From the IMG/VR virus record IMGVR_UViG_3300030104_002170, positions 1 through 35,459 of that record: 35,459 nt of DNA. One strand, 5' to 3'. Positions 1-35,459 of the stretch are shown piece by piece; positions within the stretch are counted from its first letter, which is position 1, and the number at the start of each line of letters is the position of its first letter. A program made the translations under genes and the position numbers. The DNA comes from a virus. The notes under the pieces were generated by a model, which was not told the DNA's origin, searched no databases, and saw only the letters and a list, made by a program, of their open reading frames with translations.

Positions 1-49
1 TTTAAAAAACATTAATAATTATAGCATGATTTTAAATAAAAAAAATTAA
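1..49 (+). CDS. 3' end of glycosyltransferase gene (partial, second copy)
   Basis: These bases are identical to 34517-34565, the last codons and TAA stop of the glycosyltransferase that begins at 33405. Here the gene is cut by the window edge, so only about 15 C-terminal residues remain. It is best read as the same gene seen again where the circular map overlaps itself. It converges on the zinc-ribbon peptide and overlaps its stop by 4 bases. Confidence 0.7.
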   Translation, partial: LKNINNYSMILNKKN

Positions 50-201
50 TCGTTATTTGTTTCATGTGAAACATTTTGCTCACCATCACAACAATCTAAA
101 ACTGGACGATGACAACGAGGACATTCGTAATGAGACCTTACCATCACATAGCGTGTCCACTCCCCGCACCACGGACAATGCTCTTCTAAATTCAAAGGCA
201 T
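46..201 (-). CDS. Small zinc-ribbon protein (51 aa)
   Basis: This short reading frame encodes a 51-residue peptide. It has a CPWC pair at residues 9-12 and a CPRC pair at 27-30, the spacing of a minimal zinc ribbon, and a further CC at 37-38. Such peptides bind zinc and usually contact nucleic acid or protein, but the role here is unknown. It is the last gene of the late operon: its start overlaps the secreted protein upstream by 10 bases, and its stop overlaps the end of the convergent glycosyltransferase. The second copy at 34562-34717 differs by only P2S, M20I and H31K despite many DNA changes, so the protein is under selection. The parS-like site lies inside its coding sequence. Confidence 0.7.
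   Translation of the reverse strand: MPLNLEEHCPWCGEWTRYVMVRSHYECPRCHRPVLDCCDGEQNVSHETNND
58..73. promoter_or_regulatory. parS-like ParB-binding site
   Basis: The 16-mer TGTTTCATGTGAAACA differs by one base from the widely conserved chromosomal parS consensus TGTTTCACGTGAAACA. The arms TGTTTCA and TGAAACA are perfect inverted repeats. The site recurs unchanged at 34574-34589. Binding by host ParB is inferred from sequence alone. No parA or parB gene is visible in the window. Confidence 0.6.
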
Positions 202-512
202 TTTTCTTCAAACCACCAAACAGGTAAAATTTCTGAGCCAGCAATGAGGACACAAATTTCCTGCCCTTGGCGAAGGGTTGCTGAAAAAGTCGGATTGTCT
301 AAATTTTTATTTTTATAAATTTCAAAAAGTAAATGCGGATTATTTTTTAAAACCCCAAAAACATACTGTTCTTCACCCACTTGTTCTTGCCCTTGTTGGA
401 ACGCTTCAATTGGCATACAAAACATAGGCAACAGTTTCTTCTGGAAACGTGGTTGTTCGCTATATAAATAGCTTGGAAATAATAAAACAAATAATGTTAC
501 AAAATATTTCAC
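192..512 (-). CDS. Secreted protein of the lysis cassette (106 aa), function unknown
   Basis: The protein starts with a short hydrophobic signal peptide (residues 1-18, MKYFVTLFVLLFPSYLYS), so it is probably exported to the periplasm. The mature part of about 88 residues has cysteines near 32, 87 and 105 and a WWFEEKCL end. I do not recognise a family. It lies directly downstream of the lysozyme with an ATGA overlap (509-512), so a role in lysis or in the cell envelope is likely: a spanin-like or inhibitor-like part is possible, but no lipobox or coiled coil supports a spanin. The copy at 34708-35028 differs at about six residues. Confidence 0.75.
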   Translation of the reverse strand: MKYFVTLFVLLFPSYLYSEQPRFQKKLLPMFCMPIEAFQQGQEQVGEEQYVFGVLKNNPHLLFEIYKNKNLDNPTFSATLRQGQEICVLIAGSEILPVWWFEEKCL

Positions 513-952
513 GATAAAAATAATTTCCTCTCAGCCGCTCTCCTCAACACTAGCCCTTTGAGGATTTTGCCTCCAGCCCTACGCCATTTGGGGAACTCAT
601 CAGCTGCCCCCTCAAAATCACCTCTGTTAATTTTCCTTCTTAATGTACTGCTTTGCAAACGCCCCGAACCTAAGTTGTAAACAAAGCTCTGCAAAGCTGA
701 ATGTTCATTCTCATTTAGCTCTACTTTGATAAGACGATCCACCGCTTTCTCGCTATTACGGATTTCTCGAAGAAGTAGCTCTTCGGCTTCATCTTTAGTA
801 ATTGGGGGGTGGTGTAAGGTAACACGACTGCCATTAAAGGACCAAGTAGAACCAAATCCAATGGTGGGAACCATTGCGGAGCAGAAGTACGGCTCAGAAC
901 GGAATCCTTCAAATGTTTTTATTAAATTTAAACCTATCTCATTTATTCTCAT
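509..952 (-). CDS. Endolysin, GH24 phage-type lysozyme (muramidase)
   Basis: At 147 aa this has the usual size of T4/P22-type lysozymes, which cut the MurNAc-GlcNAc bond of peptidoglycan. The catalytic pattern Glu-8 residues-Asp/Cys-5 residues-Thr is present exactly as E15, C24 and T30, in FEGF...FCSAMVPTIGFGST. The Cys version of the triad occurs in some family members. A conserved LQSFVYNLGSG motif and an Arg/Lys-rich C-terminal half (FPKWRRAGG, then GLVLRRAAE) complete the fold. There is no signal peptide or anchor segment at the N-terminus, so release depends on the holin just upstream, with which it shares an ATGA overlap. A diverged second copy lies at the right end of the window. Confidence 0.92.
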   Translation of the reverse strand: MRINEIGLNLIKTFEGFRSEPYFCSAMVPTIGFGSTWSFNGSRVTLHHPPITKDEAEELLLREIRNSEKAVDRLIKVELNENEHSALQSFVYNLGSGRLQSSTLRRKINRGDFEGAADEFPKWRRAGGKILKGLVLRRAAERKLFLS

Positions 953-1404
953 TTTTTTGCCCTGTTGATAGCCCGACCTCCGAACCAGAATGCGATGACG
1001 GCTGCAAAGAGAGCTTTGGTGTCTTCATCCCAGACGGCATTGAGCGCATCCAATCCAGATATCCCTTGGGAAGTGAGAGCGAGATACGCGGAGATTTCAA
1101 CGAAACAGAAGAGCAGGAAGAAAGCGTAAGTGATAACAGGACGAACAGAACCGCGAAGGCCATCCACCCATTTAACCCCTGTAGGCTGCATCGATTTCTG
1201 TAATGCCTCAACTTCTCGAATATCCGCTTCAACATTGACCATTTCCAGTTTTTGTATTGCCAGTTCTTTTTGTTGTTTGATCTGCACTTCCATCACTGCA
1301 AGTTCGTGTTTTTTGTCGCTTTTGTCCTGGAAATAATCCATAACCTTTGGCAAAAAAGAAGTGCCAAATCCTAGCAAAGAACCTAAAAGGCTTAACATAA
1401 TCAA
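949..1404 (-). CDS. Holin, GTA three-TM holin family-like
   Basis: This 151-aa membrane protein has a hydrophobic N-terminal stretch (about 3-18), a charged coiled-coil middle (30-75) and two further hydrophobic segments at about 87-110 and 131-145. The central SVRPVITY motif and the FWFGGRAINRAKK end match the holin family first noted in the gene transfer agent of Rhodobacter. Such holins form holes in the inner membrane that let the endolysin out. Its position immediately before the lysozyme, with an ATGA overlap, fits that role. Assignment rests on motif memory plus context. Confidence 0.8.
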   Translation of the reverse strand: MIMLSLLGSLLGFGTSFLPKVMDYFQDKSDKKHELAVMEVQIKQQKELAIQKLEMVNVEADIREVEALQKSMQPTGVKWVDGLRGSVRPVITYAFFLLFCFVEISAYLALTSQGISGLDALNAVWDEDTKALFAAVIAFWFGGRAINRAKK

Positions 1405-1443
1405 CTCCCTTTAATTCTAAATATCTAACAACTGCTATACCAA

Positions 1444-1761
1444 TCATTTAGATTTTAATTCTTTAATAGCAGTTTCAATGTATTCTAATTTAACTGTGTG
1501 CCTCTCAGACAATCGACTTGTCTTGTCCATAACATCTGGAGCCATCATTTTTGCGATGACATTTAATCGCTGCTCATTTGTTGCAATGCTGTTATCTATT
1601 TTATCAACTCGATTATCTGACTCACGCAAGCGTTTTTCAACGTCTTTCAGCATTTCAGTTAATCTAGCTATTTGGCTCTTAGCTACTGCCGCCGCGCCAG
1701 CCATTGAGACAACAATGCCACCAATAGTTGCTAGGAGTTTTATGTCTACAGAACCATCCAT
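1444..1761 (-). CDS. Small membrane-anchored coiled-coil protein (105 aa)
   Basis: One hydrophobic segment near the N-terminus (about residues 8-27, containing LLATIGGIVVSMAGAAAV) is followed by a long charged helix with heptad character (30-100). This resembles small holin-associated or spanin-like proteins that sit in the inner membrane with a helical tail, but I cannot name a family. It lies between the fibre genes and the holin in a run of membrane proteins, so a part in lysis or lysis timing is the likeliest role. Its start is 1 base from the end of the gene before it. Confidence 0.7.
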   Translation of the reverse strand: MDGSVDIKLLATIGGIVVSMAGAAAVAKSQIARLTEMLKDVEKRLRESDNRVDKIDNSIATNEQRLNVIAKMMAPDVMDKTSRLSERHTVKLEYIETAIKELKSK

Positions 1762-1762
1762 T

Positions 1763-2305
1763 TTAGCAACTCTTACAGTTTTTTAGAATTATCCACGCAA
1801 TAATGCCAACGACTGACAGTACAATCGCTAATTGCCAAATCGCTTTCCAAACGGAATCCCAGAAGATCTTATCTTTTTTTCTTTTCTTTGCTAAATACGC
1901 CTTTGCTTTTTCTTCCTGGGCTTTCTTTTCTTTGAGCCGTTCTTCGCGCAGTTGCAATATTTGGTCAAACGTGCCTTCGCCAAATTTGCTGTTAATTGCA
2001 ATACTTAAATTCAAAATCGCTCTATCCAGCTTCTTACGCTCAAGCACCTCAGCGGTAATTGCACTCAATGAAGTATCAGAATTATCACCATCCGTTTTTT
2101 CAGCGATCGCTTTTTGCATTGCGCTCTGTGGTTTATTCTTAGCGTCTGCAACGTGCTGTTCAACTTTGTCTTTTTGCTCAAACAAGTTGTCAAGATGACC
2201 CGCAATCCCTTGGACATCCTCCGCAGTTTCCAAGGCTGACTTACAAACCTCAATACTCTTTTTTGCTAGAGCAAACCCAGCCGCGATGGTTATGGGATCG
2301 ACCAT
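1763..2305 (-). CDS. Hypothetical protein with C-terminal membrane anchor (180 aa)
   Basis: The N-terminal half is helical and begins MVDPITIAAGFALAKKSIEV. The middle is rich in Lys and Glu (about 118-145, EERLKEKKAQEEKAK), a probable coiled coil. A single strong membrane span lies at about 150-174, followed by a short tail KNCKSC with two cysteines. The tail-anchored layout is rare among virion proteins and points to membrane action. I recall similar proteins next to tail genes in other marine phages, without a known function. Its stop overlaps the start of the next gene by no more than a base or two, so the two are co-translated. Confidence 0.7.
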   Translation of the reverse strand: MVDPITIAAGFALAKKSIEVCKSALETAEDVQGIAGHLDNLFEQKDKVEQHVADAKNKPQSAMQKAIAEKTDGDNSDTSLSAITAEVLERKKLDRAILNLSIAINSKFGEGTFDQILQLREERLKEKKAQEEKAKAYLAKKRKKDKIFWDSVWKAIWQLAIVLSVVGIIAWIILKNCKSC

Positions 2306-2736
2306 TAATTAATACCCCGCGCTTTATCTTTTAACTTTTCAACATCGCCCCTTAAAATTTTCACATCTTCTCGAAGGCGTTTAATGTTTACACCATTGGA
2401 AAGACCAGCTTCGATGCGTTCTTGTATTTTCTCTTGCGCTTTAGCCAACGCCTCAATTAAAAGAAATTGCTCTTGGTCAGAAGCACTAGTCCCTAACTGG
2501 CCTCTAGGATGTAGTACCCGAAATTCATTATTTTTTTCAATATCAACTTTCAAGCCACCTAGTCCATTTTTGAGGTCTTTACGCACTAACTGCTCATTAG
2601 TCTCTAAGCGATTCAACCTTTCTACAACTCCAAAATATCCCCAAACACCAACAGACACAGCCGCCACGATAGAAATTAAATTCCTGATGGGCATCGATAT
2701 AGCAGAAGTGTCGCTCACGCTAATATTATCTGCCAT
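2305..2736 (-). CDS. Membrane protein with coiled coil (143 aa)
   Basis: There is a single hydrophobic segment at about residues 16-36 (IRNLISIVAAVSVGVWGYFG), then heptad-like helices at 38-60 and 90-140. The topology, short N-terminus, one membrane span and long helical domain, matches its neighbour at 1444-1761, and the two may be distant relatives or partners. No enzymatic motif is seen. Location between tail fibres and holin suggests either lysis or a membrane step of infection. Confidence 0.65.
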   Translation of the reverse strand: MADNISVSDTSAISMPIRNLISIVAAVSVGVWGYFGVVERLNRLETNEQLVRKDLKNGLGGLKVDIEKNNEFRVLHPRGQLGTSASDQEQFLLIEALAKAQEKIQERIEAGLSNGVNIKRLREDVKILRGDVEKLKDKARGIN

Positions 2737-2739
2737 TAT

Positions 2740-3048
2740 TTATTTTCCTAAATGTTCAACTGGAAGCCATTTTTCGCCTGATGTTCCACCATCATATTTC
2801 CTTAATTTTAACTTTCCTTGCTTGCACTCCCACCTCGCGCCAACGTGCATTTTACCTTGAGAGCGCAGTATTTTACGTTTTACCTTTAAGCACTCAGCCA
2901 TGCCCCCTCTGGGGGTGTATTCTTTCAACTGGCCTGACAAAAACATATGCAGAATCCAGCCAGCAAAGACTTTTTCCTCTGAATGAGAAGAATTAATCTT
3001 GCCAAAACATATGATAAATAAGAAGACCAATAATAATAATTTTGCCAT
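2740..3048 (-). CDS. Small secreted protein (102 aa)
   Basis: The start MAKLLLLVFLFIICFGKIN is a clear signal peptide with likely cleavage near residue 23. The mature part is small and basic, with cysteines at about 53 and 74 that could form a disulfide in the periplasm, and ends in KWLPVEHLGK. I do not recognise the family. A 40-aa membrane ORF (2993-3115) overlaps its 5' end in another frame, an arrangement that recalls the nested Rz/Rz1 spanin genes, although neither product has their signatures. Confidence 0.65.
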   Translation of the reverse strand: MAKLLLLVFLFIICFGKINSSHSEEKVFAGWILHMFLSGQLKEYTPRGGMAECLKVKRKILRSQGKMHVGARWECKQGKLKLRKYDGGTSGEKWLPVEHLGK

Positions 3049-3115
3049 AGTCTATATTCCAAATTTCAGATCGGCCACCAAAAGTGTTTTCCCACCAGCG
3101 TAAAATCTTGTCCAT
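2993..3115 (-). CDS. Possible 40-aa membrane peptide overlapping the next gene
   Basis: A short frame encodes MDKILRWWENTFGG and then a hydrophobic span KIIIIGLLIYHMFW before ending in QD. A purine-rich GGAAGG lies about 8 bases before the ATG, and the ATG sits 2 bases from the stop of the preceding gene. The last 56 bases overlap the signal-peptide coding region of the 102-aa secreted protein in a different frame. It fills what would otherwise be a 69-base gap in a tightly packed operon. It could be a tiny holin-like peptide or chance. Confidence 0.4.
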   Translation of the reverse strand: MDKILRWWENTFGGRSEIWNIDYGKIIIIGLLIYHMFWQD

Positions 3116-3117
3116 CC

Positions 3118-3336
3118 TTATCCCTTCCAAATTATTCCAGATAACAAAAGAATTATAGCTCCAGCCGAACTCATTAACACTAGTTCAATACGTTTTAATC
3201 TGCCTGTTACTGACTGCCATCGTTCCTGGCAGACAGATTCATGGGTCTTTAGATGGGCAGAAAATTTAGCTAAATCTTTTCCCAATAATGCTAAGTCTTT
3301 TGATATTTGTTCTCCAAATAATTTAGGTTGTTTCAT
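3118..3336 (-). CDS. XhlA-like small protein: helix plus C-terminal TM (72 aa)
   Basis: The first 50 residues form an amphipathic charged helix (ISKDLALLGKDLAKFSAHL and GRLKRIELVL), followed by a C-terminal membrane span at about 53-69 (SSAGAIILLLSGIIW). This is the layout of haemolysin XhlA-type proteins that accompany holins in many phages. The match is by topology and length only. It overlaps the tail-fibre chaperone gene by 4 bases (ATGA) and starts the run of membrane proteins leading to the holin. Confidence 0.6.
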   Translation of the reverse strand: MKQPKLFGEQISKDLALLGKDLAKFSAHLKTHESVCQERWQSVTGRLKRIELVLMSSAGAIILLLSGIIWKG

Positions 3337-3875
3337 TCTTCTAACTCAGGCCATTCATAAAGAACTCCAGTTTTTGTAAAACTTCCATCATTATTTGCTA
3401 TGGTTTTAATAAACAAGGCTTCTATCGCATCGGTATCTGCCGCATTATCAATCGCTGTTTCCATCTCTGTTGCTTTTGTTCTTATTGCATCTCGCCATGT
3501 TTGAATGTTAGAAGAAATGGCTGTGCCTTTATCTGTTTTTCTAATTACAGCCCAATCTGTTTTTGACAACAATTGGCGTTGCTGTTTCTTCACTTCATTT
3601 TTTAATGTTGTCTTTACTCCGTAAGTTGTTACACCATCTGATGTTACATCAGCTAAATTTTTTGCCGTAGAGTTAACACTTCCATCTGCATTATGAAATG
3701 AACTATATAATTCTTGATTAGGCAATGGCTGTAGAACAATTTCTTCAATTCCAGCCGCTTTTCTTTCTTCCATTGACCACAATCCCCAAGTGCTAGGGTG
3801 TTGAATACCTTCATCAGAAACCCAACTTTGGCCTAAGTTAATGGTTTTACTTCCAGCTTTAAAAATTGAAGACAT
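3333..3875 (-). CDS. Tail fibre assembly chaperone-like protein (180 aa)
   Basis: The C-terminal half contains QLLSKTDWAVIRKTDKG followed by a helical WRDAIRTKATEMETAID stretch. This resembles the phage tail assembly chaperone domain (the form LxxTDW...W..YR..LR) often found just downstream of fibre genes. The N-terminal part (1-60) begins like other virion-associated chaperones, with a strand-rich segment. It lies 50 bases downstream of the large tail fibre gene, the usual place. Such proteins help fibres fold or trimerise and may stay in the virion. Confidence 0.6.
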   Translation of the reverse strand: MSSIFKAGSKTINLGQSWVSDEGIQHPSTWGLWSMEERKAAGIEEIVLQPLPNQELYSSFHNADGSVNSTAKNLADVTSDGVTTYGVKTTLKNEVKKQQRQLLSKTDWAVIRKTDKGTAISSNIQTWRDAIRTKATEMETAIDNAADTDAIEALFIKTIANNDGSFTKTGVLYEWPELEE

Positions 3876-3925
3876 AATTAAAATCCTTTATTATTAATTA
3901 ATTTTTTCTGTGCCATTATCTTGCC

Positions 3926-6334
3926 CTATCTTGCCCTGTTGTTTCCAGAAAAAGGGCTTTCAGCCCATGCACTATAGGTAACAGTTACACCAGATCCATT
4001 GATATCACCCCATGTAGATCTGATTTTAAATCCATTCCCTAAAAAATCTATTAATCCTCCAGAACCTACACCACTTTCTGTTGCCGTATCGTCAGGGCGT
4101 AAAGGATAAACGGCCCCACCAGCAGGGTTATTGACCATTCTGCCATTGTCCCAAATATACCAAGAGCCAGACGCTGTTTTTTTCAAAATAAGTAAGGCTG
4201 GTTTAAAACCTAAATAAACAAAAGGCCCATCGGAATTATTATTTCCGAGAAAAGTTCCGAACGAACTAATAGGGGTTTCCGCGAAAGCATATGCGATATA
4301 CGTGTCATTAAGATTATTCGTATATGTATGAGTGCCGACCCCTATAGCTGTAGAGGTATGCCCTGCACCCCACACACGATCATCTGAGAAATTTGTTTCG
4401 GCTTGGTTCTGGGCAAACACGATATAGGATCTGGTGGCATTAGACAATCCAGTATGCCATGCTTTGCAAACACCAGATTTATTTGTGGCCCGCACCCAAA
4501 CCATACCCGGAACCTTCCCCAACCCATGTAAAATTGTAGATATCGCACCAGTTCCTGTGTATTTCATTATGCTGACACCAGTGTCCGTATCCACTGCTCT
4601 TGTAATATTAGTTTGGGAACTGTCACTAGTTTTTGTCATTGCATTTGAAATTGTTGAACTCGTCCCAGTTTTCCAATTTAACGCCACATACTTCTCCGAT
4701 GAAGTATTCACTTCAACATCCGTACCTAAAGTAAACCCTGCCGAATCAAAACTTTTTAAAGTTTGGGCTGTTGTCGTATCAGCTTCATTGAGATTGCTGT
4801 TAGGATGCCATTCTACTGTAGCACCTCTAACAACATCGTAAATCATCCAATTATCAGCAGCATCCCTATTTTTAATTATGACAAAACCTGGTTGAAATGC
4901 TAAAGACGTAATAGCCAATTCGCTTCCAGTTCCAGTATACGTGACAGATTTAAAATTTGCTTCTGGATCAAATGCTAATGCTGTCATGTTGGCTGTGTTT
5001 AAAGTTTTGAAACCAGCTGGAGGTGTGTAAGCAAGACCAGATTGACCACAATTTAAAATAGATGTGTAAGCCCCCCCATAACCTAACACTGGAGTGTAAT
5101 CCGTGTCTGTCAAGTCACTGTAGGCTTCGTTTGACCCTGCGGCTGGATCACCCGATGCTTGCCAAGTATTGTTTATCCCCCACCAAATTTTATTGTTGTC
5201 AAGATCCAACGCTACTTGAAGAATATCATTCGTGCTAGTTGCGCTACCATAAGATGTGCCTGAACCATCCTTCATTTTTTGTCCATTTGATGGATTATAG
5301 TAATAAATCCCAGTAGAGTTTAAATTTGCAGACCTATCTAAAGTTCCGTAATAACTGCCTTGGATAACGCCAGTTGAACCAGCTGCGTTTGTTGTATTCT
5401 TTAACTCCCAGTACCATTTACCACTAGTAAGTCTGGCAATAGAAAACTCAGCTGCATGATCTCCAACATATACAGCCTTTAAATTACCTTCAGAAAGCGT
5501 AACATCGCTATTTCCACCTATGTTAACCGCTTCTGGATTAATTACAGCATAATTTCCTACATCATTATCAGCGTCATTAGTCGGGCTATCTTCTACTTGA
5601 TTTGCTGCAACAAGATTATTAACAGTAAAATTATTGCTATTGCCTGACGTATCCGCACCTAAAGCACTTGAATCAGAAAAAGTTAAATGAAACCCATTAT
5701 TTCCAAAACCACTTGATGGAATTTGAATAGGAACCCAAATTCCACTATCATTTGTTTCTCCAAAACTATCTGGCCCTAAAGATTGACCATCGTACATAGC
5801 AAATTCTGCTAAGTAACCATTAAAATATTTTTGAGTAGCCCCATTCCAACCAATGCGCTCAATTCGGCCAGATGCTAACCACCTAGTATAATCATAATTT
5901 TGTGCAGGGAACGAGCCTGACAATGTTAATTGTGACCCATTAATGTAAATTCTAATTCTATTAGTATCGGTGCTTTGGGTAGAATCTATCCTTAAAACTA
6001 AATGCCACCAAGTCGAAGGATCGCGGAATTGATTAACCGCTGTCATTACATAAGTAGAGCCTTCAATTCTAAAAGCTAGTTTATCATCATCTTGAGTAAG
6101 AGCTATTCCATCTTCGTCAGGACTACAGCAAAAAATATATCCATCGTATGTTGTATCCGTTATTTCTGCTCTTTTAATCCACACAGACATCGTTGAGGTT
6201 CTTGAGCTTGTAGGCGCACCAGAAGGTGTACGACTTAAATTGTCTCCAGCCCCATCAAATAATGCTGATTGAGATATAACAAAACCACCAGCACCCCCTG
6301 CGCTTCCAAACCATGTCGGCGACCATACAGGCAT
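3926..6334 (-). CDS. Tail fibre / receptor-binding protein with LamG and SPRY-like domains (802 aa)
   Basis: A concanavalin-like LamG region spans about residues 20-200 (SALFDGAGDNLSRTPSG to LAEFAMYDGQSL). A SPRY-like region follows at about 280-450 (GKWYWELKNTT, LDLDNNKIWWGINN, PPAGFKTLN). The last 350 residues hold two or three beta-rich repeats of the type seen in many marine phage fibres (FQPGFVIIKNRDAADNW, GKVPGMVWVRA, FKPALLILKK), ending in AWAESPF. These domains bind glycans or proteins on the host. The gene abuts the other fibre gene with overlapping stop and start and is followed by the chaperone, so host recognition is the likely job. Confidence 0.85.
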   Translation of the reverse strand: MPVWSPTWFGSAGGAGGFVISQSALFDGAGDNLSRTPSGAPTSSRTSTMSVWIKRAEITDTTYDGYIFCCSPDEDGIALTQDDDKLAFRIEGSTYVMTAVNQFRDPSTWWHLVLRIDSTQSTDTNRIRIYINGSQLTLSGSFPAQNYDYTRWLASGRIERIGWNGATQKYFNGYLAEFAMYDGQSLGPDSFGETNDSGIWVPIQIPSSGFGNNGFHLTFSDSSALGADTSGNSNNFTVNNLVAANQVEDSPTNDADNDVGNYAVINPEAVNIGGNSDVTLSEGNLKAVYVGDHAAEFSIARLTSGKWYWELKNTTNAAGSTGVIQGSYYGTLDRSANLNSTGIYYYNPSNGQKMKDGSGTSYGSATSTNDILQVALDLDNNKIWWGINNTWQASGDPAAGSNEAYSDLTDTDYTPVLGYGGAYTSILNCGQSGLAYTPPAGFKTLNTANMTALAFDPEANFKSVTYTGTGSELAITSLAFQPGFVIIKNRDAADNWMIYDVVRGATVEWHPNSNLNEADTTTAQTLKSFDSAGFTLGTDVEVNTSSEKYVALNWKTGTSSTISNAMTKTSDSSQTNITRAVDTDTGVSIMKYTGTGAISTILHGLGKVPGMVWVRATNKSGVCKAWHTGLSNATRSYIVFAQNQAETNFSDDRVWGAGHTSTAIGVGTHTYTNNLNDTYIAYAFAETPISSFGTFLGNNNSDGPFVYLGFKPALLILKKTASGSWYIWDNGRMVNNPAGGAVYPLRPDDTATESGVGSGGLIDFLGNGFKIRSTWGDINGSGVTVTYSAWAESPFSGNNRAR

Positions 6335-7587
6335 TAGCTGAACGCCAACTGAGCTGCGCCTAACTGAATAGACCCAGAGGCTTTAACAAAGTATGGAATA
6401 ACATCAACAGCATTGGCTGCTGTAGAAATCGTTAATCCTGACCCACCAGCCGTTTCATAATCTGTGCCAAGGCTTAAAGTTCTTGACCCTGTGCCATCTT
6501 GAATTATGACAATAACCCCTGATTGACCAACATTCTCTGTTGTTGGATTGTCAAGAGTAACATTTCCTGTAAACGTCAAAATATGATTTTGATATGCGTT
6601 AAAATCTAAAGTAACATTCCCAGTGTTTGACGTATCTGTATTTGTAGCACCTAACGCTGTTTTTCCAAATGTTGTTATTTGGTTTTCATCAATAGAAATA
6701 GCTGGCGTTGTGCCGACAGTTGACCCTAAACCTATTATTAAATCATCGGCACTGTCATCTAGTCCCATGTAATAATCTTGAGCATTGCCGTCAAAAACTA
6801 TTTTTGTATCTACAGCCGCACCATCACCAATTGTTACAGAATCATCATCAAGTGTAACAATTGCATTTGTGCCTACAGTTGAACCAACGCCTAGCACTAA
6901 CTTGTCTGCGCTATCATCAAGACCCATATAAAAGTCTTTTGCATTGCCATCAATTACTAGTTTAACATCAGTTGCGGAGCCAGCCCCTAATGTTAAATCT
7001 CCATCAAATTTTACATTCCCTGCGTCTACCCATAACGCATAGTTACTGGAACCTTCCGAAGGTGCGCCTGATACATAAAGAGATGCGGCGGCTGTTACTG
7101 TGCCTGTCGCTGTAATATTCGGCTCGTTAATTTCTAATGACGCAACTACCGCTGTTGTTCCACTAGGAACTGTCACCGCCCCTGCTGGAGCAATGTTAAA
7201 ATGGGCATACGCTGTATTCGCTTGAGCCGTTAATGCTGCAGGGGCAATTAAATGAAAAGCACTTGAATTAGTTGAGTCATGTCCAATTCGTTCCGTAATT
7301 GAATTTGCAACAGTTATGTCAATTCGGTCATCAGCCGTTGCACCTATCTTTGTATCTGCATCTGCATCCAACTCAATAACTTGACCATTTAAATCAAATG
7401 CGCCTGTCATGTAGTTTTCGCCATTCTTAGCAATACAGGCATTTATTCCATCAGATAAATCTTGGTCATGCGTGTCGTGTCGATTGGAAACTATTTTAGT
7501 TCCAGCGTCTTTGTCTTGCGTCCACACTGTCGATCCTGTGTGAGTGCCATTAGTTCTGCTAAAGGCTCCGCTACCATTCCATGCCAT
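6334..7587 (-). CDS. Tail fibre / structural protein (417 aa) with internal repeats
   Basis: The start MAWNGSGAFSRTNGTHTG followed by HDTHDQDLSDGINACIAKNG is a signature of a large group of marine phage tail fibre or tail-adaptor proteins. The middle is beta-rich and carries an imperfect repeat: DGNAKDFYMGLDDSAD and then DGNAQDYYMGLDDSAD, each followed by GSTVGT. The C-terminus (from about 320) looks like a trimeric beta domain. It probably connects to the tail nozzle and carries the longer receptor-binding fibre encoded next. The exact role is inferred. Confidence 0.8.
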   Translation of the reverse strand: MAWNGSGAFSRTNGTHTGSTVWTQDKDAGTKIVSNRHDTHDQDLSDGINACIAKNGENYMTGAFDLNGQVIELDADADTKIGATADDRIDITVANSITERIGHDSTNSSAFHLIAPAALTAQANTAYAHFNIAPAGAVTVPSGTTAVVASLEINEPNITATGTVTAAASLYVSGAPSEGSSNYALWVDAGNVKFDGDLTLGAGSATDVKLVIDGNAKDFYMGLDDSADKLVLGVGSTVGTNAIVTLDDDSVTIGDGAAVDTKIVFDGNAQDYYMGLDDSADDLIIGLGSTVGTTPAISIDENQITTFGKTALGATNTDTSNTGNVTLDFNAYQNHILTFTGNVTLDNPTTENVGQSGVIVIIQDGTGSRTLSLGTDYETAGGSGLTISTAANAVDVIPYFVKASGSIQLGAAQLAFS

Positions 7588-7592
7588 ATTTT

Positions 7593-9320
7593 TTACTCCA
7601 TTTCTCTGTTAATTCTTCCCATTTGAAAAGCTGATCTGCCAATTCGTGGCCCATAATTTTGCAATGCTTGCCCTAATGCTCTTGCAGATTTGGGTCTTGA
7701 AGCCAAAGCATGAGAGGTTAATCGTTGAGTTCCTGGCAAATATGGAAGCCCTGCCCCTGCAATTAGCGCAAGAGTTCCAGGGTCTATATAAGCTCCACCA
7801 GCCAAAATTGCCGCTAATAATGTTCTTTCTCCTGTTCCGCTAGTTGGCAAATTGCCCCCCATAACTCTTTGTGCGTCTTGTGACAAATCTTGCATTAAAG
7901 CTCTACCTCTTGCAAAATCTCCTTTTGCTAAACTTTTGTCTTCTGCTTTAACTGCTTGTCGTAAACCTGCTGGGGTAAAAGGCCCAACATCTGCTCCTTT
8001 TTTATTTTCTCCTATCCCTAATACTGCTTTACGCAATCGAGTATAATTTGCGTATCCTTTGTTAATGTTTGATAATTCTGAAGCATATTTAGGGTTTTCC
8101 CGAATTAACGCATCACGAAATGCTCCTTCAATTACCTCTATCGCTTCTCCAATAGTTCTTTCTGAAGCCATTGCGGAATTGTCATACTTAGCAGATAACT
8201 TTTTTAAGTCACTTTGGATTGATTGTAATTGTTTTCCCGAAATTGGTTTGTCGCTGTCCAGCTTACTTAGGATTTTTTCATCAATTAAATTTTCAATAAC
8301 ACGTAGTTTCGCTGGTTCAAATTCTGCTTTTCTTGATGCGATTGCATCAGCAATTCCGTCAATTAACGCATCATCTGCTTTAAGAGAAACTTTTGACAAC
8401 ACTTTGTTATATGCGTCTGACAATTTATCACTTACATAAGCAAGCCCATCAGAACCTACAGCAACATCTTTAGCTGATTCCCCTATTGGTTTTAAAACAC
8501 GATCCATCGCTGCCTTGTTTAATTGTGTATTTGCTCTTTGACGTGCCGCTACTATTGTAGTGCCAAGAACAGGAATACCTGTTAAAGCGTCTTCTGTTGC
8601 CTTTACTGAGCCTTGAAGAATTTGTCCCATTGTAGGTGTTACACCTTGTTTCATAAGGCGTGATACAGATGGATTTACTACACCTGTTAGCGTTTTTCCT
8701 ATACCTTTTGATAACAAATTTATAGGGTCTGCAAAATTACCAATATTTCTAATTGTTTTACCAGTAGTTTCTACTGCTTTGCCAACTTTACTGGCTTTAC
8801 TTGCTTTTCCTAGCAATCCAGGCGCACGAGCAACGGTTGAACCACCACCTGATAAAAAAGTTGTTAAATCCAACAATACCCCTGCTGGGTCTTTTGCTAA
8901 AGTTCTTTTAAAATTTTCTATGCCCCCATATCTGTCTGCAAAAAACTTTCCTACTGCATCTGCATATTTTTCAGATGATTGTTCTCCAGGTATTACTTTT
9001 TGAATTGCGCCAAGAGCTAAATTTCCAAGGCTTTTTGCTGTTTGAACAGGCTCAACAAATGGTGTTATTAAATCTTTTCCAGCTTGTGTTGCACTTGACC
9101 CTAAATTTGCTTGTACTTGTTGCAAAACATCTTGCCACGAAAGGTTTTGAGGGGTTTGCAAAGATTGTTGATTAATATTTATTAAATTTGGGTCTTCAAC
9201 ACCTATTGGAATTGATTTTTGTTCTTTTTTATTTCCTATAAAATCGTCTACATCAAAATTATTTGAAGTTGTTTGATTTGCCCTTCCTTTTGCTATAAAT
9301 TTATCTACATCAAATGCCAT
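7593..9320 (-). CDS. Internal virion / DNA-ejection protein candidate (575 aa)
   Basis: I start at 9320, where ATG overlaps the TAA of the preceding gene (TAATG) and the protein begins MAFDVDKFIAKG. A longer frame extends 22 residues upstream but lies wholly inside the neighbour. The product has a disordered N-terminus, then Ala/Gly/Lys-rich helices (SKASKVGKAVETTGKTI) and a long central helical region to about residue 450. The C-terminus is hydrophobic and Gly-rich (about 500-545). Length, composition and its place among three such genes between nozzle and fibres match ejection proteins of P22/T7-like phages, which enter the cell ahead of DNA. Confidence 0.65.
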   Translation of the reverse strand: MAFDVDKFIAKGRANQTTSNNFDVDDFIGNKKEQKSIPIGVEDPNLININQQSLQTPQNLSWQDVLQQVQANLGSSATQAGKDLITPFVEPVQTAKSLGNLALGAIQKVIPGEQSSEKYADAVGKFFADRYGGIENFKRTLAKDPAGVLLDLTTFLSGGGSTVARAPGLLGKASKASKVGKAVETTGKTIRNIGNFADPINLLSKGIGKTLTGVVNPSVSRLMKQGVTPTMGQILQGSVKATEDALTGIPVLGTTIVAARQRANTQLNKAAMDRVLKPIGESAKDVAVGSDGLAYVSDKLSDAYNKVLSKVSLKADDALIDGIADAIASRKAEFEPAKLRVIENLIDEKILSKLDSDKPISGKQLQSIQSDLKKLSAKYDNSAMASERTIGEAIEVIEGAFRDALIRENPKYASELSNINKGYANYTRLRKAVLGIGENKKGADVGPFTPAGLRQAVKAEDKSLAKGDFARGRALMQDLSQDAQRVMGGNLPTSGTGERTLLAAILAGGAYIDPGTLALIAGAGLPYLPGTQRLTSHALASRPKSARALGQALQNYGPRIGRSAFQMGRINREME

Positions 9321-10663
9321 TATATAATTCCCAACATTTCTCTTATTGTGTTTGCTTTTGGAGCAGTTGGGTTTTCTTCCAACCATTTCAACGCATCTAA
9401 CTCATCGCCTTTAAGTTTTTGTTTTAAAAGACTTATTTTCGCCTTTTCATAATTTATAGATGCGCGGCTTGCAGTCTTCATATTAAATTCTGTTTGTTTT
9501 CTACTTTGAGCTTTTAATCTTATTGTCGCTGCGCTATCTCCTGGCATAGGGAAATAAGTCATATATTCTTGCCTTAGTTCTTCTTCTGGAATTGCCGCAC
9601 CTGATTCTTCTCTAATATTTGCTCTAACCCAATTATTTGCTGCCGTTAAATATAATTGTTGAGGTTCACTTAAACTTACTCGCTGAAAATAACCGCCAAG
9701 ATTTGGCCCAAAAGCACCTCCCAATGTTAATTGTCCCATATTTATAAATGGAGAATTTTCTTCAATTATTTGACCACTAGCATCAAACGCATCTTTTTCT
9801 AATTCAGTAAGTGTTTTATTAGAAAAATTCATCCTGTTATAAAACCCATATACTTGTGCCTCAGCCGTTGATGGCAATTTAGGTAATTTTTGAGAAACAA
9901 TTTTGTTTTCCGTTATTGCACTCGTGTTTTCACCTTTTTGCGTACTATCTTCAATAGCACCACCATTTATTTTAAAAGGTGGAAGTTTAGGCCAAAAACT
10001 AGTATCTTGTCCTGAAACTTGTATTCTTTCAGTTACATTTGTCTCTGGGTTTATTTGTTCAATAAAATGTGGTCTTTTTGCTTTTTCCATTGCTCTTTGA
10101 TAAAAAATTCTATCAATTTTGCTTATTGGTAAATTATTTTGTATGCGTTGCATAATCTTAGCAAGTTTATTTTCACTTTGCGCCCTAAAACTTGAGCCTT
10201 GAAACATATTATTATTTGGTGGGGGTGTTGCTAATACTTTTCCTTGTGGAGTTACTAACCTGTCATTTACACCCAACGTAATAGGTTTTTGTGGCGGTTT
10301 AGTCATTAACCCTATCGCCGCAGTTTCCAAACCTGGAATCTTCAATAATGCTTGCGCTATTTGTTTATTGTTTGGTGAAACCATTGTATTTTCCATAAGA
10401 TTAACTCTTCTTCCGTCAATTCCTGGATGTCCACCAACATGTCTTACTACTGGAACTGAAGTTGATCTTGGCGCAAAAGCATTTGCTATAGCTTGTGATC
10501 TTTCTAATTTTTTAGCTTTTTCTGCTTCATCAGCCTGACCCAATGCTTTATAACCAAAATAGGTATTTGCAAGATTAGATATTGCTTGCAAAGGATGTTG
10601 AACAGGTTGCCGTGCATTACCTAGCAACATTGATGCTAACATACGTCTTGAAGATGGTGTCAT
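9320..10663 (-). CDS. Internal virion protein candidate (447 aa)
   Basis: The C-terminal third has the stretch WVRANIREESGAAIPEEELR followed by EYMTYFPMPGDSA, a motif I recall in many marine and enterobacterial phage proteins encoded with ejection proteins. The N-terminal 120 residues are helical and basic, and the middle is rich in Pro and Asn. It is linked by overlapping stop and start codons to the genes on both sides (ATGA at 10660, TAATG at 9320). It probably forms part of the internal head proteins delivered with the DNA. Confidence 0.65.
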   Translation of the reverse strand: MTPSSRRMLASMLLGNARQPVQHPLQAISNLANTYFGYKALGQADEAEKAKKLERSQAIANAFAPRSTSVPVVRHVGGHPGIDGRRVNLMENTMVSPNNKQIAQALLKIPGLETAAIGLMTKPPQKPITLGVNDRLVTPQGKVLATPPPNNNMFQGSSFRAQSENKLAKIMQRIQNNLPISKIDRIFYQRAMEKAKRPHFIEQINPETNVTERIQVSGQDTSFWPKLPPFKINGGAIEDSTQKGENTSAITENKIVSQKLPKLPSTAEAQVYGFYNRMNFSNKTLTELEKDAFDASGQIIEENSPFINMGQLTLGGAFGPNLGGYFQRVSLSEPQQLYLTAANNWVRANIREESGAAIPEEELRQEYMTYFPMPGDSAATIRLKAQSRKQTEFNMKTASRASINYEKAKISLLKQKLKGDELDALKWLEENPTAPKANTIREMLGII

Positions 10664-11637
10664 GATCCAAACCCTCCAGACCCAGCAACTAATGCCATAC
10701 CGCCAAGATTAGCTAAACCGCCCATTGCCGCATTAGCCGAACTTACTTGTTGGGCATAATTATTTCCGCCTATATTTGCTGCTAAACCATAAGCCCCTGT
10801 TACATCTGTAGGAGCAACATTTACTTGCCCACCACTCATTGGAGTTGGCCCTTGTATTGCTGGGCCACCTTGAAGCAGAGCCGCCAATTCATTAATTTGT
10901 TGATTACGCCCCATAAGTTGTTCGTTTAAATATTGCTGTCGGGCTTGATTAATTGCGTTCATATCAAATGTACGCTCTCCTAATTGTTGCCCCCTTGTTT
11001 GTAAAGCATTAGCAAATAATCCTTGACGCATAGCTTCTCCAGCAGAAATAGCATCATACCCTGCTGCTATACCAGCGTCACTCCTACGTCTTGCAAATTC
11101 ATCCATTGCTCTTGTGTACGCTTCACTGCCTCTACCTATTCCTTGATTTGCAAGTTGGGTTTCTAATGCTTCTTGTTGTAAATCAAACTGAGGGTTCAAA
11201 CGATCCATAACTCTATTAAAAGCTGCATCTGAAGCTAACTGGCTTGCGCTTGCAAAATCGCCTTGACCTGGAATTGCTTGCAACCCCGAATAGTCTATCC
11301 CTGTTTGATACGCTGGCGCACCTTCTAAAGAAAAGGCTTCTGTTGGAAATTGACTTATAGCACCTTCTGCTAAACCCAACATATTGCCACCAATGCCCAT
11401 TTGTTGGTCATAAAGAGCTTGTGAAGTAGGAGACAAAGTTTGGTCTACACGAGTTCGATCGTCACCCATATCTGTGTACGTTACAGACCCAAATGGAGTG
11501 TAAGTATCCATTCTGTTTAATCGTGCATTTAATCTTGCAACGGCCTCATTAGAAGCTCCTTGCGCTCCAATTAACGATTGCGGATTAGGCGCAGGGGGAG
11601 GAGTTGGTGATGAAAACAAATTTTTAATAAAACTCAT
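10660..11637 (-). CDS. Internal or tail structural protein (325 aa)
   Basis: The protein begins with a basic-Pro segment (FSSPTPPPAPNPQ), then has a long Gln/Ala-rich helical region (residues 150-255, with FDLQQEALETQLANQG and RRRSDAGIAAGYDAI). It ends in a Gly/Ala-rich hydrophobic tail (AMGGLANLGGMALVAGSGG). The DTYTPFGSVTYT motif near residue 45 recurs in virion proteins of many alphaproteobacterial phages. The Gly-rich tail could insert into membranes during DNA entry. It is translationally coupled to the next gene by an ATGA overlap. Confidence 0.6.
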   Translation of the reverse strand: MSFIKNLFSSPTPPPAPNPQSLIGAQGASNEAVARLNARLNRMDTYTPFGSVTYTDMGDDRTRVDQTLSPTSQALYDQQMGIGGNMLGLAEGAISQFPTEAFSLEGAPAYQTGIDYSGLQAIPGQGDFASASQLASDAAFNRVMDRLNPQFDLQQEALETQLANQGIGRGSEAYTRAMDEFARRRSDAGIAAGYDAISAGEAMRQGLFANALQTRGQQLGERTFDMNAINQARQQYLNEQLMGRNQQINELAALLQGGPAIQGPTPMSGGQVNVAPTDVTGAYGLAANIGGNNYAQQVSSANAAMGGLANLGGMALVAGSGGFGS

Positions 11638-11972
11638 AATTCTCTCCTTAATAAAACAGCCACTTTATCATATCCTTTCAAGGCTTTTTCCCAACCAGGT
11701 CTGCCCATTATTTCTACTCTTTTATATCCATTAACAATAGCATAATTTGAAATTTCTTTTTCTATTTCAAACAACTCATTAAGATCGCCCCCAGCTAAAC
11801 CTATTCTTAAAGTGTCTCCATCAGACGCGGTAATTGCTGCACTTTTTTCTCTGCTAAAAAAAGCAAACTCTCCATTATTCAATGCTTCTTTAACTTCTGC
11901 GTATTTTATACCATCGCCCATTTGAGCTGCCCCCTCTAAGAGAGGCCACGCATTATCTAAGTCCAGTGCCAT
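11634..11972 (-). CDS. Small acetyltransferase-like virion-cluster protein (112 aa)
   Basis: The product MALDLDNAWPLLEGAAQMGD ends in EIMGRPGWEKALKGYDKVAV, a pattern (GRxGWxxxLxxY) found in small GNAT-like proteins encoded in T7-like structural clusters next to the nozzle gene. The acetyl-CoA binding loop is not evident, so an enzymatic role is doubtful. I favour the ATG at 11972, which overlaps the preceding gene by 20 bases; another in-frame ATG at 11987 would add five residues. Neither has a clear ribosome binding site. Confidence 0.55.
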   Translation of the reverse strand: MALDLDNAWPLLEGAAQMGDGIKYAEVKEALNNGEFAFFSREKSAAITASDGDTLRIGLAGGDLNELFEIEKEISNYAIVNGYKRVEIMGRPGWEKALKGYDKVAVLLRREL

Positions 11973-13464
11973 TTTTATATTGAACATCTACAGCGTGCCA
12001 TGTCACACCTTGATTTGTTGTTGATGTTCTTATCCTAATTGCCGCATTATATCCAACGCCTGTAACACTGCGCCATGTTTGAATAGGCTCCGAATCAGAA
12101 GCCCATGCCGAAACATCCCATGTTGCAACGTCCCATTCGGCTCCCTCACTTGATACAGAGCTTGGTGTGAAAATACTTGTGCCGTCTTTAAAGTCTACAT
12201 CAAAACCTATACTAACAGGCAATGCCCCATCAGAGGCGATAATTGGGCGTATAAGAGTGAATTGTTTCAAAATGCCCCTACCACCAAAGTATTGAAAAGA
12301 AGTCTTCCCACTGCCTTCTATGGCGGTTCCAGCGTCATTTGCACCTGTATCTGCCTTATATACTATCCCTGCTCCACCAAAATATAAATCACCTTCGTGA
12401 ACGCCCCAAGCATTTCCATTCATACCTGTAAACCGACACCATGAACCTGTCGTTAAATTAACTACATATTGATGATAATCTCTAACTGTAGAATTTGGTA
12501 CATTAAACAAACCAAAACCACCTTTTGGATATAATATACTCTGCCATCCAAACGTGCCTTTAAAATTTCTGGCGGCTTCTTTTACTGACCCTGATATTTT
12601 ATCAGATATAGCCGCACTTGGCGCACTTAACCCTAATGGTAAAATTTTTGATAAAGGCAAAAAACCATTTTCTGTTGTAACAATTAAATCAGCCCCAACT
12701 TTTTCAACGCATCTTCTGCCAATTGGTCTGCCAATATTAAAAACACCGACTAAATTCCAAGCATCTGCACTTCCAGGATTTGTCCCTGCATAAACAATTG
12801 CCTCGCCTTCACTTGTGAGAAATACGGCTAAATCATCAGAACCATCACCGCCATCTCTCGTCCAAGTGCCTATGGCTTGCAATGATCCACCTTTTTGAGC
12901 AATAGAAGCTAAATCAAAAGTTGCTACTGTTCCAGCTACACTTGCAACAGGCAAATAACCAAATTTTAAACTGTTAATTAAAACAAAAAATAACCTTGTT
13001 TTATGCGCTGTTACATTAACAATTGTTGAACCTGTAACTCCAGAAATAGAAGGTGTTGCCCATGATGTGCCATTAAAATGTCTGGGAGAATCCGCACCAT
13101 TGCAAATCCACAAGAAATTACCACCACTTGTTCCAAAGTTTACATATTGAAATTGACCATTAGATAAACTGGAAATTGCGGCTGATCCTACAGCCCCCGA
13201 ACTTGTAACATCGTAAACATTGCCCCCACTGGTAGCCGCAAACAATTTACTTGCTGAACCTGATTTGTAAGGCATGATTGACTCAACTGCATCAGTTAAC
13301 CCTGTCGCATGGGATGCACTGCCCTTTCTTAATCTTACTTCATTTTCATCAGGAAAGAAATTATCAAGAATAATAGCATCTGCTGGCCCCATCATGTCTA
13401 CTGCATCGCGAGTATTCCAACCGCCTATAGGAGCAGGGATTGCTGTGCCTTGTGCTTGCCTCAT
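11953..13464 (-). CDS. Tail nozzle/hub protein, beta-propeller type (503 aa)
   Basis: The N-terminus (IPAPIGGWNTRDAVDMMGPA and then LDNFFPDENEVRLRKGS) is characteristic of a broad phage family equivalent in place and size to P22 gp10 and T7 gp12, which form the tail nozzle. The rest is strongly beta-rich, with repeated short strands and Gly turns as expected for a propeller. It follows the head-tail adaptor gene with 3 bases between them and precedes the internal protein genes, the standard order for short-tailed phages. Confidence 0.75.
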   Translation of the reverse strand: MRQAQGTAIPAPIGGWNTRDAVDMMGPADAIILDNFFPDENEVRLRKGSASHATGLTDAVESIMPYKSGSASKLFAATSGGNVYDVTSSGAVGSAAISSLSNGQFQYVNFGTSGGNFLWICNGADSPRHFNGTSWATPSISGVTGSTIVNVTAHKTRLFFVLINSLKFGYLPVASVAGTVATFDLASIAQKGGSLQAIGTWTRDGGDGSDDLAVFLTSEGEAIVYAGTNPGSADAWNLVGVFNIGRPIGRRCVEKVGADLIVTTENGFLPLSKILPLGLSAPSAAISDKISGSVKEAARNFKGTFGWQSILYPKGGFGLFNVPNSTVRDYHQYVVNLTTGSWCRFTGMNGNAWGVHEGDLYFGGAGIVYKADTGANDAGTAIEGSGKTSFQYFGGRGILKQFTLIRPIIASDGALPVSIGFDVDFKDGTSIFTPSSVSSEGAEWDVATWDVSAWASDSEPIQTWRSVTGVGYNAAIRIRTSTTNQGVTWHAVDVQYKNGTGLR

Positions 13465-13467
13465 TAT

Positions 13468-14184
13468 TTATGTCCCATAATTAGACGATGGAACATTAAC
13501 TCCAAGAAAGCCATAATTTAACCCACCCATATCAATATTAGGTTTAGCCCCATCTTGTCCTCTAACAATTTCAAGCCTTTCACGATAGTTTGAAAATGCT
13601 GTTGTAAAATCTAATCCTCTGCCTTGTAACCATCTAAATGTTACACCTAGAGTCATTAGCTCTTCATCAAAAACAACTGTATTTGCATCATTGTCAAATG
13701 CTGAACCATCAGCAACAGCAGGGGAAGCACCTGATCCTGTGTCAACCCAGTTTTTAGAATAATATTCAAACTTGACTGTTTGGCTTGCAACAGGATTAGG
13801 AGTGAACAGTATTGAACCACCTCTTATTCTAAAGTAGTTTGTTACTCCACTTGTAACATCAGATTTTTCTCTTTGCCATTGAACATCAGTTAAAGGGCCA
13901 TAAATCTTTTCACTCGTTGTTCGATTCCACATTGTATCATTTGCAAACCTATCAAAGTCTGATGCAACAGTTGTCATCACTCCTTGGCTTTCTTGAGCTG
14001 CCGTAGTTAATGATCCTTCTTTTTGTAATATTTCCCAATCATACACGCTAGCAAGATGTTTTCCTTCTTGTGATGCCGCTCGCAATAATTGCCGAACTTG
14101 TGGATCTGTGTTTGAAATAACAGACTCAGGCCGTTCTAAACCAATTTCATCTGTTGCACCAGTTATGATAGTTAATAACGTCAT
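13468..14184 (-). CDS. Head-tail adaptor (P22 gp4 / T7 gp11-like) (238 aa)
   Basis: The N-terminal half is helical with the pattern DPQVRQLLRAASQEGKHLAS and DWEILQKEGSLTT, typical of adaptor proteins that form a ring under the portal. The second half contains strand-rich motifs (RGGSILFTPNPVASQTVKFE) and ends in a helix with WLQGRGLDFTTAFSNYRERL. Its position immediately before the nozzle gene and after the capsid genes supports the role of connecting portal to tail. It shares an ATGA overlap with the HhH protein upstream. Confidence 0.75.
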   Translation of the reverse strand: MTLLTIITGATDEIGLERPESVISNTDPQVRQLLRAASQEGKHLASVYDWEILQKEGSLTTAAQESQGVMTTVASDFDRFANDTMWNRTTSEKIYGPLTDVQWQREKSDVTSGVTNYFRIRGGSILFTPNPVASQTVKFEYYSKNWVDTGSGASPAVADGSAFDNDANTVVFDEELMTLGVTFRWLQGRGLDFTTAFSNYRERLEIVRGQDGAKPNIDMGGLNYGFLGVNVPSSNYGT

Positions 14185-14570
14185 GGCGCAATAGATCCAA
14201 CAGAATCAGGAACTAAATTCAGCAATTCTCTTGCACTTTGCCTGTGAGTGTAAGCACTCATTCCTACAGCTTCTAGACCACCATCATTTACAGCGGCCAA
14301 TTGTTCTGCCGTATGAATGCCATTAACTTTTAATTTAGAAGCTAATTTAGGCCCGATACCTTTAACATCTGTCAAAGGCGTTCCATCTGTAACAACATCA
14401 TCTTTGCCACCTGCAAATGCTTTCCATTCATCAGGAAATTGCTCTTTGTGTTCTTCAGTTACTTTTAAAACAACTGTTGAAGGGTCTCCAATAATAGAAA
14501 TTTCAACCAATGCAACTTTTGTTGTTTCTCGTTGTTCTTCGAAGAACTTGGCTCTAATGTTTTTTGCCAT
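14181..14570 (-). CDS. Small protein with helix-hairpin-helix motif (129 aa)
   Basis: Residues 64-103 contain TPLTDVKGIGPKLASKLKVN followed by GIHTAEQLAAV and GLEAVGM. This is a classic helix-hairpin-helix pair with the GIGPKLA hairpin that contacts the DNA backbone. The N-terminal 60 residues look like a short beta domain. It lies in the head-completion region between the hyperbasic peptides and the adaptor. A DNA-contacting role at the head-tail junction is plausible but unproven. Confidence 0.7.
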   Translation of the reverse strand: MAKNIRAKFFEEQRETTKVALVEISIIGDPSTVVLKVTEEHKEQFPDEWKAFAGGKDDVVTDGTPLTDVKGIGPKLASKLKVNGIHTAEQLAAVNDGGLEAVGMSAYTHRQSARELLNLVPDSVGSIAP

Positions 14571-14572
14571 GT

Positions 14573-14638
14573 TTATTTCCTTTTAACAGGTCTTTTCTTG
14601 CCACCACGCTTCATACCTTTTTTCTTACCCATAGCCAT
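14573..14638 (-). CDS. Hyperbasic 21-aa peptide
   Basis: A 21-codon frame encodes MAMGKKKGMKRGGKKRPVKRK: eleven Lys or Arg, no acidic residue. Its ATG lies within the last codons of the preceding gene (14-base overlap) and its stop is 3 bases before the HhH gene, filling a gap that would otherwise be empty. With the 57-aa and 84-aa basic proteins just upstream it makes a set of three. Such peptides could neutralise DNA charge in the head. Confidence 0.55.
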   Translation of the reverse strand: MAMGKKKGMKRGGKKRPVKRK

Positions 14639-15158
14639 TTTCAAGTCTCCTTCTTTCAAGAACTAAAGTTTCAAAAATATGTGTTGGAAATTTACGATAA
14701 TAACCAACACCTTCCAACGCAACACTTGCTTTATTAAGTGCCTTTAAACTTTGAATAAAAACCATGACATAATCGTCAACACTTGATTGCCAATCATTGT
14801 CTAACAAATAATCCTCGCCTTCCTCTGGTGGATAATCAGGATGAAACAGCATCAAATGTAAATCTTTTACAGCGTTTTTCTTATTCCACTTCGTAACCCA
14901 TCTATCCCATACATCATAAGATTTGAGATTAAAAGTCGTCCAGATAATCATATCTTTCTTTGCGGGATTAAAACTGCAAATTGCGCTTTTTAAATCGTCT
15001 ATATTTTCACCTGTTAGAACATCAACTTTATTATCTTTCCACGCTTTTTCTGCATAAGGACAAGCCTTGAGGCCAAACAAATGAGGATTTGGTATTTCTA
15101 AAACCTCTTTTGACCAGCCTTTAATATCATCAATAACATTGTTTTCAATCTTGTTCAT
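14625..15158 (-). CDS. Conserved marine-phage protein of unknown function (177 aa)
   Basis: Not a recognised structural protein. The sequence is mixed alpha/beta with Trp-rich segments (IIWTTFNLKSYDVWDRWV), a HLFGLKACPYAEKAW motif with a single Cys-Pro, and LMLFHPDYPPEEGEDYLLDN. I recall proteins with the GLK.CPYA and HPDY motifs in other marine phages, without a function. It sits among the basic peptides, overlapping them at both ends (4 bases upstream, 14 downstream), so it is expressed with the head genes. It may be an enzyme acting during assembly or a host-takeover protein. Confidence 0.65.
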   Translation of the reverse strand: MNKIENNVIDDIKGWSKEVLEIPNPHLFGLKACPYAEKAWKDNKVDVLTGENIDDLKSAICSFNPAKKDMIIWTTFNLKSYDVWDRWVTKWNKKNAVKDLHLMLFHPDYPPEEGEDYLLDNDWQSSVDDYVMVFIQSLKALNKASVALEGVGYYRKFPTHIFETLVLERRRLENGYG

Positions 15159-15328
15159 GCTTTAGCTGTTTTCGCTGCTTTTTTAAATGCGGAGTCAGTT
15201 GGCGCACCTTTTGCACCTTTTTTTCTTTTTTTGCTTTTACCTGCGCCAAGTTTAACTAAATTTACGTTCCTGTATAAACTTGGTTTTTGACGTTTTAATT
15301 TCTTAATTTTTTGTTGTTTTGTTACCAT
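15155..15328 (-). CDS. Hyperbasic 57-aa protein
   Basis: About 20 of 57 residues are Lys or Arg and only one is acidic (MVTKQQKIKKLKRQKPSLYR and GKSKKRKKGAKG). I place the start at the second ATG of the ATGATGG sequence (15328), 5 bases after GAGG. One more ATG lies 3 bases upstream and overlaps the TGA of the previous gene, and a longer frame reaches 15364. The composition suggests DNA or RNA binding. Position in the head operon suggests packaging with DNA. Confidence 0.55.
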   Translation of the reverse strand: MVTKQQKIKKLKRQKPSLYRNVNLVKLGAGKSKKRKKGAKGAPTDSAFKKAAKTAKA

Positions 15329-15582
15329 CATGCCCTCTTTGATTTTGTCCCTGCACATTTCCATCTTTTACGACTTAATCTCATTGGCGAATTAGGATTT
15401 TTTGCTGATTTAGGAAACTTTTTCATTTGACCAGCACTTCTAGCACAGTAAGCATCTCCTTTTGAAGTTCCTGGCCTTACTCTTGCCCCACCGCCTTTAG
15501 CTTTGCCAGCTTGTCCATAAGATACACGTTTTCCAGATGCTGTAACTTTAACTTTTGCTTTTCCTTTTTGCGGTTTAGCCAC
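15328..15582 (-). CDS. Hyperbasic Cys-containing protein (84 aa)
   Basis: About 25 of 84 residues are Lys or Arg against one Asp. The second half has the conserved look GDAYCARSAGQMKKF followed by NSPMRLSRKRWKC, a motif I recall from a family of small basic marine phage proteins. The two cysteines (46 and 76) could bind a metal or form a bond. The start codon is GTG. The gene follows an intrinsic terminator by about 8 bases, so its expression depends on read-through from the capsid genes. Confidence 0.6.
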   Translation of the reverse strand: MAKPQKGKAKVKVTASGKRVSYGQAGKAKGGGARVRPGTSKGDAYCARSAGQMKKFPKSAKNPNSPMRLSRKRWKCAGTKSKRA

Positions 15583-15589
15583 TTTATTT

Positions 15590-15623
15590 CTTTCATAAAA
15601 AGAAAGGGGGGCAAAAGCCCCCC
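15590..15623 (-). terminator. Intrinsic terminator after the capsid genes
   Basis: On the minus strand a perfect 7-bp stem GGGGGGC / GCCCCCC with a TTTT loop (15606-15623) is followed by TTTCTTTTT. This is a strong Rho-independent terminator directly downstream of the probable decoration protein gene. It sits inside the structural operon and probably gives partial termination, keeping capsid transcripts more abundant than those for tail genes. Confidence 0.85.
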
Positions 15624-15633
15624 AATCTACTTG

Positions 15634-16089
15634 TTAGAACGGAAAATCACAGACAATTTCTTTATCAGAAATATCCCCTGCAATTGCACAAACATTATCC
15701 GTTACCGCGCCAGATACATCTAGCGTACCATCGCCAGAACCTGTTGGAGTAAGAGGATCGCCATCTGCGCCCGCTGTTAAAGCTATAGTCAAAGTTGCTG
15801 CACCTTTAATTTGAATCCAACAATATTGACCATCCGTAGGAGTCGATTTAAGAACACCAGCACCAATCTCAACAGAGTCGGATAAGTCACTAGTTACTTG
15901 ATTATTCTTATAACCATCCAAAGTGTAATAGTAAGCTACTTGACCAGCAACAGCCGCAACTGAACCTGATCCTGTGTCATACTGTACCCACTTGTAAACA
16001 GCCGAACTCCCATCATTCATTCCTAGCTGACCCAATTTAAAGTCACAAGTGCTAGAAACAAGGGTCTCATCAATGCCTAATTGATACAT
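15634..16089 (-). CDS. Probable capsid decoration protein (151 aa)
   Basis: I start at 16089 (MYQLGIDETLVSSTC) because GGGAGG lies 7 bases upstream; a longer frame reaching 16161 runs inside the capsid gene. The protein is beta-rich and Gly/Thr-rich with no Lys/Arg clusters, as head decoration or stabilisation proteins are. It lies 14 bases downstream of the major capsid gene and just before the terminator, so it would share the high expression of the capsid. Assignment is by position and composition. Confidence 0.6.
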   Translation of the reverse strand: MYQLGIDETLVSSTCDFKLGQLGMNDGSSAVYKWVQYDTGSGSVAAVAGQVAYYYTLDGYKNNQVTSDLSDSVEIGAGVLKSTPTDGQYCWIQIKGAATLTIALTAGADGDPLTPTGSGDGTLDVSGAVTDNVCAIAGDISDKEIVCDFPF

Positions 16090-16103
16090 ATTCAATCCTC
16101 CCT

Positions 16104-17057
16104 TTATGCTACAATTACGCCTTGGACTGAGCGATTGGAACAAGTCATGTTCCCAGCCCATACCATTGGCATAACCATTGCGTCTTGATTAGTAGAAGCC
16201 TTTTCACCTAAAGGCACAAATTCACGACCAGCCGCTGGACGCATGAACAAATAATCAGTGTTCAAAAAGTACATATGGCTTGCAGGAGCTTGGTCATCAT
16301 AGAACACAGGTGCGTCCATGAAAAGCAAGTTCATAAAACCAGCTGCGGCTTTGCTATCGGATGCAAACCTTTGATTGGTCTGCAAGCTACTCCAATAGTA
16401 GGTGAAATAAACATTATCAGCCGTAATTACGTCTGGCTTGTCTGCACCACGAATGGTTGAAAGCCAAAGCGTATTCATTGCGTTCTGAATTGTTGTTGCT
16501 GAAGGTGTAACACTTTCACCAGAAAAATCATAAAATTGGTTTTTCCAAAAAGTGTAAGTTGAGGAATCAATTCCACCAACTGTACCTGTGCCAGCATCAG
16601 CAACCAGGCTTTGAAGGCCACCAATTTCCTTGCCGTCATTTCCAGTTCCTGTTGCATACATTGCTGTCGCAAAAGTATTTTTTAATGACTTTTCAAGGTT
16701 GCGAATACGAGACTTTAAAAGATTATGAACAGCTTCACGACCACTGTTCTGTACTTCTTCAAGACCCGATATAACCACGTTTCCAGCTAACTGCTTGTAA
16801 TTAAACTCCGCAGCCGTGAAAACATCGCTTGGTGACGTATCAAGAACTTCATAACCAGAATACCACTTTGATGTGGAGTTCACAGCATACTCTAGCTCTT
16901 GAACAATTGTGCGACCTGTAGCAGGTTGCTTGTTTCCTTTATCGTCCATGTGACGCATAAGGGCATTATGATTTGTAACATTATCCGCAAGGACTTTTGA
17001 GTAACCTTGAAGAGTAGTTGTTACAATTTCAGTAAACGATGAGTTTGGACTCGCCAT
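16104..17057 (-). CDS. Major capsid protein, HK97-fold type (317 aa)
   Basis: The sequence begins with an extended helical arm (SFTEIVTTTLQGYSKVLAD), continues with a spine-like region (NVVISGLEEVQNSGREAVHN, LEKSLKNTFATAMYATG) and ends with a strand-rich domain (DAPVFYDDQAPASHMYFLNT). Length and order are those of HK97-fold major capsid proteins of small podoviruses. It follows the scaffold gene and precedes the decoration protein. AAGGAG lies before its start. No separate head protease is seen, as in P22-type heads where scaffold leaves uncut. Confidence 0.85.
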   Translation of the reverse strand: MASPNSSFTEIVTTTLQGYSKVLADNVTNHNALMRHMDDKGNKQPATGRTIVQELEYAVNSTSKWYSGYEVLDTSPSDVFTAAEFNYKQLAGNVVISGLEEVQNSGREAVHNLLKSRIRNLEKSLKNTFATAMYATGTGNDGKEIGGLQSLVADAGTGTVGGIDSSTYTFWKNQFYDFSGESVTPSATTIQNAMNTLWLSTIRGADKPDVITADNVYFTYYWSSLQTNQRFASDSKAAAGFMNLLFMDAPVFYDDQAPASHMYFLNTDYLFMRPAAGREFVPLGEKASTNQDAMVMPMVWAGNMTCSNRSVQGVIVA

Positions 17058-17079
17058 TTCTCAACACTCCTTAGTTGAT

Positions 17080-17093
17080 TAAAGTTAACTTTA
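17080..17093. repeat. Perfect 14-bp palindrome between scaffold and capsid genes
   Basis: TAAAGTTAACTTTA is a perfect palindrome immediately followed on the plus strand by a second overlapping palindrome, TTACTAGTAA. It lies in the only gap between scaffold and major capsid genes. It could be an RNA processing point, a weak attenuator or a protein site; with only A/T-rich pairing the hairpin would be weak. Confidence 0.5.
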
Positions 17094-18191
17094 CTAGTAA
17101 CCAGCTTTGTCTAAATTTTGACCTATAACACCATCTAAATCAGTTGCTTGAATAGAACCAGCAGGGGGATTTGATGATCTCCTTGTTGGAACTTTTTTTG
17201 CTTTGGCAATCGCTTCTTGTCTGCGTTTTTCCTCTGCTTTTTGAATTTTTGTACGCTCTGCCTCTAGGCTTTGCTGATACAAATCATCATCTAAACGAAG
17301 TGCATAAGTATATGCTTTTTTCATATCTTGACCTACTGCGCCAGATTGCATTAAATGCCCCATTGTTTCACGGAGCTTTTCAAAATGTGGGTGCTTTAGG
17401 TCTCCACTTTCGTCTTTTTCATGTGCAAATGATTCTATTTGGTCATAAAGCCCAGCTTGGTTTTCTTGTGCCGCTCTTGCTTCATTTTGTTGTAGATATC
17501 CTTGTAGATTTTGAACTTGTTGCTGTAAAGCGTTTAAACGTGGGTCAGGCTGTTGTGCCATTTCCACTGGTTGCGCTAGGGCTTCAAGATTTATCCCATA
17601 ATTTTGTGCCAAGTTTTGGATGGCCCCAGTTGGGTTTTCTTGCAACATTCGATCTGCTCTCATAAGTCTGGCAACATATTCAGCTTCACTGATGCCTGAC
17701 TGTTGAAGTGCGGGACGAATTGGTGCTAACACATGATTCAAGGGTTCCAATGCTTGTCTATATTGAGCTATCTCTTGAGTTTTTCGGGTATAATCAGCCG
17801 TCATAGATTTGTCACGCTCTAATGCCCATTCCTGTGCATCACGATTCATATCTTCAAACCTCTGCTTATCCCCTGCCGACCAATGTTGCGGAGCTTCTAA
17901 AGGTGGAACTTCTTCGGTTTCCTTTGTTTTTTCCACTATCTCTTGATCTATCTCGCCCTCGCTGGCCTCAACTTCGGGTGGAGGTGCTTCGTCTTGGGCG
18001 TTGTCTTCTTCTTGAACCTCAACGTCTTCAGAGGTGATCCCATCGTCTTGAGGCTCTTCGGGTTCCTCTTTTTCTGCAAACTCTTTTTCAATGTTTTCAG
18101 TCAACATTTCACTTAGTATATCTTTATCAGCGGTTTCTACTTCAGAAACATCTTGACCCGCCGACTCCTTTTCGGGAGTGCTGTCAGCCAT
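17094..18191 (-). CDS. Scaffolding protein (365 aa)
   Basis: The N-terminal 100 residues are strongly acidic (DVSEVETADKDILSEMLTEN, EEPEEPQDDG). A helical Gln-rich coiled-coil region follows (residues about 210-260, LNALQQQVQNLQGYLQQNEA), and the C-terminus is basic (KKVPTRRSSNPPAG), the charge layout of phage scaffolds that bind the inner capsid surface through their C-terminal helix. It lies between the portal and the major capsid genes, its standard place. It directs shell assembly and is lost on maturation. Confidence 0.85.
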   Translation of the reverse strand: MADSTPEKESAGQDVSEVETADKDILSEMLTENIEKEFAEKEEPEEPQDDGITSEDVEVQEEDNAQDEAPPPEVEASEGEIDQEIVEKTKETEEVPPLEAPQHWSAGDKQRFEDMNRDAQEWALERDKSMTADYTRKTQEIAQYRQALEPLNHVLAPIRPALQQSGISEAEYVARLMRADRMLQENPTGAIQNLAQNYGINLEALAQPVEMAQQPDPRLNALQQQVQNLQGYLQQNEARAAQENQAGLYDQIESFAHEKDESGDLKHPHFEKLRETMGHLMQSGAVGQDMKKAYTYALRLDDDLYQQSLEAERTKIQKAEEKRRQEAIAKAKKVPTRRSSNPPAGSIQATDLDGVIGQNLDKAGY

Positions 18192-18233
18192 TTTTTTCTC
18201 CTTTTGTTAAAAATAAATTAAAATTATTTGTGT

Positions 18234-18476
18234 TTATCCATTTCTACTATCCCACCAACTTGGCTTCACAGATGAGGTGTAGTCATTGCCACATTGCCGT
18301 ACCTGATGCTTGCGCTCATGGTCTCTTATTTGGGATCGTGAACTCAAAACAGTGCCATCAATTGGTGATGTAAAAGGCTCAACATCACTTATTACAACGT
18401 AACCTTTGCTTTGATGAGGAGTAGTTTTCAAAATAACTTTTCTTGTTCCATGATCGTAAACATAAGTCTTTCGCAT
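18234..18476 (-). CDS. Small conserved protein after portal (80 aa)
   Basis: The central motif VISDVEPFTSPIDGTVLSSR with RDHERKHQV after it is common in small proteins encoded next to portal genes across many phages. Function is not known to me. The sequence is strand-rich with one His/Arg-rich helix and a C-terminal PSWWDSRNG. Its start touches the end of the portal gene (1-base overlap), so translation is coupled. Confidence 0.7.
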   Translation of the reverse strand: MRKTYVYDHGTRKVILKTTPHQSKGYVVISDVEPFTSPIDGTVLSSRSQIRDHERKHQVRQCGNDYTSSVKPSWWDSRNG

Positions 18477-20425
18477 TACATCATCCCTGCGCCTTTTAAT
18501 AACTCTATTTCTGCATCTGTCATATTTTTTTCTCTGGCAATTTGTGCATTAACCGCCATTTGCTCACGATCTATTTGTGCGTCCTGACCCATTTTAGCCA
18601 TTTCTAACTGGCCTTTTTGTTGAAGCTCTGCGCCTTTTAACTGACCTTTTTGCTGTAATTCTGCATTTTTCAATTGGGCTTTTTGTTGTGCTTCAATCAT
18701 TTTAGGATCAGGTGGTGGCCCTTGCTGTTGCATTTGCTGTTGCATTTGTTTCACTTGTTGCATTTGTTGCATAGAATTTTGTTTAGCTTCATCAATTAAA
18801 TCTTCAAACTCTCTTCCTATTTTAAATCCTCTAACCATAAATTCTAATGATTGAAACGCAATAGGTGTTAATTCTGGCGCAACTTGCACAATGCTTATTG
18901 CTTTTTCAAGATAAGCCCCCATTGTGTTAACAAATTCTATTCTGTTTCTTTGCTCCATTTGTGCATCTTCAAACACAGTTGAATCAGTTTCTATGTCTAC
19001 ACGATAAGATCGAAGTTTATCAGAACGCATAATCTGAAGCATCTCTGGCGTAACTTGCAACCCTGTCATATTTTGCAATATGTAAGGTTGAAAGTGTTCT
19101 GAAATTAATTCGGCTCTTATTCTGTAAAGATCACGAATAAACCTTTGCACTTGATCTTGCCTTTGTTTTAATCTCATTGACCCAAATTGACCTTTTAACC
19201 TTTGAGCCGTTGCCGTTTCATTGGGATTTGTTGACCCTCGTATAACGTCACTGATGCCAGTAACTTCATAAATGGTTTGTATGAGTTGCGCCCTTTGTTG
19301 ATATAACCCTGTCAAAACCCCAGCCGTTTGAGATATATCTTCAGTTTGCATAGATTGAGCTAAACCGCCTTTTTGAGCTAAATTTGCATAATTATCCGCA
19401 GGAATAAAAACATTATCCGCAGCCTCTGCCAATTTTGCTAACTCTGGAATAGAACCATCATAAATACCTCTGCGCCTTAACCCATCAGTTAGCTTTGCAA
19501 TACGAGTTGTAATTCTGTCTAACTCATCTGCTTGATCTTGATATAACCTAAATTCTGGAACAGGCACACCCGAACCATTGGTCTTAATTGAAATAATTGG
19601 TTTTGGTGTTGGAAAAAAATTTTCAAGCTCATAAGGATCATCTTCTTCTAATAGTAAAGCTGGGAAACCTTTAACAACATAATACCGCTTTCGTGTGTCT
19701 TCACACCATATTTCCCAAACTTCGGCTCTGCGAAATACATCATCTGAGTTATATTCACCAGTTTCAGATGGCGACCAATTTAACGGCACTTTATCAGCAT
19801 GAGTTGGCGATAAATCACGCAAATCATCTCTGGTCATAAGATGCCTTCTTGCTTTCCACCTTACATCCTCTGGTCTTTTTGCTGGGCTTTCTCTGTAATC
19901 TTCCCAATGCACATACTCAAAATAAACTCGTTGATCGCCAATTTCTTCTATTTTTTCACCTGTAGAAAATCCAAATTCATCTACGGCATCCACCTCAATC
20001 ATTATATCTTCTTTAACTACCCAGACAACGCCTCGACCTGGTAACAAGTAATCCTCAATTGCCCCAGCAATTATATCTCTTTCATCATAAACATCCGAAC
20101 TATATTCTAATGCTCTTTCTAACAATTCCGCTACTTGTCTGCCATTGGGGTCACGATCTAAATAACGTCTTCTGATCTCAGGCTTTGCCATCCTAGCAAA
20201 CAATGCGCCTTTTAATGTTTCTGTATTTGACCACAGGATATTAAATTTCTTTTCTCTGCCAATGCCTGACATTTCTTTATCTGCACGATAGCGGTCAACG
20301 ACATCTTCACCTTCTTCTCGCCATTCCCTTTCCTCGTCATCAGAAGAATTTAATTCAATGTCCCAATAACGAGCAAGCCCTGCCGACCCTTTATATTCGT
20401 CCATACTTTCAATTTGTTCACTCAT
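18476..20425 (-). CDS. Portal protein, P22 gp1-like (649 aa)
   Basis: The length fits the P22-type portal. The N-terminus (LARYWDIELNSSDDEEREW, VVDRYRADKE) and the section NILWSNTETLKGALFARMAK match the family's wing. The middle carries TRIAKLTDGLRRRGIYDGSI and GISDVIRGSTNPNETATAQR, a hallmark of podoviral portals. The last 100 residues form a Gln/Met-rich helical barrel (QQMQQVKQMQQQMQQQ, then repeats of AELQQKGQL). Twelve copies form the ring through which DNA enters the head. It follows the terminase block. Confidence 0.9.
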   Translation of the reverse strand: MSEQIESMDEYKGSAGLARYWDIELNSSDDEEREWREEGEDVVDRYRADKEMSGIGREKKFNILWSNTETLKGALFARMAKPEIRRRYLDRDPNGRQVAELLERALEYSSDVYDERDIIAGAIEDYLLPGRGVVWVVKEDIMIEVDAVDEFGFSTGEKIEEIGDQRVYFEYVHWEDYRESPAKRPEDVRWKARRHLMTRDDLRDLSPTHADKVPLNWSPSETGEYNSDDVFRRAEVWEIWCEDTRKRYYVVKGFPALLLEEDDPYELENFFPTPKPIISIKTNGSGVPVPEFRLYQDQADELDRITTRIAKLTDGLRRRGIYDGSIPELAKLAEAADNVFIPADNYANLAQKGGLAQSMQTEDISQTAGVLTGLYQQRAQLIQTIYEVTGISDVIRGSTNPNETATAQRLKGQFGSMRLKQRQDQVQRFIRDLYRIRAELISEHFQPYILQNMTGLQVTPEMLQIMRSDKLRSYRVDIETDSTVFEDAQMEQRNRIEFVNTMGAYLEKAISIVQVAPELTPIAFQSLEFMVRGFKIGREFEDLIDEAKQNSMQQMQQVKQMQQQMQQQGPPPDPKMIEAQQKAQLKNAELQQKGQLKGAELQQKGQLEMAKMGQDAQIDREQMAVNAQIAREKNMTDAEIELLKGAGMM

Positions 20426-20712
20426 ATTGATGTCACCGAATTAAAGTTATATTTGCCCTCTGCAGCTGCTATACTTTGAAGAGCTTCATTTAAATTTGTA
20501 TATCCTTCTGCATTTGCGCCCCATTCAGAACGATCCCAAATTGCATTATTCCATCCGCTTTGCATCGCATTACGCCACGCTAACATTCGGCCTGAAAAAG
20601 AGCCAACAGGAATATTATTTAAATCAAACAATGCGTGCCAATCTCCCATGTAAGTATGTGCTGTGCCAGTTAAATCTCTTACACTTTGTTGAACTAAAGA
20701 TTGATTGCTCAT
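20422..20712 (-). CDS. Small paralogue B upstream of portal (96 aa)
   Basis: The start at 20712 gives MSNQSLVQQSVRDLTGTAHT and an ATGA overlap with the preceding gene; a longer frame adds seven residues inside that gene. It is a diverged duplicate of the 80-aa protein just upstream: both begin MSNQS and end in a matching helix plus N.N(S/A)VTSI. Between them this copy has an extra Trp-rich segment (WRNAMQSGWNNAIWDRSEWG). No family is recognised. Position between terminase and portal suggests a minor head or packaging role. Confidence 0.65.
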   Translation of the reverse strand: MSNQSLVQQSVRDLTGTAHTYMGDWHALFDLNNIPVGSFSGRMLAWRNAMQSGWNNAIWDRSEWGANAEGYTNLNEALQSIAAAEGKYNFNSVTSI

Positions 20713-20951
20713 ATTGAAGTTACCGCGTTCCAATTATTTCGACTCTTAGAAACAGCAAAGGCTTGCATAGCCTCATTGATATTTGTGTAGCTCGTAGATA
20801 ATTCACCATTAATCCACGCTAATAACTTTTCGTTAAAAGTTACACCACCTGTTCCAGAGTCAGCAAATTCTTTCATAAAATCACCATTGAAATCAAGAGT
20901 TGTGCTTGTTGCACTTCTGATTGAGGCTTGTAAATTTGACTGATTGCTCAA
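20709..20951 (-). CDS. Small paralogue A upstream of portal (80 aa)
   Basis: MSNQSNLQASIRSATSTTLD leads into a short domain ending TNINEAMQAFAVSKSRNNWN and AVTSI, which matches the C-terminus of its neighbour (TNLNEALQSIAAAEGKYNFN, SVTSI). The two genes are adjacent and joined by ATGA overlaps, so they arose by tandem duplication. The start overlaps the stop of TerL by 4 bases. The N-terminal motif followed by a designed-looking loop suggests a virion or packaging accessory, but the role is unknown. Confidence 0.65.
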   Translation of the reverse strand: MSNQSNLQASIRSATSTTLDFNGDFMKEFADSGTGGVTFNEKLLAWINGELSTSYTNINEAMQAFAVSKSRNNWNAVTSI

Positions 20952-22255
20952 AATTCTGTCCTTTTCTCTCCGATATTTTCAAATAAATCATTTATTGTTA
21001 ATGGGTCTCTTTCAATAAATGTCGGTGTTTTTCTTATTGGTTTTGGTCTATCTTCTTTATAAGCCATGCACATATAACGAATCGCATCACTGGAATGACT
21101 AGTCCAATCGTGTAGCGGCCTACTTTTTAACGTCAATAATCGCTCGTCATAATCTTCTCTATATTGCATTAGGCACTCTAAAAGATACTCACACTTGTCA
21201 GAGTCAAAATACATAATTGGCAACAATTCTCTAACCGCGTTAATTCCATCATCTACCTTGTGCAATGGAACAATTCTCACGTTTCTTTTTTTTCTTTTTA
21301 ATACTTCAACCCTCGTCAATCCTGTGCCTAATTCTCTTACCCTTGCATCATGGGGTAGCCAATCTATGTCAACAGGATAAGGAAGAGCTTTAAGCCATTC
21401 AACATAATGAGGCAATGGCAAAGAATGATTTTCATAATGATTTATTACTCTTATTTCATTGCCAACTTGTTGCCACAGGACGATTGCTAAACTATCGCCT
21501 ATGCCCAAATCCCACGCTGAACTAACAGGCAAGTCAGGATCGTATTCTACCTTTGTTATGCGCTTTGCTTTTCTAGCATCAGCTATTAAGGATGCGTAAT
21601 AAGCTCCCCCTGTCACGCTTGCATACTCACCATCCCATATATGAGATGCTTTCTCAGGGTCTTGGCCTCGATCTCTTTCCATGTCAGCTTTTAAGGCTTT
21701 AGGAAACCATTTATTATCTTGCCAACTTGACTCAACAATAATCGCGTCTTCTGGAGTATATCGCCTTAATAACTTATCAATTGGGTCTAACCTAGATACT
21801 GGGTTCCAACTAAACCACAACTCCGAACCTTCGGCTCTAATTGTTGGTGTAAGCAAATCTAAACTTCTTTGACTAATTGTTTGAGCTTCTTCTAACCAAG
21901 CTCTATCAACACCTTCTAACGATTTAATTGAAGCAGATGTTGAATTATGAAGCCCTCTAAACAAACAAATTGAACCTTGTGGCCCTCTGATTTCCTGTTC
22001 TGTAATATCAAATAAACTTTCTAAACCATGTCGCTCAATAATGTCTTCAATAAGTTGCTTTACAGAATCCTTAATAGAGTTCTGCACTTCCCTGAGACAA
22101 ACAACTCTTTTGCCTTCAAGCAACGCAATTACAGTCATCAAACCAAAGAACCAAGACTTGCCTGATCCTCTACCACCCCATGCACCTTTATATCTGGCTG
22201 GTTTAATGAGAGGCGAAAATACCTCTGGAAAATCAATCTTTAGGTTTAGTTGCAT
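20948..22255 (-). CDS. Terminase large subunit (435 aa)
   Basis: The ATPase domain has Walker A GGRGSGKS at residues 27-34 and Walker B RAWLEEAQ at 118-125. The C-terminal nuclease domain carries Asp-rich motifs (SSAWDLGIGDSLAIVLW, LPHDARVRELGTG and HDWTSHSSDAIRYM). The family is the phage terminase 3 / PBSX type. It cuts concatemers and drives DNA into the procapsid through the portal encoded two genes on. It overlaps TerS by 23 bases. Confidence 0.93.
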   Translation of the reverse strand: MQLNLKIDFPEVFSPLIKPARYKGAWGGRGSGKSWFFGLMTVIALLEGKRVVCLREVQNSIKDSVKQLIEDIIERHGLESLFDITEQEIRGPQGSICLFRGLHNSTSASIKSLEGVDRAWLEEAQTISQRSLDLLTPTIRAEGSELWFSWNPVSRLDPIDKLLRRYTPEDAIIVESSWQDNKWFPKALKADMERDRGQDPEKASHIWDGEYASVTGGAYYASLIADARKAKRITKVEYDPDLPVSSAWDLGIGDSLAIVLWQQVGNEIRVINHYENHSLPLPHYVEWLKALPYPVDIDWLPHDARVRELGTGLTRVEVLKRKKRNVRIVPLHKVDDGINAVRELLPIMYFDSDKCEYLLECLMQYREDYDERLLTLKSRPLHDWTSHSSDAIRYMCMAYKEDRPKPIRKTPTFIERDPLTINDLFENIGEKRTEF

Positions 22256-22589
22256 TTAATTGAACATTTACAGAAACATTTCCTTGATGCTCTGTCACGT
22301 TTGTTTCTTTCCAACCCATGCGTGTTTTAGACCACCATATTAAAGCTGTAGTATCGCCACCCATAGCTTTGTTGTATAATGTGGTTCCTATAGCTGAATT
22401 TGCTTTTGCTAACGCTGTGTCTAATTCTTTGCGAAAATGTTTTCTTAACGTCTTGTCATCAATGCCATTCCGAATAACTTTGCATATTGATTCTTGTGGT
22501 ATGCCTACGGCTGACATTTGCTCCACTTGTTCACGTTCTTGTTCAGTTGGCTTAAATGTTGGTGCGCCTACAGATTTTTTACGTTGCAT
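22233..22589 (-). CDS. Terminase small subunit (118 aa)
   Basis: The N-terminal part is a helix-turn-helix (residues about 12-50: QEREQVEQMSAVGIPQESIC and DDKTLRKHFRKEL), followed by a helical core with NKAMGGDTTALIWWSKTRMG, the typical small-terminase oligomerisation region. It recognises the packaging site on phage DNA and hands it to TerL, whose gene it overlaps. The 11-base overlap with the upstream methyltransferase indicates co-translation. Confidence 0.85.
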   Translation of the reverse strand: MQRKKSVGAPTFKPTEQEREQVEQMSAVGIPQESICKVIRNGIDDKTLRKHFRKELDTALAKANSAIGTTLYNKAMGGDTTALIWWSKTRMGWKETNVTEHQGNVSVNVQLNATKPKD

Positions 22590-23118
22590 AGCTTTTTATA
22601 GTGGGGAATAATCCACTACCTTCTAATCGTGCATAAAATTCTGTTTTGTTTTTATATTCTTTATTAAACAAAAACCACGCACAATTTTCATAACCATTTA
22701 TACCATTTTGCATCCACGAAATTCTTCCCACAGAAACAATTTTTTCACAGTATTTCATGTGTTTTGACATTCGTTTATTGTGCATTACGTCAGCGTTTAA
22801 TAATAACCAAGTTGGTTTCATTAAACATAAATGACTAATTAATGCTGTTAATATTTTCCATGTCCAAGGTGGGTTAGTAATAAATAAATCACCTTTAACA
22901 TTTTTAATGTCTAACGCATTTTGACCATCTACTAAATCGCTACACCCAACGCATTTAATTTTATAATTTTCTAAATGCCGAATTAAATCACCTTTACCAT
23001 GACAAGGCTCATAAAATGTTTCATTGTTTACTAAATGAGGCACAATTGGACTCACCGCCTCTATTGGCGTTGCATAAAAATCTCTCGCTATTTTTTTATA
23101 ATTTGTTCTTTTACCCAT
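22579..23118 (-). CDS. DNA adenine methyltransferase-like protein (179 aa)
   Basis: Motif I is FYEPCHGKGDLIRHLE (residues about 35-50) and the catalytic motif IV is NPPW (about 83-86), the DPPY/NPPW type of N6-adenine methyltransferases. At 179 aa it is small, with little room for a target recognition domain. It is the first gene of the late operon, next to the terminase, so it could protect phage DNA from host nucleases or mark DNA for packaging. A leftward promoter lies about 40 bases upstream; no strong ribosome binding site is seen. Confidence 0.8.
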   Translation of the reverse strand: MGKRTNYKKIARDFYATPIEAVSPIVPHLVNNETFYEPCHGKGDLIRHLENYKIKCVGCSDLVDGQNALDIKNVKGDLFITNPPWTWKILTALISHLCLMKPTWLLLNADVMHNKRMSKHMKYCEKIVSVGRISWMQNGINGYENCAWFLFNKEYKNKTEFYARLEGSGLFPTIKSYAT

Positions 23119-23159
23119 ATTTATATCCGCTGGCTCTTATAGAGTGCTAAATGTCGTTT

Positions 23160-23188
23160 ATTTTAATTATTTTTTAAAAAGTTGTCCA
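23160..23188 (-). promoter_or_regulatory. Leftward sigma70-type promoter for the late operon
   Basis: On the minus strand TGGACA (23188-23183) is separated by 17 bases from TAAAAT (23165-23160), close to the sigma70 consensus. Transcription would start near 23153, about 35 bases before the methyltransferase ATG at 23118. The short leader holds a small dyad CTCTtatAGAG. Confidence 0.6.
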
Positions 23189-23190
23189 CA
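23182..23190 (+). other. DnaA-box-like 9-mer
   Basis: TTGTCCACA matches the DnaA box TTATCCACA in eight of nine positions. It lies in the A/T-rich divergent control region and overlaps the leftward promoter. A single box is weak evidence for an origin; I found no cluster of boxes nearby. Confidence 0.3.
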
Positions 23191-23250
23191 GGCAAAAATG
23201 CCACCAAGCGTTTTTTTAAAAAAAATTCGCATTTTGTTTTCAATAGGTTA

Positions 23251-23296
23251 TTTTTTGAAAATGCCGTTTTTGGCGGTTTTTTGCAATTTTCAAAAA
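23251..23296. repeat. Long inverted repeat in the divergent control region
   Basis: TTTTTGAAAAT (23251-23261) is the exact reverse complement of ATTTTCAAAAA (23286-23296). A further GC/GC pair follows after a one-base bulge, and about 19 bases (T-rich with GGCGG) remain in the loop. It lies just upstream of the rightward extended -10 promoter. It may be an operator or a replication element. Confidence 0.65.
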
Positions 23297-23303
23297 CCCA
23301 ATA

Positions 23304-23312
23304 TGTTATAAT
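23304..23312 (+). promoter_or_regulatory. Rightward extended -10 promoter
   Basis: TGTTATAAT is a perfect extended -10 element (TG, one base, TATAAT). A -35-like TTGCAA lies at 23281-23286 with a long 20-base spacer, so the extended -10 probably carries the promoter. Transcription would start near 23319 and give a leader of about 90 bases for the gene at 23410. Confidence 0.65.
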
Positions 23313-23323
23313 AGTAAAAATAG

Positions 23324-23341
23324 TCGAGGAACCAACCTCGA
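23324..23341 (+). promoter_or_regulatory. 5' leader hairpin
   Basis: TCGAGG and CCTCGA form a perfect 6-bp stem around the loop AACCAA, at about base 5 of the predicted rightward transcript. A hairpin at the extreme 5' end often stabilises an mRNA. No U-run follows, so it is not a terminator. Confidence 0.5.
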
Positions 23342-23409
23342 TGTTTGTTGAATGTCATTGTAAATATAGAGCCGTGTTACCGTAGCCTTTACTATGAAAG
23401 GAATTAATT

Positions 23410-23859
23410 ATGGTAACATTTCAATTAAACGATGGTGGCCGTTCGGCCTACTTCAAAGGGCAAGCTGGTGACTGTGTCACGCGTGCTGTCACCATTGCAT
23501 CTGGCCTCGACTATAAAGAGGTCTACGATACTCTTGCTGAAGGCAACGCCTCACAGCGGAAATCAAAACGTACCCCGAAACGAACCCACAGTGCAAGACA
23601 TGGTATCAACACCAAGCGCAAGTGGTTCAAAGATTATATGAGGAGCTTGGGTTTTACTTGGGTGCCGCTCATGTCTATCGGATCAGGTTGCAAGGTTCAT
23701 TTACATAAAGATGAATTGCCAACCACTGGTCATTTAGTTCTTAATCTTTCGCGCCATCTTACAGCTTATATTGATGGCGTTCTTCACGACATTTACGATT
23801 GTAGCCGTAATGGTACTCGTTGTGTTTATGGGTATTGGAGAAAAGAGGTAAGACTATGA
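23410..23859 (+). CDS. Papain-fold-like Cys-His-Asp protein (149 aa)
   Basis: A conserved Cys lies in QAGDCVTRAVTIASG (C22). A His follows in LNLSRHLTAYIDG (H116), with Asp residues in HDIYDCSRNGTRC (D127, D130). This order and spacing resemble the Cys-His-Asp triad of papain-like peptidases or amidases, and the NGTRCVYGYW ending is typical of a family widespread on phages and plasmids. Its activity has not, to my knowledge, been shown. AAAGGA precedes the ATG. It is the first gene after the rightward promoter and overlaps the next by ATGA. Confidence 0.7.
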   Translation: MVTFQLNDGGRSAYFKGQAGDCVTRAVTIASGLDYKEVYDTLAEGNASQRKSKRTPKRTHSARHGINTKRKWFKDYMRSLGFTWVPLMSIGSGCKVHLHKDELPTTGHLVLNLSRHLTAYIDGVLHDIYDCSRNGTRCVYGYWRKEVRL

Positions 23860-24413
23860 GAAACAAACACATTTGGGATGCGGTCAACAATGTTTGGCCT
23901 AAAGACGTTAATCTTGTTCCAACTGAGCGTGAAGCCGTAATAGGCGTTAAACGTCTTTATAAAAAATTTATGGGACACGCTTGGTCTGGCGAAATTAAAA
24001 TAACGTCTGGAAACCGACACACTTGGATAAGACGAAACACTTTATCCATAAACCCCGATCACGGATATTATGGTGGTTGGCGTGATATTGTGCATGGTCT
24101 TTCGCATTATATTTTTATGCGACAAAACCCAAACCTTAAACCACATAACCCAAAACAAGCCTATCTTGAAAGAGCAATAGCTGAATATGTTGTTGCATCT
24201 GGTTTTCTTGAAGGCCGACACGTTAGGCCACTAAAAGAAAAACCAAAAATATCTTTTAAAGAAAAACCAAAAATATCTTTGGTTGAAAAACGATCTAATC
24301 ATGCCAAAGATATGCTGAAAAAACATCAAAATAACTTAAAACGCACCGCAAAACTTGTCACAAAATGGCAGAAAAAAGTGCGTTACTACGAAAAACGAAA
24401 CGCCCCAAGCTGA
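23856..24413 (+). CDS. HxxxH metallopeptidase-like protein (185 aa)
   Basis: I start at 23856, where ATGA overlaps the previous stop. The core IVHGLSHYIFMRQNP has His80 and His84 in HxxxH spacing; then KPHNPKQAYLERAIAEYVV adds His97 and Glu105. This recalls zinc peptidase cores such as SprT, but the catalytic Glu of HExxH is replaced by Gly, so peptidase activity is doubtful. The C-terminal 60 residues are basic with a tandem EKPKISF / EKPKISL repeat and a coiled-coil helix. It may bind metal or DNA. Confidence 0.6.
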   Translation: MRNKHIWDAVNNVWPKDVNLVPTEREAVIGVKRLYKKFMGHAWSGEIKITSGNRHTWIRRNTLSINPDHGYYGGWRDIVHGLSHYIFMRQNPNLKPHNPKQAYLERAIAEYVVASGFLEGRHVRPLKEKPKISFKEKPKISLVEKRSNHAKDMLKKHQNNLKRTAKLVTKWQKKVRYYEKRNAPS

Positions 24414-24488
24414 CACTTGGAACGCTTCTAAGAAATAACACTAAACACCGCTACAGTACACGGCTCTTTATTTATAATTGTTACCCTA

Positions 24489-25427
24489 TCAAATGTAAAC
24501 AATTCCTTCTGGCCTTGTAAATCCTGGTCTTGGTCTTGTTAATGCATTTGCCACTTGATCTATAGTTACTACAGGGCTTCCCAAAAAAGACCTTTGGGAT
24601 AGTTTTTTAATTTCTTCTGAAGACCCCTCTGGATCTAGTTCATTATCTTTTTTAATACTTATTTCTCTATTTTTATTTGAAAGAAAATCAGGAAGAGACA
24701 TTTCTGGAAAAGACATTTCTGGAAAATTTATTTCTCCAAGCCCCCCATGTTTGCTAAATTCACCTGACCCTAATTCATATTCGTATGTTGGAGAAACTAC
24801 TGAGCTTAAAAGCCCCCCCATTGGCCCACCAGCAACAGTTCCTACAATGCCTAATGGATTGACCTCAAAGCCAATTGGTTGAGTTGTATTTTCTACACCA
24901 GCCATTGCCCGACTAAAATCTGGCCCAAATACATCTCTACCTGTAAATTCTGCATCCACGCCAAAAACATTTCCTAATGTTTCAAATGGGGCTGATAATA
25001 TTGCACCTAATAAACTTGGCTGATTAACATTTGGGATGTTATCTACAGACATAGATGCCCCTACATCTCCAGCTTTATAAGTATAGTTTTGACCAAGTGG
25101 CCCATCAAAAGATGTATATGGGTTTTTTGTAGCATCATAAATATTTACAGTATGAGGGAAATCCCTCCATGTAGGTATATCCATTGTACCCATGTCTACA
25201 TCGTCCATGCCATAAGTGTCAAAAGACCCAAAACTATCACTTTCTTGATACCCACTTTGGCCTTCACCAAAAAAAAATTCTGGCATTCCTGTCACAGGGT
25301 TAATCGTTCCACCATCTGTTACTTCATTCAACAACATAGCCTCTTCTGGATTAATATGGGCAAGCATGGTGTCACCGCCCCTACCAAACCCTTGTAATAT
25401 AGCCGCCATTTGTTGAATATTGTTCAT
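24489..25427 (-). CDS. Virion-like protein with GGDTMLAHINPEEA motif (312 aa)
   Basis: The N-terminus GRGGDTMLAHINPEEAMLLN followed by GGTINPVTGMPEFFFG is a motif I recall in virion or ejection proteins of many alphaproteobacterial phages. The middle is Gly-rich and hydrophobic (LGAILSAPFETLGNVFG and GTVAGGPMGGLLSSVVS), the C-terminus charged. It is encoded away from the structural operon, 12 bases downstream of an intrinsic terminator, with GGAAAG as ribosome binding site. I see no clear own promoter, so it may need antitermination or read-through. Confidence 0.6.
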   Translation of the reverse strand: MNNIQQMAAILQGFGRGGDTMLAHINPEEAMLLNEVTDGGTINPVTGMPEFFFGEGQSGYQESDSFGSFDTYGMDDVDMGTMDIPTWRDFPHTVNIYDATKNPYTSFDGPLGQNYTYKAGDVGASMSVDNIPNVNQPSLLGAILSAPFETLGNVFGVDAEFTGRDVFGPDFSRAMAGVENTTQPIGFEVNPLGIVGTVAGGPMGGLLSSVVSPTYEYELGSGEFSKHGGLGEINFPEMSFPEMSLPDFLSNKNREISIKKDNELDPEGSSEEIKKLSQRSFLGSPVVTIDQVANALTRPRPGFTRPEGIVYI

Positions 25428-25439
25428 TTAACTTTCCAT

Positions 25440-25462
25440 AAAAAAAAGCTCCAAACTGGAGC
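25440..25462 (-). terminator. Intrinsic terminator of the leftward regulator operon
   Basis: On the minus strand the stem GCTCCA/TGGAGC with a GTT loop is followed directly by TTTTTTTT. It ends the operon that begins with the Cro-like gene at 27543. The virion-like gene starts only 12 bases beyond it. Confidence 0.85.
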
Positions 25463-25532
25463 GGTTTCTACATATAGTGCCTCATCTTAACTTTTTGTAC
25501 TATATTCACTCGCAACTCACAACAATTATTTT

Positions 25533-25961
25533 TCATATTCTGTAATAATTTGCTAACTGATCTAAAACAATTTTTAATGATCCATAAATTTCTCTTGAGT
25601 CTACACCTGATTTAGTTATTGGTTTTTCAAGCCCTACATAATCCCACAATATCTTTCCAGCAATTTCTCCAAGCTCTTTTATGACGTTGTTTACTTTAGT
25701 TTTTGCTTCAATAGTTTTAATGTTGTGATTATCAGAAATCATTACTCTTGCAACTTTTTGAAAATCCACCATTGAATAATTATCATTTAATTGAGCCATT
25801 TCAAAATCGTAATTAAATATTCTGGCGGCATCTACATGGCGTTGCTTTAATTTTTCTTCAATTCTCCATCGCTCAAAAACTGACAATCTTCTTTGTCTAT
25901 AGACTCCAGCTTTGTTAGTTTCTTCAATAACAATTGGTTCTGAAGGATCAATTTTTAACAT
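25533..25961 (-). CDS. DUF6456-like protein (142 aa)
   Basis: The first third is charged (RRLSVFERWRIEEKLKQRHV), then AARIFNYDFEMAQL and, near the C-terminus, GKILWDYVGLEKP followed by LKIVLDQLANYYRI. The pattern of a helix with AAxxFxxDFExA and a C-terminal LxxxLDxLAxxY resembles DUF6456, a domain common in alphaproteobacterial chromosomes and phages and often linked with DNA-binding regulators. No catalytic motif is apparent. It is the last gene before the terminator in the regulator operon. Confidence 0.6.
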   Translation of the reverse strand: MLKIDPSEPIVIEETNKAGVYRQRRLSVFERWRIEEKLKQRHVDAARIFNYDFEMAQLNDNYSMVDFQKVARVMISDNHNIKTIEAKTKVNNVIKELGEIAGKILWDYVGLEKPITKSGVDSREIYGSLKIVLDQLANYYRI

Positions 25962-25987
25962 ATGTCTCCTCGTTCGTGATAATTTTT

Positions 25988-26134
25988 TTATTCGTTTTGA
26001 AATTTTTTAGATTCCTCTCCAATTTTAATTAGATCTTTTCCTAATTTAATTATTTGGTCTTCAGACAAAACAACAATTTTATTATCAATGTTTAATTTTA
26101 TTTTATCGTTATCTTTAACCCAAATTAATCTCAT
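25988..26134 (-). CDS. Small hypothetical protein (48 aa)
   Basis: I start at 26134 (MRLIWVKDNDKIKLNIDNK) because GAGG lies 5 bases upstream; a longer frame to 26179 would run into the structured RNA region. The product is charged with a beta-hairpin-like first half and a Lys/Glu-rich helix at the end (LGKDLIKIGEESKKFQNE). It resembles no family I know. It comes directly after the 276-base structured stretch, so its ribosome binding site is close to the RNA fold. Confidence 0.55.
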   Translation of the reverse strand: MRLIWVKDNDKIKLNIDNKIVVLSEDQIIKLGKDLIKIGEESKKFQNE

Positions 26135-26410
26135 TATATCCTCTATTAGACTCTTGGTGAAGTTCTGAGCTAAAGGCAAAGCACGACCACCCTCAGAATA
26201 TATCTAAGGATGGTGCTTGCCTCTGCGTGAAGATTAGACTCCTGGAGCCAGTCCCTCGCTATCGGCCTATTATATGAGATAACCACATAATAGTCGGTGT
26301 CTACTATACGACCTCGTTATCAGGCCACTAACCACTCTCACACCTTTCGCACCAAGTTTGCCCTATGGTTAGACCCCACAGTAGGGCTTTAAATCAAATG
26401 CGCTGCCGTT
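26135..26410 (-). ncRNA. Structured RNA candidate between O-like gene and 48-aa gene
   Basis: This 276-base stretch has no open frame but folds well on the minus strand. Hairpin 1 (26387-26360): GCCCTA/TAGGGC capped by TGG/CCA. Hairpin 2: GGCCT/AGGTC (26326-26322 with 26314-26310) around a 7-base loop, enclosed by GGTGT/ACACC (26344-26340 with 26300-26296). Hairpin 3: CTATTAT/ATAATAG (26293-26287 with 26273-26267). Hairpin 4 (26221-26175): 8 pairs with one bulge, then 9 pairs, with a 9-base loop. The loops of hairpins 2 and 3 carry GATAAC and GTTATC, perfect complements able to kiss. At least three pairs are G-U on this strand and would be A-C on the other, so the minus strand is the likely RNA. 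It matches no tRNA, tmRNA, 6S or intron core I know. Confidence 0.55.
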
Positions 26411-26755
26411 TTACCCGACCACATTTAATCGAGGCTTTTTCATATGCTGTAACAAATTCCGCATTTTATCAGCCATTTCTTTTCTTTCATCTTCATCTTG
26501 ATCTTCATAACGTGCTTGATTTAACCACGTTGCCGCTAATGGAATAAATCTTTGCTCTGTTTCTTCGACAATATTTGTTTTGTATCTAAAAGCAAGAGCT
26601 GCCTCAACTAATTCTTCTGGAGTAGATCGCGCTAATATTTTAACCCCACAAGTTGCGGTCATTTTACCTTTAGTCGTTATTTCCTCGAATGTAGCTCTTG
26701 CCACAGCCTTACATGATTTTCTAGGGTACACTTCCCAAAATTCTTCAAATGTCAT
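26411..26755 (-). CDS. Replication protein O-like C-terminal module (114 aa)
   Basis: The N-terminus FEEFWEVYPRKSCKAVARAT and the C-terminal ETEQRFIPLAATWLNQARYE give the pattern FxxFWxxYPRK...RFIPxxxTWLNQxxxxD. This is well known from the C-terminal region of phage replication proteins (lambda O type) and primosomal DnaT-like proteins that recruit the host helicase loader. The usual N-terminal winged-helix origin-binding domain is missing, so the phage may use this short module alone. It overlaps the upstream gene by ATGA and precedes the structured RNA. Confidence 0.6.
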   Translation of the reverse strand: MTFEEFWEVYPRKSCKAVARATFEEITTKGKMTATCGVKILARSTPEELVEAALAFRYKTNIVEETEQRFIPLAATWLNQARYEDQDEDERKEMADKMRNLLQHMKKPRLNVVG

Positions 26756-26946
26756 TTCACCCTCGCTTGATATTCTTGTTCTGCCTTGCGACTACAAATT
26801 AAGCAAGCATCCAAACCACCAGAAATAATCTTTTCTTCATGTGGCTCATATTTAAAACCTGTCTCTGTTCTCACTGGTCTATGAATAATTGCCATTTTAA
26901 CAACCTTCGGTCTAAGTACCTCAATTTTCCCTTTACACTCACACAT
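26752..26946 (-). CDS. Small two-Cys-pair protein (64 aa)
   Basis: I choose the ATG at 26946; a TTG start at 26958 would add four residues. The product begins MCECKGKIEVL and ends with ACLICSRKAEQEYQ, so a CxC pair and a CxxC pair could bind one zinc ion. The intervening 45 residues are beta-like. It overlaps the HNH gene by 8 bases and the O-like gene by 4, so it is translated with both. Role unknown; DNA or protein contact is likely for such a mini zinc protein. Confidence 0.6.
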   Translation of the reverse strand: MCECKGKIEVLRPKVVKMAIIHRPVRTETGFKYEPHEEKIISGGLDACLICSRKAEQEYQARVK

Positions 26947-27358
26947 AAGGAGACTCAAATTCTATACGACCTGTTTCACCTTCTTTTCTTTTATCAACCA
27001 TAATTTTGTGTGATGCTTTAAGATTTTTATAAATGTCTTCAAGCATTGGCTTGGAATATTTCCCAATTGGAATTGATAACTCCGTTAATCGACTTGAAAT
27101 AATTTTTCCTAATTTTTCATCCACCCATAATCCAAATTCATGAGGGCGGTCTGTCAAATAGGAATGACATTTTGCACAATGAGAAACAGCGTTGATAGGC
27201 TCCCAACGCAATCGCCTAAACTTTCGGCTTACAATGTGACTACAGTGAAGTCTTTGCCGTTCGCCTTCAACCACAAATTCGCCACATCGTTCACAACACC
27301 AATTTGACCTCTCTCGTATCAAAAGGCTAAAAATAGCATCACGTTTATCACGCTTCAT
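26939..27358 (-). CDS. HNH endonuclease (139 aa)
   Basis: CCERCG (residues 21-26) and CAKCH (61-65) supply a structural zinc site. The active core is LHCSHIVSRKFRRLRWEPIN, with conserved His38/His41, followed by AVSHCAKCHSYLTDRPHEF. This layout is that of small phage HNH nucleases related to NinG-type recombination enzymes. It could nick DNA for recombination, packaging or replication start. It sits in the regulator operon directly behind the Cro-like gene with an ATGA overlap. Confidence 0.75.
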   Translation of the reverse strand: MKRDKRDAIFSLLIRERSNWCCERCGEFVVEGERQRLHCSHIVSRKFRRLRWEPINAVSHCAKCHSYLTDRPHEFGLWVDEKLGKIISSRLTELSIPIGKYSKPMLEDIYKNLKASHKIMVDKRKEGETGRIEFESPYV

Positions 27359-27543
27359 GGCATATCCAAAAAAGAATCTGGCAATTTGACGTTCATTTCT
27401 TTAGCTCTTTGCAAAACCTTAAACCGATATTTCCAAGGTATTCCACGCCTTTTCCAATTAGAAATATTTTGCGTAGACAAACCAAAAACACCAGCAACTC
27501 TCGTGGTTCCACCTATAAGCTCAATTATATTTGAATGTTTCAT
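27355..27543 (-). CDS. Cro-like transcriptional regulator (62 aa)
   Basis: I start at 27543 (MKHSNIIELIGGTTRVAGVF); the longer frame to 27657 crosses the promoter region. The helix-turn-helix is TRVAGVFGLSTQNISNWKRR (about 14-33) followed by GIPWKYRFKVLQRAKE and the LPDSFL end, the pattern of small Cro/CI-type repressors from alphaproteobacterial phages. It is encoded opposite the early operon and faces a promoter with a GTAACAAAATGTT dyad, its likely operator. No ribosome binding site is obvious. No integrase accompanies it, so it may control timing rather than lysogeny. Confidence 0.75.
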   Translation of the reverse strand: MKHSNIIELIGGTTRVAGVFGLSTQNISNWKRRGIPWKYRFKVLQRAKEMNVKLPDSFLDMP

Positions 27544-27551
27544 ATTATGAA

Positions 27552-27568
27552 TGTAACAAAAAGTTTTA
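27552..27568. promoter_or_regulatory. Possible second operator next to the Cro-like gene
   Basis: TGTAACAAAAAGTTTTA resembles the dyad in the early promoter (GTAACAAAATGTT), differing in the right arm. It lies 9 bases before the Cro-like start codon, where bound repressor could autoregulate the gene. The leftward promoter itself is not clear. Confidence 0.4.
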
Positions 27569-27586
27569 AAAAAGTAAAATAGAAAC

Positions 27587-27614
27587 TTTACATTAGTAAC
27601 AAAATGTTTATAGT
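27587..27614 (+). promoter_or_regulatory. Early rightward promoter with operator dyad
   Basis: TTTACA (27587-27592) and TATAGT (27609-27614) are 16 bases apart. The spacer contains GTAACAAAATGTT (27596-27608), with inverted arms AACA/TGTT, a likely binding site for the Cro-like regulator. The same 13-mer lies in the spacer of the promoter at 31709, and both lead into a TATAACAAA leader and the same ribosome binding site. Confidence 0.75.
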
Positions 27615-27639
27615 AAGCATATAACAAAAGGAGAGAGAC

Positions 27640-27840
27640 ATGACACAAAAAGTCCACGTTACTTTAACAAACGAAGAAATTAGGTTTTTACTGTTTGTTC
27701 TACAAGATCGCTTTATTCACGATCTAGACCAAAATTCAGTTGATGACATCACTGGAAAGCATGGGAATATAATCGCTCAAGAATTGAAAGAGAAAGTTTT
27801 AGATGCAGTAGAGTATGGGCGGAGCCTCGACTTACCTTAA
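27640..27840 (+). CDS. First early protein, hypothetical (66 aa)
   Basis: MTQKVHVTLTNEEIRFLLFV leads into a short charged protein with a helix containing LQDRFIHDLDQ and a C-terminal helix (AQELKEKVLDAVEYGRSLDL). I do not recognise the family. It is the first gene after the early promoter and has the GGAGAGAGA ribosome binding site (27630-27638). First early genes often encode small host-takeover proteins, but nothing in the sequence shows this. Confidence 0.65.
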   Translation: MTQKVHVTLTNEEIRFLLFVLQDRFIHDLDQNSVDDITGKHGNIIAQELKEKVLDAVEYGRSLDLP

Positions 27841-27851
27841 CCATAACAAGT

Positions 27852-27888
27852 GGGGGGGGGTGGTTCCCCCCGAAACCCCGAAAGGGGT
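27852..27888 (+). other. Tandem G/C hairpins with G9 tract in early leader
   Basis: A run of nine G (27852-27860) pairs with CCCCCC (27866-27871) around TGGTT. Five bases later ACCCC/GGGGT forms a second hairpin with a GAAA tetraloop (27875-27888). They lie between two early genes, about 15 bases before the next ribosome binding site. No U-run follows. They may stabilise or process the transcript or tune translation. Confidence 0.7.
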
Positions 27889-27913
27889 CTGGTCAACCAA
27901 ATGGAGAGAGAAC

Positions 27914-28171
27914 ATGAAAAAGAAAATTGTTAAGAAACTTTGGCAAGGTAAATTTTGCTCTGTCAGAGATTATGAAGTTAGAGACGCAATCAAAAAGGGC
28001 GGTCTTGAGCTTCAGCATGATAATCAAATCATGCGTTTGAATGTTAATGAACTGCGCCAGTTAAAGCCTACTGGCAAGCCCATTCAATCCAAATTTAAAG
28101 GCTCATATCACTTGATTGACATAACTTTTAAACCTTTGACGGAAGATGTTAATCAACAAAAATTGTTTTAA
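27914..28171 (+). CDS. Early hypothetical protein (85 aa)
   Basis: I start at 27914, 2 bases after GGAGAGAGA (27903-27911); a longer frame to 27815 would run through the hairpins. The product is basic (MKKKIVKKLWQGKFCSVRDY) and carries ELRQLKPTGKPIQSKFKG and a C-terminal QQKLF. The basic mixed alpha/beta sequence could bind DNA or RNA. I recognise no family. Confidence 0.65.
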   Translation: MKKKIVKKLWQGKFCSVRDYEVRDAIKKGGLELQHDNQIMRLNVNELRQLKPTGKPIQSKFKGSYHLIDITFKPLTEDVNQQKLF

Positions 28172-28212
28172 TTTATTTTAATTTGTTTATAATAAAAACT
28201 GGAGAGAGAAAA

Positions 28213-28413
28213 ATGAAAAAAGCAACAGAACAAGCTGTTGAATTTGCCTTAAAAGCAATTCGCATGGCTGTAGCAAATCCTGATTTATACAAAGATAAAA
28301 GAAGCCGTTACCAGTATAATCTGTCGATGGCCGTTGTGCGTCAGGCTACTCAAAAATATGAACTAGTTTTTGAGGGTGACGAAACTGTAAGATTAATTAA
28401 CAAAATCGTTTGA
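28213..28413 (+). CDS. Early hypothetical helical protein (66 aa)
   Basis: ATG at 28213 follows GGAGAGAGA (28201-28209); the longer frame starting with TTG at 28183 is unlikely. The product MKKATEQAVEFALKAIRMAV is mostly helical, with a conserved-looking RSRYQYNLSMAVVRQATQKY in the middle. Small helical proteins of this kind are frequent before recombination genes. No function can be stated. Confidence 0.6.
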   Translation: MKKATEQAVEFALKAIRMAVANPDLYKDKRSRYQYNLSMAVVRQATQKYELVFEGDETVRLINKIV

Positions 28414-28425
28414 GGAGAGAGAGAA

Positions 28426-29010
28426 ATGATTGATAAAAAAAATGCACTGTTTATGGCTCTATCAAAATTTCAAGGAGAAATTGTTGGAGCAAAGAAAAAA
28501 ACCGAAGGGCATTATTATAAATATTCAGACCTTCAAACAGTCTGGGAAATGATTCGCAAGCCCCTAAGTTCAAATGGTTTATTTGTTCACCAAGCGGTTC
28601 ACGATAGACCAGGAGAAAAGGTCTTAGTCACCACCATTTATCATAAAGATGGTGGTTCAATTCATGATGGTGGGATTCCATTACTTTTAAACAAAAGAGA
28701 TATGCAGGGAATAGGATCTGCGATCACATACGCTAGACGATATGGATTAATGGCAGGATTAGGCATAGCCTCTGAGGATGATGATGGCGTAAGAGCAGGG
28801 CTTGAGCCAGAATTTATTTCGCAAAAAGAAGTAAATTATATTAAATCTTTCTTCCATAATTCCAGCCGCCTTGGCGATATTGATTTAAAAGCATATTTTG
28901 AGCTTTTAAAATGTAAAAATTTTGAATCAATCCCAAAAGAAAAATATTTTTACGCCATAGAATTGCTTAAACAAAAAGAGCAAAGTTTGAAAAGTAAATC
29001 AAATGGATAA
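28426..29010 (+). CDS. ERF family single-strand annealing protein (194 aa)
   Basis: YYKYSDLQTVWEMIRKPLSS (30-49) is followed by NGLFVHQAV and the family hallmark QGIGSAITYARRYGLMAGLG (94-113) with SEDDDG after it. These mark the ERF fold shared with P22 Erf, which anneals complementary single strands in phage recombination and circularisation. The C-terminal 70 residues are a helical charged tail. It is followed at once by its usual partner, a YqaJ-type exonuclease, with an 8-base overlap. Confidence 0.9.
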   Translation: MIDKKNALFMALSKFQGEIVGAKKKTEGHYYKYSDLQTVWEMIRKPLSSNGLFVHQAVHDRPGEKVLVTTIYHKDGGSIHDGGIPLLLNKRDMQGIGSAITYARRYGLMAGLGIASEDDDGVRAGLEPEFISQKEVNYIKSFFHNSSRLGDIDLKAYFELLKCKNFESIPKEKYFYAIELLKQKEQSLKSKSNG

Positions 29011-29626
29011 ATTAATTCAAAGATCAGACGAATGGTTTGAAGCTCGTTTGGGTAAAGTTACAGCGTCCAGGATTTCGGACGTTGTAGCCCAAACTAAATC
29101 GGGTTATGGAGCAAGTCGGGCAAGATACATGGGTGAATTAATTGCTGAAACAATGACCAAAACCCCCACAGCATCTTACTCTAATTCAGCAATGCAGCGG
29201 GGCTTGGACACTGAACCAGAAGCTGTAAAGGCTTATACTTTTATTACTGATTTTAATTTAACAGAAATTGGTTTTGTAGATCATCCCACAATTTCTAATA
29301 GTGGTTGCAGTCCAGATCGCCTTGTTGGTGACGATGGATTAGTTGAAATTAAATGTCCTCTTACTCACACGCACATTGAAACCTTGCTTGATAAGAAAGT
29401 TCCTCAAAAATATCTAAATCAAATGCTCTGGCAAATGGCTTGCACCGAAAGACAATGGTGCGATTTTGTATCTTTTGACCCACGAATGCCTGTGAAAAAT
29501 CAAATTTTTATTAAAAGGGTTGAGCGAGATCAATCAAAAATTGATGAGTTAGAAGAAAAAGTTATTGATTTTTTAAACGAAATGAACAAGAAAATTAATG
29601 AATTGGAGAGTTTAAATGTTGAATAA
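29003..29626 (+). CDS. YqaJ / lambda-type exonuclease (207 aa)
   Basis: The start has RSDEWFEARLGKVTASRISD, then MQRGLDTEPEAVKAY (E71), NSGCSPDRLVGDDGLVEIKC with D105, E115 and K117, and YLNQMLWQMACTERQW. This is the PD-(D/E)XK core of the YqaJ viral recombinases, which chew one DNA strand so that the ERF protein can anneal the other. The length is typical. It ends in a charged helix. It overlaps the ERF gene by 8 bases and the SSB gene by 11. Confidence 0.9.
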   Translation: MDKLIQRSDEWFEARLGKVTASRISDVVAQTKSGYGASRARYMGELIAETMTKTPTASYSNSAMQRGLDTEPEAVKAYTFITDFNLTEIGFVDHPTISNSGCSPDRLVGDDGLVEIKCPLTHTHIETLLDKKVPQKYLNQMLWQMACTERQWCDFVSFDPRMPVKNQIFIKRVERDQSKIDELEEKVIDFLNEMNKKINELESLNVE

Positions 29627-30041
29627 AGTCATTTTAATTGGGCATCTTGGCAAAGAACCTGAGACAAAACATTCTCAAAATGGGAAAAAAATAGTTAACT
29701 TTTCATTAGCTACTACTGAAAAATATAAAAATGAAGAAAAGACCGAATGGCATAAAATTGTTATTTTTAATGACCATTTATCTAATATTGCTGAAAAATA
29801 TTTGAAGAAGGGTTCCAAGATATATCTAGAAGGCAAAGTCCAAACTAGAAAATGGACTGGAAACGATGGCGTAGATAAATATATAACTGAAATAATTTTA
29901 GGGTTTAATTCAGTTTTGCAAATGCTAGATAGCCGAAATAACAGCCCACAAAGCGCATCTGTTACCTCTGAGGCAGTAGCACCCTCTGAAACTTCTTCAC
30001 ACGCTTCTACGGCTGAATTAGACGACCAAATCCCTTTTTAA
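29616..30041 (+). CDS. ssb: Single-stranded DNA-binding protein (141 aa)
   Basis: MLNKVILIGHLGKEPETKHS and VNFSLATTEKYK, then EWHKIVIFNDHLSNIAEKYL and KGSKIYLEGKVQTRKWT form the OB fold of bacterial-type SSB. The C-terminal tail is Ser/Ala-rich and ends DDQIPF, matching the acidic DDxxPF tip that binds partner proteins such as recombinases. Together with ERF and the exonuclease it completes a recombination set. GGAGAG precedes the ATG. Confidence 0.93.
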   Translation: MLNKVILIGHLGKEPETKHSQNGKKIVNFSLATTEKYKNEEKTEWHKIVIFNDHLSNIAEKYLKKGSKIYLEGKVQTRKWTGNDGVDKYITEIILGFNSVLQMLDSRNNSPQSASVTSEAVAPSETSSHASTAELDDQIPF

Positions 30042-30052
30042 AGAGGTGCATT

Positions 30053-30226
30053 ATGAAAGATGAAATATTTGCTTATTTAGATGCTTTGCATGAAAAAGCT
30101 GACGCGAATATGTGGGAAGCTCCAGCCCTTGTTTCTAAAATGTTTAAAGTCAATAAAGAATTAGCGAGGGGAATTGTTGCAATCTGGATTTCACAACAAG
30201 ACGATTTTTACAAGAGGTCAAAATGA
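30053..30226 (+). CDS. Small HTH-like protein (57 aa)
   Basis: A 57-codon frame encodes MKDEIFAYLDALHEKADANM followed by WEAPALVSKMFKVNKELARG and IVAIWISQQDDFY. The second half looks like a compact helix-turn-helix. Similar tiny proteins with LxxxFxxxxxxARGIVxxWI are common beside ERF/SSB genes in other phages. GAGGTG lies before the ATG, and an ATGA overlap joins it to the next gene, so it is a real member of the operon. Confidence 0.7.
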   Translation: MKDEIFAYLDALHEKADANMWEAPALVSKMFKVNKELARGIVAIWISQQDDFYKRSK

Positions 30227-30543
30227 TTGATATAAATTCTGCATTAGATAACGCTTCAAAAACAGCGTTAAAATTTGCTCAGTTAGATGGGGAAGCGCGA
30301 ATGTTAGAGAAATTTGAAAAAGTTTTACTATCAGAGCTTGTCAATCAATCAAATGAATCTAGCGTTGCCAAAGCAGAACATTTTGCGAGACGGCATATTA
30401 AATATAAAGATCATATTGAAAAAATGGTTAAAGCTCGAACAAATGCTAATATTGTTAAGGCTGAGTGGGAAGCGATTCAAATGAGATTTGAGTCTTGGAG
30501 AACTTTAGAATCGACAAAAAGAGCGGAGATGAATTTGCGATGA
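30223..30543 (+). CDS. Coiled-coil protein of the ERF module (106 aa)
   Basis: The whole protein is helical and charged: MLEKFEKVLLSELVNQSNES, then SVAKAEHFARRHIKYKDHIE and a final ESWRTLESTKRAEMNLR. The pattern, with a KV/LLSEL helix, a Ser-Val-Ala-Glu-Ala-like turn and a C-terminal ESxRxxESTxRAEM, belongs to a family found near ERF genes of many phages. Function is unknown; it may be a recombination accessory. ATGA overlaps join it to both neighbours. Confidence 0.7.
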   Translation: MIDINSALDNASKTALKFAQLDGEARMLEKFEKVLLSELVNQSNESSVAKAEHFARRHIKYKDHIEKMVKARTNANIVKAEWEAIQMRFESWRTLESTKRAEMNLR

Positions 30544-30668
30544 TTGATTTTTTAACGTATTGGTTCTGGCGAAAATGGAAAAGAAAAAAAAGAACGCCAA
30601 ACATAATTAATAATGTTCGATTGGGCGGAACAGGTCGAAGGTATAGGAAAAATGCTAAAGGCTCATAA
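30540..30668 (+). CDS. Small basic aromatic peptide (42 aa)
   Basis: An ATGA overlap with the previous gene starts a 42-codon frame: MIDFLTYWFWRKWKRKKRTP followed by a Gly/Arg-rich end (RLGGTGRRYRKNAKG). About fifteen residues are basic. The aromatic N-terminus could insert in a membrane, with the basic part in the cytoplasm. It overlaps the start of the next gene by up to 56 bases in another frame. The overlap start supports a real gene, but it could be fortuitous. Confidence 0.45.
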   Translation: MIDFLTYWFWRKWKRKKRTPNIINNVRLGGTGRRYRKNAKGS

Positions 30669-31647
30669 AGTTATAGATTATTTTAATGCCCATGATGTTT
30701 CTGGTGGTTCTTTTGTAGGTGATAAAAATGTGGTTAAGGTAAAATCTCATTTAGCCCAAGTTATTGACTTATCAGGCAAGTTTGATTTAGGGCAACATAC
30801 AGCAAAAGACTTTGATGTATTAGCAATGACTGGCTTTGACCAACTAAAAGCTAATTTAGTTGCAATGCCTTATCCTTATACCTATGTGGAAATAGAACTG
30901 ACATCTGATCCAAGTGCAGGAGATACTTTTAGAGGGTGGGGAAAAGGCAAATATGCAGTAATCATTCGCAACTCCGCTAAATCTATAGCTGAAATGCGGG
31001 GAACGGAAACCGCATTAAAGACTGCTAAAATTCTGCACAAAGATTTTTCTGAACAAGAATATGATAAAGTATCTATTGATGAGGAATACTCAAGCAAATG
31101 GTATATTCATGTTTTAGGATTTAATAAAAAGGTTATTGAAAATGTCGGAGGCATGGTCACAGTTATGACCTCTGAAAAACAGCGAGTTAGTTATAAAGCT
31201 ATTCACGATCCGCATAAGGAAAACTCGCAAGAGTTTGATCCTCTTGACGAAGAGTTAGAACAATCTTTGGGACAATCTTATGTAAATATGATGGGTGCAA
31301 TACAGGCGATTGTTAATGCAAAAGGAGTTGATACTCGCACAATTTTGCCCCCAGAAAAATTAAATAAAAAAAGAATAAAGAAAGGCAAAACTCCGCTGTA
31401 CTCACATAATGTTGTGACGTTTGGTGGCATATCATCCAGTGGTAATATTGTAGGGGCTGGCATGAAAAGAGCTTCACCTAGACAGCATTGGAGAAGAGGT
31501 TTTATTCGTACCTTATCGTCAGGCAAACAAATAGCAATACAAGCTACCCTAGTAAATGGACGAGGGTTTATATCTAAAGAATACGCATATGCAAATGATA
31601 ATAAAAAAACAAATAAAAAATCGGATGTTATTAGAGTGCGAGTCTAG
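30613..31647 (+). CDS. Conserved phage protein with HWRRG C-terminal motif (344 aa)
   Basis: No enzyme family is recognised. The C-terminal quarter contains ASPRQHWRRGFIRTLSSGKQ followed by IAIQATLVNGRGFISKEY. This pattern (PRxHWRRGHxRxLxSGK...VxxxGxVxKxY) recurs in hypothetical proteins of many alphaproteobacterial phages encoded near replication and recombination genes. The N-terminal two-thirds are mixed alpha/beta. The ATG at 30613 has no clear ribosome binding site; an in-frame ATG at 30652 has AGG nearby and would remove 13 residues. It closes the first early operon. Confidence 0.7.
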   Translation: MFDWAEQVEGIGKMLKAHKVIDYFNAHDVSGGSFVGDKNVVKVKSHLAQVIDLSGKFDLGQHTAKDFDVLAMTGFDQLKANLVAMPYPYTYVEIELTSDPSAGDTFRGWGKGKYAVIIRNSAKSIAEMRGTETALKTAKILHKDFSEQEYDKVSIDEEYSSKWYIHVLGFNKKVIENVGGMVTVMTSEKQRVSYKAIHDPHKENSQEFDPLDEELEQSLGQSYVNMMGAIQAIVNAKGVDTRTILPPEKLNKKRIKKGKTPLYSHNVVTFGGISSSGNIVGAGMKRASPRQHWRRGFIRTLSSGKQIAIQATLVNGRGFISKEYAYANDNKKTNKKSDVIRVRV

Positions 31648-31660
31648 GTTCTCTCTCCAG
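31648..31660 (+). other. Sequence complementary to the early ribosome binding sites
   Basis: GTTCTCTCTCCAG begins at the end of the 344-aa gene's stop codon. Its RNA would pair perfectly over 12 bases with the ribosome binding site at 28199-28210 and over 12 bases with that at 27902-27913. It is followed by a hairpin. It could be a 3'UTR antisense element; no experiment or promoter shows that it is one. Confidence 0.35.
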
Positions 31661-31668
31661 ATTCCCTA

Positions 31669-31690
31669 GCAGAACTGGAAACAGTTCCGC
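31669..31690 (+). other. GAAA-tetraloop hairpin after the early operon
   Basis: GAACTG and CAGTTC pair perfectly around a GAAA loop (31672-31687), and GC/GC extends the stem across an A-C mismatch. No U-run follows, so it is not a standard terminator. It may protect the 3' end of the early transcript. Confidence 0.5.
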
Positions 31691-31708
31691 ACTCACCAAA
31701 ATTAACCC

Positions 31709-31737
31709 TTTACACTACGTAACAAAATGTTTATAAT
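31709..31737 (+). promoter_or_regulatory. Second early-type promoter with the same operator
   Basis: TTTACA (31709-31714) and TATAAT (31732-31737) are 17 bases apart, a near-perfect sigma70 promoter. The spacer holds GTAACAAAATGTT (31719-31731), identical to the dyad in the 27587 promoter, and TATAACAAA plus GGAGAGAGA follow as there. It drives the operon leading to the methyltransferase and glycosyltransferase. Confidence 0.85.
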
Positions 31738-31764
31738 GGTTGTATAACAAATGGAGAGAGAGTT

Positions 31765-31935
31765 ATGAAAAAAAATACTGCAATTAATATTTTAAAAAAC
31801 AGAGCTAAAGACCATTATAACAAATCATTCGATTGGTTAATTGATTGGATGGACAAGGAATTTGAAAAAGTAAATTTTTGTCACGAAACAACAAATGTTG
31901 TCAAAGCCTATAAAATTTATAAGCAAGGAGAGTGA
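31765..31935 (+). CDS. Small hypothetical protein (56 aa)
   Basis: The frame begins 4 bases after GGAGAGAGA (31753-31761) and encodes MKKNTAINILKNRAKDHYNK followed by SFDWLIDWMDKEFEKVNF and a basic end. It is helical and charged, with an aromatic amphipathic middle. I know no family. It is the first gene behind the second promoter; the next gene's ATG follows its TGA after one base. Confidence 0.6.
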   Translation: MKKNTAINILKNRAKDHYNKSFDWLIDWMDKEFEKVNFCHETTNVVKAYKIYKQGE

Positions 31936-31936
31936 C

Positions 31937-32263
31937 ATGAATTACGCACACATTAAAACCAAAACTGCTTGGCTTTGGACTGAGTTCGGAGAATCTTACG
32001 CTTCGAGAGTTTTTCCCGAAGTGGTGGCAGAGCTTCCTGTTTATGTAAAAGGCAAGAAAAAGGGAAAGATTAAAGACCATCGAATTGAATGGGAAAAAGT
32101 GGAAAAAGGCGGTTGGGTTAAGGTTGGAGAATATCAAAACGGCTATGTTGAAAGACGTGTTGGCAAAGTTATCAAGGTTAGCCTGATCAAGTCACCTTGG
32201 GGATGCAAGGATGAAGTTGTAGCTGAAACAGAGGGTGGTAATAAAGGAAAAGCTCATGCTTAA
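31937..32263 (+). CDS. Hypothetical protein (108 aa)
   Basis: I start at 31937, after GGAGAG and one base past the preceding stop; a frame to 31895 would overlap the previous gene. The product MNYAHIKTKTAWLWTEFGES is mixed alpha/beta with a Lys-rich middle (YVKGKKKGKIKDHRIEWEKV) and strands around GWVKVGEYQNGYVERRVGKV. No catalytic motif is visible and I do not recognise it. It overlaps the next gene by 8 bases. Confidence 0.65.
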   Translation: MNYAHIKTKTAWLWTEFGESYASRVFPEVVAELPVYVKGKKKGKIKDHRIEWEKVEKGGWVKVGEYQNGYVERRVGKVIKVSLIKSPWGCKDEVVAETEGGNKGKAHA

Positions 32264-32426
32264 ACTCCGAAACAAGCAGAGGATGAACATTGTAATTCCT
32301 TGTCAAGAATGTGAAGGGGAAGGGGTGTTGGCGGATCGACACCCCAATGACCCTAGTTGCCAATCAATTGAGTGCCATGTTTGTGGTGGCGAAGGGGAAG
32401 TTGAGGTGAATAATGGCAACAACTAA
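32256..32426 (+). CDS. DnaJ-type zinc-finger peptide (56 aa)
   Basis: The start at 32256 has AAGGAAAAG upstream and overlaps the previous stop by 8 bases; a later ATG at 32283 is possible. The product contains CQECEGEG and, after 21 residues, CHVCGGEGE, two CxxCxGxG motifs of the DnaJ cysteine-rich domain, enough for one zinc centre. In DnaJ this centre helps bind unfolded protein. A free-standing copy is common in phages, with unknown role. Confidence 0.7.
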   Translation: MLKLRNKQRMNIVIPCQECEGEGVLADRHPNDPSCQSIECHVCGGEGEVEVNNGNN

Positions 32427-32601
32427 ATTAGAGAGGGCTGTCGACAATTATGTTGATAATATGTCTCATGAAGAACTGAGAGAATTTGTGTTTAGTCAGC
32501 TATTGGAAGATATAGACATAGGTTGGCAATGTAAAACTTTTTCTTATCTAGGAATAAACAGTAAAAAAGAGTTTATTGAAAAATGGGGAAATAATGAATA
32601 A
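32413..32601 (+). CDS. Small hypothetical protein (62 aa)
   Basis: MATTKLERAVDNYVDNMSHE begins inside the last codons of the zinc-finger gene and has GAGG 7 bases upstream. The body is helical and acidic (ELREFVFSQLLEDIDIGW), ending in KKEFIEKWGNNE. I recognise no family. Its 3' end overlaps the methyltransferase start by 8 bases, so translation of that gene is probably coupled to it. Confidence 0.6.
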   Translation: MATTKLERAVDNYVDNMSHEELREFVFSQLLEDIDIGWQCKTFSYLGINSKKEFIEKWGNNE

Positions 32602-33412
32602 AAAACTTTTGTTAGAATTAAAGCCAAAAGAATTACTTACAGAATTTTTAGAAGATTATAATTCTTTGCATAAAATTAATATTGAGAAATCTAAAAAATT
32701 AATAAAACAGGCAATTTTTTATTATCAAAAAAAAATAAAAATTCCGCATTATGTTAAACAACTTGAAGACAAATGGTATAACACATTTGATTATACAATT
32801 TATGACGATCAATATTATTTCACAGACCTTTGGGCTTGTTGGAATTTATATAGCAGGCAATATGTTTTATCAATTCAAAAAGACAAAAAAATATTTGAAT
32901 TTTTAAAACAAAATATAAAATCTATTGTAGATTTAGGGTGTGGAATTGGATACTCAACAGCAATGTTAAAACAAATGTTTCCTGTTTTTGATGTTTATGG
33001 AACAAATTTGCCAACAACAAAACAATATAATTTTTGTTGTGAAATGGGAAAAACATACAAATTTCAAGTAACAGATAACGTGCAAAATATAAATAAAAAA
33101 ATAGATTTAATATTTGCCTCTGAATATTTTGAACACATCGAAAACCCTACAGATCATATAAAAAAAATAATTGAAACCTTAGAACCAAAATGTTTGTTTT
33201 TAGCCAATTCATTTAATACCAAATCAGTAGGTCATTTTATTAAATATAAACAACAAAATAATTTATCTACAGAAATTTATGACCAAGGTTTAGCGAGTAG
33301 AAAATTTAATAAAGTTCTAAGAAATCTTGATTATGTATCCGTCAAAACAACTTTATGGAACAATAGACCCCGATTATGGCTTAAATCAAATATTGTAAAA
33401 AATTATGAATAA
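32594..33412 (+). CDS. Class I SAM-dependent methyltransferase (272 aa)
   Basis: Motif I is SIVDLGCGIGYSTAML (about 110-125), followed by DVYGTNLP and the acidic EYFEHIENPTDHI (177-189), as in small-molecule or sugar/base methyltransferases rather than NPPY DNA enzymes. The N-terminal 100 residues are a helical extension. I start at 32594 after GGGGAAATA; the upstream TTG frame is unlikely. It overlaps the glycosyltransferase by 8 bases, suggesting joint action. Both genes are much richer in A+T than the rest, pointing to recent transfer. Confidence 0.8.
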   Translation: MNKKLLLELKPKELLTEFLEDYNSLHKINIEKSKKLIKQAIFYYQKKIKIPHYVKQLEDKWYNTFDYTIYDDQYYFTDLWACWNLYSRQYVLSIQKDKKIFEFLKQNIKSIVDLGCGIGYSTAMLKQMFPVFDVYGTNLPTTKQYNFCCEMGKTYKFQVTDNVQNINKKIDLIFASEYFEHIENPTDHIKKIIETLEPKCLFLANSFNTKSVGHFIKYKQQNNLSTEIYDQGLASRKFNKVLRNLDYVSVKTTLWNNRPRLWLKSNIVKNYE

Positions 33413-34565
33413 AAAACTTAAATCTCCAGAACAAATATTTTTATTTAAAAAAGATGAGTTATTAAAAGATTGGGAACAACATTATACAAATATGCCTGAG
33501 TATAATAATTCTGAAATTGATGGAGCAGAAATAACCTGCAAATTCAAATTTCGTTGCAAAGATGACTATGAAGATTTTAAAGAAAAAGTAAAAAAATATA
33601 TTTACAATGGTGAAAAGTTTATTGATGGAAATCAGAGTGAAACAGAAAAACAGTCGTGGTATCCGCTAATTGAAAAAACATCTAACTATTTTTACTCTGG
33701 CAACAAACATCCAAGATTTCCTATCTACATTATCAGTAAGGGTAGATATAAAAAAAATCCTACTTCTAAAATTTTAAATAAAATGAATGTTAAATATAAA
33801 GTAATTGTTGAAAAAAACGAATATAATTTATACAAAAAAATTATTAATGAAAAAAATTTATTAATTTTACCTGATGAATATAAAAAAGAATATGACACAT
33901 TTTGGAATGACAAAGATTTACAAACAGGAAGTGGACCAGCAAGAAATTTTGCGTGGGATCACTCAATTAAACAAGGATTTGATTACCATTGGGTGTTAGA
34001 TGATAACATTGAATCTTTTGTAAGATTTAACAATAATAAAAAAATACAGTGTTTTTCTGGTGATCCATTTTATATTCTTGAAGATTTTATTTTACGATAT
34101 ACAAATATTTTTATTAGTGGGTTTAATTATGCTAATTTTTTACATTGGCACGAATTTAGACCACCAATACAATTTAATACAAGAGTTTATAGTTGTTTAT
34201 TAATTAACAACAAATTGCCTTTACGTTGGCGTGGCAGATATAATGAAGACACTGATCTTTGCATTAGAGCTTTAAAAATGGGATATTGCACCTTATTAAC
34301 AAATGTTTTTTTGCAAGGGAAAATGAGTACAATGAAAATGAAAGGCGGGAATACTACAACAATTTATGTAAATGGAACAAAAGAAAAATCACAAATGATT
34401 GAAGATATGCACCCAGATATCTGTCGAGTTGCTTGGAAATTTAACAGGTGGCATCATCACTGTGATTATAAAAAGTTTAAATACAACAAACCTATTTTAA
34501 AAACAGATGAGACAAATTTAAAAAACATTAATAATTATAGCATGATTTTAAATAAAAAAAATTAA
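33405..34565 (+). CDS. TET-associated-type glycosyltransferase fused to a phage MPEY/WYP domain (386 aa)
   Basis: Residues 29-87 carry the NMPEY...WYP pattern of a small domain found in phage modification proteins. From 104 the sequence FPIYIISKGRY, YKVIVEKNEY, ILPDEYK, GSGPARNFAWDHSI, HWVLDDNIESF (LDD at 198-200) and NEDTDLCIRALKMG (281-294) follow the order of the TET-associated glycosyltransferase (TAGT) family. Family members are thought to glycosylate oxidised or hydroxymethylated pyrimidines in DNA. No TET/JBP oxygenase or hydroxymethylase is seen in this genome. The gene is extremely A+T-rich and converges with the zinc-ribbon gene. Substrate could also be a host-made base or a protein. 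Confidence 0.75.
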   Translation: MNKKLKSPEQIFLFKKDELLKDWEQHYTNMPEYNNSEIDGAEITCKFKFRCKDDYEDFKEKVKKYIYNGEKFIDGNQSETEKQSWYPLIEKTSNYFYSGNKHPRFPIYIISKGRYKKNPTSKILNKMNVKYKVIVEKNEYNLYKKIINEKNLLILPDEYKKEYDTFWNDKDLQTGSGPARNFAWDHSIKQGFDYHWVLDDNIESFVRFNNNKKIQCFSGDPFYILEDFILRYTNIFISGFNYANFLHWHEFRPPIQFNTRVYSCLLINNKLPLRWRGRYNEDTDLCIRALKMGYCTLLTNVFLQGKMSTMKMKGGNTTTIYVNGTKEKSQMIEDMHPDICRVAWKFNRWHHHCDYKKFKYNKPILKTDETNLKNINNYSMILNKKN

Positions 34566-34717
34566 TCGTTATTTGTTTCATGTGAAACATTTTGCTCACC
34601 ATCACAACAATCCAGGACAGGACGCTTACAGCGAGGACATTCGTAATGGGATCTTACTATTACATAGCGTGTCCACTCCCCGCACCACGGACAATGCTCT
34701 TCTAAATTCAAAGACAT
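34562..34717 (-). CDS. Small zinc-ribbon protein, second copy (51 aa)
   Basis: Same protein as at 46-201 with three substitutions (Ser2, Ile20, Lys31). Both CPxC pairs are intact. Its stop overlaps the end of the glycosyltransferase by 4 bases. The DNA differs at about a dozen positions, several in third codon positions, in line with purifying selection. Confidence 0.7.
   Translation of the reverse strand: MSLNLEEHCPWCGEWTRYVIVRSHYECPRCKRPVLDCCDGEQNVSHETNND
34574..34589. promoter_or_regulatory. parS-like site, second copy
   Basis: The 16-mer TGTTTCATGTGAAACA is identical to the one at 58-73 and lies in the identical first part of the repeat. It is one base from the parS consensus. Confidence 0.6.
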
Positions 34718-35028
34718 TTTTCTTCAAACCACCAAACAGGTAAAATTTCTGTGCCAGCAATGAGGACACAAATCTCGTTCCCTTGGCGAAGGGTTGCTGA
34801 AAATGTTGGGTTGTCTAAATTTTTATTTTTATAAATTTCAAAAAGTAAATGCGGATTATTTTTTAAAACCCCAAAAACATATTGCTCTTCACCCACTTGT
34901 TCTTGACCTTCTTGAAACGCCTTTAGCGGCATACAAAACATAGGTAATAGTTTCTTTTGAAAACGCGGTTGTTCGCTATGTAAATAGCTTGGAAATAATA
35001 AGACAAATAATGTTACAAAATATTTCAC
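34708..35028 (-). CDS. Secreted protein of the lysis cassette, second copy (106 aa)
   Basis: Same length as the copy at 192-512, with about six substitutions (for example Tyr17His, Ile35Leu, Glu36Lys). The signal peptide and the WWFEEKCL end are kept, and so are the overlaps with the zinc-ribbon and lysozyme genes. It is either the same gene of a variant phage or a real duplicate. Confidence 0.75.
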   Translation of the reverse strand: MKYFVTLFVLLFPSYLHSEQPRFQKKLLPMFCMPLKAFQEGQEQVGEEQYVFGVLKNNPHLLFEIYKNKNLDNPTFSATLRQGNEICVLIAGTEILPVWWFEEKCL

Positions 35029-35459
35029 GATAAAAATAATTTCCTTTCAGCCGCTCTCCTCAACACTAGCCCTTTGAGGATTTTGCCGCCAGCCCTACGC
35101 CATTTGGGGAACTCATCAGCTGCCCCCTCAAAATCTCCCCTGTTAATTTTCCTTCTCAGTGTACTTGACTGCAATCTCCCAGACCCCAGATTATAAACAA
35201 AGCTCTGCAACGCAGAATGTTCATTCTCATTTAATTCGACTTTGATAAGACGATCCACCGCTTTCTCGCTATTACGGATTTCTCGTAAAAGTAAGATTTC
35301 GGCCTCATCTTTAGTAATCGGGGAGTGGTGTAAGGTAACACGACTGCCATCAAAGCTCCAAGTACTACCATATCCAATGGTGGGAACCATCGCGGAGCAG
35401 AAGTACGGCTCAGAACGGAATCCTTCAAATGTTTTGATTAAATTTAAACCTATCTCATT
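35025..35459 (-). CDS. Lysozyme, second copy, cut at the window edge
   Basis: The frame runs to the last base of the window and lacks only the first three codons (those for MRI in the other copy). The catalytic E-C-T triad is intact in FEGFRSEPYFCSAMVPTIGY. Substitutions relative to the left copy include Phe33Tyr, Asn39Asp and Pro49Ser, all away from the triad. The start therefore lies outside the window; internal ATG codons are not the real start. Confidence 0.85.
   Translation of the reverse strand, partial: NEIGLNLIKTFEGFRSEPYFCSAMVPTIGYGSTWSFDGSRVTLHHSPITKDEAEILLLREIRNSEKAVDRLIKVELNENEHSALQSFVYNLGSGRLQSSTLRRKINRGDFEGAADEFPKWRRAGGKILKGLVLRRAAERKLFLS

What the first reader, a model, noticed from the sequence alone, without database searches (positions are those of the whole stretch)
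26135..26410. Undescribed structured RNA with complementary hairpin loops
In a genome where genes overlap, 276 bases hold no frame yet four hairpins. The longest (26175-26221) has 17 pairs. Two neighbouring hairpins carry the loops GATAAC (26316-26321, minus strand) and GTTATC (26278-26283), perfect complements for a kissing pair. GGCCT (26322-26326) can instead pair with AGGCC near 26264-26268, so two alternative folds exist. At least three G-U pairs form only on the minus strand. It ends directly before a 48-aa gene's ribosome binding site, so it may be a cis regulator, a trans RNA or a replication element beside the O-like gene.
Basis: partly seen in the sequence, partly recalled or inferred. 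Interest (0 to 1): 0.75.

Follow-up and report, generated by a model that had tools for sequence, protein, structure and literature searches.

The report
RNA copying its own 3' end
A phage genome carries a knotted, roughly 290-base RNA from a widespread but little-described family, and most members hold an internal stretch that matches the RNA's own 3' end in a way that suggests the RNA can pair with the DNA strand it was copied from, which would be an unusual way for an RNA to mark a DNA site.

Summary
In detail: a minus-strand structured RNA (about 26432-26145), with the kissing loops exactly where stated. It is not wholly undescribed: its 5' third is a sub-threshold match to Rfam RF02932, Betaproteobacteria-1 (38.1 bits, cut-off 49.4). 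Pattern scans gave about 50 distinct relatives in viral contigs and genomes of Proteobacteria, Bacteroidetes and Acidobacteria. In ten close relatives 95% of cells of 73 proposed pairs hold; one pseudoknot covaries at 5 of 6 pairs, the kissing helix at 1 of 6. New here: the segment flanking an internal GGCUCC repeats the segment flanking a terminal UCACC. Of 35 loci with both anchors, 27 match at 6-7 of 7 positions (chance 2.3%). In a second block not used for selection, 24 G-to-A departures and none reversed were seen. This is expected if the internal segment pairs with the strand complementary to the RNA's own 3' end. A+T-rich DNA follows in all 33 loci tested. No partner protein is conserved. 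Best guess: a self-targeting RNA-DNA hybrid (R-loop) element, perhaps for priming replication; function unproven.

The parts
26145..26432 (-). whole conserved RNA unit (5' end about 26429-26432, 3' end about 26145)
   Evidence: homologs align over this span; downstream gene content changes right after it in L020/L056, L177, L178
26340..26429 (-). part matching Rfam RF02932 (Betaproteobacteria-1 RNA)
   Evidence: 38.1 bits, E 1e-5 in 511 nt, gathering cut-off 49.4 not reached
26393..26429 (-). H1: 10-pair hairpin with conserved loop GGUCGG...ACGGCAGC; the stop codon of the upstream gene is in the loop
   Evidence: pairs 100% kept, 3 with changes on both sides
26360..26387 (-). H2: hairpin carrying conserved ACUGUGGG
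26328..26372 (-). pseudoknot 1: CUAACC (26372-26367) with GGUUAG (26333-26328)
   Evidence: 5 of 6 pairs changed on both sides, 100% paired
26334..26357 (-). H3: short 4-pair stem enclosing one strand of pseudoknot 2
   Evidence: 2 of 4 pairs changed on both sides, 100% paired
26296..26344 (-). pseudoknot 2: GGUGU (26344-26340) with ACACC (26300-26296)
   Evidence: 100% paired, 1 pair changed on both sides; exact complements of other sequence in L017, L031, L063, L068, L073
26310..26326 (-). H4: hairpin with loop containing GAUAAC
26267..26293 (-). H5: hairpin with loop GUUAUC
   Evidence: 7 of 10 pairs changed on both sides
26278..26321 (-). kissing helix GAUAAC (26321-26316) with GUUAUC (26283-26278)
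   Evidence: kept in all 10 relatives; 1 compensatory pair; GATAGA/TCTATC in L020/L033 by eye
26233..26254 (-). R1, internal copy: GGACU-GGCUCC-AGGAGUCUAAU
   Evidence: R1=R2 rule
26172..26224 (-).
   Evidence: fold of 22 pairs, largely kept in relatives
26145..26165 (-). R2, terminal copy: GAACU-UCACC-AAGAGUCUAAU
   Evidence: GAGTCTAAT occurs exactly only at R1 and R2 in the window and its exact complement nowhere
26085..26135 (-). A+T-rich stretch just after R2
   Evidence: 0.78 A+T against 0.65 locus mean in the near-identical L002; richer than background in 33 of 33 relatives
26411..26755 (-). upstream gene, C-terminal part of a replication initiation (O-like) protein
   Evidence: PHROG 9474, E 8.7e-13
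25988..26134 (-). 48-aa gene directly after the RNA, no family match

Best explanation
The interval encodes a long-form, divergent relative of the RF02932 RNA: a compact, multiply pseudoknotted RNA of about 290 nt (shown by homology and covariation). Its internal segment R1 (4-5 nt, then GGCUCC, then 8-9 nt) is built to pair with the strand complementary to its own 3' end R2 (same blocks around UCACC); the repeat and the wobble pattern are shown, the pairing is inferred. The likeliest partner is the DNA template strand at R2, giving an RNA-DNA hybrid (R-loop) anchored where the RNA ends and A+T-rich DNA begins (inferred). The most economical use, since no partner protein is conserved, is an RNA that opens or primes DNA at that site using host enzymes, in the manner of ColE1 RNA II (speculative).
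For: Structure: 95.3% of cells paired, 21 of 73 pairs with double changes, 64 such cells against 23 in shuffles. Repeat: with anchors chosen by position only, identity is 84% at the right register and 24-31% at all others; 27 of 35 loci have 6-7 of 7 identical against 2.3% of cross-locus pairs. In a scan of all anchored segment pairs R1/R2 is the strongest relation in both size classes, and no second guide or flank relation stands out. Direction: in loci at least 4/7 identical, 12 wobble-compatible departures and 0 reversed; in the separate upstream block of long types, 24 to 0. The exact complement of R is absent elsewhere in the window and not enriched in loci (14 seen, 15.5 expected). A+T-rich DNA after R2 in 33 of 33. 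No conserved neighbour protein.
Against: No experiment, no transcript data, no known origin coincides with a member. R2 RNA itself would compete for the same template strand, and R1 is also present in its own DNA, so the benefit of R1 pairing at R2 is not obvious. Paraburkholderia copies sit among metabolic genes, which does not look like a replicon origin. An antisense RNA or a host RNA could be the partner instead. Loci are related, so counts are not fully independent. A G-rich R1 context could contribute to the G-to-A bias, and the short class shows no bias in the upstream block (7 to 6). L010, L068 and L091 do not fit the rule.
Confidence: 0.35

Rival explanations
1. A guide RNA for an unknown protein encoded elsewhere: R1 guides it to UCACC-R2 sites in DNA, with UCACC acting like a PAM; the RNA gene may itself be mobile.
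For: R1 would read the bottom strand with 8-9 nt, as the left guides of IS110 bridge RNAs do (PMC11208160). Constant core flanked by variable blocks. Copies scattered in Paraburkholderia, 1-4 per positive genome, with truncated relics.
Against: No nuclease, recombinase or transposase is conserved nearby. No second guide and no relation to the 5' flank. R2 stays while downstream genes change, so R2 is part of the unit, not a target flank.
Confidence: 0.25
2. A cis-acting transcription element (pausing, termination or put-like antitermination): R1 competes for the template in or behind RNA polymerase when it reaches R2.
For: The 8-9 nt repeat is about the length of the RNA-DNA hybrid in RNA polymerase (own knowledge). 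In many loci the RNA lies close before a co-directional gene. In the window a Q-like architecture follows (terminator 25462-25448).
Against: In L049, L050, L065, L073, L094 and several Paraburkholderia copies the next gene points the other way. No terminator is predicted at R2.
Confidence: 0.2
3. A trans-acting small RNA with two seeds (R1 and R2) for one host or antisense target.
For: R1 and R2 share sequence; Paraburkholderia copies have a conserved promoter-like upstream block.
Against: If both were seeds for one target, departures should go both ways; 24:0 and 12:0 were seen. R changes even between close phages (GAGTCTAAT to GAGTCAAAC).
Confidence: 0.12
4. A fold without function, or a decayed tRNA cluster.
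For: None strong; the long hairpin alone could arise by chance.
Against: No tRNA; covariation and R1/R2 rule.
Confidence: 0.02

Closest known systems
Rfam RF02932, Betaproteobacteria-1 RNA
   Same: H1 loop GGUCGG...ACGGCAGC, 10-pair stem, second hairpin with ACUGUGGG; Burkholderia homologs found here score over 100 bits
   Different: window is below the cut-off and of the long form; the Rfam model stops after 120 positions and lacks H4-H6, the kissing pair and R1/R2; no paper naming the family was found in the library
ColE1 RNA II preprimer
   Same: structured RNA that forms a persistent RNA-DNA hybrid at its own locus and is matured by host RNase H (PMC4555960)
   Different: no sequence or fold homology shown; no origin activity shown; no antisense RNA I identified
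IS110 bridge RNA
   Same: internal 8-9 nt segment reads the bottom strand of target or donor DNA, the donor being the element itself (PMC11208160)
   Different: no recombinase nearby, no top-strand guide
HK022 put antiterminator RNA
   Same: phage leader RNA acting without a phage protein (own knowledge)
   Different: put is far smaller with a different fold; antitermination untested here
GOLLD, ROOL, OLE ornate RNAs
   Same: large ornate bacterial or phage RNAs with kissing loops (PMC12286853)
   Different: no Rfam match to them

Membership tests
Rfam RF02932 Betaproteobacteria-1 | score at or above the curated gathering cut-off (49.4 bits) | tested here: not met
   38.1 bits
Rfam RF02932 Betaproteobacteria-1 | hairpin 1 with conserved loop and covarying stem, hairpin 2 with ACUGUGGG | tested here: met
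Rfam RF02932 Betaproteobacteria-1 | shared architecture beyond the model (R1/R2) in both core members and the window | tested here: met
   R1/R2 in L070, L087, L089 and window; genomes of L070 and L087 score over 100 bits, that of L089 88.5
IS110 bridge RNA | adjacent IS110-type recombinase | tested here: not met
   no conserved neighbour protein
IS110 bridge RNA | paired guides for both strands | tested here: not met
   only the bottom-strand relation stands out
ColE1 RNA II-like primer | RNA segment able to pair with the template strand near the RNA end | tested here: met
   by sequence only:
ColE1 RNA II-like primer | origin function with RNase H and DNA polymerase I | not testable with these tools
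   needs experiment
HK022 put RNA | causes processive antitermination in cis | not testable with these tools
   needs transcription assay
tRNA/tmRNA | ARAGORN or Rfam match | tested here: not met

The most novel reading that the evidence does not exclude
A widespread RNA class, in phages and bacterial genomes, that carries a two-block internal guide for the DNA strand at its own 3' boundary and forms a programmed R-loop there without an element-encoded protein.
Probability: 0.3. Interest if true: 0.92.

Novelty: new variant of a known kind. Interest (0 to 1): 0.74.

Why it matters
It extends a short, unexplained Rfam entry to a full-length, multiply pseudoknotted RNA with a wide host range, and it exposes a rule (R1 reads the complement of R2) that makes the function directly testable by swapping eight bases in two places. 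If the partner is DNA, it is a new kind of self-directed RNA-DNA recognition.

Tried and rejected
No DNA match to 24000-28000 in annotated phages, nor to relatives' RNAs in phages or plasmids. L005 matched the loop by chance. sR52, AgvB and HOTAIR_2 hits are treated as chance. About 16 pattern hits were rejected as coding or chance from their sequence, as were most hits of the two late patterns, of which L189/L194 fit the rule. A promoter with TTCACC as -35 and TATAAT as -10 around R2 fits the window but no -10 enrichment is seen in relatives. Complements of R elsewhere: not enriched. Mobility by empty-site comparison in one genus gave no clear empty site. The pattern search for pseudoknot 2 in distant relatives was crude and missed several. 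My first tally of G-to-A departures selected anchors with a G-to-A-tolerant score; it was redone with position-only anchors and on a block that was not used for selection. In the short type that upstream block shows no direction bias (7 to 6), so the two-block guide is claimed for the long type only. Papers on RF02932: none found.

Full report
1. What was checked. The interval 26135-26410 holds no convincing gene, no tRNA and no Rfam match at curated thresholds in the window. On the minus strand it folds better than shuffles (z -2.54); the plus strand does not (z -0.28). The loops GATAAC (26321-26316) and GTTATC (26283-26278) are real and complementary.

2. It is not wholly undescribed. A permissive Rfam scan shows 26429-26340 (minus) as RF02932, Betaproteobacteria-1 RNA, 38.1 bits, E 1e-5, below the cut-off of 49.4. 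The alignment keeps a 10-pair stem of quite different sequence with the same loop, GGUCGG...ACGGCAGC, and the motif ACUGUGGG. The same region scores alike in three near-identical viral contigs.

3. Relatives. Patterns built on the two motifs found 50 stretches in viral contigs and 31 in genome contigs, of which I judge about 16 to be chance or coding; 49 distinct RNA loci were kept after removing near-duplicates. Hosts named in the records include Burkholderia, Paraburkholderia, Caulobacter, Kordiimonas, Flavobacteriia and Acidobacteria. Burkholderia and Paraburkholderia members score over 100 bits with RF02932, so the Rfam model is the 5' part of a longer RNA. There are two size classes, with about 50-60 or about 75-98 bases between the repeats described below.

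4. Fold. Ten close relatives (A1) were tested against a structure with six hairpins, two pseudoknots and the kissing helix: 95.3% of cells pair, against 36-44% when partners are slid by 1-3 columns; 21 pairs have changes on both sides. Pseudoknot 1 changes at 5 of 6 pairs and stays fully paired. The kissing helix has one double change (GC to AU) and five invariant pairs, so it is supported but not overwhelmingly; L020/L033 add GATAGA with TCTATC by eye. More distant relatives keep the pseudoknots with unrelated sequence.

5. The repeat. In nearly all members the bases after an internal GGCUCC recur after a terminal UCACC. In the window these are 26254-26233 (GGACU GGCUCC AGGAGUCUAAU) and 26165-26145 (GAACU UCACC AAGAGUCUAAU). 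With anchors chosen by position alone, 35 of 49 loci have both; 18 match at 7 of 7 and 9 at 6 of 7 positions, against 0.1% and 2.2% for cross-locus pairs; identity is 0.84 in register and 0.24-0.31 at offsets of 1-4. A scan of all anchored segment pairs puts this relation first in both size classes and shows no comparable second guide and no relation to the 5' flank. Some members without these anchors show similar repeats (L039, L042, L190).

6. The direction of departures. Where R1 and R2 differ, R1 has G and R2 has A. With position-only anchors, loci at least 4/7 identical show 12 wobble-compatible departures, none reversed and 4 others. Just upstream of GGCUCC/UCACC in the long class, a block that played no part in choosing loci shows 61 identities, 24 wobble-compatible departures, 0 reversed and 10 others (binomial p about 1e-7, ignoring relatedness). 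A G in R1 facing the T or U opposite A of R2 is a wobble pair; the reverse would be an A-C mismatch. So R1 appears selected to pair with the strand complementary to R2. In the short class the upstream block shows no such bias (7 to 6).

7. What the partner may be. In the window the exact 9-mer occurs only at R1 and R2 and its exact complement nowhere, and complements are not enriched in other loci (14 seen, 15.5 expected). The only partner that changes automatically with R2 is its own opposite DNA strand, or an antisense RNA from it. DNA after R2 is A+T-rich in 33 of 33 loci (mean 0.61 against 0.46), while DNA before the RNA is not. No neighbouring protein family is conserved, and the contexts are mixed: O-like protein, primase or primase-helicase, terminase, portal, Mom, RadC/HsdM, metabolic genes (the primase-helicase next to L041-type loci is my reading of the sequence). 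R2 stays when the genes after it change, so R2 belongs to the RNA unit.

8. Mechanism. Shown: conserved fold, repeat, departure pattern, A+T-rich 3' side. Inferred: R1 pairs with the complementary strand at R2. Speculative: an R-loop that primes or opens DNA, by analogy with ColE1 RNA II, which forms a persistent hybrid at its origin and is cut by RNase H to prime polymerase I (PMC4555960). IS110 bridge RNAs use 8-9 nt to read the bottom strand of target and donor (PMC11208160), but need a recombinase and a top-strand guide, neither found here. A cis transcription effect fits operon positions and the 8-9 nt length but not the loci with opposing downstream genes.

9. Limits. Counts treat loci as independent after removing near-identical ones; relatedness remains. 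Gene neighbourhoods were called by simple open reading frames. The Paraburkholderia copies (1-4 per positive genome, 32 of 148 genomes, some truncated) hint at mobility, but no clear empty site was identified. No expression data were available.

Noticed in passing
window 25533-25961 (-) and 25462-25448 (-): DUF6456 gene (PF20057) followed by a promoter-like stretch and a short terminator (GCTCCAGTTTGGAGC-T8) before the late genes; looks like an antiterminator (Q-like) gene with its tR'-like site.
   Followed up: partly
L137, L138, L139, L140, L142, L144 (Paraburkholderia regions): Copies of the RNA truncated at the 5' or the 3' end lie near full copies, in regions of ordinary metabolic genes; possible mobility or rearrangement at this RNA.
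   Followed up: partly
L080, L085: In Bacteroidetes the RNA lies beside a RadC-like gene pointing away, and in L085 upstream of an HsdM gene.
   Followed up: no
L020, L056, L177, L178 just after R2: Different small genes follow the RNA at the same point in close phage relatives, as if this were an insertion hotspot.
   Followed up: partly
L062 and L041 after R2: Short repeats (CTGTAGTTA in L062; TATAGTTA in L041) follow the RNA directly, like small iterons.
   Followed up: no
L042, L190, L191: A divergent subtype lacks GGCUCC; L042 and L190 keep a similar repeat with G-to-A departures (TCGGAGGCA / TCAAAGGCA in L190).
   Followed up: partly
window 26939-27358 (-): Gene matching NinG/Rap junction endonuclease (PHROG 5034).
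   Followed up: no
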